Of a DNA stretch of 64,000 bases, positions 1 through 64,000 are shown piece after piece. Where the stretch lies: NCBI GenBank assembly GCA_030835385.1, contig JAURPI010000040.1, positions 1-64,000 of the forward strand, written 5' to 3'. Position numbers and translations under genes: made by a program. Position 1 is the first letter of the stretch; each line of letters begins with the position of its first letter. Below the pieces are notes generated by a model. The model searched no databases and was not told where the DNA came from. It saw nothing but the letters and a program-made list of their open reading frames with translations. The DNA is from Alphaproteobacteria bacterium. GTDB taxonomy: Bacteria > Pseudomonadota > Alphaproteobacteria > Rhodospirillales > Rhodospirillaceae.

Positions 1-9
1 AGAATCACC

Positions 10-40
10 TTGACTCTTTAACGGCTGAAACGGCTATGGT
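10..40 (+). promoter_or_regulatory. Possible sigma70-type promoter
   Basis: TTGACT at 10-15 and TATGGT at 35-40 are separated by 19 bases, slightly long for a housekeeping promoter. It lies about 40 bases before the solute-binding protein gene. It is weak and based on sequence only. Confidence 0.25.
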
Positions 41-76
41 TCGCCCACATTTTCCCCTTCGTTTGGAGCATTTTTC

Positions 77-1669
77 ATGATCGCACTGCGTCACGCAGTT
101 TTGGCTTTGTCCTTCATGCTGGCATTCACAGACGCCGCGTTGGCCGAGGTGATTCTGCATCGTGGTAATGGCAAAGAGCCGGATTCTCTGGACCCCCATC
201 GCGCCGCCGGGACGTGGGAGAACACAATTATTGCTGACATGTTTCTGGGCCTGACAACCGAGGCAGCCGATGGAGATATCGTTCCGGGCGCGGCCGAGAG
301 CTGGACCGTCAGTGATGATGGTTTGGTTTACACTTTTATGTTGCGTGACAATTTACTGTGGTCAGATGGTGTGCAGGTGACTGCAAGCGATTTCGTATTC
401 GGCATGCGCCGAATCATGACCCCCGCCACTGCAGCGCGTTACGCGTCGCTGTTGTTTCCAATTAAAAATGCGCGAGCCATCAACACTGGCCAGATGAACC
501 CGGGCCTCATAGGGGTTGCTGCGCTTGATCCAAAAACCGTTGAGATCACGTTGGAAAGCCCGGTGCCGTTTTTCCCGCAGCTGCTATCTCATTACACCAC
601 CTTTCCTATTCCGCAACATGCTTATGCTCTTCACGGTGAAGATTGGGTCAAAGCCGGCAATATGGTGTCGAACGGCGCCTATGTGTTGGAGGAATGGGTC
701 ACGAATGCCCACGTGAAGGTGACTAAGAACCATAGGTTCTATGACGCTGAGAATGTCGCCATTGATACGGTGTTCTATTATCCGATTGGCGATAGCCGCA
801 CTGGTTTGAAAATGTTCGAGACCGGTGAGCTAGATATGAACCTTGGTCCGGAGGGCTTCCCGTCTGCTCAACTCGATGAAGTCAGGCAAAAATTTTCCGG
901 TGAGGGGCGCGTTGTTCCCAATCTCGGCAACAGATTCTTACCGATGAATACGTCACGCCCGCCCTTCGACGATAAAAGGGTACGCAAAGCTGTTTCTTTA
1001 TTGGTGGATAGGGAGATCATAAATGACCGGATTGTTTCGGTCGGTGCGCGGTCGGCTTACGCTTTTGTCCCTCCGGAGACCGCCAACCATCAGCCCGGAG
1101 CCCAAGTGGATTTTGTGGATATGCCCATGCCGGAGCGGATCGCAGAAGCAAAGAGTCTACTCGCTGAAGCAGGATATTCGGAAGACAATCCTCTCCGCTT
1201 TGAACTGTCTTATCGGGGCTCCTACGACAACACCCGTCGACTGTCTGCTGTCGCAGCGATGTTCCGGCGGGCCGGTGTCATCGCAGAAATCACGGCTTAT
1301 GATTCACGCATTTCCTACAGCAAGATGGACGCTGGTGATTACGAGATGGGTGATGGCGGTTGGTCTGCGGACTACAACGATCCCTATAATTTTCTCTATC
1401 TGCTGCTCTGTGACTCAGGCCCCATGAACTGGGCGCGCTATTGTAATAACGCGTTCGATGACCTGGTGAATGAGGCATCGGTTACATTGGATATAAAAAA
1501 GAGAGCTGCCATTATGGCTGAGGCAGAGCAAATCATGCTCAACGATCATCCAGTTATCATGCTTGATTACGCGACCAACCGCATTCTGGTTTCCAAACGC
1601 ATCCAAGGGTTTGTGGATAATATTTCGAATACACACCGCACCCGGTATATGTCGATCATCGATGACTAA
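77..1669 (+). CDS. Oligopeptide-type ABC transporter solute-binding protein (family 5)
   Basis: An exported binding protein of the OppA/DppA family that would deliver peptides or similar solutes to an ABC permease. A Sec signal peptide covers about residues 1-23 and ends in ALA-E. The mature part opens with the family pattern GKEPDSLDPHRA, and VPGAAESWTVSDDGLVYTF matches the conserved family-5 segment. At 530 residues it is full length. GGAG at 65-68 supports the ATG. No permease or ATPase gene lies beside it, so it is an orphan here and its substrate is unknown. The strand after it holds only a broken DsbA gene. Confidence 0.9.
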   Translation: MIALRHAVLALSFMLAFTDAALAEVILHRGNGKEPDSLDPHRAAGTWENTIIADMFLGLTTEAADGDIVPGAAESWTVSDDGLVYTFMLRDNLLWSDGVQVTASDFVFGMRRIMTPATAARYASLLFPIKNARAINTGQMNPGLIGVAALDPKTVEITLESPVPFFPQLLSHYTTFPIPQHAYALHGEDWVKAGNMVSNGAYVLEEWVTNAHVKVTKNHRFYDAENVAIDTVFYYPIGDSRTGLKMFETGELDMNLGPEGFPSAQLDEVRQKFSGEGRVVPNLGNRFLPMNTSRPPFDDKRVRKAVSLLVDREIINDRIVSVGARSAYAFVPPETANHQPGAQVDFVDMPMPERIAEAKSLLAEAGYSEDNPLRFELSYRGSYDNTRRLSAVAAMFRRAGVIAEITAYDSRISYSKMDAGDYEMGDGGWSADYNDPYNFLYLLLCDSGPMNWARYCNNAFDDLVNEASVTLDIKKRAAIMAEAEQIMLNDHPVIMLDYATNRILVSKRIQGFVDNISNTHRTRYMSIIDD

Positions 1670-1710
1670 TCATCGGTGAGGGCGCTAAAGAAGATCACGC
1701 TATGACGTAA

Positions 1711-2066
1711 CTCAAAACTGCCTTGATCATCGCCTCAAAAGCGGCGCTGGCAGCCGACATGCAGGGCAAACACGCAGCGTTCCACAACGCCATGATGAGT
1801 CATCGTGCCCCCTGGAAAATGAAGAGCGGGTGTTCAAAATTGCGGAACGGGTCGGCCTCGATATCGACCGCCTCAAAGAAGATATGATTTCCACCGCGGT
1901 CACGGATCAGTTGTTCGAGAACTTCAATCTCGCCCGCAAGCTGCGCACCAATGTTGTACCAGCCTATATCGTCGACGACAAAGTGCTCTCGGGCTTGTCA
2001 TCAGAAACGGTGACGTCGGCAATCGATTTCCCTAAAGAGGTCGCGGAGGCCCGCGCCAAAAATTAA
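1711..2066 (+). pseudogene. DsbA-family (2-hydroxychromene-2-carboxylate isomerase-like) remnant
   Basis: Two frames together encode the C-terminal half of a DsbA-like thioredoxin-fold protein. The first (from 1711) reads ALAADMQGKHAAFHNAMMSH; the second reads LENEERVFKIAERVGLDIDR and continues through TNVVPAYIVDDKVLSG, which holds the cis-Pro segment, to the stop at 2066. The frame changes at about 1810-1820. The N-terminal domain with the CxxC active site is absent and a stop (TAA 1708-1710) sits just upstream. I read this as a truncated, frameshifted relic. A short protein from GTG 1830 is possible but would lack the active site. Confidence 0.75.
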
Positions 2067-2767
2067 TCCAGTCGGGTGACGAGAGATTTCCCGGGGGCTT
2101 CAGGGTCGACGACGCGCAGAACCTTTACGTTGTGGCGGGCTCTAAATTCAGCGCGTTTCACTGCGAAATCGTCGCCGGTTATGCGTTTGTCCCTGTAAAG
2201 GATAAACGCCCGGAATCCGCCAATATCTTGTCCGTCCTCGTACAGGAGACCTAGGTTTGATCTGAATCGATGATTTGGCGTCGTGAAGTTAAAGTACATC
2301 CGGTAGGTATCGATCCCCGTCTTGTCATTAGGCCGGATACGCACGCCATCATTGTCACTTAGGACATTATAGGTAACGGCTGGATCATAAGGGCCTGAGC
2401 TGTGATCCATGCGGACTTTACCCAAGGTGCCCTGGTCATCAATCAGCTCGCCAGTGGTCTTGATGATCAACTCAACACCTTCACCAGGTCCCATGAGCCC
2501 TTCGCCATATCGTGCGGTGGCAATACCGGCTGGGTAAAACCGGTGTTCGCTCTCGGTAAACTTTTTCCCATCCAACTCAATATGAACCAGGCTGTTGTAG
2601 GCCCTGACGGTATAGTCCATGTCAGAATCGAAATAGGTATTTTCACTGGCCCACCATCCCGCCATTTTCTGCCAGAAGGGAAAATCTGAGAGTTTTGCGT
2701 CTTGCGCTGATGCACTGCTCGCAACAGCGAGCCCAATCAGCGTGGCGAAGATGCGGAGGAGGTTCAT
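2063..2767 (-). CDS. Exported protein of unknown function
   Basis: I do not recognise the family. The 234-residue product has a clear Sec signal peptide (about 1-21, ending ASA-Q), so it should be periplasmic. The mature part is rich in alternating hydrophobic and charged stretches consistent with a beta-rich fold, with no cysteine motif or known catalytic signature. Its ATG lies one base after the stop of the alpha/beta-hydrolase-like gene, so the two are almost certainly cotranscribed. Its 3' end overlaps the DsbA remnant by four bases in convergent orientation. Confidence 0.7.
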   Translation of the reverse strand: MNLLRIFATLIGLAVASSASAQDAKLSDFPFWQKMAGWWASENTYFDSDMDYTVRAYNSLVHIELDGKKFTESEHRFYPAGIATARYGEGLMGPGEGVELIIKTTGELIDDQGTLGKVRMDHSSGPYDPAVTYNVLSDNDGVRIRPNDKTGIDTYRMYFNFTTPNHRFRSNLGLLYEDGQDIGGFRAFILYRDKRITGDDFAVKRAEFRARHNVKVLRVVDPEAPGKSLVTRLD

Positions 2768-2768
2768 C

Positions 2769-3722
2769 TTAAGCGTCCAAGTATTTGATGATAGCAGCTG
2801 CTATTTCTTGAGTGCCTGAGCTAAAGGGCAAGACCAAATGCTCTGAGTTGGGAACCAGCGCCGCCGCTTCTTCGACGGAGACATGCAATGGGTCTGCTTC
2901 ATGACCCATGCAGAATGTGGGCACAGTTATCAACGGCAGGCGCTCATGGGTCTTATGACGAAACACAGCATTGTAACCTTTGTAGTAGTGATCGAGCGCC
3001 TTCATCACTTCGATGACACTGTTGTGAAGACTTTCATTTGGCCAAGGCTCTTTGCCCAAATAGTGCTCTTTGTCCCTCTTGTAGTAGGGGAAGTAGAGGC
3101 CCATATCTCGCATGAAATTCCACGCCCAAATGAAATGCTCGCCATTGTCCTGTGGTTTAACCTTCGGCGCGTAGTTCTCAAGCATGTCAGCCGATAGTTC
3201 GGGGTCAAACAGGGCGACACCATCAAACACCAGTTTCCTCACCCGATCAGGGTGGGCGATCGCAATTTCTATGCCGATGTTGGCACCCGTATGGCTGCCA
3301 TAGACATCCACTTTGTCCAACCCTAGCTGATCCCATATGCGAACGACGCTATCGGCGTAATAAATAATGTCCGGTTCCTCCGGCGTGGGCGGTACAGACT
3401 CGCCAAAACCCAGAGTATCTGCCGCGATGCATTGACGCGTTTCACCCAAGGCTGCGACCAGACCAGACAGACCTTTCGATGAACCTGGTCCTGCGTGCAT
3501 CATATACAAGGGCAGAGGGCCGTCTTCTATGTGCTCACCGGCATGCCTGTAATGGACCAGCCCTTCTTCGATTCTGACAAACGCGCGATCCACGTCCATT
3601 GGCTTAGCTCCTTTATTTGGTTTTGTCTCTGCGGCTTGGGGGGAAGTGCTGTTTAAGGTCGACGCAGATAGAGGCACGGCCGTTGCCGCTGTTCCCCCCA
3701 TCATGGTGCGTCGTGTCAGCAT
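2769..3722 (-). CDS. Exported alpha/beta-hydrolase-fold protein with altered catalytic residues
   Basis: An alpha/beta-hydrolase fold is indicated by the oxyanion-type segment MHAGPGSS (about 75-82), the ADTLGFGES strand (about 101-109) and the nucleophile-elbow region VYGSHTGANIG (about 140-150). The elbow carries His144 where a Ser/Asp/Cys nucleophile is usual (G-S-H-T-G). Near the C-terminus, where the catalytic His is expected, the sequence is LPFSSGTQE. An acid candidate is present in GHEADPLH. The N-terminus (TRRTMMGG, then an alanine-rich stretch) resembles a twin-arginine or Sec signal. The fold is well supported; hydrolase activity is doubtful. It sits between an upstream SDR and a downstream secreted protein on the same strand. 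Confidence 0.8.
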   Translation of the reverse strand: MLTRRTMMGGTAATAVPLSASTLNSTSPQAAETKPNKGAKPMDVDRAFVRIEEGLVHYRHAGEHIEDGPLPLYMMHAGPGSSKGLSGLVAALGETRQCIAADTLGFGESVPPTPEEPDIIYYADSVVRIWDQLGLDKVDVYGSHTGANIGIEIAIAHPDRVRKLVFDGVALFDPELSADMLENYAPKVKPQDNGEHFIWAWNFMRDMGLYFPYYKRDKEHYLGKEPWPNESLHNSVIEVMKALDHYYKGYNAVFRHKTHERLPLITVPTFCMGHEADPLHVSVEEAAALVPNSEHLVLPFSSGTQEIAAAIIKYLDA

Positions 3723-3831
3723 CTGAGTCCCCCAAAACTAATCTATACGATAGGCCTCTATCCTGCCTGGAAGGGGCAGGGTTTGCACCAACGTTCATTC
3801 CTTGGCGATGCTGAACTTGTTTGTCGTGAAA

Positions 3832-4641
3832 TTAGTTCGGCAAAGCGTCAAAAGCCGCGCGCATAGCGTCAAATTCTGCTTCGACTTCGGCGCGATTCTC
3901 GGGGTGCGTAAAGATAAACGCCTGATTGTCCGCGATGCCTTTCAAGGTTAATCGACCCACTTCTATGGGTTCAATATAACGCCACGGCAACTCTCCGACC
4001 ACATTACCGCGCGCTGCGGCGAGGGCGGCGCGCCCGGGACGCTGGCGCACCGTGGTTTCACCAAGCGCGGTTCGTACAGCGCCCGGGCATAGAACCGATA
4101 CACCGATTCCAAATGGCTCGAGCTCTCGGCGGACCGATCCAGACAGCCCGATAACTGCATGTTTCGCCGCCATGTATTCGCTGAAGTTGGGCAGTGGCAC
4201 CAAACCGCCAATAGACGATGTGTTGACGATATGCCCTGATCCCTTGGCTTTGAGTTTAGGAATAACGCATTGAAGACCGTGCACCAGACCATACAGGTTG
4301 ATGTCCGTCATCCACCGCCACTCTTCAATTGGAATATCTTCAACAGCGCGGGTCAGTCCTGCAACCCCTGCGTTGTTGCAAAGAATATCGATCCGTCCGA
4401 ATTCGGACTGTGCGTTTTGTGTTGCAGCATCCCAACTGGCGCGGTCAGCAACATCCAGGTCTACGGAAATGACCTCCGCTCCTTCATCAGAAAGGGCGGC
4501 GGCAACCTTTCTTACTGATTCGCTGTCCACGTCCCCCACCACAAGTTTCATACCGACCGCCGCGAATGCCTCGGCTATACCGCGTCCGATGCCGCTCCCA
4601 GCACCGCTGATAAAGGCCACCTGTCCGGTGAAGTTGCTCAT
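3832..4641 (-). CDS. Classical short-chain dehydrogenase/reductase
   Basis: An NAD(P)-dependent oxidoreductase of the classical SDR family, 269 residues. The cofactor motif SGAGSGIGRG is at about 13-22, with an acidic residue after beta2 (VVGDVD) that suggests NAD preference. NNAG lies at about 89-92, and the catalytic Ser-Tyr-Lys occurs in NTSSIGG followed by YMAAK. It is cytoplasmic and its substrate cannot be told. The alpha/beta-hydrolase-like gene follows after 109 bases on the same strand, so an operon is possible. It is divergent from the DUF1838 gene. Confidence 0.9.
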   Translation of the reverse strand: MSNFTGQVAFISGAGSGIGRGIAEAFAAVGMKLVVGDVDSESVRKVAAALSDEGAEVISVDLDVADRASWDAATQNAQSEFGRIDILCNNAGVAGLTRAVEDIPIEEWRWMTDINLYGLVHGLQCVIPKLKAKGSGHIVNTSSIGGLVPLPNFSEYMAAKHAVIGLSGSVRRELEPFGIGVSVLCPGAVRTALGETTVRQRPGRAALAAARGNVVGELPWRYIEPIEVGRLTLKGIADNQAFIFTHPENRAEVEAEFDAMRAAFDALPN

Positions 4642-4760
4642 TGTTTCTTCCTATTTTGTCAGTTTGACCGTAGTCGCCAGCTAATCGGCATCCATTTGTA
4701 TTGGTTTACACAGTAGTGAACGCCAGCCTAGGGTTCATCTCCATTTTTGGGAGGACTGTT

Positions 4761-5858
4761 ATGCTGCCGTCGGACTTCACATCAGATTCGTTTTTAAATC
4801 CAGGCACGTCTAGGCGCGCCCTCTTAAAGGGATTCGGATCTGGGGCCATGGGAGCTGCCGGGGCACTGGCGCCAAACGCAGCATTTGCGAATACGCCGGC
4901 CTCTGACGGCGGGATCGATTACACCGATCCCAAAGACAATCTTTATGCCTTCGCGAAAATCTACTCATCCTTTGATCAACCGGCCATCGGGTGTTTTCAC
5001 GGCCTGATGTACATGCGGGTAGGCAACAGCCGGATGATTCCTGCCTTCGGCTATGAGGGCACCGGCATTCTTCAGGCCCGGTGGGAGCCGGGTGGAACAT
5101 TAACGCGGGTGTCGCGCGAGACCGGCTATTTCACAGACTTACAGACCGGAGACATTCTCGAAACCTGGGAGAACCCGCTCACCGGTGAAACGGTGCCGGT
5201 CTATCATTTCTATAATGATCTGCTGGTGCGCAATATGGATGACAAAATTTCAACCTTTAACTTCGGCGCGGAGTCGGACCCGCCGACATTGATGAACGAA
5301 GGTACGGTATTCCCCGATGATACGGGGAATATTCCGTTCGTCCTGCCGTTCCAGTCCTTCGGCGATGATCTCATGCTTAATTTTGATTACACCCATGAGT
5401 ACACTAACCCAGTAACGCCGGAAGGCTGGCCGCAATCATCGACCGGTGCCCGCATCTCACCGTCGGAACATTTCACTTTCTGTATGTCTAAAGAAGAGGT
5501 TGAGGATCGCAGCGTGCCCACGGCGCGTTTCCTCGCCGGGTTCTCGCGTATCTCCCAGGCGTGGCCGTGGATGAAAATGGGTGGCAGTGGCATGGAAGAC
5601 GTTCAGTTGTTCGGCCGGATGTTCAGCCACAAAGGTCTCCCGGGTACGGCTGATATTCGTCCGAAAGTGCGGGATTACATCGAGAAGCATGCGCCCGAAT
5701 ATCTTACCTTGCCCGACAAGTGGGAGATGGAAAGCTTCCGGGTCGACACATGGTCCTGTTATGCAGCAGATATTCCTCCTGAAAACCCGGAGTACGACTG
5801 GGTCGAAAAACGCCCTGATACTGTTCCTGCTCCACCAACCGGATCAGGCCGACTCTAA
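4761..5858 (+). CDS. DUF1838 family protein, Tat-exported
   Basis: Belongs to the DUF1838 family, whose function is not established. I start it at ATG 4761 because GGGAGGA lies at 4749-4755; an in-frame ATG at 4701 has no such site. The N-terminus has a twin-arginine signal (TSRRALLKGFGSG followed by an alanine-rich h-region ending ANA/FA), so a folded periplasmic product is likely. Family hallmarks are DPKDNLYAFAKIYSS, the PLTGETVPVYHFYN segment and the C-terminal WSCYA. A second, shorter DUF1838 gene lies at 13165. The two flank a block of exported proteins. Confidence 0.85.
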   Translation: MLPSDFTSDSFLNPGTSRRALLKGFGSGAMGAAGALAPNAAFANTPASDGGIDYTDPKDNLYAFAKIYSSFDQPAIGCFHGLMYMRVGNSRMIPAFGYEGTGILQARWEPGGTLTRVSRETGYFTDLQTGDILETWENPLTGETVPVYHFYNDLLVRNMDDKISTFNFGAESDPPTLMNEGTVFPDDTGNIPFVLPFQSFGDDLMLNFDYTHEYTNPVTPEGWPQSSTGARISPSEHFTFCMSKEEVEDRSVPTARFLAGFSRISQAWPWMKMGGSGMEDVQLFGRMFSHKGLPGTADIRPKVRDYIEKHAPEYLTLPDKWEMESFRVDTWSCYAADIPPENPEYDWVEKRPDTVPAPPTGSGRL

Positions 5859-5887
5859 AACCTACCTCCCAAGTACGACGCATAAAG

Positions 5888-5913
5888 AAAGGGCGGCTGT
5901 GAGGCCGCCCTTT
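5888..5913. terminator. Bidirectional hairpin terminator
   Basis: A 10-bp stem, AAAGGGCGGC (5888-5897) with GCCGCCCTTT (5904-5913), encloses a 6-base loop. It lies between the converging DUF1838 and PepSY-like repeat genes and could end both transcripts. Confidence 0.75.
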
Positions 5914-5958
5914 AAGGTGTGGGGAAGTAGGGAGGGGATTTTATTATTTGGGGAACTC

Positions 5959-6612
5959 TTAGCGGATGCGTTGCATGCGGCCAGTGTTGCGGTCGATGTT
6001 GCGACGAACCACGAGGGAGTCGTCGACCGTTACGATCTCGACTACGATGGTCTCGTCATCGATAGCTTCAATGGAGCCCACCTTCAGCCGGTCGTTGCCC
6101 GACAAAATGAGGCGGGATTCCGCCAGGGTGCGGGCTTGATCAACGGTCAGTCCCAGTTCGCGATTCTTCGGGCCCATGGCTAAAGCCAGAGACGAGAAGT
6201 CTTTACCGCGCAGCCCACGGCCAAACCGGCCATGGCGGTCGCCGCGACCGCGCTCAAACCGGCGCTTTATATCAGCAGGGCGCCCGGTGCGGGTCGAGAT
6301 CTCCATGGTCTGAACCAGCGAGTCATCTTGGGTCACGATATCCACCAGAACGGTATCGGTGGATGTTTCGGTCACGCCACCAACTTTTAGATTGGTGTTG
6401 CCCATCTGTGCGATCCGTCCTTCAACGATGTCACGGACCTGGTCTACGGATAGATCTTTGTACATGGCAGCCATGCGCTGTTCAAAGCGGGCGCGAAGAT
6501 CATCTTGGCCATCAGCGGCGTAGGTGGGAGCGACTGCGGCCCAGCACACCATGAGCACAAAGGCTGTGATGGTAGTCTTGATGGCGTTTTCAATTTTAAA
6601 GCTCTTATTCAT
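5959..6612 (-). CDS. Exported two-repeat (PepSY-like) periplasmic protein
   Basis: A 217-residue exported protein with a signal peptide at about 1-33 (ending TYA-A). It holds two copies of a ~60-residue unit, at about 56-114 and 157-215. Each has the order VDQxR, an alpha-helical stretch, G-N-x-x-LKVG, a beta hairpin with I-V-T-x-DDSLV, and an R-x-TGR end. The layout recalls PepSY-type or YpeB-type repeats, but I cannot assign a named family. The linker (about 119-137) is very rich in Arg and Gly. It is transcribed away from a two-component system, with a tiny exported peptide gene between them, which suggests an envelope-sensing or envelope-protection role under that system. Confidence 0.75.
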   Translation of the reverse strand: MNKSFKIENAIKTTITAFVLMVCWAAVAPTYAADGQDDLRARFEQRMAAMYKDLSVDQVRDIVEGRIAQMGNTNLKVGGVTETSTDTVLVDIVTQDDSLVQTMEISTRTGRPADIKRRFERGRGDRHGRFGRGLRGKDFSSLALAMGPKNRELGLTVDQARTLAESRLILSGNDRLKVGSIEAIDDETIVVEIVTVDDSLVVRRNIDRNTGRMQRIR

Positions 6613-6708
6613 GGTGCATTTCCTTTCTTGGACTGTTTGCGGGAATTCCCGCGTCCGAGCCCGGCTTCGATTTGGGGGTAAGCCGGGCCCGGTAGGGAGT
6701 AGCCGCCG

Positions 6709-6804
6709 CTAGAAGGGGCAGGCGGAGGCTACGGTTGAAGCAATGGTTGCCCAGGTGGTGTAAAGAACCAGGCTGGTGATCGCTGTTTTCATCGTGGTTT
6801 CCAT
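6709..6804 (-). CDS. Tiny exported or membrane peptide (31 aa)
   Basis: An ATG at 6804 follows GAGGAC with sensible spacing and opens a 31-codon frame ending in TAG. The product begins METTMKTAITSLVLYTTW and ends ASTVASACPF: a lysine followed by an uninterrupted hydrophobic stretch, then a single Cys-Pro-Phe. It looks like a signal peptide or single-pass membrane segment. It lies upstream of the repeat protein on the same strand and downstream of GTAAC repeats shared with the divergent response regulator gene. It is unrecognised, and short enough that a chance frame cannot be excluded. Confidence 0.45.
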   Translation of the reverse strand: METTMKTAITSLVLYTTWATIASTVASACPF

Positions 6805-6885
6805 CGTCTTGTCCTCGCTCGTTAGTTGGCGCGCCGGGGCGAGGTGTGTTCTGCAATTTCGATGAGGCCATTAAGCCACCCCTGT

Positions 6886-6951
6886 GTAACGGAGCGATGT
6901 CGCAAACCCTGGAAAAGGGTAACGGGCTGTAACAGAGGGGGCTTTTGTTAC
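6886..6951. promoter_or_regulatory. GTAAC repeat cluster, candidate response-regulator operator
   Basis: GTAAC occurs at 6886-6890, 6919-6923 and 6929-6933, and inverted (GTTAC) at 6947-6951. The middle pair is spaced exactly 10 bp start to start, the phasing typical of OmpR-family operators. The cluster lies between the divergent response regulator and small-peptide genes. That it is an operator is inference. Confidence 0.4.
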
Positions 6952-6994
6952 CGTTTGTTGCCGGATTAGTGGCGTTTTCTGGCGGCTTCTCTAT

Positions 6995-7744
6995 ATGATC
7001 CGCCTCATGTCCACAGTTACCGAAGCCAACAAACCTCATATCCTGATCGTCGACGACGATTCCGAAATCCGGGATTTGTTGGCCCGATTCCTGGTCAAAC
7101 ACGACTACCGGGTGACGACAGCTAGTGACGGGCGGGAAATGAAGAAAGCCCTGGCTGACTGGCAAATCGACCTGATTGTGCTCGATCTCATGATGCCTGG
7201 TGAGGACGGCTTGACTCTGTGCCGCAAGGTTCGGGCCAAGTCCAATATGCCGGTCATTATGTTGACGGCAATGGGAGAGGACGTGGACCGCATCATCGGT
7301 CTTGAAGTCGGGGCTGACGATTATATGGCTAAGCCGTTTAACCCCCGTGAACTGGCGGCGCGTATTAAAGCTGTGCTTCGCCGGGCAGAGAAGGGCGGTG
7401 GGTCGAGCAGCAGCGACGGCGAGAAAACCGGTCGCTTCGTTTTCGATAAATTCGAACTCGATCCGGCAACACGCTCATTGTACCAAGGTGAAGAGGAGAT
7501 TGATCTGACCGCCGGGGAGTATGATCTTCTCTTGGCGTTCGCTGGGCATCCACAGCGAATTCTAAACCGTGAGCAACTTCTCGACATGGCGAAAGGGCGC
7601 TCAGCAATCCCGTTTGATCGCTCAATCGATGTGCAGGTCGGTCGCCTTCGCAAGAAAATTGAGCCCGATTATAAAGAACCCACCCTTATTAAAACGGTTC
7701 GCGGCGGAGGGTATATGCTCACCGCTGAAGTGACCCGAACGTGA
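6995..7744 (+). CDS. OmpR-family response regulator
   Basis: A DNA-binding response regulator of 249 residues. The receiver domain has the acidic triad DDD at about 20-22, the phosphoacceptor Asp64 in VLDLMMPGEDG, the Thr switch in MLTAMGE and Lys in YMAKPFNPREL. A winged-helix trans_reg_C domain follows, with FELDPATRSL, LTAGEYDLLLAF and a C-terminal TVRGGGYML. A downstream ATG at 7007 is an alternative start; neither has a convincing ribosome site. The histidine kinase gene begins 10 bases later, so the pair forms one operon. The divergent exported-peptide genes are the obvious candidate targets. Confidence 0.93.
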   Translation: MIRLMSTVTEANKPHILIVDDDSEIRDLLARFLVKHDYRVTTASDGREMKKALADWQIDLIVLDLMMPGEDGLTLCRKVRAKSNMPVIMLTAMGEDVDRIIGLEVGADDYMAKPFNPRELAARIKAVLRRAEKGGGSSSSDGEKTGRFVFDKFELDPATRSLYQGEEEIDLTAGEYDLLLAFAGHPQRILNREQLLDMAKGRSAIPFDRSIDVQVGRLRKKIEPDYKEPTLIKTVRGGGYMLTAEVTRT

Positions 7745-7754
7745 TCGTTGACCA

Positions 7755-9263
7755 ATGAAACGCGTTTTACCAGATAGCCTAAGCGGCTGGTTGTTCACCG
7801 TATTGGTGGCAGCTGTCATATTGATTTACGGCTCGTCGCTGGTGACCTACTTCATTTTTAGGGATCAGGCCGCCGCCGCCGCCGCCGCGAGCCAAGCAGC
7901 TGACCAGCTTATCGTATTTAAGCGAGTCATTGAGCAGACGCCTATGCGCGAGCGTCTCAGTCTGATTCAGGGACTCAATTCTCCTGGATTGCGCATGGTC
8001 ATGACGTCTCGCCCCTTTGTCAGTGAGTCCGACGAGGTTTTTACGTCACGCATTGTGTATCGCCGCCTGGCCCAGGAATTTCCGGAAGGCACGGAAATAC
8101 ATACTGACAGCCGTATTGTTGAGATGGTTGGTGAAGAGCGTTTCCCCACTCAGGAAGAAGTGCGACAGCAGCTGCGCCGCCTACGTCGCGAGATGCGGCA
8201 GTCACCCGGCAGTGACTCTTTTTCGGCACCACCACCACCCCAGATCGACCGCCCTCGATCGAGCATCGAAGCCCAACGGCGCACGTTGGACCTTGACCAA
8301 GCCCTTAGGGATATTCGTGGCTTCCAACCTTTTGTACGCGCCTCGATCAGGTTTGGAGAAAATATATGGCTGAATGCCCGCGTTGATTTGGACCTTACGG
8401 AAGCAAGCGAACGTAACCGGCCATTTCTCTGGACGACGGCCCTGACATTGTTGATCGCCGGTCTCGCGATCTTCGCTGTGCGCCGCGCTACAAAACCTGT
8501 ATCTCTGTTTGCGATGGCCGCCGAAAGACTTGGTATTGGCCTCAACGCGACCCTTTTGCCCGAAACCGGAACTGGCGAAGTGCGCCGGGCGGCTCGGGCT
8601 TTCAATACCATGCAAAGCCGGCTCAAGCGTTTCGTCCAAGACCGCACCCAAATGCTGGCCGCTATTTCCCATGATTTACGCACTCCAATCACGCGAATGC
8701 GGTTACGCGCAGAATTCGTAGAGGATACGAAGCAGCGCGACAAAATGTTATCTGATCTCGACGATATGGAGGCAATGATTTCTGCGACGTTGGCGTTCGC
8801 TCGTGATGATGCTGCCAATGAACCGGCTGCGCCAACAGACATTGCGTCGTTAATCGCTCGTATTGTCAGTGACGAAGCGGAGGCGGGCCATGCGACAAGT
8901 TACTCAGGGCCTGAGACAATGGACCTCACAATTCGGCCGCTCGGTCTGAAGCGGGCGCTGACTAATATTATTGAGAACGCCATCAAGTATGGCAGCTGTG
9001 GCGACGTGACTCTGAATCAATCCGGTGAAAACATTGAGATTCTGGTTGATGATAAAGGGCCCGGCATCCCCGACGCAGAGAAAGAGCAAGTCTTTACGCC
9101 CTTCTTCAGGTTGGAGGGGTCGCGGTCGCGAGACACTGGGGGCACTGGTCTTGGCATGACTATTGCTCGCAACGCTATTCGGTCCATGGGTGGAGATATA
9201 GAGTTGCTCGACCGTGCTGAAGGAGGGTTGCGCGCGCGTGTGACGCTACCTGCCCAGGGGTAG
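7755..9263 (+). CDS. EnvZ-type sensor histidine kinase
   Basis: A membrane sensor kinase of 502 residues. TM1 is at about 14-34 and TM2 at about 224-243, bounding a ~190-residue periplasmic domain with an Arg-rich, proline-containing middle (PPPPQIDRPR). A HAMP domain follows, then the H-box ISHDLRTPITR, N-box IIENAIKYG, G1 DDKGPGIP, F-box FTPFFRLEGSRS and G2 GTGLGM. It autophosphorylates on the H-box His and would pass phosphate to the regulator encoded just upstream. The alanine run after TM1 is repetitive. No classical periplasmic ligand domain is recognisable. Confidence 0.93.
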   Translation: MKRVLPDSLSGWLFTVLVAAVILIYGSSLVTYFIFRDQAAAAAAASQAADQLIVFKRVIEQTPMRERLSLIQGLNSPGLRMVMTSRPFVSESDEVFTSRIVYRRLAQEFPEGTEIHTDSRIVEMVGEERFPTQEEVRQQLRRLRREMRQSPGSDSFSAPPPPQIDRPRSSIEAQRRTLDLDQALRDIRGFQPFVRASIRFGENIWLNARVDLDLTEASERNRPFLWTTALTLLIAGLAIFAVRRATKPVSLFAMAAERLGIGLNATLLPETGTGEVRRAARAFNTMQSRLKRFVQDRTQMLAAISHDLRTPITRMRLRAEFVEDTKQRDKMLSDLDDMEAMISATLAFARDDAANEPAAPTDIASLIARIVSDEAEAGHATSYSGPETMDLTIRPLGLKRALTNIIENAIKYGSCGDVTLNQSGENIEILVDDKGPGIPDAEKEQVFTPFFRLEGSRSRDTGGTGLGMTIARNAIRSMGGDIELLDRAEGGLRARVTLPAQG

Positions 9264-9284
9264 GCGTCCTACCTCTCTTTTGAT
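9257..9284 (+). terminator. Hairpin terminator after the sensor kinase
   Basis: GGTAGG and CCTACC pair around a CGT loop, extendable by two pairs including a G-T, followed by TCTCTTTT. The stem overlaps the kinase stop codon. Confidence 0.55.
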
Positions 9285-9371
9285 TCTTCTGTGATACCTT
9301 CGTGCAGAGGCTCGGGGGAACAAACCTTCCTCCGTCATTTTTTCCATCACCTCTGCATATAGTCCGCGCAG

Positions 9372-9998
9372 TTGAGACTGACCATCCATTCCCGAATTGA
9401 ACCTGTTGGGCAGGGGTCTATTCCAGGAAAGGTTGGGTACAATCCAAATATCAAACTCTACCCCTATGATCCCGCCCGGGCTCGGGCTTTGCTTGCAGAG
9501 GCGGGGTATGCGGACGGTCTGACACTTGAAGCGGCAGTCGAAATAGGTTTGGCGCAAAACATGTACCTGAAGGCTGCACAGGATTTGGCCCGCATCGGCA
9601 TTACCCTAAACGTTCGAGCCGTGGTTGCGGCTGAGTGGCTTCGAAAATATTTCAGCGCTGATTTAGGTCGCGTCGATGTGTTGTCTTTGGTGCGGGAATC
9701 AGGCGCCTATCGCGACACCATTCGATCTATTGAGACCTATTCCTGTGCCAAGACAAATCCACTTTTCTGCGACCAAAGTCTAATGCCTGATATTAATGCG
9801 ATGGGGGCAATCTTTGACCTTCCAGCGCGAGACCGCGCCCACCAGCACATCATGGCAAAAATGCACTATCTTGCGCCGGCCCTGTTTCTCTTTAATCACG
9901 CCAACAGCACCGTCGCTCACCCTTATGTCGAGAACATTGTTCTGACCGAGAGGGGGTTAGCGTTTGAGAAAATGAAGATCAGGGGCAAGAGTCCCTAG
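9372..9998 (+). pseudogene. C-terminal fragment of a family-5 solute-binding protein
   Basis: The 208-residue frame matches only the C-terminal part of OppA/DppA-type binding proteins. The pattern GYNPNIKLYPYDPARARALLAEAGYAD (quoted in part: YPYDPARARALLAEAGY) aligns directly with YPYDPKRAKALLAEAGY of the intact gene at 20165-21676. The signal peptide and about 300 N-terminal residues are missing, and no upstream frame supplies them. The tail after LFLFNHANS is also atypical. I treat it as a truncated relic, though a short protein may still be made. Confidence 0.7.
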
Positions 9999-10055
9999 CT
10001 CATCAAAGCCATCCAGCGCTAACATCCTTACACAAATAAATCTGAGGAGAGGGCC

Positions 10056-11558
10056 ATGAGCAAGAAATCTAGAATATTTCAGAACGACCCAGACGGTCTT
10101 CGTTTGCCGATTAAGGTGGACACCACGTCCAACGGGGAGTTCATGCCGCGGCCATTGTCCGCTGCAAATACCGAAGCCAACCGATTGGCGTTGACCCAGG
10201 CGGATCAGAATGCCCGCAAGACAGGTCAACATCGGCGTGACTTTCTTGTCTCTACTGCAGGTGCAGCAACAACGCTGCTGGCGTTTAATGAAGTCAATGC
10301 TGCCACCGGCAAGCGTGGCAGCTCCTACATGTTGCCGTGGGAAGCGGGCAAAGACGAAGCTGCGGCCAAAGACGCTCTCGATGGCGATGAGTTTATATTC
10401 GATGTTCAAGGTCACCATGTTGGCAACATTGAGAGTTGGGCAGAAGGGATGCCTCTTTATCCAGCGCGGAACAATTTTAAGTTCTTTGCACCTCAGGTGG
10501 GGTGTGAATACGGTGGCGACGACCCTGAACTCGGTCATATTGATTGTTTGACCGGCGAGGCTTACGTCAAAGAAGTGTTTATGGACAGCGACACGGATAT
10601 CGCCGTGTTGTCCTTCGGTCCTGCACCCGACAACCAAATGATGCCGCAATATTCAGAAGGGGCGGAAACCGTCCGCATCCTCGAAGCGCTGGGTACGACT
10701 CAACGCCTGATGCTCCATGGTCGCTGTATGCCGACGTATCAAGAAGACCTCGACGCTATGGACGAGACGGCGGCCAACTGGCCGGTCGCGGCCTGGAAGA
10801 CCTATACCCAGCATGGACCCAAGGACACTGGCTTCTACTTGGATGATGACCTTGGTCAGCACTTTATTGAAAAAGTGCGTAAGACGGGGGTCAACAAGAT
10901 TGCGGTACACAAAGGGCTACCATTCCTTCAGTACAAAGAGAATCTCAAGTACGCCAGTTCACGCGATGTAGGTCCAGCCGCGACAGCCAACCCCGACATC
11001 ACCTTTATGATTTACCACGCAGGGTATGACATGCGCCTTCCCGAAGGGCCGTATTCGAGAGACTCTGGCTCCGGCGTTGATGATCTCATCACCTCCATGA
11101 TCGATAGCGGCATCACGGCCGCTACACAAAAGAATGTCTATGCGGAGATTGGAAGCACCTGGCGTTACCTGATGCGCGATCCTGATCAGGCGGCCCATGT
11201 TATCGGAAAGCTGCTCAAATACGTTGGTGAAGACCGCGTGCTGTGGGGAACGGACTCCATTTGGTACGGCTCTCCGCAAGATCAGATAATGGCCTTCCGG
11301 GCCTTCCAAATTTCCGACGAGTTCCAAGAGAAATACGGCTACCCCAAGATAACACCGGAAATACGTGCCAAGGTCTTCGGTCTTAACGGAGCACAGGCCT
11401 ATGACTTGTCGCCGGATGACGTGCGCAAGCACACCAAGGTTGACCCGGTGGAGAAGGCCAAAGAGGAATACGCGGAACGGCAAGACCCGAGTTACTTGAC
11501 CTATGGTCCAAAGAACCGTCGAGAGTTCTTGAAATTCCTGGCGCAGGAAGAGCGTTAG
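10056..11558 (+). CDS. Tat-exported amidohydrolase-family (TIM-barrel) protein
   Basis: A 500-residue protein with the amidohydrolase_2 type of metal-dependent TIM barrel. GAGGAGAGG at 10044-10052 fixes the ATG. A twin-arginine motif (QHRRDFLVSTAG) sits unusually far in, at about residues 58-69, behind a polar leader. The barrel opens with FDVQGHHV (about 113-120), and MIYHAGYD and LWGTDSIWYG supply the later metal-site His and Asp. A second Arg-Arg motif (NRREFLKFLAQE) closes the protein. The specific reaction, hydrolysis or decarboxylation, cannot be told. A broken DUF3500 gene and secreted VOC, DUF1838 and cupin genes follow. Confidence 0.8.
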   Translation: MSKKSRIFQNDPDGLRLPIKVDTTSNGEFMPRPLSAANTEANRLALTQADQNARKTGQHRRDFLVSTAGAATTLLAFNEVNAATGKRGSSYMLPWEAGKDEAAAKDALDGDEFIFDVQGHHVGNIESWAEGMPLYPARNNFKFFAPQVGCEYGGDDPELGHIDCLTGEAYVKEVFMDSDTDIAVLSFGPAPDNQMMPQYSEGAETVRILEALGTTQRLMLHGRCMPTYQEDLDAMDETAANWPVAAWKTYTQHGPKDTGFYLDDDLGQHFIEKVRKTGVNKIAVHKGLPFLQYKENLKYASSRDVGPAATANPDITFMIYHAGYDMRLPEGPYSRDSGSGVDDLITSMIDSGITAATQKNVYAEIGSTWRYLMRDPDQAAHVIGKLLKYVGEDRVLWGTDSIWYGSPQDQIMAFRAFQISDEFQEKYGYPKITPEIRAKVFGLNGAQAYDLSPDDVRKHTKVDPVEKAKEEYAERQDPSYLTYGPKNRREFLKFLAQEER

Positions 11559-11582
11559 TCGATCACAGCATAAGGGGGCATC

Positions 11583-12658
11583 ATGCACGCACGGATTTTT
11601 TGTCTCTGTGTTGCGTCGTTGTTCATGGGGGCGTCTGCCGCGGCCGAGACCATTGGTCAAACATGTGCGACAGCAGCGGGTGCTTTTCTCACCTCCTTGT
11701 CCGAAGAGCAGAAGTCCCACGCTGTGCGGTCTTTTGACCATGAGGGTCGCAAGAAATGGACCAATTTGCCAGGGACGCGGTTTCGCGATGAAGGGCTACC
11801 CTTTGAAGAGATGGCAGAAGTCCAGCGGATTCTGGGGCACCGGTTGATTTAGTGTGGTCATAGTAGCCAGGGCTACCAAAAAGCGACGGGCATCATGCGG
11901 CTAGACGATTATTTGGTTTCTTAGATGGAAGACTCCGATCAACTTCCGCCCGGTTTCAATTTTGGCCATGGCTATTATTGGCTTGGTGTTTTTGGTGATC
12001 CTGCAGGAGATTAACCTTTGGGCTGGCAGTTGGATGGCCACCATCTGGGTCTTAATTTCACGGTGGTGGGTGACAGCGTCGAAGTGAACCCCGCGTTCAT
12101 CGGCGCGCAACCGAACGAGGTGCCGACAGGACCCTACGCAGGGTGGCGTATTCTCGGTGAAGAGGAAGACAAAGCCCTTGCCCTTGTGGGCAGTCTTACG
12201 AAAGGACAGCGCGCCTCCGCCATCCTTGGCGATACGGTGCCGGATGAGATTTTACCGGGCCAGAGCGGGGCGATGCGTTGACGGAGATTGTTGGTCTCCC
12301 TGCATCTGATATGACGGTGGAGCAACGCGCTCTTTTGCAGCGGTTGATCGAAGAATATGTGCGTAACATGGAGCCTGAAGCCGCCGACCCATTATTGGCG
12401 CGTATAGAGGCGGATGGTCCTGCTGCATTGCACTTCGCCTGGATAGGCGGCACGGCTGCGGGGGAGGTATTTTACTACCGCGTTCACAGCCCATCGTTGC
12501 TCTTTGAATTCGACCACACACTCAATCTAGCCCGTATCCGTGATGATGTGCGCGAACCTGATATCAATCACGTTCACACGATCATGCGGCGGCCGGACCA
12601 AGGTTACGGCGCCGGTCTATTGCGCCGCCATTACGAAGAGAGTCATGCTGATGATTAA
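11583..12658 (+). pseudogene. DUF3500 family gene, broken by three stops and a frameshift
   Basis: Read through, the region gives a nearly full DUF3500 protein. It has a signal peptide (about 1-21), TSLSEEQKSHAVRSFDHEGR, then GYQKATGIMRLDDYL, then WQLDGHHLGLNFTVVG, then MTVEQRALLQRLIEEYVRNM, and the C-terminal LHFAWIGG and EFDHT segments. In-frame stops occur at 11850-11852 (TAG), 11922-11924 (TAG) and 12012-12014 (TAA), and a frame change occurs at about 12275-12280. The 5' 89-codon piece has an intact start and signal and may be translated. Homology across all breaks says one ancestral gene, recently inactivated. DUF3500 function is unknown. Confidence 0.8.
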
Positions 12659-13154
12659 ACCAGTTTTTCTCGTGGTTGCCGCGCTGGCCTTATTAGTGAC
12701 ACCAACTCTTGCCAACGATCACCTTCAAATGAAGGGCATCGGCTGGTACGTCATTCTATCTCACGATCGAGATGCCTTGGCGGACTTCTACCGGGCGATT
12801 GGTTTTCAAGAGTGGGCAAGTTCATCCAAAATTGTGGGCCTACGCGCGGGCGGTGGTGCAGCGCTGGAAATCGGCCACCTCGACCCAGAAGCCCCAAAAA
12901 ACCCACCACGGACGTCCCGCGATCAATCGCAAGCGATGGCCATATTCGGTGTGAATGATGTGGAGGCTGTTGCCGCGCGGGCGAGGGCCGTTGGCGCAAC
13001 GTTTGTCGAGCGATACGATAGTCCGGGTGGTACGCCGCTTTATTACCTGGGAGGCCCAGACGGTAACGTTATTGGTTTTGCTGAGGACGGCCCTATGTGG
13101 GGAAATACAGAAGAGCTCAAAGTGCTCGAGCTAGAGCCCAAAGATCATCAATAA
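12645..13154 (+). CDS. Exported VOC/glyoxalase-fold protein
   Basis: A vicinal-oxygen-chelate family protein of 169 residues with a Sec signal peptide (about 1-24, ending LA-N), which is unusual for this mostly cytosolic fold. I start it at ATG 12645, after GAAGAG; ATG 12651 is an alternative. The two beta-alpha-beta-beta-beta halves show as KGIGWYVILSHDRDALADFY and YYLGGPDGNVIGFAE. Candidate metal ligands are a His/Glu pair from EIGHL and FAED. The start overlaps the end of the DUF3500 relic, and a DUF1838 gene follows after 10 bases. Confidence 0.75.
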   Translation: MLMIKPVFLVVAALALLVTPTLANDHLQMKGIGWYVILSHDRDALADFYRAIGFQEWASSSKIVGLRAGGGAALEIGHLDPEAPKNPPRTSRDQSQAMAIFGVNDVEAVAARARAVGATFVERYDSPGGTPLYYLGGPDGNVIGFAEDGPMWGNTEELKVLELEPKDHQ

Positions 13155-13164
13155 GGAAAGACAC

Positions 13165-13977
13165 ATGACTTTATCCCGCCGTAAAGCTTTTGGGTGCGCC
13201 GCCGCTGCAGCCGCGACCGGTCTTGCATCAAGCCGGGCTTCCGCCGCCCTTGATGTCACAGCGCCGGAAAATAAACTGGAAGTCTACCGCCGTATCAGAG
13301 GCCGCAACGATGGTGAGTTGGCGCTGTGGTGGTGGAACGGCTACGTCTGGGCCAAGCCCAACAATGATATTGCTGTGCATATCATGACAGTTGAAGGTTT
13401 GACCTTTCAGCGTCTAACCATCAAAGCGGATGGCAATCTCACTGAAGCCCAGGCCGGGCGTGGGACCTTCCGTGATCCGGATACCAACGTTCCTCTGAAA
13501 ACATGGACCAATCTGTTCACCGGCGTCACGGCGAAACCCGATCACATCAAGTCGCTCAACCGGGGCGTCATAACGCCAGATGGCTTAGAACGGAAACACA
13601 CCGAGCGCACACTGCGGTTCGAGAGCGAAATCACAGCGCCGATGATCACCGGTCATCAGATTTTCATGCGTGAGAACTTCGTGACAAAGAACAGGGGCCG
13701 CGAACCCGGGGAAGTGAGCACACGTTCGTCACTGACCACCTATACGGCAACAACGGCAAACATAGCGGACGATAACGCAACCTTCCGGCCTGCGACGTTT
13801 AACTACCAAAGCCTCGGCGGCTTCCGCCCGTGGATGGAGATGGACGACAATACCGGCATATTGTCGTGGCAAACCGTGGGTCAAAAGTTAGAACGCGGCG
13901 CCGAAGATGCGCCGGGGGGCATTAGAACCTGGGTGGACGCCAACTATCCGGGGTTTTTGAATGACCCCGGAATCTAA
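13165..13977 (+). CDS. DUF1838 family protein, Tat-exported
   Basis: The second DUF1838 protein in the window, 270 residues and shorter than the copy at 4761. AAGGAAAG precedes the ATG. The N-terminus SRRKAFGCAAAAAATG is a twin-arginine signal. ENKLEVYRRIRGRNDG, WTNLFTG and FNYQSLGGFRPWMEM are the family landmarks and align with DNLYAFAKIYSS, WENPLTG and the WPWMKM region of the first copy. Function is unknown. It follows the secreted VOC gene closely and converges on the cupin gene, with which it shares almost no intergenic space. Confidence 0.85.
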   Translation: MTLSRRKAFGCAAAAAATGLASSRASAALDVTAPENKLEVYRRIRGRNDGELALWWWNGYVWAKPNNDIAVHIMTVEGLTFQRLTIKADGNLTEAQAGRGTFRDPDTNVPLKTWTNLFTGVTAKPDHIKSLNRGVITPDGLERKHTERTLRFESEITAPMITGHQIFMRENFVTKNRGREPGEVSTRSSLTTYTATTANIADDNATFRPATFNYQSLGGFRPWMEMDDNTGILSWQTVGQKLERGAEDAPGGIRTWVDANYPGFLNDPGI

Positions 13978-13986
13978 CCTCTACGC

Positions 13987-14838
13987 CTAGTACGTTGCTG
14001 TCCCTTCGTAAGGAGCGTTCCCGTATGCGCTTAATGCCGGTGGCAACTCCGGCTTGTACGGGAAGTCGAAGGAATAGGGCACATCCGTGTCGCCCCATAC
14101 GTTAACGTGCTTGCCATACTTAAAGCGAATAAGCGCAAAGCCGCCCTCGCGGGTGCCGAAGGGGCCATGGGGTTTTTCTTCGGGCCGCCAGAAGTAGGCG
14201 CCCCTGTTCATTTTGCCAAAGGGGCCGGTCAGTTCGCCGCCCAGCATAAAGGTTTCTTCCACGCAGGGGTGTGTCAGTTGAGGGCAGGCCCAGTTCTCGG
14301 GATAAATGTGCGGTGACGTCGCAAACAGAAACGTGCCTTTTTGATCGTATTGGTGGTCCCATTTCAGAACTTTGCGGCGGTTGCCCATCCACTCCAGTGT
14401 TGGGTCGGCGGTGGATGCGTCCCATTTCATATCAAGGGTGTTGATGAATGGGACGAGGTCTTTCTGCTCAAAGGTGTTGGACAGGTTATTCGATAGGGTC
14501 GGTTCGCGATCGAAGAAGGTGAGGGCGACGCAGCCGGTTTTCGATTGCACTTGGTTCCGCACATAACCCGCTGGAAAACAGCCGTAACAATCCCGCGTAT
14601 AGAGTTGCCCGTTGATCTCTATGGATCCGTCGAGAATGTAAAACTCTTCTTCGGCGTTCAGGGCCTCGGGTGCGTCGCGATGCCAGCCCGCCGGGTAGCG
14701 AATGATGACACTGGCATCACCGGCGTTGTCGTCCTTGCTCAGAATTTTCGAGTCAACGTCGGGCCTAGCGTCTCCGGACAGCCCGGCCGTCCATGGCAGA
14801 GCCTGGGCGTACAGAAATTCGATCCAAGGCCGTGCCAT
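13987..14838 (-). CDS. Bicupin (ChrR/DUF4437-like) protein
   Basis: A 283-residue protein with two cupin domains and no signal peptide. The first (about 45-105) has RYPAGWHRDAPEALNAEEEFYILDGSIEING, seen as GWHRDAPEALNAEEEFYIL, matching cupin motif 1 with His and Glu metal ligands. The second (about 165-250) has THPCVEETFMLGGELTGPFG and a motif-2-like RPEEKPHGPFG. It may be a dioxygenase-type or isomerase-type enzyme or a sensor; nothing fixes the substrate. It converges with the DUF1838 gene, and its 5' side faces a long non-coding stretch. Confidence 0.75.
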   Translation of the reverse strand: MARPWIEFLYAQALPWTAGLSGDARPDVDSKILSKDDNAGDASVIIRYPAGWHRDAPEALNAEEEFYILDGSIEINGQLYTRDCYGCFPAGYVRNQVQSKTGCVALTFFDREPTLSNNLSNTFEQKDLVPFINTLDMKWDASTADPTLEWMGNRRKVLKWDHQYDQKGTFLFATSPHIYPENWACPQLTHPCVEETFMLGGELTGPFGKMNRGAYFWRPEEKPHGPFGTREGGFALIRFKYGKHVNVWGDTDVPYSFDFPYKPELPPALSAYGNAPYEGTATY

Positions 14839-15127
14839 TTCTTTTCCCCCAAAGTGTCAGGGGCAGTCTTAGCATGAATTCGCCTGGCCAAAGGGGTGAG
14901 CGCACGTCATGGTCGCGCAACCGAGACGGCGGAAACCGGCGATCAGACTTTTCTTTAGTGGAGCGGAGGGCCTGGGCAGATGGGGGAAGATCCATAGGGG
15001 TTATCTCCAAAGCGAACCCAGCGATGCAGTATAACAATATAAATAGTTATTTCCAACAAAATAGATATCAATCAGGCGTTTTGTTTTCTGAGAAGGCTCT
15101 GGAGACTATATTTTCTGGCGTTTTATC

Positions 15128-15198
15128 CGTGCATGGGCTCGTTTGCGCGATCACACGTGCATGGGCTCGAATGCGCGGACCACCCGTGCATGGGCTCG
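15128..15198. repeat. Three 28-29-bp direct repeats
   Basis: CGTGCATGGGCTCG is repeated exactly at 15128-15141, 15156-15169 and 15185-15198. The intervals of 28 and 29 bp also carry a looser TTGCGCGA/ATGCGCGG element. The spacers are far too short for CRISPR. Confidence 0.85.
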
Positions 15199-15228
15199 AT
15201 CCTCGCAAAATCCGAATTTACTTTTTTT

Positions 15229-15269
15229 GGCTTATCTGGCGGCCCCGGCGGGTGTTGCAGGGATAAGTC
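15229..15269. other. Imperfect stem-loop
   Basis: GGCTTATC (15229-15236) and GATAAGTC (15262-15269) pair at 7 of 8 positions around a GC-rich loop. It has no T-tract, so it is not an obvious terminator. Confidence 0.35.
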
Positions 15270-15481
15270 AAATCCTTGAAATCCCTGGGAGTCGGGCCGG
15301 GTGCCAGTTGACTCATCTGTTATCTACGGGTACCACGCTCAGTACGATTCGCACTGCTACGCGTTATTTTTGCGTCCACGACCTTTTTCGTTCGCCTAAA
15401 TTACTCCAAACAGTGTGGTCGGAATCCGGCCTCACGCCCGCTGTGGGAGAGGCCACACGTGTGTACTACTGGAGAAATACT

Positions 15482-15688
15482 ATGCCGAGCGGAACCGTAA
15501 AGTGGTTCAATGCGACCAAGGGCTACGGGTTTATTGAACCCGACGACGGCTCGAAGGACGCTTTTGTCCATATCTCAGCCGTTGAGCGCGCTGGATTGTC
15601 CGGCCTCAATGAAGGCCAAAAAGTTCAATTCGAACTCGTGCAAGGCCAAAACGGCAAATCCTCTGCCGAAAACTTGGTCGTCGAATAA
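15482..15688 (+). CDS. cspA: Cold-shock protein, CspA family
   Basis: A 68-residue single cold-shock domain, a single-stranded nucleic-acid-binding protein that melts RNA structure. RNP1 appears as KGYGFIEP and RNP2 as [22 protein letters not shown] is the family opening. The ATG at 15482 follows GGAG; in-frame starts further up would add unrelated repeat-coded sequence. It is monocistronic, with a strong terminator 23 bases after the stop. The paralogue number cannot be judged from this window. Confidence 0.93.
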
Positions 15689-15710
15689 TCGGCGATCTCA
15701 GTTGAGCACA

Positions 15711-15746
15711 CCGCGTCCACCCCTGGTGGGCGCGGCGTTCTTTTTT
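15711..15746 (+). terminator. Intrinsic terminator of the cold-shock gene
   Basis: CCGCGTCCACC pairs with GGTGGGCGCGG around a CCT loop (one T-G pair), followed by a T-rich run of nine bases with one C. Confidence 0.85.
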
Positions 15747-15810
15747 GGGGATCAGATTAACCAGCAGTGCGCTTAGGCCTGTTGGTTTTTTTGTGTCTGG
15801 ATTTTGGTGC

Positions 15811-17532
15811 TTACAGCTCTGGATCTACAAGAACGTCTATGAGTGTAGGTCGGCCCCGAGCAATTGACGCCATTGCCCGGTCGAAGGCCTCGGGCAGGTC
15901 TTCGGGCAAAGCGACGGGTCCGACAGCAGCCCAGCCTTGGGCCTTGGCCAATCCGCACAGATCGGGCGGAGGATCATCCAGCCGCTGGCCGACCCACTTA
16001 TTCTCGCGCGGTCGCCCGCGTGCTTGAGCCATGCGGTCTTGGTGTCGTTCGTCATTGTAGAACGACCGATTGTTGTTGATCACGGCGAGTATCGGCAGAC
16101 CCCTCTGGGTAGCCGTCCACAAACTCGCCATGCCTGACAATAGATCACCATCACCTGTCGCCAGCACAACTAATCGATCTGGGTCGGTTTCCTGCATCGC
16201 GAGCGCTGCGCCAATAGCAAACGGAGGAGCAGCCCCGATCACCCCACCGGCGTCGGCGCCGAGATAGTCCAGCGGATGATTGAACGGTGACGCTGCCGCT
16301 GGCCATCCAAAGGGCAGGCAGGCATAGCAGTGTTTATGATCCCTGAGCGCTTTCGCGGTTGCGTCGGCGAGGTGCGCCATGGATATCGTCGGCGTGTCAG
16401 GCGGTTCAATGACCCCCGGCTTGGCTGCAACGGCGGCCGGTTTTTTATCAGCGCCGAGCGAGGTGAGCAGGGCCTGCGTTGTCGTGTCGGGGTCTGCCAA
16501 CAGCATGATGTCAGCCCGAGGCAGCCCAAGGTAGTCCATGACCGCTCCGGTATGGGCGTAGCGGTCTAGCGACGCATGAATAACCGTAAGGGAATCGTCT
16601 CCAGCGCGACCAGCGGTATCCAGCAAGGCTTTGACATCGAGCCAGTCGAGACTCAGAATCACGTCAGCCTCACCCAGCGCGGATATATCATCCTTGCTCT
16701 GGAACAGGGGAAGAATGCCCTCGTGCAGCGGATGGGAATCAGGAAACGAAGCTCCGAGTTTGAGGGCTGTATAAACTTTGGCATCCAGGGCTTCCGCCAA
16801 CTGAATTCGTCGCTCCCAGTCGTGCTCATCGCGAGATACTCGACCGGCAAGAATAACGACCTTGCTCGCGCTCTTAAGAGCCGCTGCCGCTTTAGCTAAA
16901 CTCTCTGCATCTGGACCTGGCGGCGCGGCGACGTGAAAATGCTTGGGGTCGGGTAGGGTCACCGGACTATCCAGTGACTCTTCTTGGAGTGCCGCATCAA
17001 GGCATACATAGGTCGGTCCCATGGGAGCTGTCGACGCCATCAGGGTTGCACGCAAGACGGAGTCGGCTATGGCCTCGGCAGAGCCCGGCTGGTCATCCCA
17101 CTTAAGGTAATCACGGACCATCGCTGCCTGATCGGCTGCAGTATGTATCCAATCAATCCATGGTCTGCGCTTTGCCGCATCGACCGGACCTGTCGCGCCC
17201 ATAATGACCATCGGCATGCGATCAGCGTATGCGTCGAAGATGTTGATGGCCGCATGCATCACGCCGATGTTGGCATGTAAGGCCACACCCATCGGTTTGC
17301 CCGTGACCTTGGCATAGCCGTGGGCAATGCCAACGGCGGCCTGTTCTGTCAGGCACAACACCATTTCAGGATCGGTGTTGCCGAGGTAATTGACGATGGA
17401 ATCATGTAAGCCGCGATAGCTCGCCCCTGGAACCAAGCTGATGTATTTGAGTCCGCTGCGTCGAAGCATTTCCGCAGCCACGTCGCTGGCCCATCCCATG
17501 GTCGGCTCTTGCGGGGGAACGAACTCTGACAT
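15811..17532 (-). CDS. Thiamine-diphosphate-dependent enzyme (acetolactate synthase-like)
   Basis: A 573-residue enzyme with the three-domain POX/AHAS architecture. The catalytic Glu63 is in CLTEQAAVGIAHGYAKVTGK. A central domain (about 205-345) follows, and the C-terminal ThDP domain has the metal motif GDGDLLSG ending in INNN (about 460-490). It is not glyoxylate carboligase, which lacks this Glu, and it differs from IlvB around the substrate site, so the reaction is unknown; decarboxylase or carboligase are possible. A PyrE-like gene lies 45 bases upstream on the same strand, suggesting cotranscription. Confidence 0.85.
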   Translation of the reverse strand: MSEFVPPQEPTMGWASDVAAEMLRRSGLKYISLVPGASYRGLHDSIVNYLGNTDPEMVLCLTEQAAVGIAHGYAKVTGKPMGVALHANIGVMHAAINIFDAYADRMPMVIMGATGPVDAAKRRPWIDWIHTAADQAAMVRDYLKWDDQPGSAEAIADSVLRATLMASTAPMGPTYVCLDAALQEESLDSPVTLPDPKHFHVAAPPGPDAESLAKAAAALKSASKVVILAGRVSRDEHDWERRIQLAEALDAKVYTALKLGASFPDSHPLHEGILPLFQSKDDISALGEADVILSLDWLDVKALLDTAGRAGDDSLTVIHASLDRYAHTGAVMDYLGLPRADIMLLADPDTTTQALLTSLGADKKPAAVAAKPGVIEPPDTPTISMAHLADATAKALRDHKHCYACLPFGWPAAASPFNHPLDYLGADAGGVIGAAPPFAIGAALAMQETDPDRLVVLATGDGDLLSGMASLWTATQRGLPILAVINNNRSFYNDERHQDRMAQARGRPRENKWVGQRLDDPPPDLCGLAKAQGWAAVGPVALPEDLPEAFDRAMASIARGRPTLIDVLVDPEL

Positions 17533-17577
17533 GTGGTCTCCTTAGGTAGAGGCGACTCTATGCCCCGTCATTCGTGC

Positions 17578-18264
17578 TTATTCGGCGCCACGTCCACCGT
17601 GGGCCTGCGACCAGCCAACGGGGTCTTTTAAGAAATCACGCACACCACTTATTTTATCTTTGTCGAAATACCCGCCAGCTTCGGCGGCTTCAATCACGTC
17701 TGCCCATGTGCAGAGATAGAGCAGTGATACGCCTTCTTTTTCCAAGCTATCTAAGGCGCCAGGAAAGGCACCATAGAAGAACACAACAAAGGTGTGACTG
17801 CATTTGGCACCGGCGTCTCTGATCGCTTTGACGAAAGCAAGCTTACTACCGCCGTCCGTCGCCAGATCTTCGACCAGCAACACTTCAGAGCCCTCCGGCA
17901 TGTCGCCCTCGATTTGGGCCATGCGGCCGAACCCTTTTGACTTTTTGCGGACGTACTGCATCGGCAACATGAGTGCGTCGGAGATCCAAGCAGCGTAAGG
18001 AATGCCTGCGGTCTCTCCACCTGCGACGCTATCCAAGTGTTCATAGCCGATGGTCTGCTCAATCTCTTCGCGGGCCAACAGGGTGATTGTCCGCCGTGCG
18101 CGGGGGAAGGAAATCAGCCAGCGGCAGTCGATATACACTGGGCTCGCCCAACCCGCTGTCAGGGTATAGGGCTCTTCCGGCCGGAAATTGACCGCTTTTG
18201 TTTCGAGCAGGATATTGGCGATGGTGCGGGCTGCCGCCTGCTGGCGCGGGGTACGATCTGTCAT
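17578..18264 (-). CDS. pyrE: Orotate phosphoribosyltransferase-like protein
   Basis: A 228-residue type I phosphoribosyltransferase. AVNFRPEEPYTLTAGWASPVYIDCR is the OPRT N-terminal signature (quoted in part: EEPYTLTAGWASPVYIDCR), GGETAGIPYAAWISD is the flexible-loop region and VLLVEDLATDGGSK is the PRPP-binding motif. OPRT transfers phosphoribose to orotate in pyrimidine synthesis. The PRPP loop (EDLATDGGS rather than the usual EDVxTTGGS) and the pairing with a ThDP enzyme hint at a paralogue with a modified role, so the pyrE symbol is provisional. It is divergent from the ELM1 gene. Confidence 0.8.
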   Translation of the reverse strand: MTDRTPRQQAAARTIANILLETKAVNFRPEEPYTLTAGWASPVYIDCRWLISFPRARRTITLLAREEIEQTIGYEHLDSVAGGETAGIPYAAWISDALMLPMQYVRKKSKGFGRMAQIEGDMPEGSEVLLVEDLATDGGSKLAFVKAIRDAGAKCSHTFVVFFYGAFPGALDSLEKEGVSLLYLCTWADVIEAAEAGGYFDKDKISGVRDFLKDPVGWSQAHGGRGAE

Positions 18265-18374
18265 TTGAATGAAAGTCTTTCGCTTGGCTTTACGGAACGC
18301 TGTTCCCCCTGTTTACTGAGTTGTGCGCCATCTCTCAACGCCTTCGGACTGACTGCTTTTTCTCTGCCCATCTT

Positions 18375-19379
18375 ATGACCGACTCCTCCCAGACTTCCGC
18401 CACCGTATGGGCGCTGACAGATGACCGCCCGGGTAATAATGCCCAGGTTTTGGGGGTTGCACAGGCCACGGATTGGCCAATTGAAGAGAGGGCGATTCGG
18501 TATACGCCCTGGGGCCGGCTCCCCAATTTATTGCGTGGGGCGAGTTTAGTTGGTCTGACGGAAGAGAGTTGTACAGGGCTGGTAGCACCATGGCCAGATG
18601 TTGTGATTGCAGCCGGTAGACGTTCTGCGCCTGTCGCGCGATGGATCAAGCGGCAATCCGGTGGGAAGACGAAACTGGTGCAGATTATGTTTCCCGGTCG
18701 AGCAGGGGCTGAGGACTTTGATATCATTGCCATGCCTGCACACGACGCCAACCGGCAATTCGAGACGCGGCCAAATGTCATCACTATTACAGGTGCGCCA
18801 AGTCTCATCACGCCTGAGGTATTGCTCGAAGAATCCGCGCGCTGGAAAGATAGGTTTGATTCATTACCGCGGCCTTTTGTTGCCGTGATCGTAGGTGGTG
18901 CGACACGGCGACGACCTTTCTCTCAGGTTGATGCATTTGAACTCGGCCAGCGGGTTGCGGCACTTGCGAAGTCCGTCGGAGGCAGCGTTCTGCTGACCAC
19001 ATCTCGACGGACAGGGCAAAGCGCGGAGGCTGCAATGCTGCAAAGCATTCCGGAGCCTCGCCACGTTTTCTTGTGGGGAAATGATGGGGATAATCCGTAT
19101 CGTGGATACCTTGCCCTTGCCGACGCCATCGTCGTGACTGGGGATTCGGTAAGTATGTGTGCGGAGGCGTGCGCTACAGAAACGCCGGTCTATATTTATG
19201 CGCCTGTGCATTCCACGAGCGCTAAACATGCGCGCTTTCACCGTGACCTGTATGACCGGGGATATGCTAGACCTCTGGATGAAACTCTCGAAGACTGGTC
19301 GCATCCACCGCTCAACCCAGCTGAAGATGTTGTGGCGGCTGTTCGTCGTGTCGTCTCTGGTCAGCCGGTCAAAGGATAA
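18375..19379 (+). CDS. ELM1/GtrOC1-family protein
   Basis: A 334-residue member of the ELM1 family (PF06258 type), named for a plant mitochondrial fission factor and common in alphaproteobacteria, where its role is unclear. The start is placed at ATG 18375 because VWALTDDRPGNNAQVLG is the typical N-terminus; 18 extra codons upstream look unrelated. The GT-B-like fold shows as VVIAAGRRSAPVARWIK, IVGGATRRRPFS and VTGDSVSMCAEACAT, which resemble nucleotide-sugar-binding segments. A hydroxypyruvate-isomerase-like gene follows nine bases later on the same strand. Confidence 0.85.
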   Translation: MTDSSQTSATVWALTDDRPGNNAQVLGVAQATDWPIEERAIRYTPWGRLPNLLRGASLVGLTEESCTGLVAPWPDVVIAAGRRSAPVARWIKRQSGGKTKLVQIMFPGRAGAEDFDIIAMPAHDANRQFETRPNVITITGAPSLITPEVLLEESARWKDRFDSLPRPFVAVIVGGATRRRPFSQVDAFELGQRVAALAKSVGGSVLLTTSRRTGQSAEAAMLQSIPEPRHVFLWGNDGDNPYRGYLALADAIVVTGDSVSMCAEACATETPVYIYAPVHSTSAKHARFHRDLYDRGYARPLDETLEDWSHPPLNPAEDVVAAVRRVVSGQPVKG

Positions 19380-19388
19380 CTTGAATAT

Positions 19389-20168
19389 ATGCCGCGCTTT
19401 TCTGCCAATGTTTCGTTGCTATTTACCGAGGTGCCATTTCTGGAGCGGTTTACCGCAGTAGCGGCGTGCGGGTTTAAGGGCGTTGAATGTATGTTCCCTT
19501 ATGCTGAACCAGCAGAGACGGTGGCTGACGCGGTCGCAATGGCGGAGCTCAAGATGGCGCTGTTCAATGCCCCGCCGGGTGATTTTGCGGCAGGGGAAAG
19601 AGGCCTAGCCGCGTTGCCAGGACGCCAACAAGAATTTCGGGACTCCATAGAAGTCGCTCTCAAGTATGCAGATTTATTGGAGTGCAAACGCATTCATGTT
19701 CTTGCCGGGATCGTACCCGAGGAAAAATGGGATGAGGCGCTGGACGTCTACATTGCAAACCTTGCCGTCGCTACCGACCTAGCGCGCGAGATCGATATTG
19801 ATATTTTGATCGAGCCAATTGTGATGGAGGGATATTTTTTGTTCCGTCCAGACGATGCGCTGCAGGTGCTGGAGGACGTTGGTGCCAAGAATCTTAAGAT
19901 TCAATACGACATTTTTCATGCGCAACGTGTCCAGGGCGGGATCACAGATTTTCTGGACAATCACCTGGGTAAGATCGGCCACATTCAAATTGCTGGTGTC
20001 CCTGATCGCCATGAGCCCGACCGCAGCGGAGAACTCAATTGGCCCTACATCTTTGACCTTCTGGATGCGCATGGGTACGCCGGTTGGGTCGGGGCAGAAT
20101 ATAACCCTCGTACCAGTACGCAAGCCGGTCTTGGCTGGGCGAGAGACTGGGGTATTGCTGCGATCTAG
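19389..20168 (+). CDS. hyi: Hydroxypyruvate isomerase-like TIM-barrel enzyme
   Basis: A 259-residue xylose-isomerase-like TIM barrel of the Hyi/OtnI family. It probably interconverts hydroxypyruvate and tartronate semialdehyde, or a related sugar acid. PRFSANVSLLFTEVPFLERF is the family N-terminus. Metal and catalytic candidates are Glu142 (LIEPI), Asp174 and His177 (QYDIFHAQR), the GHIQIAGVPDRHEP segment and Glu237 (GAEYNP). The usual EPIN is EPIV here. No gcl or glxR gene is adjacent, so the glyoxylate pathway link is only by family. Its stop overlaps the convergent solute-binding protein gene. Confidence 0.85.
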   Translation: MPRFSANVSLLFTEVPFLERFTAVAACGFKGVECMFPYAEPAETVADAVAMAELKMALFNAPPGDFAAGERGLAALPGRQQEFRDSIEVALKYADLLECKRIHVLAGIVPEEKWDEALDVYIANLAVATDLAREIDIDILIEPIVMEGYFLFRPDDALQVLEDVGAKNLKIQYDIFHAQRVQGGITDFLDNHLGKIGHIQIAGVPDRHEPDRSGELNWPYIFDLLDAHGYAGWVGAEYNPRTSTQAGLGWARDWGIAAI

Positions 20169-21676
20169 TCGGCCACATCGAGGGTGTGGAACGAGAGTAC
20201 GTCGGCGATGACCTCGTAACCGGTCACCCGCGCGGCCACCGCATCAAAGGCCGGGGCCTGCCACATCAAAATGCCGGGCGGATTATCCCGCTCATAGGCG
20301 AGAACTTCTCCCACCAATCTCCGTCGCTCTTCCGGATCAAATGCGCGTTCCGCTTTCTCAATCATTGGCATGACAGCGTCATCGCAATAATAGGCCGGCG
20401 ACCAACTGCACGATCGTGTGCGATAGCCATGCATGGGGTCAAAGCCGCTGGTGACCATCTGGAATGCGCTGTACGGATCTGGCCAACCGGTTTGGTACAT
20501 GTACTCAAGATACTTGGCGAAAGTGGTGCGCTGGATCTCCATTGTCACACCGACCCGCGCCAGGTCTGCCGCGACTTGCTGGATGGCTTGGTCTACGTTG
20601 GACTCACCGCCCACCATCAAAGTGACCATGGTGAATCCGTCGGTATACCCGGCTTCGGCTAGGAGTGCCTTTGCCCGCTTTGGGTCGTAGGGATACGCGA
20701 TGATATTGGGGTTGTACCCAAACGCTTGGGGGTGAGCGATTTGCCCTGATGGTTTCACTGCACCACCGAACATGACGTCAACGATGACCTCTTTATTCAC
20801 GGCGTAGTTTAAAGCCTGGCGCACGCGGACATCCGTCAGCGGCGTGTCTTTGGTGTTCACGGCTTGTATGTAAGCAACAGAGGGGTTGGCGTATGTGATT
20901 AATTGACCGCCTTCGGCTTCAACCACGGCATGGTCTTCTGATGCAACGTTAAATGCGACGTCCAAGGTGCCCGAAAGCAATCCCTGAAGCCGGGAGGCTT
21001 GGTCAGAGAGATGAATGAGTGTGATGTGATCAAGTTTTGGCTGACGCCACGCCGTTTCATTGCGGACGAATTTGATTCGGCCCTCTTCCCACCTTTCAAC
21101 TTTGAATGGACCTGAGCCAACTGGATCAAGTGCAAACTCATCGGTGCCTAGGCTGGCGAAGTGCTGTGGCGCTGGGATGCGCACAAAGTCCAGGTGGATC
21201 GGCAGTATCGCGTTAGGGACCGATGTAGTTATTTCAACCACGTGTTCGGAATGCGCCCGCGCGCCGTTGACTCCGACACGGGCCAAATGTGTACCGATGG
21301 TCTCGCTTTTGCCCTCTTCGGAGAGCAGGTAATCAAAAGCCGCGACGACAGCGTTCGCGTCAAACCGCTCGCTATTGGAAAAGACCACGTTCTCGCGCAG
21401 GGTGAGAATCCAACTATTCTGATTGTCCGCATGCCAAGACGTGGCTAATGCTGGACCGGCTTCGCCATCAGGTCCAATGCGGGTAAGGGTGTCGTATATT
21501 GCGTTTAGGGGCAGGGTACCGGGCAGGCCGACATTCTGATGAGCGTTTCCTCGTGTCGCAGGGAGGAACTGCACACCCATAACCAATGATTTATCCGCCC
21601 ATGCTGAAACCGCTACAGAAAGGCAGAATCCAATACAGATGATAAACTGCCATAGGTTTGTGCGTGAACGCGTCAT
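20165..21676 (-). CDS. Dipeptide-type ABC transporter solute-binding protein (family 5)
   Basis: A 503-residue exported binding protein with a Sec signal at about 1-27 (ending AWA-D). Family landmarks are AGPALATSWHADNQNSWILTLRENVVF, seen as LATSWHADNQNSWILTLREN, and later VRQALNYAVNKEVIV and YPYDPKRAKALLAEAGY. It should bind a peptide or other solute in the periplasm. No transporter partner genes lie beside it. The fragment at 9372-9998 is a truncated relative. It is monocistronic, convergent with hyi and divergent from the GST gene. Confidence 0.9.
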   Translation of the reverse strand: MTRSRTNLWQFIICIGFCLSVAVSAWADKSLVMGVQFLPATRGNAHQNVGLPGTLPLNAIYDTLTRIGPDGEAGPALATSWHADNQNSWILTLRENVVFSNSERFDANAVVAAFDYLLSEEGKSETIGTHLARVGVNGARAHSEHVVEITTSVPNAILPIHLDFVRIPAPQHFASLGTDEFALDPVGSGPFKVERWEEGRIKFVRNETAWRQPKLDHITLIHLSDQASRLQGLLSGTLDVAFNVASEDHAVVEAEGGQLITYANPSVAYIQAVNTKDTPLTDVRVRQALNYAVNKEVIVDVMFGGAVKPSGQIAHPQAFGYNPNIIAYPYDPKRAKALLAEAGYTDGFTMVTLMVGGESNVDQAIQQVAADLARVGVTMEIQRTTFAKYLEYMYQTGWPDPYSAFQMVTSGFDPMHGYRTRSCSWSPAYYCDDAVMPMIEKAERAFDPEERRRLVGEVLAYERDNPPGILMWQAPAFDAVAARVTGYEVIADVLSFHTLDVAD

Positions 21677-21745
21677 GGACCCAGTATAGCCCGCTTCTGC
21701 CTCACGCTATAAACTCAGCGCAAATAAAGCTTAAAAGGGGAACGC

Positions 21746-22375
21746 ATGATGATCACTTTATTGGGCAAAGCAATATCTCGTTCGGCGCGCTGTTTGTGGG
21801 CGCTTGAGGAGGCAGGAGTCGACTATGAACATAATCCGGTCGACTACACCAAAGGTGAGGCCAAGACCTCAGATTTTATGGCCATCAACCCAGGGGCCAA
21901 AATCCCTGCACTGATTGATGGAGACGTGGCCATGTTTGAAAGTTTGGCGATCAATCTGTACGTTGCGCAGAATTATGGCAAAGGCGGCCTGTGGCCTGAT
22001 GATGCGGCTGGCCAGGCGCAATGCCTGCAGTGGACTTTGTTTTCGGCCACGGAAGCGGAGCCACCAGGCGCAGCTCGCCTTGTGCAGTTCATATTTAGGA
22101 CCGATGAGACGCGCAGCCAAGAGGTGCTTGATGATGCGGCCGAGAGATCTCAAGCGCCGCTCGCTACGCTGGAAACCGTTTTGCAGTCGCAGCCCTATTT
22201 GGCAGGTGACTCTTTTACCGTGGCTGACCTGAATGTCGCTTGCTCAGTTGAATATCTCGTGCGCACTGATTTTGACCTGTCGCCCTGGCCACAGGTGCAG
22301 GATTGGATCGAAAGATGTATGGCGCGACCGGCATTTCAAGCGATGACGGCAATTAAAGAAAAAGAAGCCGCATAA
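21746..22375 (+). CDS. Glutathione S-transferase family protein
   Basis: A 209-residue cytosolic GST. The N-terminal thioredoxin-like domain (about 1-78) has the cis-Pro loop GAKIPAL and the glutathione gamma-glutamyl site FESLAI. The all-helical C-terminal domain contains FTVADLNVACSVEYL, the conserved N-capping box. The catalytic Ser/Cys candidate is in AISRSARCLWAL. AAAAGGGG precedes two consecutive ATGs; the first is used. Its substrate is unknown. A 29-codon fragment of another GST follows on the same strand. Confidence 0.9.
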   Translation: MMITLLGKAISRSARCLWALEEAGVDYEHNPVDYTKGEAKTSDFMAINPGAKIPALIDGDVAMFESLAINLYVAQNYGKGGLWPDDAAGQAQCLQWTLFSATEAEPPGAARLVQFIFRTDETRSQEVLDDAAERSQAPLATLETVLQSQPYLAGDSFTVADLNVACSVEYLVRTDFDLSPWPQVQDWIERCMARPAFQAMTAIKEKEAA

Positions 22376-22400
22376 ACACCTCAAGAGGATTCCGCTAACT

Positions 22401-22490
22401 ATGATTAAGATATACGGAAGCCTCGTCTCTCCGGCGACCCGCAACGTCTGGATGTTGAAGGAACTCGGTGTCGAATACGAACGCAATTGA
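22401..22490 (+). pseudogene. N-terminal fragment of a second glutathione S-transferase
   Basis: A 29-codon frame starts IKIYGSLVSPATRNVWML and continues KELGVEYERN before TGA. This is the beta1-alpha1-beta2 start of a GST thioredoxin domain. The rest is gone: downstream sequence shows no GST frame before the soeC-like gene. It is probably the remains of a tandem duplicate. Confidence 0.7.
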
Positions 22491-22553
22491 AGCCAAAGTA
22501 AAAGCGGCTTTTCCGAGGGATCTAGGAGTTAGGCGAGTGCTAGGGAGGCAGTT

Positions 22554-23504
22554 TTATTCAACCCCGTAATAGAGACTCACGACATGCTTCGCCTCGGCAA
22601 AGAACAGCCAGCGTTCGATTGCAACTCCTGCCAAGGTGAGCACGGCGCCTGGAATGACAGCCCAAATCAGATAGGGCAGCGGTAGGAGTGAAGGCAGTAG
22701 GCAAAATACGATTGCTGGAGCGACCAGTAGCAGATTCCGCGTGATGCGACGCAGTTTCTCGGCGTGCTTGCGGGCGACACCATAGCCCATCTCTTTCAGC
22801 ACATAGTTGGCTTCTGTGTGGGGCCATTCAATAGAGCGTACCGTGTTACCAGGAGAGGCGATCGCCGCACCCGCGTTTTGTGCGTGGTCGTCCCAGGCAG
22901 CTTGCAGCCTCGCCCAATAGGCGTTCTTGGCGATTGCTGCGGCGAGGACGAAGACGATAGCAACAGCCTGAAAACGCACCGGGTGTAGGCCAAATCCCGA
23001 AGCGATTGCGATTATTACAGCCAATCCCGTAAGTGGGCCGAGTGTTAAGTACCCGGTCACCGTCCAGTCCGTCGCCCAGGCGGGTACAGGCTTGAGGGAG
23101 CGGTATATCATGCCGGTTGTAAACATCATACCCAGGGCAGTGAGAACAGTCGCAAAGCCTGCCCATACCCAAGGTCCGTCGACGCTTCCAAGAGAGACCC
23201 ATGCGTAGGTGTAGGCAAGTGTAGGAGGGTAAGACAGAATCGCCATAACTCCCTCGCGCGAAAGCCAAGATGATTTCCATTGGCTCAGGGCCCGCCACGC
23301 CCGCTCCGGATGTCCAAGATGAAACGTTGAGGACAGCAGGCCCACGGTGACCAGGCCGAGCGCAGGAAGCATCAGGGCGCCGCCGAGCCATCTGTCCTCG
23401 TCCGGCAATATCCCAAAGGCAACCAGAAGGGGGGCAAGGGAGAGAATACCATAGCCGACGCCGGACGCGGTTGTGAATAGAATGACTGAGGCGGCTGGAT
23501 GCAT
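22554..23504 (-). CDS. soeC: SoeC/DmsC-type membrane anchor subunit
   Basis: A 316-residue integral membrane protein of the DmsC anchor family with about eight hydrophobic segments. It would hold the molybdoenzyme to the inner membrane and exchange electrons with quinone. I start it at ATG 23504 (MHPAASVILFTTASGVGYG), 10 bases after the iron-sulfur gene; a longer frame adds 21 unlikely residues. STFHLGHPERAWRALSQWKSSWLSREG, seen as FHLGHPERAWRALSQWKSSW, is the strongest family signature. It is the third gene of the SoeABC-like set. Confidence 0.85.
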   Translation of the reverse strand: MHPAASVILFTTASGVGYGILSLAPLLVAFGILPDEDRWLGGALMLPALGLVTVGLLSSTFHLGHPERAWRALSQWKSSWLSREGVMAILSYPPTLAYTYAWVSLGSVDGPWVWAGFATVLTALGMMFTTGMIYRSLKPVPAWATDWTVTGYLTLGPLTGLAVIIAIASGFGLHPVRFQAVAIVFVLAAAIAKNAYWARLQAAWDDHAQNAGAAIASPGNTVRSIEWPHTEANYVLKEMGYGVARKHAEKLRRITRNLLLVAPAIVFCLLPSLLPLPYLIWAVIPGAVLTLAGVAIERWLFFAEAKHVVSLYYGVE

Positions 23505-23514
23505 CGGTTCGCCT

Positions 23515-24270
23515 CTAGTCCATGCGCTCAAGCATGCGATCCACCCAGCCCAACAACCCTGAGGCACCGTATGTGTCGTCCAGGGGCGCCAGCGCCGGGC
23601 TTTGGTTTACTGAGCTCGCCACGTTGGTCTTTTCTCGCTGCGGCAGATATTGGTTTGTCGGCTTGTAGCCCATCTCTTGCATAAGGTCGCGTCCACCCCT
23701 TTTGCGAACCAGCCGGGAGACATCGGATTGAGGATCATTGAGATCTCCATAGTGGCGGGCGCCGGTGGGGCAAGTTAATACGCATGCGGGGACACGATCT
23801 TCCTGATCCAAGTTTTCGTTGTATATGCGATCTACGCACAGGGTGCATTTTTTCATGACACCCTCGAATACATCGTATTCGCGAGCACCATAGGGGCAGG
23901 CCCAGGAACACAACTTACAACCGATGCACTTGCCTTCATCAACAAGCACGATGCCGTCGGATGTGCGTTTGTAGGACGCTCCAGTAGGGCAAACGGTGAC
24001 GCAGGCGGCATCTTCGCAATGCAGACAAGAGCGTGGGAAGTGCAGGCTCCGGCTGCTGCCTTCCGGCGTGGTCACTTCGTAGCTGTGCACCCGGTTAAAC
24101 CATACGCCGTCGGCTTCTGCGCCGTAGGGATTGGTGTCGGTGAGGGGCGCCATGTGGCCGCCGGTATTCCATTCCTTGCAGTTGGTCACACATGCCTGAC
24201 AGCCGACGCAGGTGTCGAGATCAATAACCAGACCGAGTTTCCGTGTTGTCTCATCAGGGAGGCACGTCAT
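23515..24270 (-). CDS. soeB: SoeB-type four-cluster ferredoxin subunit
   Basis: A 251-residue iron-sulfur subunit with 16 cysteines in four groups: 21/24/27/31, 82/85/90/94, 115/118/121/125 and 142/145/163/167. That fits four [4Fe-4S] clusters. It should carry electrons between the molybdopterin subunit and the membrane anchor. There is no Tat signal, so it is cytoplasmic like SoeB rather than periplasmic. The ATG overlaps the stop of the catalytic subunit by four bases (translational coupling). Family members also include DmsB, PhsB and NrfC; context favours SoeB. Confidence 0.85.
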   Translation of the reverse strand: MTCLPDETTRKLGLVIDLDTCVGCQACVTNCKEWNTGGHMAPLTDTNPYGAEADGVWFNRVHSYEVTTPEGSSRSLHFPRSCLHCEDAACVTVCPTGASYKRTSDGIVLVDEGKCIGCKLCSWACPYGAREYDVFEGVMKKCTLCVDRIYNENLDQEDRVPACVLTCPTGARHYGDLNDPQSDVSRLVRKRGGRDLMQEMGYKPTNQYLPQREKTNVASSVNQSPALAPLDDTYGASGLLGWVDRMLERMD

Positions 24271-27134
24271 TCCGCCGGCTCCCGGGTTTTGAAGCTGCGC
24301 CCATAATCGAGTTTCCCAGGACGCGGTGTATCACCGGTTGGGTCTCGTACTTCGTTGAACATAGGTTCCGTTAGGCCCTGCTCATCAGGTTCTGCTTTGG
24401 TGATGCGTACTCGGAGGTCAAACCAGGCGGCTTGCCCGGTGACCGGGTCAGAGTTTGACAGTGCGCCATTATCCGACTTCTCTGGGATGATGTGATTGAG
24501 CAGGAATGCCTGATTTGACTCAGGGGCACCTTTATCTAATCCCCAGCTGCCACGACGTTTGCCGATCGCGTTCCAGGTCCACACGGTATTTTTGTTGACG
24601 CCGTCGACCAACTTGACTTGACCCTTTACCCGACCATGTCGCGATTTAACCCACACCCAATCGTCATCGGCGATCCCAAACATCGCCGCAGTTTCATGAT
24701 GAACAAACAGGCGATTCTGGGATGTGATCTGGCGCAGCCACGCGTTTTGTGACCCCCAAGAGTGGTAGTGGTGCATTGGCCGCTGCGTTAGTGCGTGCAG
24801 CGGATAGGCTTCAGGGTCCGTCGCCTCATCTTCGAGGGTTGGATACCAACTGGGGAGCGGGTCGCAGGCTTGCTCAACTCGATCGCGCAAGTGGTCCGGT
24901 GGTTGATTGACCCCATGGCCCCGTGCGCCGTTACGAAATTTCTGTACTGGTTCGGAGTACAGTTGCATCACGATGGGGTCAGTTGATCCGAGAAAGCCCA
25001 TGCCGACCGCCCAATCCAAATAGGCTTGATTGGCCATCTTGTAGTAACGGGCCTCTTTTGGAATTTCACCGCGCCAGAAGCAACCGTTCTCAATATAGCG
25101 TTCAAGCTGATCTGGGTTGATCGAGCCATTGCCCTGGCTCTGCCCGTCTTCTCCCCGCCATCCGGCGAGCGGCCCAACTCCCGGCGCTCGTTCGTGATTA
25201 ACAATGTAGTCAGCATACCCGCCAGGAAACTTTGGGCTGTTATCCTCATTTACAAAACCGGGCAAACCTAATCGCGCACCGAGATCAAGAAGCACTGTTT
25301 GGAAGGGCCGCACGTCGCGGTCGGGTTCGACGATGGGTTGGCGAATAGCGTCGCCAGCGCCTTCTGCATCACTGATGGGCCGGTCGAGAAGAGAGATGCA
25401 GTCCCAGCGTTCGAGATAGGTCGTATCTGGGAGAATAAGGTCCGCATAGGCGATTGTTTCAGAGACATAGGCGTCGCTGTAGATGATGTGTGGAATGCGG
25501 TAGTCGCCAGTATCCGGATCTGTCGCCGTCAATGCATCTAAGGTGCCTTGGATATCCATGGACGAATTCCACGCCATATTCGCCATGTATAGAAACAGTG
25601 TGTCGATGGGGTAGGGATCACCCGCCGCGGCATTTGCGATGACCCGGTGCATCGCGCCATGGGCTGACATTGGATTTTCCCACGTAAATGCTTTGTCGAT
25701 GCGGATGGGTGTACCGTCATCTTCAAGCAATAGGTCTTCAGGTCCGTTGGGGAAGCCAAGGGGCATGCCCGACAGGGGTGTATCTGGTGCATACCCTTTG
25801 CCGGCTGGCGTCGGTCCTGGTGGGACTGGCTTCGGAAACGGCGGCTTGTAGCGAAAACTCCCTGGGGTGTCGACAGCACCTATCAACATTTGCAGAAGGT
25901 GCAGAGCACGACAGGTTTGGAACCCATTGCTATGCGCCGATATGCCGCGCATCGCATGCATTGCCACGGGGCGCCCGGTCATAGTTTCATGGCGCGTGCC
26001 CTTGCTATCGGTCCAAGAGATCGGAAGGCTAAGAGGATTGTTGAATGCGGCATCCGCAATCTCTGCGGCCAAGCGTTTAATTGTTTCTGCGGATAGGCCA
26101 CAACGCTCTGCCACGGCATCAGGAGCATAGGCCTCATCGGTGTATCGGTCAGCGATCAATTGAAAAACAGGAACAGCGGATACGCCGTCAACCTGATGCG
26201 TGCCCGAGAGCGATGCGCGGACGCTTGCATCGGTATGAGGAGCTGCGTGACCGCGGTTGCGATCCCAAACCAGGGGTGTGCCTTCGGAGTCACGAATGAA
26301 CAGACCGTCTTGTTCGTCTCCGGCTGTTTGTCGAACCAACCAACCCGCATTGGTGTAATTCAATAGGTACTCGAGATCGATCTTTCCGGCGCGCAGCAAC
26401 TCATGGACCAGCGCAAGAACAAGTAACCCATCCGTACCTGGCCGAATGCCAATCCAATCATCGGCGATCGCCGCATACCCGGTCCTCGCTGGGTTAATGG
26501 CAATGACTTTAGCGCCGCGTTCTTTAAGTTTGCCCAGACCGATTTTGATAGGGTTTGAGTCGTGGTCTTCGGCGACACCAAACATGAGGAAAAGGCGGGC
26601 AAGGTCCCAATCCGGTTCTCCAAACTCCCAAAAGGACCCCCCTATAGAGTACAAGCCTCCGGCGGCCATGTTCACAGAACAGAATCCGCCGTGGGCGGCA
26701 AAATTGGGGGTTCCGAATTGTTTTGCCCACCACCCGGTAAGCGATTGGCTTTGATCGCGGCCCGTAAAGAACGCTAGTTTCTTAGGGTCTGCTCTTCGAA
26801 TGTCGCCGAGCCACGTTGTCGCTGTAGTGAGGGCTTCTTCCCACTCGATTTCTTCAAACTCACCGCTGCCGCGTGGTCCGACGCGCTTCAGGGGCTTACG
26901 CAGTCTGGCCGGGGACAAGTGGTTCATGATACCAGCAGCGCCTTTGCCGCAGAGCACACCTTTGTTGACCGGGTGATCGCGGTTGCCCTGTATGTAGCGA
27001 ATTTGTCCGTCTTTTAAGAAGACGCGTATGCCGCAGCGGCAGGCACACATGTAGCAAGTTGTGGTCTTAACCTCATCCGCCACCGATGGCGATGTATCGA
27101 CGCCATCATTCTCTGCCGGGGCACGAAAAGGCAT
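24267..27134 (-). CDS. soeA: SoeA-like molybdopterin oxidoreductase (sulfite dehydrogenase, quinone)
   Basis: A 955-residue DMSO-reductase-family catalytic subunit. An N-terminal [4Fe-4S] site has Cys27, Cys30, Cys34 and Cys62. Cys152 in HGGFCSVNMAAGG is the likely Mo ligand. FLMFGVAEDHDSNPIKIGLG and IGIRPGTDGLLVLALVHELL are MGD-binding segments. The absence of a Tat signal, and strong resemblance as I remember it to SoeA, argue for cytoplasmic sulfite oxidation to sulfate with quinone reduction. Thiosulfate or polysulfide reductase is the alternative. Usp, rhodanese and RidA genes precede it on the same strand. Confidence 0.8.
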   Translation of the reverse strand: MPFRAPAENDGVDTSPSVADEVKTTTCYMCACRCGIRVFLKDGQIRYIQGNRDHPVNKGVLCGKGAAGIMNHLSPARLRKPLKRVGPRGSGEFEEIEWEEALTTATTWLGDIRRADPKKLAFFTGRDQSQSLTGWWAKQFGTPNFAAHGGFCSVNMAAGGLYSIGGSFWEFGEPDWDLARLFLMFGVAEDHDSNPIKIGLGKLKERGAKVIAINPARTGYAAIADDWIGIRPGTDGLLVLALVHELLRAGKIDLEYLLNYTNAGWLVRQTAGDEQDGLFIRDSEGTPLVWDRNRGHAAPHTDASVRASLSGTHQVDGVSAVPVFQLIADRYTDEAYAPDAVAERCGLSAETIKRLAAEIADAAFNNPLSLPISWTDSKGTRHETMTGRPVAMHAMRGISAHSNGFQTCRALHLLQMLIGAVDTPGSFRYKPPFPKPVPPGPTPAGKGYAPDTPLSGMPLGFPNGPEDLLLEDDGTPIRIDKAFTWENPMSAHGAMHRVIANAAAGDPYPIDTLFLYMANMAWNSSMDIQGTLDALTATDPDTGDYRIPHIIYSDAYVSETIAYADLILPDTTYLERWDCISLLDRPISDAEGAGDAIRQPIVEPDRDVRPFQTVLLDLGARLGLPGFVNEDNSPKFPGGYADYIVNHERAPGVGPLAGWRGEDGQSQGNGSINPDQLERYIENGCFWRGEIPKEARYYKMANQAYLDWAVGMGFLGSTDPIVMQLYSEPVQKFRNGARGHGVNQPPDHLRDRVEQACDPLPSWYPTLEDEATDPEAYPLHALTQRPMHHYHSWGSQNAWLRQITSQNRLFVHHETAAMFGIADDDWVWVKSRHGRVKGQVKLVDGVNKNTVWTWNAIGKRRGSWGLDKGAPESNQAFLLNHIIPEKSDNGALSNSDPVTGQAAWFDLRVRITKAEPDEQGLTEPMFNEVRDPTGDTPRPGKLDYGRSFKTREPAE

Positions 27135-27213
27135 AAATGTTCTCCATTGCCGCGCGGCTGTAAAACAGCAGACTAGCGTTCCTGTATTGGGGTGAATTTA
27201 GCCGTTCAGCGGC

Positions 27214-27729
27214 TCAGGTCAAACGATCTATCTCTTCGTTACTCAAAGACCCAGGAACAATGGTCACTGGAATACCAATTTGACCGGCATGCTTACCTGT
27301 TACGGCTTCGACCAGGGGGCCTGGTTTCTCGCCCGGAGCAGAGCCGAGGAGTAAAATAGAAATCTCAGGATGTTCTTTGACCAAGGCAAAAAGCTCATCT
27401 TGAACGTTGCCTTTTCGGACATATTGATCAGGTGTGCTACCTGACTCTTTTGTGATTTGTGCCGCATGGCGGCTAAGGGTGTTTTCCGCGGTTTCTTGTG
27501 CCTCTTTTTCTATTAAGTTGCCAACAAACTGCCAGTGCTGGAAGTCCTTGCTAGATTCCATATCGATGACATATAGCAAGGCAATTTTACCCCCAGTGTG
27601 CCGAGCGCGGTTGCAGGCATAGCGCAGAACAGCCGTCAATTCTTCGGAGTCATCAACAACAACTAAAAACACGCGGCCGCTTTCGCGTCCTGCGATAATG
27701 TCGTCTTCGGTTGCCGTCGCTGCAGTCAT
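27214..27729 (-). CDS. Universal stress protein (UspA family)
   Basis: A 171-residue single Usp domain. FLVVVDDSEELTAVLRYACN is the beta1/alpha1 opening with its conserved Asp. The C-terminal ATP-binding loop of ATP-type Usps is partly kept (LLLGSAPGEKP, then GIPVTIVPG), but the canonical G-x2-G-x9-G(S/T) is degraded, so ATP binding is uncertain. It lies 79 bases upstream of the soeA-like gene and 18 bases downstream of the rhodanese gene, suggesting coexpression with sulfur oxidation. Confidence 0.85.
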   Translation of the reverse strand: MTAATATEDDIIAGRESGRVFLVVVDDSEELTAVLRYACNRARHTGGKIALLYVIDMESSKDFQHWQFVGNLIEKEAQETAENTLSRHAAQITKESGSTPDQYVRKGNVQDELFALVKEHPEISILLLGSAPGEKPGPLVEAVTGKHAGQIGIPVTIVPGSLSNEEIDRLT

Positions 27730-27747
27730 GCTGTTCAGCCAGTCCTA

Positions 27748-28083
27748 TCAGCTTTCTTTGTCGTATCCAGCGGCATCCCAGGCAAGGAACCCACCTTCCA
27801 TCCGTTTAATTTGTCCCGTGTAGCCGGCCTCTGCCATTTTCTCAGAAGCCAAGCCGCAGCGACGCCCTGAACGGCAATGGAATACGAGATGCTTGTCTCC
27901 TGGGTCGGGAACTGCTGCAGGATCAAACGTGGATAGAGGCAAGAGTATTGCACCCGGAATATGAGATTCATCCCACTCGTGTTGTTCGCGGACATCGACG
28001 ACCACAGCGCTGTCTTCCTTACGCCATGTTTTAATTTGCTCAGGTGAAACGTAGAAAATTTGATCCGGGGGCAGGGTTGTCAT
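27748..28083 (-). CDS. Single-domain rhodanese (sulfurtransferase)
   Basis: A 111-residue single rhodanese domain like GlpE. It has VVVDVREQHEWDESHIPGA, the active-site loop HCRSGRRC with the persulfide Cys at about residue 70, and the C-terminal GGFLAWDAAG. It moves sulfane sulfur to an acceptor such as cyanide or thioredoxin. I use ATG 28083; a TTG one codon earlier also exists. It sits in the operon leading to the SoeABC-like enzyme, which fits release of sulfite or sulfane sulfur feeding that enzyme. Confidence 0.9.
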   Translation of the reverse strand: MTTLPPDQIFYVSPEQIKTWRKEDSAVVVDVREQHEWDESHIPGAILLPLSTFDPAAVPDPGDKHLVFHCRSGRRCGLASEKMAEAGYTGQIKRMEGGFLAWDAAGYDKES

Positions 28084-28119
28084 CAATTATTACTCTTTCA
28101 AAGTGTGGGCGCGTCAGGA

Positions 28120-28536
28120 TCAGTCGGGAATGACGGCGATTACTTCTATTTCCACCAACAACTGTTCTCTGGCTAACTTGTCGACTCCAAGCAGTGTTCC
28201 TGTTGGCGGCCGGTTAGGATTAAAGAGATTTGTCTCGCCAATAGCACCTATAAGTTCACCGACCCGGTCTTCCGTTACGCCGACGACAAAATATTTTACA
28301 TGGGTAACATCATCGCCGCTGGCGCCAGCTTCCTCTAGAGCAATTTGAACATTGTCGAGCGCTTTGCGGGCTTGGGTGCTGAATGAGGCATCCCCAACCA
28401 TTTCGCTGTTGGTATCCCAGCCCACTTGTCCTGCGACAAAAACCAATTTGCCGGGTTTCGCGACGACGACCTGGGAATATCCGACGGAGAGACTGTCAGA
28501 CAAAGTTGATGGATTGATGTGGGTGAGATGATCCAA
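28120..28536 (-). CDS. RidA/YjgF-family protein
   Basis: A 138-residue RidA-fold protein, first gene of the minus-strand operon. LVFVAGQVGWD and the end VEIEVIAVIPD are family marks. The Arg that binds the substrate carboxylate in imine deaminases (PAR in archetypal RidA) is replaced here: the aligned stretch reads NRPPTGTLLGVDKLA. So 2-aminoacrylate deaminase activity is unlikely and another role should be assumed. Its start faces the amt promoter region. Confidence 0.85.
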   Translation of the reverse strand: MDHLTHINPSTLSDSLSVGYSQVVVAKPGKLVFVAGQVGWDTNSEMVGDASFSTQARKALDNVQIALEEAGASGDDVTHVKYFVVGVTEDRVGELIGAIGETNLFNPNRPPTGTLLGVDKLAREQLLVEIEVIAVIPD

Positions 28537-28828
28537 AGTTTGCGTCCTCTAATGATTGTCTAAGCAAACCGTATCCCTTTGACCCGCCAACGAAAAGACT
28601 CCGGGGAAAGCTCATCCCGCAGGAGTCTGCCCAAAAAAACAGCGAATCTGCGAGGTTAGCTCAGGCCTCTGGTCAAAAATTAGTCACCTTTCCTTATGGG
28701 CAAACAAGCCTCTCCTTAACCTACTGAATTTATTGGAAAATCATTGGGGCTGAAAACGGCACGGTTATTGAAAGGCAGTATGTCAAACCTCCGGCTAATC
28801 AGCCGGTCGACAACAAGAGGGAAGAAAA
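28537..28828. other. 292-bp divergent intergenic region (RidA operon / amt)
   Basis: It contains the promoters of both operons. A sigma54-like element lies at 28757-28772. No terminator or small frame of note is visible. Confidence 0.5.
28757..28772 (+). promoter_or_regulatory. Sigma54 (RpoN)-like promoter of amt
   Basis: CGGCACGGTTATTGAA fits TGGCACG-N4-TTGCW at GGCACG and TTG but has A for C at the critical -12 GC. RpoN control is usual for ammonium transporters. It ends 56 bases before the amt ATG. Confidence 0.4.
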
Positions 28829-30043
28829 ATGGCTGGAAATGACGTCTTTTTTGTCTTGATGGGCGCAATCATGGTGCTGGCAATGCACGCTGGTTTCGCT
28901 TTTCTGGAAGTGGGGACTGTACGCAAAAAGAACCAGGTCAACGCCTTGGTGAAAATCATGGTCGATTTTGCCGGTTCGACCCTGGCGTACTTCTTTATCG
29001 GGTACTCTATAGCCTACGGCATAGATTTCCTGAGTGCCGCTTCGGTCATTAGCGGCGATACGGGTGAGGGATACGCCCCACAGGGTTATGACCTGGTCAA
29101 ATTTTTCTTCCTGCTGACCTTCGCCGCTGCGATCCCCGCCATTATCTCCGGCGGCATTGCGGAGCGGGCTCGTTTTTATCCGCAGCTGATCGCCACCGTT
29201 CTCCTGGTCGCGCTGATCTATCCATTGTTCGAAGGCATGGTCTGGAATGGGAATTTTGGCTTCCAAGACTTTATGGAGGCTACGTTCGGTGCTCCGTTCA
29301 ATGACTTTGCAGGGTCGATCGTCGTGCACGCCATGGGCGGGTGGATTGCCCTCGCGGCCGTCATCATGCTTGGAGCGAGAAGCGGGCGCTATCGTGCTGA
29401 CGGACGGCTTCAGGCAATGCCACCATCGTCAGTGCCGTGGCTCGCTCTTGGTGCTTGGATCCTCTCTGTTGGATGGTTCGGATTTAACGTCATGAGTGCG
29501 CAGGGTGTTGAAGGAGTCACGGGATTGGTTGCCGTGAATTCCCTCATGGCGATGGTCGGCGGCATTCTGGCGGCTCTGTTCGTTAGCAAGAATGATCCCG
29601 GCTTTGTCCATAATGGTGCGTTGGCTGGACTGGTGGCCGTTTGCGCTGGGTCGAACGTCATGCATCCAGTTGGTGCCGCTGTTACGGGCGGTTTGGCTGG
29701 TGCCCTGTTTGTTTGGGGATTCAACCAATGCCAAAACAAATGGAAAATTGATGACGTGCTAGGTGTTTGGCCCCTGCACGGCATGTGCGGCCTGCTCGGT
29801 GGTCTCATGTGCGGTGTATTTGGTTTGGAAGCCCTTGGCGGCATGGGTGGGGTTACGTTTATGTCCCAACTGGTTGGCTCACTCTTCGGAGTGGTCGTCG
29901 CGCTAATTGGTGGTTTGGTCGTATACGGCCTACTTAAGAAAACAGTCGGTATTCGGTTAACCGAAGCAGAGGAGTTCGCAGGAGCGGACCTGTCGATCCA
30001 TCAGACCAGCGCTAATCCCGAAGAAGGTGTGCAACTCAGGTAG
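28829..30043 (+). CDS. amt: Ammonium transporter (Amt family)
   Basis: A 404-residue channel-type ammonium transporter with 11 expected membrane segments. The twin pore histidines are His167 (FAGSIVVHAMGGW) and the one in WPLHGMCGLLGG (about 314). AGFAFLEVGTVRKKN and GSNVMHPVGAA are further family marks. The N-terminus starts directly with the first helix and has no long cleaved signal. No glnK gene lies beside it, unlike in many proteobacteria. The ATG follows AGGGAAGAA. A strong terminator ends the gene. Confidence 0.95.
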   Translation: MAGNDVFFVLMGAIMVLAMHAGFAFLEVGTVRKKNQVNALVKIMVDFAGSTLAYFFIGYSIAYGIDFLSAASVISGDTGEGYAPQGYDLVKFFFLLTFAAAIPAIISGGIAERARFYPQLIATVLLVALIYPLFEGMVWNGNFGFQDFMEATFGAPFNDFAGSIVVHAMGGWIALAAVIMLGARSGRYRADGRLQAMPPSSVPWLALGAWILSVGWFGFNVMSAQGVEGVTGLVAVNSLMAMVGGILAALFVSKNDPGFVHNGALAGLVAVCAGSNVMHPVGAAVTGGLAGALFVWGFNQCQNKWKIDDVLGVWPLHGMCGLLGGLMCGVFGLEALGGMGGVTFMSQLVGSLFGVVVALIGGLVVYGLLKKTVGIRLTEAEEFAGADLSIHQTSANPEEGVQLR

Positions 30044-30069
30044 TCGCCGAGAGCCTGCACTCAACGCTG

Positions 30070-30108
30070 AAGGGCGTCCCTATAAGTGGGGGCGCCCTTT
30101 CTTTTACT
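30070..30108. terminator. Terminator between amt and the DUF983/cox operon
   Basis: AAGGGCGTCCC (30070-30080) pairs with GGGGCGCCCTT (30089-30099) with one T-G pair, followed by TCTTTT. It lies between converging genes and may serve both. Confidence 0.8.
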
Positions 30109-30493
30109 TTTGGCCAGGCTTGTCGATGTGCTCGACATCGCGGTGACGATACTGCAATGCAATCATGACCGCTTTTACTGGGCGAAGGGTGATCATAACG
30201 GCCACTAAGATTACCAGTGGCCATAGAGTCATATGCACCCACATTGGCGGTCGGAAAGCGTTGTCTGTTAAGAGTGCAAGTACTGCAACGATGATGCACA
30301 GTGGCAGCATTATAAAAAAGGCAGGGCCATCGCCCGTGTCATGGCCCGCTAGACCAAGTCCACAAGAAGAACAAGATTTCCCAACTGTCAGGTAGCTGTC
30401 ATACAGGCTGCCTTCGCCACAGCGAGGACATCGCGCGGTAAAGGCAACCCGCATAAGCGAGACAGATTGGTCCGAAGACTCGTCGGTATTCAC
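30104..30493 (-). CDS. DUF983 family membrane protein
   Basis: A 129-residue protein with a zinc-ribbon-like start (CPRCGEGSLYDSYL, then CSSCGLGL) and two membrane helices. It is the usual partner of alphaproteobacterial cox operons, where it is the last gene. Its function is not established; an assembly role for the oxidase is generally assumed. It lies 33 bases after coxC on the same strand. Confidence 0.85.
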   Translation of the reverse strand: MNTDESSDQSVSLMRVAFTARCPRCGEGSLYDSYLTVGKSCSSCGLGLAGHDTGDGPAFFIMLPLCIIVAVLALLTDNAFRPPMWVHMTLWPLVILVAVMITLRPVKAVMIALQYRHRDVEHIDKPGQK

Positions 30494-30526
30494 AGCGGAC
30501 TTAGTTTGTTCTGTGCTTTGGTTCGG

Positions 30527-31348
30527 CTAGAAAGTTCGTACAGGGGTGCCGAGCAGCCAGTAGACCCAGACAAACAAGAACAGCCAGACCACGTCAACGA
30601 AGTGCCAATACCAAGCGGCAGATTGGAACCCGATGTGTTTTTCAGCACTGAACTGGTTCTTCTGGGCGCGCATTGCGCAGACAATCAGGAAGGTCGTTCC
30701 GACGAAGACGTGGAACCCGTGGAATCCTGTTGCGAGGTAGAAGGTCGACGGATAAATGCCGTCACTTAGGCCAAACGCTGCGTGTCCATATTCGAAAGCC
30801 TGTAGACCGAGGAAGAGGACGCCAAGAATGGCTGTTATCCAGGTCCATTTTGCTGCTTTTTGGTTCATGCCTGCCTCGATATAGAGGTGAGCACGTGTGA
30901 CGGTTATGCCGGAAGTCAGCAGGATGACCGTGTTGTAGAACGGCAGGTGCCACGCATCGAGGACTTCAATGCCCTCGGGCGGCCATTGCATCGTTGCAGT
31001 GGAGAAGCCCAATGAATGATGGAAAAACGCCCAGAAAAACGCCGCGAAGAACATCACTTCAGAGGCGATAAACAGAACCATGCCCATACGAAGGCCGGTG
31101 CTTACTTCATTTGAATGCACGCGTTCTTTGACGGACTCTTTAACAACATCGCGCCACCACAACACCATTGTGAGGACGACAAGAGCTAATCCAGGAGCGA
31201 CTTTGTATACTCCGGGAAGCCCGAGAAAGGCCTCGTCATGGAAATAAAACACCGCTCCAATGGCGAGGAAAAGGGCAGAAAAGGCGCCCATTGCCGGCCA
31301 GGGGCTCGGGTTAACCATGTGATAGGGGTGATTTGCCTGTGCGCTCAT
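30527..31348 (-). CDS. ctaE: Cytochrome c oxidase subunit III
   Basis: A 273-residue subunit III of the aa3-type oxidase with seven membrane helices. HPYHMVNPSPWPAMGAF is the canonical start, EVMFFAAFFWAFFHHSL holds the lipid-binding helix, and FHGFHVFVGTTFL and WHFVDVVWLFLF close it. It supports proton uptake and stability of subunit I. It sits after ctaG in the usual alphaproteobacterial order, with a 31-base gap. Confidence 0.96.
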   Translation of the reverse strand: MSAQANHPYHMVNPSPWPAMGAFSALFLAIGAVFYFHDEAFLGLPGVYKVAPGLALVVLTMVLWWRDVVKESVKERVHSNEVSTGLRMGMVLFIASEVMFFAAFFWAFFHHSLGFSTATMQWPPEGIEVLDAWHLPFYNTVILLTSGITVTRAHLYIEAGMNQKAAKWTWITAILGVLFLGLQAFEYGHAAFGLSDGIYPSTFYLATGFHGFHVFVGTTFLIVCAMRAQKNQFSAEKHIGFQSAAWYWHFVDVVWLFLFVWVYWLLGTPVRTF

Positions 31349-31379
31349 CGTTCGCGTCCTCGTAAGTTACGCTGGTTGA

Positions 31380-31997
31380 TCAGGTACCGCCCAACCGGGC
31401 AGTTGTTAAAACAGTGTCAGCCTGAGAGATAATTTCAGGCTCTTCGTCAGGAATGTCGTCCAGTGTCCGATAGAATGTGTAGGACAATGTGATCGTCTTC
31501 ACATCATTCGCTAATTCATCTTCTAGGATCGCTGGGTCGACAAAAAAGGTCACCGGCATATCCACCGACTGCCCTGGTTCTAGGGTTTGCTCCACAAAGC
31601 AAAAGCATTCGATCTTGGTAAAATACTGTGCGGCCTTAATTGGTGTGACGTTGAAGGTTGAAATACCAGTCACTGGCTCATCAGACAAATTGGTTGATCG
31701 ATAGGACGTCAGGTATTCCGCTCCCAGATTAACCGTGACCGACCGCTCGTTCGGTGCGAAGTCCCAGGGAAGGCTTCGATCAACATTTGCGTCAAACCTC
31801 ACAGTGATTTCTTGTGTCGATACTTCGTGATCACTGCGTTCGGCTACCTGAGGGGTACCGCCGAGCCCAGTCACCTGACAAATCAACGTGTAAAGCGGGA
31901 CGAAGGCAAAGGTCAGCCCGACCATTCCAGCAACCGCGACAAATGCCGTGGCTGCTGTTCGGCGATTGCGCCGGGAAAAGTCCGAGCTGGATGACAT
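31380..31997 (-). CDS. ctaG: Cytochrome c oxidase assembly protein CtaG (Cox11)
   Basis: A 205-residue Cox11 homologue that inserts copper into the CuB site of subunit I. One N-terminal membrane helix (about 15-37, ending FVPLYTLICQVTGLGG) anchors a periplasmic immunoglobulin-like domain. The copper-binding pair is in KIECFCFVEQ (about 128-137). The ATG lies eight bases after the ctaD stop, so the genes are cotranscribed. Its presence implies that the oxidase of this operon carries a normal CuB centre. Confidence 0.95.
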   Translation of the reverse strand: MSSSSDFSRRNRRTAATAFVAVAGMVGLTFAFVPLYTLICQVTGLGGTPQVAERSDHEVSTQEITVRFDANVDRSLPWDFAPNERSVTVNLGAEYLTSYRSTNLSDEPVTGISTFNVTPIKAAQYFTKIECFCFVEQTLEPGQSVDMPVTFFVDPAILEDELANDVKTITLSYTFYRTLDDIPDEEPEIISQADTVLTTARLGGT

Positions 31998-32005
31998 CCT
32001 AGGCT

Positions 32006-34512
<2,507 letters not shown>

Positions 34513-34888
34513 ACTTTATCTCCCTTACGCTAACGAACGATCCATCGTTTAAGGGGCCAGAGCGTTGGTTTCAACCGATTTTTCGGCGCTGATACTGCAA
34601 TGCAGCCGTGCGCTTCTCCTAATCGATAGCGAACGGATCGTCGCCCTACCCCTATTCGAAACAAAACCTTAGAAGAAGCCGCCCATAAGGTAGAGAAAAC
34701 CGCCAGAAAATCGCTCCGTGCGAATGCCTCGCAATTGCCAGGTCCAGCCCTGATCAGGCTAGGGAGAATATCATCAAGGCAATGACAGGATTGAGGGCCT
34801 GTGATACTCAACCGTCGCATTCGTTAACGATTGTCGCGCGATTCGATTTAACGCATCGCAGATTTGACCATCAGGGAGGGAGAATGAT
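34513..34888. other. 376-bp divergent control region between two respiratory operons
   Basis: It holds no convincing gene. Two palindromes share the half-site AACGAT/ATCGTT: AACGAT-CC-ATCGTT at 34536-34549, 24 bases from the ctaC start, and TCGTTAACGA at 34821-34830. They may be operators for the divergent operons; nothing identifies the regulator. Confidence 0.45.
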
Positions 34889-35005
34889 ATGACGGACTCA
34901 ACTCCAGATAAACAGAAATTGGTTGTTTTTGGTCTTTGCCTCGCGGGCCTATCAATCTTCATGTACGTCAGTTTTATTGCAAAAGTTGCTTTTGACGGAC
35001 CTTAG
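34889..35005 (+). CDS. Small single-helix protein, CoxF-like (38 aa)
   Basis: The ATG at 34889 follows a strong GGGAGGGAG (34874-34882) and opens a 38-codon frame. The product starts MTDSTPDKQKLVVFGLCLAG and has one membrane helix ending YVSFIAKVAFDGP. Size, charge layout and place fit the short CoxF-type proteins encoded between ctaB and ctaG in many alphaproteobacterial cox operons (K/R-rich start, one helix, F/Y-V-x-x-I-x-K end). Here it instead leads the divergent operon. It was too short for standard frame calling. Confidence 0.65.
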   Translation: MTDSTPDKQKLVVFGLCLAGLSIFMYVSFIAKVAFDGP

Positions 35006-35049
35006 GCTGATATCCAAGACTTGGTGCATATCCACCGTTAGGGTTTCCT

Positions 35050-35484
35050 ATGACAACGGCTAACGTCTTGCCTCATATCAATGCCGCCTTGAACAGCATC
35101 GCCACCGTGTTGCTGTTGATTGGTTTTGTGCTGATCAAATCGGGTCGGAAACAGGCCCATCGCAAAACCATGACCGCCGCGATTGTCGTGTCAGCCATAT
35201 TCCTAGTGTCATATTTGGCCTATCATTTCACCGCGCCGATCTTTGTGTTTCCTGGCACAGGGTGGGCTGTGCCAGCCTATTACACATTGCTTATTTCGCA
35301 TGTGGTTTTGGCGACCGTTGTGTCTCCTATGGTCGTGGTCACAGCATGGCGCGCCTTTCATGGCGACTTTGATCGTCACAAAGTGATCGCCCGCTGGACC
35401 TGGCCGGTTTGGATGTTTGTGTCAGTATCCGGGGTCGCAGTTTATGCGATCCTATATCATGTCTATCCCGCGCCCGTGTCTTAA
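35050..35484 (+). CDS. DUF420 family membrane protein (CtaM/YozB-like)
   Basis: A 144-residue protein with four membrane helices and conserved His and Tyr: LPHINAALNSIATVLLLIGF, then SYLAYHFT, then YYTLLISHVVLATVV, then YHVYPAP. This is DUF420; the Bacillus member CtaM is needed for activity of certain haem-copper oxidases. It starts 44 bases after the small-helix gene and precedes an oxidase-like gene, so an assembly role for one of the oxidases is a fair inference. Confidence 0.85.
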   Translation: MTTANVLPHINAALNSIATVLLLIGFVLIKSGRKQAHRKTMTAAIVVSAIFLVSYLAYHFTAPIFVFPGTGWAVPAYYTLLISHVVLATVVSPMVVVTAWRAFHGDFDRHKVIARWTWPVWMFVSVSGVAVYAILYHVYPAPVS

Positions 35485-35500
35485 GCCTAGATAGGCAATT

Positions 35501-36967
35501 ATGAGCTTTCACCTTCCTCCACCGAAAGAGCACGACTTGGGGACGCCTGAAGCGGCTATAGATGGCCATTTCGCTGGGCGTCTCACCGATGATATTTTGT
35601 GGGAACTCAAAGGCTGGGTGATTTTGCCTGTGGCCGCCTTGGCGATCGCTGGGCTAATGGCGGTGCTGGTGGCGCTGCTCCGTGTTCCGGGCGTGGAGTC
35701 AATTCTGCGTTGGACATCGCAGACATTTTTTGTGAAGGGGCTCATCGCTCACGTTACCTTTGCTTTCGTCATTTGGTATCTCGGCGTGCAGGGGGCGCTA
35801 ACTGTTCTAGTGACCGCGGCTACTGGTCCTATGACAAAAGGGGCCGCCTTCGTCGGTCGTGTCGGATTATCTGCCGCTGGGCTAAGCTTTCTGCTCATTT
35901 TGACGCCGGTTCTGCTTAATTTGGGTGAGCCGTCAGCCAACAACTACATACCTGTTTTAATTCACCCAATATTCTTTGCGGGGTTGACGTTGTTGGCGCT
36001 CGGGTTGGCGCTTCCAGTGATTCGACTATTGGCGCAAGTTGCGGGTGAGCGATCATGTGAACCGGTTGTGTTCGCAGTCGCGGCGTCTGGTGTGATCTTT
36101 CTCATCGCGCTGGTGTGTCTTGCTGCGGCGTGGTGGACGATGCCGGTGGGCACGCCGGCCACTGATGCCGCGGAGCGAGCGTTCTGGGGTATGGGGCACA
36201 TCATGCAGTTCGCCAACACTTTGCTTCTATTAATCGGGTTCTATCTTCTCAGCCGGATGTCGCTCGGTGAAACACCTGTATCCGATCGTGTTTTCAAGAT
36301 TGTTGCCGCGGCTATGGTGGCGGGCGCTGCCATCGGCCCTCTGTTCTATTTGAGTTTCCCCGCTGACGATCCGTCACAGGTCAACGCATTCACAGACCTC
36401 TACTGGTATGTCCTTCCTGTCCCCGCCGGGGTGGTGTTGCTTGGAACTGTTGTCCTGTTTCTTCGCCGGGCCCGCGACGTAATGAATCAGACGCCGGAGG
36501 TCATTGGTATTTGGGTGGCGCTTCTGTTGTTTGGTTTCGGAGGTCTCATAGGTTTTTTTGAAAGTTCCGTGGATACACGGACGCCAGCTCACTACCACGC
36601 AGAGCTTATCGCTGTGACCCTGGTGTTTATGTGTCTGTATTTCGCGCTATTCGCGCAGTTGCTTGATCGACCCTTACCGGCCAGGAAATGGCGTATAGCG
36701 TCCTATGTTTTGCTTGGGGCGGGCCAACTTTTTCATTCTGTTGGGCTATTTTCGGCTGGGTTGGACGGTGTGGCCCGCAAGGTCGCAGGTGGTGAACAAG
36801 GGCTGGATAGTGCGACAAAACTGTCGTCTATGGCGTTTATGGGGCTCGGTGGTCTAATCGCAGTGATCGGTGGAGTGATATTTGTCGTTTTGGCAATCCG
36901 CTGTTTTTTGATACAACCCACGAAAGACGCGCCGGACACGTTAGAGCAAACGGTCGATCCGGCTTAA
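35501..36967 (+). CDS. Haem-copper-oxidase-like membrane protein lacking CuB ligands
   Basis: A 488-residue protein with about 12 helices, distantly like cytochrome oxidase subunit I. Equivalents are His84 in LIAHVTFAFVIWYLGVQGAL (TM2 haem His), His233 in GMGHIMQFANT (TM6, where HPEVY is expected), His364 and His366 in AHYHAELIAVT (TM10 pair, compare AHFHYVLS) and QLFHSVGLFSAGLDGVARK (the following loop). The TM6 Tyr is gone and no His-His pair appears before TM8. Haem binding is therefore plausible and CuB-based oxygen reduction is not. It lies between DUF420 and ctaB. Databases may call such proteins cbb3-type subunit I; the role is unknown. Confidence 0.7.
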   Translation: MSFHLPPPKEHDLGTPEAAIDGHFAGRLTDDILWELKGWVILPVAALAIAGLMAVLVALLRVPGVESILRWTSQTFFVKGLIAHVTFAFVIWYLGVQGALTVLVTAATGPMTKGAAFVGRVGLSAAGLSFLLILTPVLLNLGEPSANNYIPVLIHPIFFAGLTLLALGLALPVIRLLAQVAGERSCEPVVFAVAASGVIFLIALVCLAAAWWTMPVGTPATDAAERAFWGMGHIMQFANTLLLLIGFYLLSRMSLGETPVSDRVFKIVAAAMVAGAAIGPLFYLSFPADDPSQVNAFTDLYWYVLPVPAGVVLLGTVVLFLRRARDVMNQTPEVIGIWVALLLFGFGGLIGFFESSVDTRTPAHYHAELIAVTLVFMCLYFALFAQLLDRPLPARKWRIASYVLLGAGQLFHSVGLFSAGLDGVARKVAGGEQGLDSATKLSSMAFMGLGGLIAVIGGVIFVVLAIRCFLIQPTKDAPDTLEQTVDPA

Positions 36968-36987
36968 CCAGAGGTCCCAGACCGCGC

Positions 36988-37854
36988 ATGACGCTTTCCC
37001 GATATATTGAGTTATTGAAGCTACGTATTGGTGTTCTGCTCGCGATTACAGCGATGGCGGGATACTTTGCAGTAGCAGAGACTGTTCAGTGGGGGCCGCT
37101 GCTGGCCGTCGTGGTAGCGATGCTTCTCTGCTCTTCTGGATCTTCTGTTTTTAATCATTTTTATGATCGTGACATTGATCAGAAGATGGAGCGTACCCGC
37201 AACCGGCCCTTGGCGTCGGGAGCGATGCATGATCCAAATTTAGCGTTATGGCTTGCAGGCGGTCTTTTGGTTGCAGGCTGCGCTTTTGCTGCTGTTGCCT
37301 TGAACTGGGTGGTTGCATTGCACCTTGCCCTCGGCGCTTTTACCTACATGGTCGTTTATACGGTGTGGCTGAAGCGGCGCCATTGGATGAACATTGTCAT
37401 CGGCGGCGCGGCAGGTAGCTTTCCCGTCTTGGCTGGGGCGGCGGCAGCAGACCCTAGCGCCTTCACGTTACCAATGCTGATGGCCATTACGTTGTTTCTT
37501 TGGACGCCCTCACATTTCTGGGCGCTGGCGATGATGATCAAAGACGATTACGCCAAAGCAGGTGTGCCGATGTTGCCGGTCTTGGTTGGCGACGCAAAGT
37601 GCGCCAAATATATGATGGTCAACACCGTATTGTTGGTTGTCTCGGCCGCGCTGCCGGTCGCGTTTGGCGAACTAGGCCTCGTTTATTTTGCCATTAGCAG
37701 CGCACTCAGTCTTCGGTTCTTGTGGCTCAATTGGAAACTTGTTCTAGATCCAAGCAAAGCTTTAGCGCGGAAAATATTCTTATTTTCCATGAGTTACTTG
37801 GCCGTCGTCTTTGTGGCCATCGTGCTAGACCGCAACCTACCGCTACAGTTCTGA
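36988..37854 (+). CDS. ctaB: Protohaem IX farnesyltransferase (haem O synthase)
   Basis: A 288-residue UbiA-family prenyltransferase with about nine helices that converts haem b to haem o, the precursor of haem a for the aa3 oxidase. The first Asp-rich motif is NHFYDRDIDQKMERTRNRPL (about 56-75), and the second region is KDDYAKAGVPMLPV. It normally sits inside the coxBA operon in alphaproteobacteria; here it is in the divergent operon, 20 bases after the oxidase-like gene. Confidence 0.95.
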   Translation: MTLSRYIELLKLRIGVLLAITAMAGYFAVAETVQWGPLLAVVVAMLLCSSGSSVFNHFYDRDIDQKMERTRNRPLASGAMHDPNLALWLAGGLLVAGCAFAAVALNWVVALHLALGAFTYMVVYTVWLKRRHWMNIVIGGAAGSFPVLAGAAAADPSAFTLPMLMAITLFLWTPSHFWALAMMIKDDYAKAGVPMLPVLVGDAKCAKYMMVNTVLLVVSAALPVAFGELGLVYFAISSALSLRFLWLNWKLVLDPSKALARKIFLFSMSYLAVVFVAIVLDRNLPLQF

Positions 37855-37950
37855 TTTTCCGTTCGGTTGTTGAACAGGCCGACAGAGACAGCAGTGTCTC
37901 TTAACGAAACGGCATACGACATGTCGTTAGATTTTTCATGGAGTATATTG

Positions 37951-38490
37951 ATGCGTGTTTTGAAAGTTTCGGCAATTACTGCTGCATTGCTCAGCTCTGG
38001 CCCCGTGTTTGCCACAGAAATTGTCTGTGACGGGCACGAGGACAATCTCAACACCTACCTTGAGATGACCCGCATCCTGTTTAATGAAAGACAACACGAG
38101 CGAGCCGCTGAGTATTACGCTGACGAATTTATCAGTCACAATGTCGATGGTGGAGGGCTAGGAACTAATGTCCGCACACCCGATCACATGAGCCGAATTT
38201 GGATACACTCAAAAGAGGCGTCTCCTGATCGCCAACTGATCAATGACCTCATTATTTGCCAGGGCGACATTGTCGTGGCGCGCGTTACAATGAAGGGTAC
38301 CCGCGTGACCGGCGAGATGGAAGGCAATCCGCCCAACGGCCGACGTTATGAAACGTCTGCGACTGATACCTATCGTTTTAAAGACGGCAAAGTCATTGAA
38401 CGCTGGGGCAACAACGATAGCATTGCGATGATTCGTCAGCTTGGTCTAAAGGTCGATCTCTCAATGACTCCGCTTCCGTCCGAGGACTAA
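37951..38490 (+). CDS. Exported SnoaL-like (ester cyclase type) protein
   Basis: A 179-residue protein with a Sec signal (about 1-20, ending VFA-T) and an NTF2/SnoaL-like fold. LNTYLEMTRILFNERQ, then AEYYADEFISHN, and the end YRFKDGKVIERWGNNDS are typical. The start at ATG 37951 follows GGAG at 37940-37943; longer in-frame starts would bury the signal peptide. SnoaL relatives include cyclases, hydrolases and binding proteins, so activity cannot be named. It converges on the DUF924 gene. Confidence 0.8.
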   Translation: MRVLKVSAITAALLSSGPVFATEIVCDGHEDNLNTYLEMTRILFNERQHERAAEYYADEFISHNVDGGGLGTNVRTPDHMSRIWIHSKEASPDRQLINDLIICQGDIVVARVTMKGTRVTGEMEGNPPNGRRYETSATDTYRFKDGKVIERWGNNDSIAMIRQLGLKVDLSMTPLPSED

Positions 38491-38517
38491 GTCGCCGCGT
38501 CATCAAATTCGAATGCG

Positions 38518-39111
38518 CTAAAAGCCCGCTCCTGGCTCGCTGAGGTAAGCTTCTTCCTCAGCTGTGTTGGTGCGCCCTAGAATTTTATTGCGGTGAGGAA
38601 ACCGACCGAACCGGACGATGACATCGTAATGCTGTTTCGCCCAGTGATACGGACTGTTCTCGGCTTTGCCCTGAGGCATCGCTGCTGTCAGTTCTAAGCA
38701 CCGCTCCTGCATTGCAATATCCTCAGCGTGCTCAAACGGCAAGTAGACGAAGAATTGTTCATTCTTAGATAAATCTTTGTCGTCACCACAGTCGACCATG
38801 GCTGACGCGATTTGTAATGCTTTGCCATCGGTTGCAAAAGATTTGGGGTCATTGCGAAACATGTTGCGTGGGAATTGGTCGAGAGCGATCAAGAGGGCGA
38901 GAGCGCCCTGCGCAGTTTCTGCCCAGTCGTCGTAATTCCCTGCCGCCGCTGCCTCGCAATCACCGAGGTGGTGTTCGATGATCAGCTGGTCAAATGCATC
39001 ATCCTTTTTGAACCATTCGGCCCGGTTGGTTCCATACTTAGGTGATCCAGGGGCGCCAAACCAAAAGTCGAGCACAGCTTTGGCACGGGGAGGAAGGTCG
39101 GGTGATTGCAT
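38518..39111 (-). CDS. DUF924 family protein
   Basis: A 197-residue cytoplasmic protein of DUF924, an all-helical fold with TPR-like packing. Marks are AVLDFWFGAPGSPKYG (quoted in part: VLDFWFG), the conserved LIALDQFPRNMFR and the closing RFGRFPHRNKILGR. I start it at ATG 39111; the 56-codon upstream extension is unlike the family. Function is not established. Confidence 0.88.
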   Translation of the reverse strand: MQSPDLPPRAKAVLDFWFGAPGSPKYGTNRAEWFKKDDAFDQLIIEHHLGDCEAAAAGNYDDWAETAQGALALLIALDQFPRNMFRNDPKSFATDGKALQIASAMVDCGDDKDLSKNEQFFVYLPFEHAEDIAMQERCLELTAAMPQGKAENSPYHWAKQHYDVIVRFGRFPHRNKILGRTNTAEEEAYLSEPGAGF

Positions 39112-39476
39112 TTGAAGACTTCTGTGGCGCAGTAGATCTATATTGTAACTTGGCTGACCGGGTCTTTCATGACCGATTGCCTTGCTTTGAACAGCGCCTT
39201 TTTTCTGCCGCGTCTGTCTGGTGCCATTGCTACATGAAGCATTTGCCACGCCTTTATATATGATTGAAGCGCACAGCAAACTCGAGGTATCACCACGGTC
39301 CTCAAGGGTTTTGTCGACGCCTATCGTGTTTGTGAGCGGATTCGGTTATAAATGAATAGCTTGAAATCGGGGGCTAGGAGAGCGGATCACAGATTCGTCA
39401 GATGGGCATCTACTGCTTTTCGAAGTGCGTAAAAAAACACAGTAGTTCACTCATTGCTGAGGAGATTGGTCCGATC
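39112..39476. other. 365-bp divergent intergenic region
   Basis: It lies between the DUF924 gene and the DUF6134 gene. I find no gene, no clear terminator and no promoter that I would defend; TATAAA at about 39347 has no matching -35. Confidence 0.4.
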
Positions 39477-40310
39477 ATGCTTATGACTGAAAAGAAACCA
39501 CCGACCAGAAGATGGGCGATCTTAAATTGGGCAACCCTCATGGCCGGCTTGATTTGGTTGGCGAGCGGTCCAGAAGCCCTGTCTCAAACGCCGGAGGGTG
39601 GAGTGGGGGGCGAGCAGGCATCTGACGTCCCCGTTGAGGTTGAGGTGCTTGAGCCGCAGCCGCGTTCAAGCATTGACCCGCTTGAGCTTTATCCCGATGG
39701 ACTAGAGTTCGATGTGTACCGAAAGGGATCTTGGGTTGGGCGTCATAAGGTGAAGTTTGAAAAGGATGGCGACTTACTGAAGGTCGAGAGCCATTTTAAG
39801 CTTAAAGTTAAGGTGCTTTTTGTCACCGCATACAAATATGAATTTCATGCCGATGGCGTGTGGAAAGACGGCGTTCTTCAATCAGTAAAAGCTGAGATCA
39901 ACGACAACGGAAAAGAGTCTTCTGTTGATGCCTATCTTGATGAGTCCGGCCAGTTCTATTCGATGGGTCGCAAAGGGACATTTGTTGCAAACAATCCAAT
40001 CTATCCAACGAACCACTGGAACGTTGGTGCGATTGAGTCCGATGTCGTTCTAGATACGTTGAACGGTAAAATCATCAAAGTTGATATCTTACGGCAGGGC
40101 ATCGAGGCGATTGAAACCCGCAAGAATGGTCATGTTGATGCTGAGCGATTTGAGTATACCGGCGAGTTAAAAGACGTCATCGTTTGGTATGATGTTGACG
40201 GCCGCTGGGTGGGAATGGAATTCACCACCAACAAGGGTGAGACCCTTACATATGTTTGCCGTAAATGCGGCCTGCCAGATACTCAAGAGCAACTTTCGGC
40301 CGCTCGCTAG
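39477..40310 (+). CDS. DUF6134 family exported protein
   Basis: A 277-residue protein with an N-terminal hydrophobic segment (about 16-35) after a basic start, so exported or anchored. The body is beta-rich, with LEFDVYRKGSWVGRHKVKFE typical of the DUF6134 family and a late Cys pair (YVCRKCGLPD). ATG 39477 is preferred, with GAGGAG 12 bases upstream; an earlier in-frame ATG at 39402 would put 25 residues before the signal. The following SDR starts inside its stop codon, so the two are coupled. Confidence 0.7.
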   Translation: MLMTEKKPPTRRWAILNWATLMAGLIWLASGPEALSQTPEGGVGGEQASDVPVEVEVLEPQPRSSIDPLELYPDGLEFDVYRKGSWVGRHKVKFEKDGDLLKVESHFKLKVKVLFVTAYKYEFHADGVWKDGVLQSVKAEINDNGKESSVDAYLDESGQFYSMGRKGTFVANNPIYPTNHWNVGAIESDVVLDTLNGKIIKVDILRQGIEAIETRKNGHVDAERFEYTGELKDVIVWYDVDGRWVGMEFTTNKGETLTYVCRKCGLPDTQEQLSAAR

Positions 40311-41071
40311 TGGCAAAAATTTTATGGATTACAGGCGCTGGTAAGGGCATTGGCAAAGCGGTTGCCTTAGCCTACGCAGCGCATGGATGGTCTGTCGCGG
40401 TAAGCGCCAGAACCGAGAGTGATCTTGCAGCTGTCTCAAAAGAAGCGCTGGACGCCAAGTTACCCGGCAAGATTGTCGGATTCCCTTTAGATGTTATTGA
40501 CCACGACGCCGTGAAGCAGACATTTAAATCGATAGAAGCCGACTTGGGTCAGATAGATCAGATTATTTTTAATGCAGGAACGCATGCCCCAACACCGCCA
40601 ACCGAGTTATCTGTCCAGCCGTTCAGGACACTAATGGAAGTGAACTACATGGGCTCAGTTAATGGTCTTGATGCTGTGTTGCCGACACTTATTGATCGCA
40701 AATCAGGACACGTTGCCATCGTCGCGTCTGTAGCGGGTTATAGCGGGTTGCCTAATGCTGCAGCCTACGGCGCTACTAAGGCGGCATTGATCAATATGTG
40801 TGAATCTCTAAAGACACAGCTTGATGCATTTGGTGTCACGATTTCGGTTATAAACCCGGGTTTTGTGCGGACGCCTCTCACGGATCAAAACGAGTTTCCT
40901 ATGCCATTTTTAATGGAGCCTGAAGACGCAGCGCAAGCCGTGTTTGCGGGGATGGAAAAGGGGAAATTCGAAATTTCTTTTCCGACTCCTTTTGTCCTTA
41001 TTTTGAAGTTTTTACGGCTCTTGCCTTACTGGCTATATTTTCCTCTCGTCAAAAAAATGACGAAAGTTTGA
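40310..41071 (+). CDS. Short-chain dehydrogenase/reductase of the RpoE/ChrR-type cluster
   Basis: A 253-residue classical SDR. WITGAGKGIGKAVA (about 6-19) binds NAD(P), FNAGTHAP replaces NNAG, and Ser-Tyr-Lys lie in ASVAGYSG and AAAYGATKAAL. The GTG start overlaps the preceding TAG (TAGTG). The hydrophobic, basic C-terminus (LPYWLYFPLVKKMTKV) suggests membrane contact. Such an SDR with NTF2-like, DUF3833, MFS, Cfa-like and DUF1365 genes recurs next to rpoE-chrR in proteobacteria and probably takes part in lipid modification. Confidence 0.88.
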   Translation: MAKILWITGAGKGIGKAVALAYAAHGWSVAVSARTESDLAAVSKEALDAKLPGKIVGFPLDVIDHDAVKQTFKSIEADLGQIDQIIFNAGTHAPTPPTELSVQPFRTLMEVNYMGSVNGLDAVLPTLIDRKSGHVAIVASVAGYSGLPNAAAYGATKAALINMCESLKTQLDAFGVTISVINPGFVRTPLTDQNEFPMPFLMEPEDAAQAVFAGMEKGKFEISFPTPFVLILKFLRLLPYWLYFPLVKKMTKV

Positions 41072-41093
41072 CCGGAGTCTAGAGGGTTTGAAC

Positions 41094-41528
41094 ATGTCAG
41101 ATACACATACAGCTGCCGCATATGTTCGGTTTTACGAAGCGCTCTCTCCAGACACGGTGTCTGACCTCAAGTCAGTGGCTCATGAGGATGTGCGATTCAA
41201 AGACCCGTTCAAAGATGTCGTTGGGCTAGATGCCTACACCGCTCTGCTAGAGGCCATGTTTAGGGCTGCGCCGGACATCAAGTTTGAGGTGTTGCATTGC
41301 GCCTATGACGGCGAAGCTTGTTTCTTGCGATGGAACAGTCGCGGGACAGTGAAAGCGTTGGGGAAAGACGCGTGGACAGTTGAAGGTATGTCAGAAATTC
41401 GATTTGCGCCCGACGGTCGAGTTCTTTCCCATATCGATTTTTGGGACGCGTCCGCTCAGTTCTATGAACGCATACCAGTTATGGGATCGATAATCCGATT
41501 TATTCGGCGGCGCGTCGCTGCTCATTGA
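41094..41528 (+). CDS. NTF2-like (SnoaL-type) protein
   Basis: A 144-residue cone-shaped NTF2-fold protein. VRFYEALSPDTVSDLKSVAH and VRFKDPFKDVVG are family marks, and the end IDFWDASAQFYERIPVMGSI matches members found in rpoE-chrR clusters. I use ATG 41094; a TTG two codons earlier is possible. It overlaps the convergent DUF3833 gene by 29 bases at the 3' end. A small-molecule binding or isomerase role is possible; the substrate is unknown. Confidence 0.8.
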   Translation: MSDTHTAAAYVRFYEALSPDTVSDLKSVAHEDVRFKDPFKDVVGLDAYTALLEAMFRAAPDIKFEVLHCAYDGEACFLRWNSRGTVKALGKDAWTVEGMSEIRFAPDGRVLSHIDFWDASAQFYERIPVMGSIIRFIRRRVAAH

Positions 41529-42081
41529 ACTGGGCTGAATCACTTTCATACTCAGCTCTTGAGAACGAGAGAGTCACAACTCCAATCTCAAAACCCCACT
41601 TAGATACTGAAGCTCGGTTGAGAAGGACACCGCCTGGCTGCAGGAACATCCAGTCATCAAATTTTACGCGCCAGGATCCGTCACCGACTTTTAGATCCAT
41701 GTCGTAGGTCCAGTTCAGAGCATTACCGAATGTCTTGCCAGAAGCTACACCAAGGATATCGTCTGCCGTTCCCGTATACGTGTTTTCGTCAATTTTTTTG
41801 ATTGTCCATACACGTCGGTCTTGCTCACCATCCGCGTAATCGAATTCTTCATCGAGCGTCAGGGTGGTGCCGTCCCAAGAGCCGGTGATATCGACCTCGA
41901 ATTCTCTGCGCAAATTCCCGAACCTATCGTGGAACATGCCCCAAGCTTTGGTTTTGCCTTCAAAGAAATCCTCCAATACCAAGCGAGGTTCTCTGCCTTC
42001 AAAGTCTTCCAGTTTCATGGCTCCACTGCACCCTGTCAGTCCGATTATCACTAAGCTTGCCAACAGAACTGTTTTGATCAT
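41500..42081 (-). CDS. DUF3833 lipoprotein
   Basis: A 193-residue lipocalin-like lipoprotein. The lipobox LTGC places the lipidated Cys at 18. The mature part (FFEGKTKAWGMFHDRFGNLR, then the R-x-W-x-I-x-K beta strands) is DUF3833. It is a regular neighbour of Cfa-like and DUF1365 genes in rpoE-chrR clusters. A lipid-carrier role in the envelope is an inference from fold and context. It is the last gene of the minus-strand group. Confidence 0.85.
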   Translation of the reverse strand: MIKTVLLASLVIIGLTGCSGAMKLEDFEGREPRLVLEDFFEGKTKAWGMFHDRFGNLRREFEVDITGSWDGTTLTLDEEFDYADGEQDRRVWTIKKIDENTYTGTADDILGVASGKTFGNALNWTYDMDLKVGDGSWRVKFDDWMFLQPGGVLLNRASVSKWGFEIGVVTLSFSRAEYESDSAQFNEQRRAAE

Positions 42082-42090
42082 GTCTGCCTC

Positions 42091-43443
42091 CTAGGCTAGC
42101 CGCTCATCGCGCCGTTTTAGGCGCCGTTGGATAAGTTCCTGTCGCTGTTGAGTGATCGGGAATGTCCAGATCGACACAATAGCTATGAGTTTAAATACGA
42201 CTGGGATTCCGGCGTAGATCACCGCCAATGACCGCAATGCGGACAGGGTATTGTCCCCATCGGTCGAAAACCCGAGATATTCGAGGAGAGGGAAAGTTAG
42301 GCCGACCGCCAACGCCAGGGCTAGCTTGGTCGACATGCTCCAAAGCGCAAAAAACAATCCAGCCCGGGACTGGCCGCTTCGTAGACGATCAAAGTCGATC
42401 ACATCGGCCTGAAGGGCTGGAGGGAGCGACAAGTCGGCACCAAGCCCCATGCCCGTCACGATGCAGATAAGGGCGAATATAGCGATGTCACCTGGGGCGA
42501 GGAAGGGAACCCAAACAAAGGCGGCGCAGGTAAGAATCATCGCCCAACACCAGGTTCTGTGTTTGCCAATACGTTTACTGACCGCAAGCCAGACCGGTAT
42601 CGACAGCACGCCACTCAGGAAATAGGCCAAAATAAGGATACTGCGCTGACTTGTATCCGCTTGTAGCCCGTACTCGAGATACAGAAGAAACAGAGCCGCG
42701 GGAATGCCATTGGCCATTCCGTTGATGAACCAAGCCGACAACAATCGAACAAAAGGTTTATTGCCTCCGAGTACAGCGATGGCACGTTTGGTCGTCGCCC
42801 AATTGAGGGGCGCTCTTCGCGTTGCCATGGGTGAGATCGCCTGTTCGGGCACCCACCAAAGGAGGAGAAAAATAGTTGGTGCGCCGACAATGATGGCCAA
42901 CCAAGAAACGGCGGCGAGGCCTTCAGGTTCTGTCCACCCCATGCCAGCAGCCACGGCCGGTACCGCGCCAGCTGCTAGAATGCCTACGAGAGTGAGGCCT
43001 TCTCTCGCGCCAGTGATTCGGGAGCGCTCGTTGTAGTCGCTGCTCAATTCCGCGCCCCAGGCTGTGTAAGGCACAGCGATGATGGTCCATCCGAGGTAGA
43101 GAACGACAGCCCAAATCATGAGATAGAGTGCGGTGGCATCGCCGGGTGGTTGGAACAATCGCACCAAGGCCCATCCAGCGAGAATGGCTCCAGCAAAAAT
43201 CCAAGGTTTGCGGTGGCCCCATCTAGTCTTGTGTCGATCACTGAGGACCCCGATCAATGGATCGGAGATAACGTCTACAATGCGCGCTCCCAAGAGCACG
43301 AGTCCGGCCGCAGTGAGTCCTAAGCTCTCAGCATACAAAGCGGGCAAATATACAAAAGCGGGAATGGTCGGCATCGCCAGTGCGAAAGCGGGCGCGGCGT
43401 AGGCCGCTAGACGACCAATAGTCAATGTGGGCGCATGCGCCAT
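42091..43443 (-). CDS. MFS transporter of the GPH type
   Basis: A 450-residue, 12-helix major-facilitator protein of the glycoside-pentoside-hexuronide type. DVISDPLIGVLSDRHKTRWGHRKPW (quoted in part: ISDPLIGVLSDRHKTRWGHR) is the motif-A-like loop and VPYTAWGAELSSDYNERSRI the second signature. In rpoE-chrR clusters this transporter accompanies the fatty-acid methyltransferase and is thought to move lipid or a precursor; sugar transport is less likely here. The gene lies 35 bases after the Cfa-like gene. Confidence 0.88.
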   Translation of the reverse strand: MAHAPTLTIGRLAAYAAPAFALAMPTIPAFVYLPALYAESLGLTAAGLVLLGARIVDVISDPLIGVLSDRHKTRWGHRKPWIFAGAILAGWALVRLFQPPGDATALYLMIWAVVLYLGWTIIAVPYTAWGAELSSDYNERSRITGAREGLTLVGILAAGAVPAVAAGMGWTEPEGLAAVSWLAIIVGAPTIFLLLWWVPEQAISPMATRRAPLNWATTKRAIAVLGGNKPFVRLLSAWFINGMANGIPAALFLLYLEYGLQADTSQRSILILAYFLSGVLSIPVWLAVSKRIGKHRTWCWAMILTCAAFVWVPFLAPGDIAIFALICIVTGMGLGADLSLPPALQADVIDFDRLRSGQSRAGLFFALWSMSTKLALALAVGLTFPLLEYLGFSTDGDNTLSALRSLAVIYAGIPVVFKLIAIVSIWTFPITQQRQELIQRRLKRRDERLA

Positions 43444-43478
43444 CTAATGCACTTTCTGCAAGTTGTGTGCGCGCTGCC

Positions 43479-44708
43479 TTAGGCGCGAACGATCTTAAAT
43501 TGACCGACGTCGATAGATTTCGCCCTGAAGCCACCCTCGCAATATGCGAGATACATTTCCCACATGCGCCGGAACCGCTCATCAAAGCCGAGCGGCTCTA
43601 TGGATGACCATGCACCCAAAAACCTTTGCCGCCATTCTTTCAAAGTTGCTGCATAACTATCGCCGAACATTGTGACGTCTGCCAGGTTCAGGCGGGCGCG
43701 ATTAATTTCGCTGGTTAACGCATTAACTGAAGGCAACATGCCGCCCGGGAATATGTAGCGCTGAATAAAATCTGAGCCGCTGCGATACCGTTCGAAAAAC
43801 GCGTCATCAATCGTAATAATTTGCAGCGCAGCCTCGCCACCATCTGCTAGGCGATTACGAATCATGTCGAAATAACGTGGCCAGTTGGCTTCACCGACAG
43901 CCTCAAACATTTCGATTGAAGCGATGCGGTCAAATTGGCCGTCAACATCCCTGTAGTCTTGCAGCCTTAGATCAACTTTCTCTGATAACCCAGCCTTTTG
44001 AATACGCTCGCCGGCGAACTTGAGTTGCTCTTGGGACAAGGTGAGGCCGGTTATTTTACAACCATATTCTTTGACAGCAAATTCAGCAAAACCACCCCAG
44101 CCAAATCCAACCTCTAGGACAGAGTGGTCAGGTTTGAGTTGCAGCATGTCCGCAATGCGACGGTACTTTTCAATTTGTGCTTGATCGAGCGGCTGATCTT
44201 CTTTGGTGTAAATGGCCGATGAATAAGTCATCGTTGGGTCGAGCCAATGTTGATAGAAGTCATTACCTAAGTCGTAGTGAGCAGCAATATTACGTTTGGC
44301 GCCGCGCTTGGTATTTGATCGCCGCAAATGGCCTATGCGATTCAGAAACCAATGCCAAAACCCTTGGAGGTCGTTGGTTTTTGCCGTGGGTCGATTGATC
44401 ACTGCAATCTCCACCACTTTGGACGGGTCGGGACTGTCCCAATCACCATCCAAATAGGATTCAACAAACCCCATGTCTCCTTGAGTCAGCAACCGCCGCA
44501 CAGCGCGCCAGCGGTTGATCACCATCACGGTTTCAGGAGCTCCCCCTGGACCAAGCCTGTGCTTGGAGCCGTCTGGCAGCGTGAGGTCAAGGGTGCCGAT
44601 GCTGATCTTGCTCAAGACACTAATAACTTTGCCGACTAAACTTGGCGAGCGGTTATCGAGTTCCGTAGCATCGCTAGATTTCACAGTGTTGTTTCTTTGA
44701 TTGGCCAT
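43479..44708 (-). CDS. Cyclopropane-fatty-acid-synthase-type methyltransferase
   Basis: A 409-residue SAM-dependent enzyme of the Cfa family acting on unsaturated phospholipid chains. The SAM motif is VLEVGFGWGGF (about 198-208). NIAAHYDLGNDFYQHWLD and the C-terminal YCEGGFRAKSIDVGQFK are family marks. I use ATG 44708 after GGGGA, 11 bases past the DUF1365 stop; a longer frame is unsupported. Homologues in rpoE-chrR regulons methylate chains during furan fatty acid formation, so a UfaM-like role rather than cyclopropane synthesis is possible. Confidence 0.9.
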   Translation of the reverse strand: MANQRNNTVKSSDATELDNRSPSLVGKVISVLSKISIGTLDLTLPDGSKHRLGPGGAPETVMVINRWRAVRRLLTQGDMGFVESYLDGDWDSPDPSKVVEIAVINRPTAKTNDLQGFWHWFLNRIGHLRRSNTKRGAKRNIAAHYDLGNDFYQHWLDPTMTYSSAIYTKEDQPLDQAQIEKYRRIADMLQLKPDHSVLEVGFGWGGFAEFAVKEYGCKITGLTLSQEQLKFAGERIQKAGLSEKVDLRLQDYRDVDGQFDRIASIEMFEAVGEANWPRYFDMIRNRLADGGEAALQIITIDDAFFERYRSGSDFIQRYIFPGGMLPSVNALTSEINRARLNLADVTMFGDSYAATLKEWRQRFLGAWSSIEPLGFDERFRRMWEMYLAYCEGGFRAKSIDVGQFKIVRA

Positions 44709-44719
44709 ATGTTCCCCGG

Positions 44720-45502
44720 TCAACCGGCTTCGTTGGAAGCGTAAGTTACAAGATCTTTCGGAGGTTCGGGTCTTGCGACCAGAGGCACTCCTTTCAGCCA
44801 CAGCTTAATGGCTTCCCAATGAATTCCTGCGATGACTTTGAGCGTCATCAAAGGGTAGGAGAAAAAGGCTTTCACCATGCTCCATGCGGCCAGCGGTTGG
44901 CGTGTGCCTCCAAATGAAGCGAACAGTAATGTTCCGTCTTCATCTGTTTCATGTATGGCGACCGAAATATCATCCGTCGGTGGACGAATTCGAAAATTAT
45001 AGGTCATGTCCATCTCGATGAAGGGCGAAACATAAAAACATTTTTTTACTGAATGGCGAACGAGACCGTCGTCGCTTCTTGTGTCGAACAAATAGCAATG
45101 GCGTTGGCCAAAGGTGTTTGAAACTTCATGTAGTACGGCAACAAGCGTTCCGTCTGGCTTGTAGCAAAAGTAATTCGATATGGGGTTAAAGGAGTAACCC
45201 AGCATGCGCGGGTAACACAGCAGGCGGATCGGACCACCATCGATCGATAGGTTTGCTTCTGCCAAAATGCCTTCAACCCATGACCGTAATGGCGAATCTG
45301 TGCCGGGCCCATGGTCGCGATTGTAAAAACTCAGAAGAGAGAAGCGGTTGTAGCCGAAGCCGTGTAGCGATGACCCCAACTTTGGGAGTTCGTCAACGTC
45401 AACCAGCATGGCGAAAACGTTATAGGCCAAGCGATGCTTCTTGGGTCGTGTTCGCCTATGCATAACTTTGCCGGCATAAATTGCTGAACTAAGGCTGGTC
45501 AT
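44720..45502 (-). CDS. DUF1365 family protein
   Basis: A 260-residue protein of DUF1365. SAIYAGKVMHRRTRPKKHRL and MLGYSFNPISNYFCYKPDG (the N-P-x-S/N motif) are diagnostic. It is nearly always encoded beside a flavin amine-oxidase-like gene and a Cfa-like gene, as here, and is thought to work with them on membrane fatty acids under singlet-oxygen stress. Its reaction is not established. It starts five bases after the oxidoreductase stop. Confidence 0.88.
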   Translation of the reverse strand: MTSLSSAIYAGKVMHRRTRPKKHRLAYNVFAMLVDVDELPKLGSSLHGFGYNRFSLLSFYNRDHGPGTDSPLRSWVEGILAEANLSIDGGPIRLLCYPRMLGYSFNPISNYFCYKPDGTLVAVLHEVSNTFGQRHCYLFDTRSDDGLVRHSVKKCFYVSPFIEMDMTYNFRIRPPTDDISVAIHETDEDGTLLFASFGGTRQPLAAWSMVKAFFSYPLMTLKVIAGIHWEAIKLWLKGVPLVARPEPPKDLVTYASNEAG

Positions 45503-45507
45503 CGAAC

Positions 45508-46881
45508 TTAAGCCGCTGCTTCAACGGTAATTGGGTCGGGTACGAGACCCGACATGCAAATACGTCCAGACTCGTTCTCAACAGACCATGGCCGCTTGAG
45601 TCCACCTAGCTGTTCAGCAACGGCTAGGCCAGATTGCAAGCCGTCTTCATGAAACCCGTATCCAAAGTAAGCACCGCAATACCATGTTCTGTTCGAGCCC
45701 TGCAGCGCCCATAGCTTCTTCTGCGCATCCAGTGCTTTTTGATCGAAAATTGGGTGTTCGTAGTCGAAGGATTGGATGGTCTTTGACGGATCTGGCTCCC
45801 GATGGGGGTTTAACGTGACGAAGACCGGGTAATCAGAATCAATGTTTTGAAGAAGATTCATCCAGTACGTAAGGCAGACCAATTTGCTTTGATCATTTGT
45901 GCCACCTGAGATGTAGTTCCAGCTCGCCCACGCTCTACGACGACGCGGCATCATTGACTTATCGGTATGAAGAACAGCCCGATTGTGTTCGTACCTAATC
46001 GACCCAAGTAATGTTTGCTCTTCTTGGGTTGGATCTTCGAGCATGGCCAAGGCTTGATTCGAATGAGCAGCAAACACAACATGATCAAAGGTACGGTTTA
46101 CTCCGTCCTCTGTGCCGACTGACACACCGTCCGAAGACCTGGTTACGCTAACCACTCCAGAGTTCAATAGAATGTTATTAAAGAACTCAGCCGAAATACG
46201 GTCTACGTATGATCTGCTGCCACCAGAAACTGTCCGCCATTTTGGTCGTCGATGATGTTTCGTCTCCAGTAGTCCATGATTCGAAAAGAACCGCACAAAA
46301 GCAGTGAGGGGATACCCCCGTATTTCTTCAAAGGTGGCCGACCATATGGAACTGGCCATCGGATAAATGTGGTCCCGCAAAAACCCATCGGTATATCCGT
46401 GTTTGTTGAGATATTCCCCGAGTGTCAGAGCAGCATTTTCAGGGCGTTGGGCGTCTTTCACGCATTCACGGTAAAATCGAAGAATATTAAGAACCATGCT
46501 CCAGAAACGAGGCCGCAACAGATTGCGCTTTTGGGCCAACAGACCGGTTATGCCGGCGCCCGAGTACTCGAATTTGCCAGCATTCATGGACGCTGAGAAC
46601 GACATAACGCTGTCTTCGGTAGCGATGTCTAAATGACTAAAGAGGGCCGTAAGGTTAGGGTACGTGCGCTCGTTATAGACAATAAATCCAGTGTCTATAG
46701 GGATGGAGCGGGTGCCACTCGGGCTAGCCAGATTGGCATCGACCGTGTTGCTGTGGCCTCCAAGCCGAGTGTCTTTTTCAAATACTGTGATGTCATGGCG
46801 TTGATTGAGCAGCCAAGCGGCAGACAGGCCAGAAATGCCAGTTCCAATAATCGCGATCTTGAGTCTGGAATCGCCCGACAT
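45508..46881 (-). CDS. FAD/NAD(P)-binding oxidoreductase (amine-oxidase-like)
   Basis: A 457-residue flavoprotein. The N-terminal Rossmann motif is IAIIGTGISGLSAAWLL (about 9-25), followed by VFEKDTRLGGHSNTV, the GG-doublet region, and IDTGFIVYNERTYPNL typical of this subfamily. The C-terminal CGAYFGYGFHEDGLQSG completes the FAD site. It heads the minus-strand operon with DUF1365, Cfa, MFS and DUF3833. Chain desaturation or oxygenation during lipid modification is an inference from that context. Confidence 0.9.
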   Translation of the reverse strand: MSGDSRLKIAIIGTGISGLSAAWLLNQRHDITVFEKDTRLGGHSNTVDANLASPSGTRSIPIDTGFIVYNERTYPNLTALFSHLDIATEDSVMSFSASMNAGKFEYSGAGITGLLAQKRNLLRPRFWSMVLNILRFYRECVKDAQRPENAALTLGEYLNKHGYTDGFLRDHIYPMASSIWSATFEEIRGYPLTAFVRFFSNHGLLETKHHRRPKWRTVSGGSRSYVDRISAEFFNNILLNSGVVSVTRSSDGVSVGTEDGVNRTFDHVVFAAHSNQALAMLEDPTQEEQTLLGSIRYEHNRAVLHTDKSMMPRRRRAWASWNYISGGTNDQSKLVCLTYWMNLLQNIDSDYPVFVTLNPHREPDPSKTIQSFDYEHPIFDQKALDAQKKLWALQGSNRTWYCGAYFGYGFHEDGLQSGLAVAEQLGGLKRPWSVENESGRICMSGLVPDPITVEAAA

Positions 46882-47116
46882 TCAATGGACCTTTGAGAAG
46901 TATAACATGCTGATAACGTTGAATATTCTATCAATAATCAAAATCTTCAAGCCTTTTTGAATGAACCTTCAGTGTCGTTGAGAGTGGCGTTCCAACATAA
47001 ACATGTAGGCTCAGCAGCTTAACTCAGGTAAGGGCTCGCGTTGGAATACAAAATATACGGTAGGAAACCAAAGTCAGTTCACCCGATTTGACCTTTTAAA
47101 ACCGCTTATTTTTTGG
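46882..47116. other. Divergent intergenic region upstream of the oxidoreductase operon
   Basis: A non-coding stretch. On the minus strand TGAACT-N18-TATATT (about 47047-47077) is a weak relative of the ECF promoter seen for rpoE and could drive the lipid-modification operon. No other element stands out. Confidence 0.3.
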
Positions 47117-47146
47117 TGATCCATAGAGATGGGACCAACGTAGATA
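47117..47146 (+). promoter_or_regulatory. RpoE (ECF11-type) promoter of rpoE-chrR
   Basis: TGATCC (47117-47122), 18 bases, then TAGATA (47141-47146). This fits the -35/-10 pattern of RpoE/ChrR-type ECF sigma factors, whose genes are autoregulated. It implies a transcript starting near 47153, so upstream start codons for rpoE can be dismissed. Confidence 0.75.
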
Positions 47147-47268
47147 AGGGTAATGATGAGGTTTTTTGGGAGACATTGGTGTTTGGTGTCCACGAACAGT
47201 TCGACGTTCCTATGCCTCCTGCTGTTTTGATGAAGGGGTCGCCGAGAAGTCGGCGAGGAAAACGGCTA

Positions 47269-47850
47269 GTGAGCGTTAACAAGTCCAGTCCGTCGGTAAC
47301 TTCCGACGCTGTTGTCATGACAGAACTCCTCGTTCTAATCGCGAAGTACCGTGATAAAGACGCGTTTTCTAAGATCTACGCACATTACGCTCCACGCATT
47401 AAGTCCTATCTCATGCGGCAAGGGGCTAACCAAGCCTCTGCTGAGGAGCTAAGCCAAGAAGCAATGGTGTCGGTTTGGCGTAAGGCCGACAGGTTTGATC
47501 CGACAAAAGCTTCAGCTGGGACGTGGATTTTTACGGTTGCACGTAATCTGAGAATTGATGCGTTGCGTAAGGAAAGAAGACCGAGTTTTGATCCTGAAGA
47601 CCCCGCTTTTGTGCCGGAAGCCGATGTATCTCCTGACCGGCTCGTCGAGGTGGGGGAGACTCAGGTCAAGATCAAGGTAGCAATTGAGGAGTTGCCGAAA
47701 GAACAAGCCGAGGTGATTCGATTGTCTTTCTATCAGGACAAGCCGCACGGCGAGATTGCTGAAGAGTTGGATTTGCCGTTGGGCACTGTGAAGTCGAGAT
47801 TGAGATTAGCCATGCGCCGTTTGCGTGAGGCTTTAGGAGAAGAGCAATGA
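47269..47850 (+). CDS. rpoE: ECF sigma factor RpoE (ChrR-partner type)
   Basis: A 193-residue ECF sigma factor. Region 2 has FSKIYAHYAPRIKSYLMRQGA, seen as FSKIYAHYAPRIKSYLMR, and the core-binding/-10 segment SQEAMVSVWRKADRFDP with TWIFTVARNLRIDALRKERR. Region 4 has LPKEQAEVIRLSFYQDKPHGEIAEEL and the recognition helix LGTVKSRLRLAMRRL. GTG 47269 follows GAGGA nine bases upstream; an earlier frame crosses the promoter. It directs the singlet-oxygen response when released from ChrR. The chrR ATG overlaps its stop. Confidence 0.93.
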   Translation: MSVNKSSPSVTSDAVVMTELLVLIAKYRDKDAFSKIYAHYAPRIKSYLMRQGANQASAEELSQEAMVSVWRKADRFDPTKASAGTWIFTVARNLRIDALRKERRPSFDPEDPAFVPEADVSPDRLVEVGETQVKIKVAIEELPKEQAEVIRLSFYQDKPHGEIAEELDLPLGTVKSRLRLAMRRLREALGEEQ

Positions 47851-48509
47851 ATGCAAGTCATCATCCTAGTGACGACCTGTTGTGGACATATGCTGCGGGA
47901 TCATTAGATGAACCGTCTTCGATCCTTATTGCGACGCACCTCTCTTTGTGTCCTGCGTGTCGTACCGTTGTTGCTAAAGCTGAAAGTTTGGGCGGCGAGC
48001 TGTTTGAGGATCTGGATGCTGCGCCCGTTGATGCTGGTTCCTTAGACGCTGTTCTTGCTAGGCTGGACAACACGGAAGAGGTAGGGTCGGTTTTTGTTGA
48101 AAACCGTGGCCATGATGAGGACGGTGTCACAGTACCTGCGCCTCTCAAGGAGTATTTGCCGGGGTCCGTTCCCTCGTTGCCATGGCGTTGGCTTGGTCCT
48201 GGAGTTCGGTACACGCCTGTTAAGGTAGAGGCAAAGGGGCCTAAAGTTGGGCTTCTACGGATCGCACCCGGCACAAAAGTTCCGATGCATGGTCATAGTG
48301 GAAATGAGATGACGATGGTTCTGGCTGGTGGTTTCACCGATGCTACGGGCAGCTATCAACGTGGTGATGTTGAGGCTGCGGATGATGGCTTGGTGCATCA
48401 GCCAGTTGCAGACCCGGGTGAGGAATGTCTTTGCCTTGTTGTGACGGAAGGTGAGCTCCAACCTACGGGTATGATCGCCAAAGTGCTGCAACCGTTCTTC
48501 CGCTTTTAA
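47847..48509 (+). CDS. chrR: ChrR zinc anti-sigma factor
   Basis: A 220-residue anti-sigma factor that holds RpoE until singlet oxygen or organic peroxides arise. The N-terminal zinc domain has His6, His31, Cys35 and Cys38 (HLSLCPAC). The C-terminal cupin domain (about 110-215) has His148, His150, Glu154 (MHGHSGNEMT) and His184 (GLVHQPV), the ligand set needed for sensing in the Rhodobacter protein. Start and stop overlap (ATGA) gives coupling to rpoE. A strong terminator follows. Confidence 0.94.
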   Translation: MNASHHPSDDLLWTYAAGSLDEPSSILIATHLSLCPACRTVVAKAESLGGELFEDLDAAPVDAGSLDAVLARLDNTEEVGSVFVENRGHDEDGVTVPAPLKEYLPGSVPSLPWRWLGPGVRYTPVKVEAKGPKVGLLRIAPGTKVPMHGHSGNEMTMVLAGGFTDATGSYQRGDVEAADDGLVHQPVADPGEECLCLVVTEGELQPTGMIAKVLQPFFRF

Positions 48510-48532
48510 AGCGGGTGGAAAGTAAAAATTGG

Positions 48533-48566
48533 CCCCCGGTTCTTGCGGACCGGGGGTATTTTTTTG
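48533..48566 (+). terminator. Intrinsic terminator of rpoE-chrR
   Basis: CCCCCGGT (48533-48540) and ACCGGGGG (48549-48556) form an 8-bp stem with an 8-base loop, followed by TATTTTTTT. It also lies next to the 3' end of the convergent response-regulator relic. Confidence 0.9.
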
Positions 48567-48568
48567 CC

Positions 48569-49335
48569 TTAAGCGGTTTCTAAAGTTGTAGCCAGTACGT
48601 AACCCAAACCTCGCACTGAGCGAATGAGCGAAGCGTCCCCGGTGAGGTTTTTCTAGTTTGCGTCGGACTTTTGTGGCCAAGACATCAATGCTGCGATCTG
48701 TCGCAGTCCACTCTCGTTGATAGACCAACTGCATAAGGTCGTCGCGGTTGATGGCAGTGTGTGGGTTTTGTACAAATGCGCTGATCAATCTCAATTCACT
48801 TGTGGTGAGGTCTAATAATTTACCGTCGGGCCCGACGAGCTTCCGACGCACGCCGTCGAGCACACAACCAGAGAAGCGAAATTGATCTGCTGGGGCTACA
48901 GTGGTGCCATTGACCGAGGCTTTCCCGTCGTTTGCAGCGTTAACTTCCGATCGACGAAACAAGCTCTTGATACGAGCAATTAGTTTCCGCGATTGATAAA
49001 GGCTTGGTGACATAGTCGTCTGCGCCAATCTCAAGGCCAACAACGCGGTCAATCACGTCACTCTTCGCTGCGAGCATTATTTTGCCGAGGTTGTAGTGCT
49101 CTCTTAGATGTCGCGTGAGTTCGAACCCATCTTCTCCGGGTAGATGGACGCCCATAAGCACGACAGACGGGATGTTCTTTTTGAGTATGGCCCGCATCTC
49201 TTTGCCGTCTCCAGCAGTATCGACGGTCCAACCCTCTTTCCCCAGCAGCACACTGAGTGTCTCTTGTGCGAGAACTTCGTCCTCTACAACAAGGATGCGG
49301 TTGGCATCGTTAACGGATGGTGTGTCGGCGCACAT
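48569..49335 (-). pseudogene. OmpR-family response regulator broken by two frameshifts
   Basis: Three frames join into one OmpR-type regulator: receiver (RILVVEDEVLAQETLSVLL to GADDYVTKPLS), then RKLIARIKSLFRR with a winged helix (LTTSELRLISAFVQNPHTAI), then SLIRSVRGLGYVLATTLETA and TAA at 48569-48571. Dropping one A near 48985 (TCAA) and one A in the GAAAAACC run near 48650 restores a single frame. The phosphoacceptor Asp is replaced by Gly (VVLMGVHLPGEDG), so the receiver was already inactive or altered. No kinase gene is adjacent. Confidence 0.8.
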
Positions 49336-49437
49336 AGGAAAACCGGATCACCCTATGGGTTAATTTGATGGACGCTATTCTTTTTAGATACGACACCGCC
49401 GTCTAGAGGCCTTTTGGCCGAGAGGGGGCGTCGCGTT

Positions 49438-49695
49438 CTAGAGAGCGGGTGTGAGAGCGTCAAAAATCTCAAGGACCATAAAAAGCGGTACCGGCCAGAC
49501 AAAGGCCAAATAGGCCTGTCCTAGGTAGAACAGGGGGCGCGGCCCTGGGCGCTCTTCTTCTGGCAAAGTCCTGTCGCGCAACACTTTGCGGACCATAATA
49601 ACGAGAATCAATATATAGCCGATGGTGCACAAGGCGCCCGTGATCATCCAGCCGTTGCGAATAAGAAAGCTCAAGAAAGCTTGAGGGGCAGTCAT
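49438..49695 (-). CDS. Small two-helix membrane protein of unknown function
   Basis: An 85-residue protein with two membrane segments (about 15-36 and 57-78) joined by a charged loop (RKVLRDRTLPEEERPGPRP). I do not recognise the family. It lies 22 bases downstream of tRNA-Thr on the same strand and may be cotranscribed with it. Base composition is like that of its neighbours. Confidence 0.6.
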   Translation of the reverse strand: MTAPQAFLSFLIRNGWMITGALCTIGYILILVIMVRKVLRDRTLPEEERPGPRPLFYLGQAYLAFVWPVPLFMVLEIFDALTPAL

Positions 49696-49717
49696 GGTCG
49701 GCCTTCGGAGGAGGGGA

Positions 49718-49793
<76 letters not shown>

Positions 49794-49886
49794 TAATCGC
49801 CGCAGCGTAGACTTATAAGCTAAAATCGGGGCGACATTATTGCGCGATTCGAAAAAGGGCAAGTAAGCTTTTCGCCAATTTGGTTA

Positions 49887-50735
49887 TTACAGTCCGCGCT
49901 GCTGACGCATCCATTCGAACATAGAAACGGCTGCTGCGTTAGAGACGTTTAAACTCTCCATTTGGCCTGTCATGGGTAACTTAGCCATGAAGTCACACAC
50001 ACCCTGAATGCCTGGCCGCAGACCTTCTCCTTCGGCGCCGAGCACCAGAACGCATCTTTTCGGCAAGTCCATAAGGTCAAGGTCTTCTGATCCTGAAGCA
50101 TCCAAGCCGACAACCCAGAAACCGAGGTCTTGGCATTCTTTGATGGTCCGTCCCAGATTCGTGACCTTCACAATAGGCAAGTTCTCGAGGGCTCCGGAGG
50201 CGGATTTCGCTAGCGTTCCGGTCTCTTCGGGTGCGTTGTGTTTGGTGGTTAGTACGGCGCGCGCACCGAAGGCGCTTGCTGATCTTAATATTGCGCCAAC
50301 GTTGTGGGGGTCGGTGACATGATCTAGGGCAACAACGAGCGCAGGGTCGTCTGCATCAAGGCCGACAAGGGCATCTTGAATATCCATAGCCGGCAATGGG
50401 TTCGTTTTAAGGGCCAGTCCCTGGTGGACTTTGTCAGGGCCGAGAATGGTATCGATGGCGCTGCGATCTGCCGGTTCAATTAGGCTGAGACGGTCCCGCG
50501 ACAGCCCCTTGGCCGCAAGTTTTTCTGCCGCTTCTGGGGTCGCAAGCAATCTGACGATCCGGCGATCCGGATTGCCGAGTGCGGATTCAACGGCGTGGAG
50601 TCCGTATAGCCATAATCCGTTGTCTCGGCTTTCGTCCCCCGCTGAATGGCGGCGCGGGCCCCGGGAACCCTTGCTGCCAGCTGCGCTACCGCGACGCTTG
50701 GACTTGCCAGTTTTTGACTGATGTATGCGTGCCAT
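49887..50735 (-). CDS. rlmB: 23S rRNA 2'-O-methyltransferase RlmB (TrmH/SpoU family)
   Basis: A 282-residue SPOUT methyltransferase that would 2'-O-methylate G2251 of 23S rRNA. A basic N-terminal tail precedes the substrate-binding domain (LYGLHAVESALGNPDRRI). The knot motifs are DHVTDPHNVGAILRSA, VLGAEGEGLRPG and SLNVSNAAAVSMFEW. I use ATG 50735; a GTG at 50753 adds six residues, and neither has a clear ribosome site. It is divergent from the tRNA-Tyr/tRNA-Gly/tuf unit. Confidence 0.92.
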   Translation of the reverse strand: MARIHQSKTGKSKRRGSAAGSKGSRGPRRHSAGDESRDNGLWLYGLHAVESALGNPDRRIVRLLATPEAAEKLAAKGLSRDRLSLIEPADRSAIDTILGPDKVHQGLALKTNPLPAMDIQDALVGLDADDPALVVALDHVTDPHNVGAILRSASAFGARAVLTTKHNAPEETGTLAKSASGALENLPIVKVTNLGRTIKECQDLGFWVVGLDASGSEDLDLMDLPKRCVLVLGAEGEGLRPGIQGVCDFMAKLPMTGQMESLNVSNAAAVSMFEWMRQQRGL

Positions 50736-50780
50736 ACCGTTCGCATCGGACACTTCGCTATCCGGGTCAAGGTTTTAAAG

Positions 50781-50809
50781 TTGACAACAACAAGCAAACT
50801 TCATACGTG
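50781..50809 (+). promoter_or_regulatory. Promoter of the tRNA-Tyr/tRNA-Gly/tuf unit
   Basis: A perfect -35 TTGACA (50781-50786), 17 bases, then TACGTG (50804-50809) as a poor -10. Transcription would start about 28 bases before tRNA-Tyr. Confidence 0.5.
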
Positions 50810-50843
50810 GATGCCCCCGCAGCCAAGGCAGCCCTTGGTATTC

Positions 50844-50928
50844 GGAGGGGTGGCCGAGTGGTTAAAGGCACCAGACTGTAAATCTGGCCGCATAGCGTAC
50901 GTAGGTTCGAATCCTACCCCCTCCACCA
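50844..50928 (+). tRNA. tRNA-Tyr (GTA)
   Basis: An 85-base class II tRNA with a long variable arm. Acceptor GGAGGGG/CCCCTCC, anticodon stem CCAGA-TCTGG with GTA in the loop, T-arm GTAGGTTCGAATCCTAC, discriminator A and encoded CCA. Confidence 0.97.
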
Positions 50929-50965
50929 TTCACTCCTGGGCCTGTTTGGCGCTGCGGTTATATAT

Positions 50966-51039
50966 GCGGGTGTAGCTCAACGGTAGAGCCCTAGCCTTCC
51001 AAGCTAGTTATGTCGGTTCGATTCCGTCCACCCGCTCCA
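50966..51039 (+). tRNA. tRNA-Gly (TCC)
   Basis: A 74-base tRNA. Acceptor GCGGGTG/CACCCGC, D-arm AGCTCAACGGTAGAGC, anticodon stem CTAGC-GCTAG with TCC, T-loop GGTTCGATTCC, discriminator T and encoded CCA. The Tyr-Gly-tuf order matches the tufB operon of enterobacteria. Confidence 0.97.
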
Positions 51040-51087
51040 ATCGCTGCCCGTACTCGGCGCTGGGTGTCGAAGCCGGATTTTTGATAA

Positions 51088-51105
51088 GGGTTCAGTGGTG
51101 AACCC
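51088..51105 (+). promoter_or_regulatory. Hairpin in the tuf leader
   Basis: GGGTTCA and TGAACCC form a perfect 7-bp stem with a GTGG loop, ending five bases before the AGAGGTG ribosome site of tuf. It has no T-tract, so it is a possible translational control or RNA-processing element rather than a terminator. Confidence 0.5.
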
Positions 51106-51126
51106 CTAAGAGGTGAGTAAAAAGCC

Positions 51127-52317
51127 ATGTCGAAGGAAAAGTTTGAGCGTAATAAGCCGCATTGCAACATCGGCACGATTGGTCACGTTGACCATGGCAA
51201 GACGACGTTGACGGCAGCGATCACGAAGGTGTTGGCGGAATCTGGTGGCGCAGAGTTCACGGCGTTTGATCAGATTGATAAGGCTCCTGAAGAGCGTGAG
51301 CGTGGGATCACGATTTCTACGTCGCACGTTGAGTATGAGACGGAGAACCGTCACTACGCGCACGTTGATTGCCCTGGTCACGCTGACTACGTGAAGAACA
51401 TGATCACGGGTGCGGCGCAGATGGATGGGGCTATTTTGGTTGTGAACGCTGCTGATGGTCCGATGCCTCAGACCCGCGAGCATATCCTTCTGGCGCGTCA
51501 GGTTGGTGTTCCGGCGCTTGTTGTTTACATGAACAAGGTCGACCAGGTTGATGACGAAGAGCTTTTAGAGCTTGTTGAGATGGAACTGCGTGAGCTGCTG
51601 AACTCCTATGAGTTCCCAGGCGACGACATCTCCATCATCAAGGGCTCAGCCTTGGCCGCTCTAGAGGGCCGTGATGAAGAGATCGGCAAGAACACGATCA
51701 TGGAACTGATGGCGGCGGTTGATAAGGACGTGCCGCAGCCGGATCGTCCTAAGGATCAGCCGTTCCTGATGCCGATTGAAGATGTGTTCTCGATCTCTGG
51801 CCGTGGCACGGTTGTGACGGGTCGTATTGAGCGTGGTGTTGTTAATGTTGGTGACGAGATTGAGATCGTCGGCATTAAGGAGACCCAGAAGACGACCTGC
51901 ACGGGCGTTGAGATGTTTCGCAAGCTTCTTGATACCGGAGAAGCTGGCGATAACGTTGGGTGTCTGCTGCGTGGTACGAAGCGTGAGGAAGTTGAGCGTG
52001 GTCAGGTTCTGGCCGCGCCGGGTTCGATTACGCCGCACACGAAGTTTGAGTGTGAGTGCTACATCCTGAACAAGGATGAGGGTGGGCGTCATACGCCGTT
52101 CTTCTCGAACTACCGTCCGCAGTTTTACTTCCGCACGACGGATGTGACGGGGACTATTGAGCTTCCGGAAGGCACGGAGATGGTTATGCCTGGGGATAAT
52201 ATCTCCATGCAGGTGAACCTGATTGCGCCGATTGCCATGGATGACGGCTTGCGCTTTGCCATCCGTGAAGGCGGCCGTACCGTCGGGGCCGGCGTCGTCG
52301 CTAAAATTATCGAATAG
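51127..52317 (+). CDS. tuf: Elongation factor Tu
   Basis: The 396-residue GTPase that brings aminoacyl-tRNA to the ribosome. G1 [10 protein letters not shown]2 with RGITI, G3 DCPGHADY and G4 MNKVD are intact, and [13 protein letters not shown] opens domain 2. Length is standard. AGAGGTGAG precedes the ATG. It follows two tRNA genes and is separated from rpsJ by a terminator-like hairpin. Upstream fusA, rpsG and rpsL, normal for a tuf joined to the S10 cluster, are missing here. Confidence 0.98.
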
Positions 52318-52329
52318 GGAAATTAAGCT

Positions 52330-52362
52330 ACGGCACCTCAGTTGTGAGGTGCCGTTTCTTTC
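52330..52362 (+). terminator. Terminator or attenuator between tuf and rpsJ
   Basis: ACGGCACCTCA (52330-52340) pairs perfectly with TGAGGTGCCGT (52345-52355) around GTTG, followed by TTCTTTC. The T-tract is broken by Cs, so readthrough into the S10 operon is likely. Confidence 0.75.
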
Positions 52363-52374
52363 AGGAATGGACCG

Positions 52375-52686
52375 ATGCTAGACAACCAGAATATTCGCAT
52401 CCGCCTTAAGGCGTTTGACCATCGTGTGCTCGATCAGTCGACCCGCGAAATTGTGTCTACTGCCAAGAGAACGGGTGCCCAGGTTCGCGGGCCCATTCCG
52501 CTGCCCACTCGAATTGAGAAATTTACTGTTAACCGGTCTCCGCACATCGACAAAAAGTCGCGGGAACAGTTTGAAATCCGTACGCATAAACGTCTGCTCG
52601 ACATCGTCGATCCGACCCCACAAACCGTGGATGCGCTGATGAAACTGGATCTTGCGGCCGGCGTCGACGTGGAAATCAAGTTGTAG
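52375..52686 (+). CDS. rpsJ: 30S ribosomal protein S10
   Basis: 103 residues, standard length. [20 protein letters not shown] and the extended loop [20 protein letters not shown] are family signatures. S10 sits in the 30S head and also partners NusB in antitermination. AGGAA lies upstream of the ATG. It is the first gene of the S10-spc series, 57 bases after tuf. No S10-type L4-binding leader can be recognised in so short a gap. Confidence 0.97.
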
Positions 52687-52696
52687 GATTGGGCTG

Positions 52697-53494
52697 ATGC
52701 GTACCGGTCTTGTTGCAAAAAAAGTGGGGATGACTCGCGTATTCGCTGAGAGTGGCGAGCACGTACCTGTCACCGTTCTTAATGTTGGTGGCGTACAGGT
52801 TGTTGCTCAACGTACGGCCGAGACGGATGGCTATACGGCTGTTCAGCTGGGTATCGGTGCCGCTAAGCCGCGCAATGTAAATAAAGCGATGCGTGGCCAC
52901 TTCGCGAAGGTAAAAGTAGAGCCTCGTAAGAAGCTCGTTGAGTTTCGGGTTGATCCAGAGAACTTGGTCGACGTTGGCGCAGAGCTTTCAGCAGAGCACT
53001 TTGTTCCTGGTCAGTATGTCGATGTTATTGGTACGTCGATCGGTAAGGGTTTTGCCGGAGCTATGAAGCGGCACAACTTTGGTGGCTTGGAAGCGACCCA
53101 CGGTGTGTCGATATCGCACCGTAGTCATGGATCTACTGGGCAGTGCCAAGATCCAGGTAAAGTCTTTAAGGGTAAGAAGATGGCTGGCCACATGGGCGAC
53201 CATCGCACGACAGTTCAAAACCTCAAGATCGTTTCAACTGATCCGGCACGCGGTTTAATCCTCGTTAGTGGTGGCGTTCCTGGTTCTGACAATTCCTACG
53301 TCTTGATTAAAGATTCGGTCAAGAAAGCGGCGCCGGATGGCTTGCCTATGCCGGCTGCTCTTCTGTCATCGGGTAATGCCCCGGTGGAAGAGGCACAGTC
53401 TGAGGAAGCTGCAGCTGACGACGCAGCGCCAGCCGAGAACGCAGATGCTGGCGCGACTGAATCGGCCGCTGATGCGGACAAGAAGGACGATTAA
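52697..53494 (+). CDS. rplC: 50S ribosomal protein L3
   Basis: 265 residues, starting at ATG 52697 ([16 protein letters not shown]). An early 23S binder; [13 protein letters not shown] and [20 protein letters not shown] (quoted in part: [15 protein letters not shown]) lie in the loop that reaches the peptidyl-transferase centre. It is about 55 residues longer than the Escherichia protein, owing to an acidic, alanine-rich C-terminal tail ([17 protein letters not shown], then DKKDD) with no known function. A frame from 52652 would overlap rpsJ and is dismissed. Confidence 0.96.
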
Positions 53495-53497
53495 GTT

Positions 53498-54118
53498 ATG
53501 AAGTGCGATGTCATTAACCTAGATAGCAAAAGCGTAGGGTCGGTCGATTTGGCTGATGCTATCTTTGGCTTAGAGGTGCGGGAAGATATCCTGCATCGGG
53601 TCGTACGCTGGCAACTGGCGAAACGTCAGTCGGGCAACCACAAAACCAAGACGGTTGGCGAAGTCAGTGGTACGAACAAGAAGCCGTTTAAGCAAAAAGG
53701 CACGGGTCGTGCACGGCAAGGTAATGCCCGGGCACCACAAATGCGTGGTGGTGGTAAGGCGTTCGGACCTGTTGTGCGTAGTCACGCCCACTCACTTAAC
53801 AAGAAAGTACGTCGTCTCGGCCTCAAAACGGCTTTGTCCGCAAAGGCTAAAGAAGGCAGCTTGATTGTTCTGGACGAAGCCAAGTCTGCAGAGGGCAAGA
53901 CCAAAAAGTTGGCAACACAGATTAAGAACTTGGGTTGGAAGTCAGCTCTTATCATTGATGGCCCTGATCTAGATGAAGGGTTCTGCTTAGCCGCCCGCAA
54001 CATCATTGGTCTCGATGTTCTGCCGTCAGAGGGCGCGAATGTTTATGACATTCTTCGTCGCGAAAAACTGGTTCTTACAAAAGCAGGGCTGGAAAAGCTT
54101 GAGGAGCGTTTGAAATGA
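53498..54118 (+). CDS. rplD: 50S ribosomal protein L4
   Basis: 206 residues, standard. L4 lines the exit tunnel, and in some bacteria it represses this operon. [22 protein letters not shown] is the tunnel-loop signature (quoted in part: [19 protein letters not shown]). The ATG is three bases past rplC, and its stop overlaps the rplW start (ATGA). Confidence 0.97.
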
Positions 54119-54423
54119 GCGCAGACAAGCAACCAACAGAACTTCTTTACGATGTGATTGAATCTCCACATATCACTGAAAAGTCGACACTGGCGTCTGA
54201 GTTTAACCAAGTTGTCTTCAAGGTCGCGATGTGGGCGACGAAACCGCAGATCAAACAGGCTGTTGAGGTTCTGTTTAAAGTCAACGTTAAGGCTGTGAAT
54301 ACCTTGGTCCAGAAGGGTAAGGTAAAGCGTTTTCGCGGCGAGATCGGCAAGCGCAATAATACGAAAAAGGCGATCGTCACATTGGCCGAAGGCCAATCCA
54401 TTGATGTGACGACGGGACTGTAG
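54115..54423 (+). CDS. rplW: 50S ribosomal protein L23
   Basis: 102 residues, standard. L23 sits at the tunnel exit and docks trigger factor and [23 protein letters not shown] and the K-R-rich loop [15 protein letters not shown] are family features. Coupled to rplD by a four-base overlap. Confidence 0.96.
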
Positions 54424-54427
54424 AGCG

Positions 54428-55267
54428 ATGGCACTTAAATCCTATAAGCCAAGGACACCTGGTATGCGCGGGCTTGTGCTCGTCGACCGGTCTGATTTGC
54501 ACAAGGGCGGGCCGGTCAAAGCGTTGACCGAGGGGCTTACCAAATCTGGTGGTCGCAACAATCATGGCCGCCTGACCATGCGTCACATCGGCGGTGGCCA
54601 TAAGCGCCGCTACCGTAAGATTGATTTCAAGCGCACTAAATTGGATGTGGCTGCGACGGTTGAGCGTCTCGAATATGACCCTAACCGTACCGCGTTCATT
54701 GCGCTGATTAAGTACGATGATGGTGAGCAGGCATATATTCTAGCGCCACAGCGCCTCAAGGTGGGTGATCAGGTGATTTCATCTGAACAAGCCGATATAA
54801 AGCCTGGTAATGCGATGCCGCTTAAGAATATTCCGGTCGGCACGATCATTCACAACATTGAAATCAAGCCGGGCAAGGGTGCCCAAATGGCACGCTCAGC
54901 CGGCTGCTATGCGCAGTTGATTGGTAAGGACGGCGGTTATGCGCAGCTGCGACTGTCTTCTGGAGAGTTGCGATTGGTGCGCGGTGAGTGCATCGCGTCA
55001 GTCGGGGCTGTTTCGAACCCCGACAATCAAAATATCAAATTGGGTAAGGCAGGTCGTAAACGGTGGATGGGTGTTCGCCCAACTGTCCGTGGTGTTGTTA
55101 TGAACCCGGTTGATCACCCCCATGGTGGTGGTGAAGGTAAGACCTCTGGTGGCCGCCATCCGGTGACACCGTGGGGTAAGCCGACAAAAGGTAAGAAGAC
55201 TCGTTCCAACAAGCGCACAGATGGGCTGATTATGCGTAGCCGTCATCTGGCCAAGAAAAAAAGATAG
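54428..55267 (+). CDS. rplB: 50S ribosomal protein L2
   Basis: 279 residues, standard. L2 is required for subunit joining and peptidyl transfer. [19 protein letters not shown] (about 223-241) holds the conserved His, and [19 protein letters not shown] is the RNA-binding opening. Starts four bases after rplW. Confidence 0.98.
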
Positions 55268-55283
55268 TAACGGAGGGCGCTAA

Positions 55284-55562
55284 GTGGTTCGTTCTGTTTG
55301 GAAAGGTCCGTTCGTCGACGGCTATCTGCTTAAGAAAGCAGAAGCGGCTCGTGCGTCTGGCCGCAATGATGTGATTAAAATCTGGTCGCGCCGCTCAACG
55401 ATACTGCCGCAGTTTGTGGGGCTGACGTTTGGTGTGCACAACGGTCATAAATTTGTGCCAGTCTTGGTAACGGAAAACATGATTGGTCACAAATTCGGCG
55501 AATTTTCGCCTACGCGGACCTATTACGGCCATGCGGCCGATAAGAAAGCGAAGAGGGGCTAG
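55284..55562 (+). CDS. rpsS: 30S ribosomal protein S19
   Basis: 92 residues with a GTG start after [24 protein letters not shown] and [19 protein letters not shown] are family signatures. S19 is in the 30S head and contacts S13. Starts 16 bases after rplB. Confidence 0.97.
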
Positions 55563-55564
55563 TC

Positions 55565-55945
55565 ATGGGTAAGCCGAGCAAAGAGCGGCGTCTCAGCGAC
55601 GTTGAAGCGCGCGCTTTCTCGAAGTCAATTCGGGTTAGCCCTCAGAAATTGAATCTGGTGGCTCGCTCGATCCGTGGAAAAACAGCTGAAGCTGCTTTGG
55701 CCCAGCTCACTTTCTCAACACGGCGTGTGGCTAACGATGTGAAACGAGTGCTTGAGGCAGCGATCGCAAATGCTGAGAACAATCATCAGCTTGATGTTGA
55801 TAGCTTGGTTGTTTCAGAAGCTTTCGTTGGTAAAAGTTTGACGATGAAACGCTGGCGTCCGCGGGCTCGTGGTCGCGTTGGCAAGATCATTAAGCCTTTT
55901 AGTAACCTTACAATTATCGTGCGCGAGCGCGAGGAGACCGTTTAA
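55565..55945 (+). CDS. rplV: 50S ribosomal protein L22
   Basis: 126 residues. L22 contributes the second arm of the tunnel constriction. [20 protein letters not shown] and the end [18 protein letters not shown] are typical. It is slightly extended at the N-terminus ([17 protein letters not shown]), as in many alphaproteobacteria. The stop overlaps the rpsC start by one base. Confidence 0.96.
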
Positions 55946-56625
55946 TGGGTCAGAAAGTTAATCCTATTGGTTTGCGCCTAGGCATCAATCGTACCTGGGA
56001 CTCGCGCTGGTTCGCGGGCAAAGACAAGTACGCTGACATGCTTCACGAAGACCTGCGTATTCGCAAGTATTTGCAGGACCGTTTGGCACAGGCTGGGGTC
56101 TCTAAGGTTGTCATTGAACGCCCTGCGAAAAAAGCGCGCGTTACCATTCATACGGCGCGCCCCGGTGTTGTGATTGGCAAAAAAGGCCAAGACATTGAGA
56201 ACATGCGCAAGAAGCTGAAGGCGATGACGGGCAATGAAGTGAGTCTCAATATTGTTGAGATTCGTAAGCCTGAAATCGACGCTCAATTGGTTGCCGAAAA
56301 CATTGCACAACAGCTGGAGCGTCGCGTAGCGTTTCGCCGGGCCATGAAGCGCGCTGTTCAATCGGCAATGCGTCTCGGAGCTGGTGGTATTCGTATTAAC
56401 TGTGCTGGTCGTTTGGGTGGCGCAGAGATTGCGCGGACAGAATGGTATCGCGAAGGCCGTGTGCCCCTGCATACGTTGCGCGCTGATATTGATTACGGAG
56501 AAGCCAGCGGTCACACGACCTATGGCGTCTGCGGTGTGAAAGTTTGGATCTACAAGGGCGATATCATGGAGCACGACCCCATGGCCCATGAATCACGTTT
56601 ACAGGATCAGTCAGCACGTCCGTAG
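55945..56625 (+). CDS. rpsC: 30S ribosomal protein S3
   Basis: 226 residues, standard. It forms part of the mRNA entry site. [20 protein letters not shown] opens it, and the KH domain has the [18 protein letters not shown] loop. [20 protein letters not shown] closes the core. The one-base overlap with rplV gives coupling. Confidence 0.97.
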
Positions 56626-56658
56626 GCGCGCTGGTTAGAGTCTTAAGGAAGGTTCGGG

Positions 56659-57078
56659 ATGTTAAGTCCGAAACGTACAAAGTTTAGAAAGGCCCATAAG
56701 GGACGCATTCATGGCGTTGCTCATGCGGGGTCACAGCTCAATTTCGGGGCGTATGGCCTGAAGGCGTTGCAGCCTGAGCGGGTGACAGCTCGGCAGATCG
56801 AAGCCGCGCGTCGTGCAATGACTCGCCATATGAAACGTCAAGGTCGCGTTTGGATCCGTATTTTCCCAGATGTTCCGGTGTCAAAAAAGCCGGCAGAGGT
56901 TCGTCAAGGTAAAGGTAAGGGATCTGTCGAGTATTGGGCTTGTCGGGTTAAGCCAGGGCGCATCATGTTTGAAGTTGATGGTGTTCCTGAGGCTGTGGCG
57001 CGCGAGGCATTTGAATTGGCCTCAGCCAAGCTTCCGATCAAGACGAAGTTTGTTTCTCGTATTGGGGCGGAGGGTTAG
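56659..57078 (+). CDS. rplP: 50S ribosomal protein L16
   Basis: 139 residues, standard. It positions tRNA near the A-site. [18 protein letters not shown] and [20 protein letters not shown] are signatures. It lies 33 bases after rpsC, with AAGGAAGG before the ATG. Confidence 0.97.
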
Positions 57079-57081
57079 GTC

Positions 57082-57291
57082 ATGGCGAAAGCTGAAGATT
57101 TGCGCGCCAAGAGCGAAGATGAATTGTCGGGCCGGTTGCTCGAGCTGAAGAAAACGCAACTTAACCTTCGTTTTCAGCAGGCGTCTGGCCAACTTGAGAA
57201 CACAGCGGAATTCATGCGCGTGCGTCGCGAAATCGCGCAGATAAAGACCATCCTGCATCAACGCGGTACAGCCGCAGCGGCGCAGGCGTAA
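57082..57291 (+). CDS. rpmC: 50S ribosomal protein L29
   Basis: 69 residues, a two-helix protein next to the exit tunnel. [21 protein letters not shown], quoted in part as [12 protein letters not shown], and [15 protein letters not shown] are the family helices. Three bases after rplP. Confidence 0.95.
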
Positions 57292-57301
57292 GGAGAGACT
57301 G

Positions 57302-57541
57302 ATGCCCAAGCGTATTCTGCAAGGGGTTGTGGTGAGCGACAAACAAGACAAGACCGTAGTGGTCAAAGTCGAAAGACGTGTCCCGCACCCTCTGTACAAG
57401 AAATTTATCAAGCGCTCGAAAAAGTATGCGGCGCATGATGAGACCAACAGTTGCAAGATTGGCGACATTGTTCGCATTCGCGAATGTTCACCAATCTCGA
57501 AGAGAAAGACCTGGGAGCTCGTAGCTGACTCGGCTGAGTAA
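57302..57541 (+). CDS. rpsQ: 30S ribosomal protein S17
   Basis: 79 residues, an OB-fold 16S binder. [20 protein letters not shown] and [19 protein letters not shown] are signatures. Ten bases after rpmC, with AAGGAGAG upstream. Confidence 0.96.
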
Positions 57542-57574
57542 GTTACACCAGGGCGAAGGTAAGGACGTAATGCT

Positions 57575-57943
57575 ATGATTCAGATGCAAACAAGCCTGGA
57601 CGTTGCCGATAACTCGGGGGCGAGGCGGGTTCAGTGCATCAAGGTTCTGGGTGGATCCAAGCGCAGATTCGCGGGTGTCGGAGACGTCATCGTGGTTTCT
57701 GTTAAGGAAGCGATTCCCCGTGGCCGCGTTAAGAAGGGTGACGTGCATCGCGCTGTCATCGTTCGCACCGCCAAAGAAGTACGCCGCGCTGATGGAACAG
57801 CTATTCGTTTCGACAGCAACGCAGCGGTTTTGATCAGTAAAACTGGCGAGCCAATCGGAACTCGTATTTTTGGGCCGGTTACCCGTGAATTGCGGTCTAA
57901 GGCGTTCATGAAAATCGTCTCATTGGCACCGGAGGTGCTGTGA
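57575..57943 (+). CDS. rplN: 50S ribosomal protein L14
   Basis: 122 residues, standard; bridges to 16S at the subunit interface. [20 protein letters not shown] and [17 protein letters not shown] are signatures. It is the first gene of the spc set, 33 bases after rpsQ. No S8-binding stem like the Escherichia spc control site was recognised. Confidence 0.97.
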
Positions 57944-58257
57944 TGGCTAACAGATTTAAGAAGGGTGATAAGGTCATAGTTCTTACCGGTAAAGATCGCG
58001 GCAAGACGGGCGATATCGTTAAAGCAATACCGCAGGAAGGTCGGGTGATTGTTCAGGGCATTAATATGATGCGCCGGCATACACGTCCGTCTGCGTCAGA
58101 GGCTGGTGGGATTGTTGAGAACGAAGCTTCAATCCATGTGTCAAATGTGGCGATCGTCGATCCGAAAGAGAACGTTGCGACCCGTGTTGGGTTCCGCATG
58201 CTCGACGACGGCACCAAAGTCCGGTTCGCGAAGCGTTCCGGCGAAGTGATCGATTGA
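57943..58257 (+). CDS. rplX: 50S ribosomal protein L24
   Basis: 104 residues. A KOW-domain assembly initiator: [21 protein letters not shown] use ATG 57943, whose A is the last base of the rplN stop, with GGAGG seven bases before it; a GTG one codon earlier is possible. It is an early 50S binder near the tunnel exit. Confidence 0.95.
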
Positions 58258-58264
58258 GGCTGCT

Positions 58265-58813
58265 ATGACTGAACCACGTTTGCGCCAACATTATAACGAC
58301 GTCGTCCGGAAGTCTCTTCTGGAATCCTTCTCGTATAAGAATCCGATGGAAGTGCCGAAACTCGAGAAGATTGTTCTCAATATGGGTGTTGGTGAAGCAT
58401 CACAGGATCGCAAGAAGATAGAGGGCGCTGTCCAGGACTTAACACTAATTTCCGGTCAAAAGCCGTTGATCACGCGAGCTAAGAAATCAATCGCCGGCTT
58501 CAAGCTGCGTGACGGAATGATGGTCGGAACTTCTGTAACTCTGCGTCGTGTTCGCATGTACGAATTTATGGACCGCTTGGTAACGATCGCGTTGCCTCGC
58601 GTTAGAGATTTCCGTGGTCTTCCGCCGAATAGCTTTGACGGCCGGGGGAACTACAACATGGGCCTTAAGGAGCAGATCGTTTTTCCTGAGATCGATTATG
58701 ATCAGGTGGACAAAGTCCGCGGTCTAAACATCACCATTTGCACAACGGCTAAGAACGACGAAGAAGCGAAGGCGCTTCTCGCAGGGTTCGACATGCCGTT
58801 CCGTAAAAATTAA
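58265..58813 (+). CDS. rplE: 50S ribosomal protein L5
   Basis: 182 residues, standard. L5 binds 5S rRNA and contacts the P-site t[22 protein letters not shown] and [20 protein letters not shown] are signatures. Seven bases after rplX. Confidence 0.97.
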
Positions 58814-58833
58814 CGCCTGGAGCACGCTGAACT

Positions 58834-59139
58834 ATGGCTAAGAAGAGCGCTGTACAACGAGATCTTAAGCGTCGCCGCATGGCGGCCCAGCAGAATGAAC
58901 GCCGGGCTGAACTGAAGGCGATGGTTATGGATCGCACGTCGTCTCCTGAAGAACGATTTGAGGCGGCACTCAAGCTTGCTGAAATGCCGCGTAATGGATC
59001 CAAAGTGCGGATACACAATCGGTGCGAAGTCACCGGTCGTCCGCGCGGTGTTTATCGAAAGTTTAAGCTCGGCCGCATCAAGCTGCGGGATTTGGCGTCG
59101 AGAGGCCAAATTCCCGGCATGGTTAAGTCGAGTTGGTAA
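58834..59139 (+). CDS. rpsN: 30S ribosomal protein S14 (zinc-free type)
   Basis: 101 residues, the long C-minus form: only one Cys ([16 protein letters not shown]) in place of the CxxC pairs of zinc-binding S14. [17 protein letters not shown] is the universal C-terminus. It sits in the 30S head. Confidence 0.97.
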
Positions 59140-59151
59140 GGAGAGACGATT

Positions 59152-59550
59152 GTGGCTTTATCCGATCCTATCGGTGATACGCTAACTCGTATCCGCAATG
59201 GACAGCGGGCACGTAAGAACGCTGTTACCGCACCGGCCTCTAAGCTCCGGGAGAACCTGCTCGATGTGTTGCAGCGAGAAGGCTATATCCGTGGCTTTGA
59301 GCGTTACAATGTGCGGCCCGGCATCGACGAGTTACGTATTGAGTTGAAATATAACGAAGGCGAACCGGTGATCAGCAAGATCACACGTGTTTCTAAGCCT
59401 GGTCGACGGATTTACTCGAAAATCAAAGATTTGCCGCGCGTTTATAACGGCCTAGGCATCTCTATTTTGTCGACGCCACGAGGCGTGATGTCGGACCACG
59501 AGGCGCGTGATGCCAATGTGGGCGGCGAAGTTCTCTGCCAGGTATTTTAG
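59152..59550 (+). CDS. rpsH: 30S ribosomal protein S8
   Basis: 132 residues with a GTG start after [27 protein letters not shown] and the end [20 protein letters not shown] are signatures. It is a primary 16S binder; in Escherichia it represses the spc operon. Confidence 0.97.
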
Positions 59551-59562
59551 GAGGGCTTTCGT

Positions 59563-60096
59563 ATGTCACGTATTGGAAAAAACCCGGTCGCTATACCTGA
59601 TGGCGTCACTGTTACCATGGACGGCAACAAACTGACGGCCAAAGGCAAGCGCGGTGAGTTGTCTTTCCTGACGGCAGATGAGATTGAGACGATCATTTCA
59701 GATAATGAAGTGACCGTTAAGCCAAAAGGAAACGGTAAGCGTGCGCGCACAATGTGGGGCACGACGCGCTCTCTTGTTGAGAACATGGTGGTCGGTGTGA
59801 GTAAAGGTTTTACCAAGACCTTGGAAATTCAGGGTGTTGGGTACAAAGCGCAGGCTCAAGGCAAGAAACTGGTTCTTAGTCTTGGGTTCTCACACGACGT
59901 TGATTTTCCGGTTCCGGAAGGTATCGAGATCAAGACGCCGCAGCCGACCCAGATTGATATCACGGGTTCGGACCTACAGAAGGTCGGCCAAGTTGCTGCT
60001 GAAATCCGCGCCTATCGTTCTCCTGAGCCCTACAAGGGCAAGGGTGTGCGCTACGCCGGCGAGTACATCCTTCGTAAAGAAGGCAAGAAGAAGTAA
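59563..60096 (+). CDS. rplF: 50S ribosomal protein L6
   Basis: 177 residues, standard, with two tandem L6 folds. SRIGKNPVAIPDGVTVTMDG starts it and SPEPYKGKGVRYAGEYILRK is the conserved end of the second domain. It lies near the GTPase-associated centre. Confidence 0.97.
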   Translation: MSRIGKNPVAIPDGVTVTMDGNKLTAKGKRGELSFLTADEIETIISDNEVTVKPKGNGKRARTMWGTTRSLVENMVVGVSKGFTKTLEIQGVGYKAQAQGKKLVLSLGFSHDVDFPVPEGIEIKTPQPTQIDITGSDLQKVGQVAAEIRAYRSPEPYKGKGVRYAGEYILRKEGKKK

Positions 60097-60107
60097 GGAT
60101 CTGAGCG

Positions 60108-60470
60108 ATGACGTCAGTTATCAAATTGTTCAATCGCCGCAAGGCGCGAACCCGTTACAAGATACGCAAGATGAAGAGCGATCGTCCGCGTTTGTCGGTG
60201 TTCCGTTCTGGCCGTCACATTTATGCCCAGGTCATTAACGATGTTGAGGGTGATACTGTTGTCGCGGCATCAAGCCTGGAAAGCGGCGTAAAGAAGGACA
60301 CGTCAAAGGGCTGCACAATCGATGCCGCGCAGGCTGTCGGGAAGTTGATTGCTGAGCGCGCGAAGGGCGCTGGCGTCACGGACGTAATATTCGATCGCGG
60401 TGGATACAAATACCACGGCCGCGTTAAGGCATTAGCCGACGCAGCACGGGAAGGTGGCCTGTCGTTCTAG
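60108..60470 (+). CDS. rplR: 50S ribosomal protein L18
   Basis: 120 residues, a 5S rRNA binder. [20 protein letters not shown] and [20 protein letters not shown] are signatures. Eleven bases after rplF. Confidence 0.97.
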
Positions 60471-60496
60471 CAGGCGCCAAAGGAAGGACTAAAGAT

Positions 60497-61075
60497 ATGG
60501 CACGTTCAGGACCAAACGCGGATAGACGCGACAGGGATAAAGACGACGATCTCGTCGATAAGCTCGTCTATATCAATCGCGTTGCGAAGGTTGTGAAGGG
60601 TGGACGCCGATTTGCATTTGCAGCCCTGGTTGTCGTTGGCGACACCAAAGGTCGTGTTGGCTATGGCTCGGGTAAAGCTCGTGAAGTTCCTGAGGCGATC
60701 CGCAAAGCCACAGAGCAAGCTAAACGTACGCTGGTTCGCGTTCCGTTGCGAGAAGGCCGGACGTTGCATCACGACGTGAATGGCAAGTTTGGTGCCGGCC
60801 TTGTCGTGCTGCGGTCAGCGCCCCCTGGTACGGGTATCATTGCTGGCGGCCCGATGCGTGCCGTATTCGAAACGATGGGTGTTCAAGATGTTGTGGCCAA
60901 GAGTAAGGGGTCGAACAACCCCTATAATATGGTCAAAGCAACATTTGAAGCGCTCAAGTCCCTGCGTTCACCGCGCATGATTGCGGCCAAGCGTGGTAAA
61001 AAGGTTGCCGATATTGTTGGACGACGTGGCGATGCGGCGCCGCGCGATGAAGCGCCGGTTCAGGAGGCGTCCTAA
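60497..61075 (+). CDS. rpsE: 30S ribosomal protein S5
   Basis: 192 residues. It affects accuracy and mRNA entry. [20 protein letters not shown] and [20 protein letters not shown] are signatures. A short C-terminal tail ([16 protein letters not shown]) extends past the usual end. The rpmD ATG uses the last base of its stop. Confidence 0.97.
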
Positions 61076-61281
61076 TGGCGGGTAAGTCAAAATCGAAGGG
61101 CACCGTTACGGTCACCCAGATTGGCAGTCCGATTGGGCGTCACAAATCTCAGCGTGCGACTTTGAAAGGTCTGGGACTAGATAAGATGCACAGCACGCGC
61201 ACGCTAGAAGATACACCGTCGGTACGTGGAATGATTAACAAGGTCAGTCACCTTGTTCGCGTAGAAGCAGACACTAAATAA
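61075..61281 (+). CDS. rpmD: 50S ribosomal protein L30
   Basis: 68 residues. [20 protein letters not shown] and the end [15 protein letters not shown] are signatures. It overlaps rpsE by one base. It has a short basic N-terminal extension (AGKSKSKGT). Confidence 0.95.
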
Positions 61282-61325
61282 ATTTTAGAACAGGCGCCGA
61301 CCTATCGGCGTCAGGAAGGCTCGTT

Positions 61326-61868
61326 ATGCAACTGAACCAATTACGGGATAAGCCCGGTGCTACAGAGAAACGGACTCGCGTTGGCCGCGGACCCGGTTCT
61401 GGCAAAGGCAAGACGGCTGGCCGCGGCCACAAAGGTCAGAAATCCCGCACTGGCGTCTCGATCCGTGGGTTTGAAGGCGGTCAAATGCCGATTTACCGTC
61501 GGCTGCCGAAGCGTGGTTTTAATGTCGTTAATCCTAAAGAATTTGCTGTTATCAACGTTGGCCGTCTTCAGAAGGTCATCGACGAAGGCCGTTTGGATGC
61601 GAAAAAGCCAATAGATGGCGATGCGCTTGAAGCGGCAGGTTTGGTTCGTCCACGTCGCGATGGTGTAAGGTTGCTTGCCTCTGGTGAGTTGAAAGCCAAG
61701 CTTACCATTACGGTTGATCATGCCTCTGCGGCTGCCATTGCTGCTGTTGAAAAGGCTGGTGGTTCGGTCACTGTCAATGCGCCTGCGCCTGCCGCCGAAG
61801 AAGCAAAGCCTAAAAAAGAAAAGAAAGCGAAAGCCGACAACAAGCCTGCTGACGAAGGTAGCGAGTAA
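61326..61868 (+). CDS. rplO: 50S ribosomal protein L15
   Basis: 180 residues. The Gly-rich basic start [20 protein letters not shown] and [18 protein letters not shown] are signatures. It is about 35 residues longer than the Escherichia protein because of a charged tail ([17 protein letters not shown], then [10 protein letters not shown]). It is a late assembly protein in 50S. Confidence 0.96.
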
Positions 61869-61873
61869 CCAAT

Positions 61874-63235
61874 ATGGCCTCCGCCGCTGACCAAATGGCC
61901 GCGAACGTCAACTTTGGCGTTTTTGCCAAGGCCACTGACCTCAAGCGTCGTATTTGGTTTTCGCTTGGCGCCCTAATTGTTTATCGGATGGGCACGTTTA
62001 TCACTTTGCCGGGCATTGATCCGCAAGTGATGGCAGACATCATGCAGCAGCAAAGTGCTGGCGTCCTCGGAATGTTTGACGTCTTCGCGGGTGGTGCGTT
62101 GTCTCGCATGAGCATCTTCGCTCTCAATATTATGCCGTACATTTCGGCCGCGATTATCATGCAGCTTATGGCGGCTGTGAATCCAGCTCTTGAACAAATA
62201 AAGAAAGAGGGTGTGTCTGGTCGCATTAAAATGAACCAGTACACCCGTTACCTGACAGTGGGCATAAGTGCCTTGCAGGCACTTGGAATTGCGTCGGGTC
62301 TAGAAGGGGCAACGAGTTCCACGGGGGCGCTGGCCGTTACCAGTCCTGGTGTATTCTTTAAGTTTACGACAGTTATTACTCTGGTTGGCGGGACGATGTT
62401 CTTGGTCTGGCTGGGCGAGCAGATCAGCGAGCGTGGCATTGGACAAGGTGTTTCACTCTTGATTTTTGCCGGTATCGTTGCCGGTCTCCCAGGTGCAATC
62501 GCGCAGACACTAGAGTTGGGTCGTACTGGGGCGATGTCCCCCATGATCATCGTTGGTCTGATGATCGGTATCGTTATGACCATCTATCTCATTTGCTATG
62601 TGGAGCTCGCCCAACGCCGCATCATCGTTCAGTATCCGAAGCGCCAGGTTGGCAACAAGATGTTCGGCGGAGAAAACTCTCATCTGCCGCTAAAGCTTAA
62701 TACGGCGGGTGTAATTCCGGCTATTTTTGCCAGCTCTATCTTGTTGATGCCTTTGACGGTTGCAGGGTTACAAGGTGGCGCTGTTGATGCGGGCGGAGAA
62801 GGCGGATTCCTAAATACGATTGGGGTGCTTCTCGGTCGTGGGCAGCCGCTCTATCTCTTGCTGTACGCCGTTTTCATCGCGTTCTTTGCCTTCTTCTACA
62901 CAGCGCTTGTATTTAACCCGGCCGATACGGCTGAAAACCTTCGTAAACATGGTGGTTTTGTACCCGGCATTCGCCCCGGCAAAAATACGGCTGAGTACAT
63001 CGACTTTGTTCTTACCCGGCTTACCGCCGTAGGTAGTATTTATTTGATCGTTGTATGTCTGCTGCCCGAGATTTTGATCTCGCGCATGAACGTGACTTTT
63101 TACTTCGGCGGTACCAGCCTTCTGATTGTGGTCAATGTTACGCTCAATACGGTGCAGCAAATTCAATCTCATCTCCTGGCGCACCAATACGAAGGCCTGA
63201 TTAAGAAATCCAAATTGAGGGGGCGTAATCGATGA
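61874..63235 (+). CDS. secY: Protein translocase subunit SecY
   Basis: 453 residues with ten membrane helices, the pore of the Sec translocon. [20 protein letters not shown] carries the plug and TM2 region, [17 protein letters not shown] is a TM5 mark, and [20 protein letters not shown] is the cytoplasmic loop that contacts ribosome and SecA. The stop overlaps the adk start by four bases. Confidence 0.97.
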
Positions 63236-63888
63236 CTGGGAAGCGCCTTATTCTCATGGGACCTCCGGGTGGTGGCAAAGGCACGCAGGCGAAGTTGCTG
63301 AAAGACGCCTACGGGATCATTCAATTATCGACTGGAGATATGCTTCGGGCCGCTGTCGCTGCAGGGACTGAGTTGGGCAAGCAAGCGAAAGAAATCATGG
63401 ACGCCGGACACCTCGTCTCTGACGAGATAATGGTCGGGATGATCTCGGAGCGCCTCGATCAGCCAGATTGCGCTAACGGATTTATTCTCGATGGATTCCC
63501 GAGGACGGTTGCTCAGGCTGAAAGTCTAGCTGCAATGCTGCAGGACAAGGGGGTCGAACTGGACTCAGTCATAGAGATCCGTGTGCCAGATCAGAACCTA
63601 GTCGACCGCATTACAGGGCGGTTTACATGCTCAAAATGCGGCGAAGGGTATCATGATACCTTTAAGCTGCCGAAAGTCGCGGATACTTGTGATGCTTGCG
63701 GGAGTTCTGAATTTACGAGACGAGATGATGACAATGCTGAGACGGTGAAATCCCGTCTCAAAGCTTACCACGGGCAGACAGCCCCGTTGCTCCCGTTTTA
63801 CGAGAGTAAAGGGCTTTTGGCTGTGGTCGACGGCGACCAGGATATGTCGGCCGTAACTACCGAGATTAAAAGGGTTTTAGACAGCTGA
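63232..63888 (+). CDS. adk: Adenylate kinase (long, zinc-lid type)
   Basis: 218 residues; ATP + AMP to 2 ADP. The P-loop is [12 protein letters not shown] (about 10-21), [11 protein letters not shown] binds AMP, and [10 protein letters not shown] is the NMP-site mark. The lid has four cysteines ([12 protein letters not shown] and CDACGSSEF), so it should bind zinc. The secY-adk-rpsM order is usual for alphaproteobacteria. Confidence 0.97.
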
Positions 63889-63895
63889 GGGCGTG

Positions 63896-63923
63896 TTGAC
63901 AGGTGGTCGAGCCCGCCTATAAT
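63896..63923 (+). promoter_or_regulatory. Strong sigma70 promoter of the rpsM (alpha) operon
   Basis: A perfect TTGACA (63896-63901) and perfect TATAAT (63918-63923) with a 16-base spacer. It allows the rpsM-led operon to be transcribed independently of the spc genes. The hairpin TCCGG-CTGGA-CCGGA (63934-63948) follows in the leader. Confidence 0.85.
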
Positions 63924-63989
63924 GGCGCGCTTTTCCGGCTGGACCGGACGCTCTCGAGCACAATTGATTGAATAGAAGGAGTGCGGGCC

Positions 63990-64000
63990 TTGGCGCGTAT
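63990..64000 (+). CDS. rpsM: 30S ribosomal protein S13, first codons only
   Basis: The window ends 11 bases into a frame that starts TTG and reads M-A-R-(I), the invariant start of alphaproteobacterial S13. AAGGAG lies eight bases upstream. Position after secY-adk supports the call, but too little is present for more. Confidence 0.6.

Follow-up and report, generated by a model that had tools for sequence, protein, structure and literature searches.

In the A-type haem-copper oxidases, subunit I (COX1, CtaD) ligates the low-spin haem a through His91 and His407, the high-spin haem a3 through His405 and the copper ion CuB through His270, His319 and His320. Membership of the superfamily is marked by three haem-ligand histidine columns, one on TM2 and a pair on TM10, haem-copper enzymes by a three-histidine metal-B site (one ligand on TM6 and two on TM7), and haem-copper O2 reductases by a cross-linked active-site tyrosine. 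To our knowledge, the family described below would be the first branch of the superfamily without a metal-B site. Another type of subunit I is NorY of the sNOR-type (B-type) family, the genes of which are laid out as norSY-senC in the available passages of two descriptions (PMC6967387; PMC4940428).

The pertinent part of a 2022 review describes the transfer of haem A from CtaA into subunit I as unknown and presents Surf1 as a haem A binding and insertion factor (PMC9145763). A second assembly factor is the DUF420 protein CtaM, which, according to the excerpts at hand of these papers, is needed for aa3 function in S. aureus, not for haem A synthesis (PMC4958251), and is dispensable in Bacillota for haem A synthesis or insertion (PMC9145763; PMC4958251). 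The review puts CtaM at a late step, perhaps CuB (PMC9145763), and a role in copper export for oxidase assembly has been proposed in B. subtilis (PMC13344008). The kinship of DUF420 and CtaA is disputed, with one text for (PMC8239418) and one against (PMC12808453), and ctaM is stated to be absent from Beta- and Gammaproteobacteria (PMC4958251). The available portions of three CtaM accounts (PMC4958251; PMC9145763; PMC13344008) contain no mention of a subunit I-like partner, and in the part of the PMC literature covered, subscription papers and preprints aside, no description was found of a copper-B-less subunit I family.

A subunit I homologue encoded between DUF420 and ctaB

The window, i.e. 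the whole 64,000-nucleotide stretch of alphaproteobacterial DNA that was analysed, encodes such a protein, here given, together with its homologues, the working name CLX (Table 1). Its gene lies 16 bases from the DUF420 gene and 20 bases from ctaB. Divergent from these three genes runs the aa3 operon, which is complete and has the order COX2-COX1-CtaG-COX3-DUF983 (34512-30104). CLX and the aa3 subunit I are the only PF00115 matches in their genome. The window copy of ctaB is the only one in this genome over the model cut-off, a second match (111 bits) being below it, and the operon therefore very likely serves the aa3 oxidase. A dedicated CLX subunit II was sought in the genome without success, the subunit II of aa3 being all that matched, and no Sco gene occurs among the scanned ORFs neighbouring CLX; the CuA subunit II and Sco gene that stand beside sNOR-type subunit I genes are thus both missing from the CLX locus of the window. 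No match to CLX was obtained in plasmid records.

Table 1 Features of the CLX locus, with positions in the window; starts and overlaps are rough, as gene calling relied on a simple ORF script
Feature	Coordinates	Strand	Basis
DUF983 protein, last of aa3 operon	30104..30493	-	Pfam DUF983
aa3 oxidase subunit III	30527..31348	-	Pfam COX3
CtaG/Cox11, CuB insertion factor	31380..31997	-	Pfam CtaG_Cox11
True aa3 oxidase subunit I	32006..33667	-	NCBIfam CtaD_CoxA 4.9e-212
aa3 oxidase subunit II	33664..34512	-	Pfam COX2, NCBIfam CoxB
38-aa single-helix membrane ORF, 5' of DUF420	34889..35005	+	Translation
DUF420 (CtaM family), 144 aa, directly 5' of CLX	35050..35484	+	Pfam PF04238 4.4e-40
CLX, copper-B-less subunit I homologue, 488 aa	35501..36967	+	ORF, ATG start; Pfam COX1
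His84 codon, low-spin haem ligand column, TM2	35750..35752	+	COX1 H91; 99/99 homologues
His233 codon, sole metal-B ligand column kept, TM6, WGxGHxxQ	36197..36199	+	COX1 H270; 98/98
Phe282-Tyr283-Leu284 codons, place of TM7 His-His pair	36344..36352	+	hhalign, COX1 and sNOR-type sets
His364-Tyr-His366 codons, high-spin and low-spin haem columns, TM10	36590..36598	+	COX1 H405/H407; 98/98
Arg426-Lys427 codons, Arg-Arg position	36776..36781	+	Aligned with COX1 PRRY; 98/98
ctaB, haem O synthase	36988..37854	+	TIGR01473 1.9e-83

The 38-residue ORF has a homologous ORF in all six near-relative loci examined and is possibly the first gene of the CLX operon, encoding a small oxidase-cluster protein. 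On the other side, ctaB is followed by a gene for a SnoaL-like protein (37867-38490, + strand), whose position is kept in near relatives and which is doubled in some loci.

The CLX gene is under purifying selection. Compared with three near relatives, dN/dS is 0.073, 0.028 and 0.028, the last two with dS near saturation, and for two more distant relatives, in which dS is saturated, raw proportions give ratios of 0.14 and 0.18. A pseudogene is rejected by the dN/dS values.

Fold and haem-ligand residues

Pfam COX1 (PF00115) matches CLX over residues 40-447 with 44.5 bits (cut-off 34.8, E 1.3e-11) and is the sole Pfam match of the window protein up to E 1, with neither Surf1 (PF02104) nor any extra domain. 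Among NCBIfam models, TIGR02891 (A-type COX1) included, there were zero matches up to E 1. Pfam COX1 was also above cut-off in the four CLX homologues scanned (4/4), and automatic annotation may therefore count CLX proteins as oxidases. A PDB sequence search returned no relative, only a single chance match. For structure prediction with AlphaFold2, 29 aligned sequences were used (alignment A1: the window protein, identical with L001, and 28 of 47 loci, near-duplicates, truncated sequences and those with stops being dropped), giving a model with a mean pLDDT of 83.7 and a pTM of 0.86. Foldseek places it nearest to chains of ba3 oxidase (TM 0.73, E 5e-10), and VIA-align superimposes it on a mitochondrial oxidase (8iuf_C1; Z 30.7, 433 residues, 4.4 A) and a ba3 oxidase (4fa7; Z 30.6, 426 residues, 3.1 A). 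Since VIA-align rows less than 1 Z apart count as tied, the fold does not pick the oxidase type; the tree does. By profile match and predicted structure, CLX has the 12-helix subunit I fold of the haem-copper oxidase/NO reductase superfamily.

Pairwise BLASTP of CLX with the COX1 of the window gives nothing usable (E 0.12), a distance that makes profile alignment necessary. The main alignment holds 99 sequences, the window protein and 98 ORFs, with identities to the window protein down to about 31%; loci repeating the same genes in shorter stretches had been left out, and four of 102 were then removed as duplicates. One row is a contig-edge fragment, so that most counts are out of 98. In the profile-profile alignment (hhalign) with the COX1 set, at 15% identity, His84 pairs with H91, His364 with H405, His366 with H407 and His233 with H270. 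A sequence-only reading of the locus had named all four as haem histidines. This is borne out for His84 (99/99), His364 and His366 (98/98 each); His233 is equally well kept (98/98), but as a former CuB ligand rather than a haem ligand. Tyr365, Arg426 and Lys427 are likewise invariant (98/98), the last two at what we take to be the haem-propionate-binding pair, and Gln236 is kept in 97 of 98 rows.

The metal-B ligands of TM7 are lost, as is the cross-linked tyrosine. The CuB pair His319-His320 of COX1 aligns to Tyr283/Leu284 and the His-His pair of the sNOR-type set to Phe282/Tyr283 in an ungapped stretch, and the exact position of the pair is therefore uncertain by one residue. His-His is found in these columns in none of the 99 rows (0/99), which confirms its reported absence; 19 rows have a lone histidine at column 283, and 49 of the 99, the contig-edge fragment included, have no histidine anywhere in residues 262-304. 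The histidines of the window protein are at 4, 11, 23, 84, 155, 233, 364, 366 and 412. The HPEVY motif of COX1 has indeed become HIMQF, with phenylalanine at H+4. A hidden His-His pair nearby, which would have spoken against the first reading just as haem histidines off their helices would, was looked for and is rejected: HH occurs in only two rows (L166 and L162), about 12 residues beyond the metal-B columns in the following loop. The family thus retains both predicted haem sites and the propionate pair (as Arg-Lys), and the window protein retains one of three metal-B ligands. Sequence, profiles and predicted fold give good support to the proposal of an oxidase-fold protein with two haem sites and no copper B. 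Because the three-histidine metal-B site is missing, CLX is to be called a member of the fold family and not a haem-copper oxidase, and it should not be capable of O2 reduction by the usual binuclear mechanism.

Kinship and spread of the CLX family

The first reading had set CLX against A-type COX1. The fold and the three haem histidines are common to both, but COX1 has the CuB pair, HPEVY and a TIGR02891 match, none of which CLX has, and is only a distant cousin. The closest profile among those compared is that of a family of about 570 residues (23% identity, E 3e-48, ungapped over TM6-TM7), with which CLX shares WGxGHxxQ. This family has the motif WWGxGHSSQQ, an intact TM7 pair (AHHLL) and GHFH, and its neighbours are genes for a CuA subunit II and for Sco. 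We take it to be sNOR-type (NorY of norSY-senC), a label drawn from motif and gene order rather than from comparison with a named NorY; the family is not named by any NCBIfam model. The sNOR-type rows listed keep the TM7 His-His pair that CLX lacks.

In a COX1-rooted tree (about a quarter of the COX1 rows used, two contig-edge rows left out), 97 CLX rows form one group (support 98) beside 17 rows of the ~570-residue family. A second tree, of a hand-picked subset with four CcoN-like and two NorB-like rows (named by motif), seven COX1 rows and no ba3 row, recovers the CLX clade at 100/100 and separates CLX plus the sNOR-type family, with the odd row L209, from COX1, CcoN and NorB at 95/96; CLX does not group with NorB or CcoN. 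The CLX branches are long, and L162, whose branch is very long, may not belong to the family, although it is still counted among the 99 rows and the eight side-clade loci. A simple paralogue of A-type COX1 is rejected by the profiles (15% identity) and both trees. In the trees made, CLX is nearest to the sNOR-type (B-like) family, not to A-type COX1, and it is best explained as a former haem-copper subunit I with sNOR/B-type ancestry from which metal B has been lost. The odd row L209 (G044:C26:68417-69757) is a subunit I protein with a 653-aa frame and PGAFHF on TM10, its high-spin haem histidine apparently replaced; the same stretch encodes a subunit II-like CxxxC protein.

CLX is present in 46 of 61 relatives, its own genome counted, and the named near relatives are mostly Rhodospirillaceae MAGs. 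In a class sample (n=250), a strong match occurs only in the own genome and G112, G158 and G249; the other 11 matching genomes have mostly sNOR-type proteins, with one ordinary COX1 (L062). In a phylum sample, CLX was counted in 41 of 348 genomes at E<1e-50, four of the 45 matching genomes being set aside (G407, a contig-edge fragment, and the weak G543, G567 and G605).

Gene neighbourhoods

Two explanations compete over the gene neighbourhoods of CLX. The one tentatively preferred here, at somewhat short of even confidence, sees in CLX a dihaem membrane protein without copper that takes part in maturing haem-A oxidases. In the other, possible although we consider it doubtful, CLX would be an independent membrane enzyme of electron transfer or small-molecule reduction, namely a dihaem cytochrome fed by CuA, multihaem cytochromes or quinol; ctaA and ctaB would then travel with CLX because CLX itself uses haem O or A. 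Each could hold in different branches of the family.

Across 45 distinct alphaproteobacterial loci with at least 2 kb of flank on each side, DUF420 is adjacent to CLX in 42, ctaB lies within 2 kb in 40, any of DUF420, ctaB and ctaA within 2 kb in 44, and A-type COX1 within 4 kb in 30. In the window's order, the DUF420-CLX-ctaB group often diverges from the aa3 genes. A second set comprises 27 loci, namely L102 of the window's own class and loci from other classes (those of the same phylum as the window but a different class). Here, ctaA is found within 200 nt of CLX in 13 (rough chance ~0.5%) and any of the three genes within 2 kb in 16; the remaining 11 have none, three of them being inside sNOR-type clusters. 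CLX genes near or inside such clusters are L046, L047, L164 and L166. At the eight side-clade loci with enough flank, DUF420, ctaB and ctaA are all absent nearby. CLX thus does not always accompany DUF420-ctaB, although this is the rule in the window's order; elsewhere the partners are ctaA, sNOR-type clusters or none within 2 kb, and a strict dependency is rejected by these counts.

The DUF420, ctaB and ctaA neighbours argue for maturation, an argument weakened by the 11 second-set loci and the side clade that are without them. It is weakened further by a CuA subunit II gene, always with CxxxCxxxHxxM, directly 3' of CLX in seven of the 45 alphaproteobacterial loci, as this suits an enzyme better than a chaperone. 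In f181, a family of another class, a CuA subunit II gene lies at most 3 kb upstream on the same strand in five of eight loci, which also favours an enzyme, as does the presence of ctaB in some sNOR-type operons and, in the side clade, the case of L155, which has TPR repeats and is accompanied by a multihaem cytochrome c and by genes for cytochrome c assembly. Against an enzyme, most CLX loci are without a subunit II and the own genome has only that of aa3, no metal-B site is available for O2 or NO chemistry, and in the window's order no partner is more constant than DUF420, an oxidase assembly factor elsewhere.

Several loci have features of their own. The side-clade proteins (L152-L160) are mostly long; in L155, the one annotated, the TPR repeats form a C-terminal extension and the neighbouring genes include ResB and CcsA. 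The sNOR-type cluster holding CLX in L046 encodes a fusion of cytochrome b with ferredoxin and FlpD-like domains (L046:5799-7367). Outside the window's class but within its phylum, DUF420 genes also occur close to CLX (L165:11474-11932 and L134), although ctaM is stated to be missing from Beta- and Gammaproteobacteria (PMC4958251).

Co-occurrence with haem A synthase, A-type oxidase and Surf1

Haem A synthase (CtaA) is found in 45 of 46 relatives with CLX vs 4 of 15 without (Fisher 4e-8), and DUF420 in 43 of 46 vs 1 of 15 (Fisher 4e-10). In the phylum sample the corresponding figures for CtaA are 39/41 vs 207/307 (Fisher 8e-5); all three tests are uncorrected for kinship. Within f181, the 11 CLX-bearing genomes all have CtaA (11/11), and five CtaA-lacking genomes, among those listed, are outside the CLX matches. 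Of the functions first listed for CLX, the tie to haem A and the aa3 oxidase is hence the best supported, by this co-occurrence and by the ctaB, DUF420 and ctaA neighbours. The maturation reading is weakened by the CLX-bearing genomes G003, G378 and G414 (side clade), in which CtaA was not found, and by the rarity of CLX in the class sample.

The search for A-type oxidase took in 63 of 88 CLX-bearing genomes, the G407 fragment included, and gave 56 matches at the set E-value, of which that of G414 (75 bits) is sNOR-like and was not counted. A-type COX1 is accordingly present in 55 of the 63 and absent in eight (G044, G325, G341, G353, G357, G392, G407 and G414), which likewise weakens a role in maturation. 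G341 has CtaA, and its only PF00115 matches are cbb3 and CLX. This speaks for an enzyme, but G341 is a draft genome, and its aa3 may therefore be missing from the assembly.

Surf1 (PF02104) was not found in the own genome and occurs in only two of the 61 relatives (G040 and G049), in both directly 3' of DUF420-CLX-ctaB. In 14 control genomes, DUF420 occurs in four, Surf1 in two, both in none and neither in eight. Surf1 is unrelated in sequence to CLX, and two genomes carry both, but its role, as the review passage (PMC9145763) gives it, is possibly like that of CLX in an order nearly without Surf1. The scarcity of Surf1 is consistent with a Surf1-independent route for haem A in the window's order, without pointing to CLX in particular, because four CtaA-bearing relatives (G020, G021, G039 and G043) have neither CLX nor Surf1; CLX is therefore not required, and the absence of Surf1 is an order-wide trait. 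In G020, of the same family as the window, DUF420, ctaB and ctaA stand in a row without CLX (G020:C2:8524-11011).

The DUF420 partner

The DUF420 neighbour belongs to the CtaM family, to which CLX itself is unrelated. His9, His37, His84 and His110 are invariant in 26 sequences, and the model of the DUF420 protein has four helices (pLDDT 92). It superposes best on four-helix designs and on oxidase subunit III, over the last four helices of the latter, at Z ~11-14, a range in which the tool warns of a merely common helical-bundle arrangement; CtaA is absent among the best 50. The dispensability of CtaM for haem A synthesis and insertion in Bacillota argues against a purely haem-side CLX module, and the CLX operon may have a part in the supply of both haem and copper.

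Possible functions of CLX

For the preferred role in maturation, the main arguments are the family-wide invariance of the haem ligands and the Arg/Lys pair, the loss of the TM7 metal-B ligands throughout, a predicted fold that matches solved oxidases over about 425 residues, the neighbouring genes with the CtaA co-occurrence, and the position of the two Surf1 genes. Haem occupancy is inferred, the anatomy of the sites being deduced from sequence and predicted fold: a bis-histidine low-spin haem would be held by His84 and His366, and a high-spin haem by His364 alone, with an open distal pocket (His233 and Gln236). CLX would stand in line with CtaB, CtaA and apo-COX1, and would either exchange electrons with the steps that convert haem O to A and insert the metal, or keep newly made haem ready for transfer, electron exchange being slightly ahead because the sites appear buried and invariant. 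In the window's lineage it would act with DUF420 (CtaM) in a Surf1-independent route. The full evolutionary version, in which a branch of the superfamily gave up copper, turned to maturation and, as a dihaem partner of haem O/A synthesis in redox or haem relay, now provides for haem-A oxidases together with DUF420 in bacteria that lack Surf1, is rather unlikely to be right as a whole.

Improbable, to a greater degree than an independent enzyme, is that the aa3 oxidase itself has CLX as an accessory subunit or a partner that stabilises it, rather than as a maturation factor. Its place divergent from or in the same cluster as aa3, with A-type COX1 close by at two thirds of the alphaproteobacterial loci, would suit this role. 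However, CLX persists in the eight genomes without A-type COX1, is often found, in the second set, in the company of ctaA and at a distance from COX1, and would be a costly scaffold with its full subunit I fold and intact haem sites. A haem-based O2 or NO sensor or buffer of the oxidase pathway is very improbable. The predicted open high-spin site could bind O2 or NO in the absence of metal B, but the window protein carries no further domain (TPR repeats are found in L155) and no finding points to a sensor. A degenerate oxidase gene that survives as a relic has next to no probability despite the lost catalytic residues, given dN/dS of 0.028-0.073, invariant haem-site residues across 99 sequences and a conserved operon.

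Significance

CLX is a conserved, oxidase-derived candidate gene for the question of how haem A is delivered from CtaA to subunit I. If a role in maturation is true, CLX would be a candidate for the step in which haem A, or the electrons for making it, reach the apo-oxidase. The family would also be an example of selection maintaining the haem-copper fold for purposes beyond the reduction of O2 or NO.
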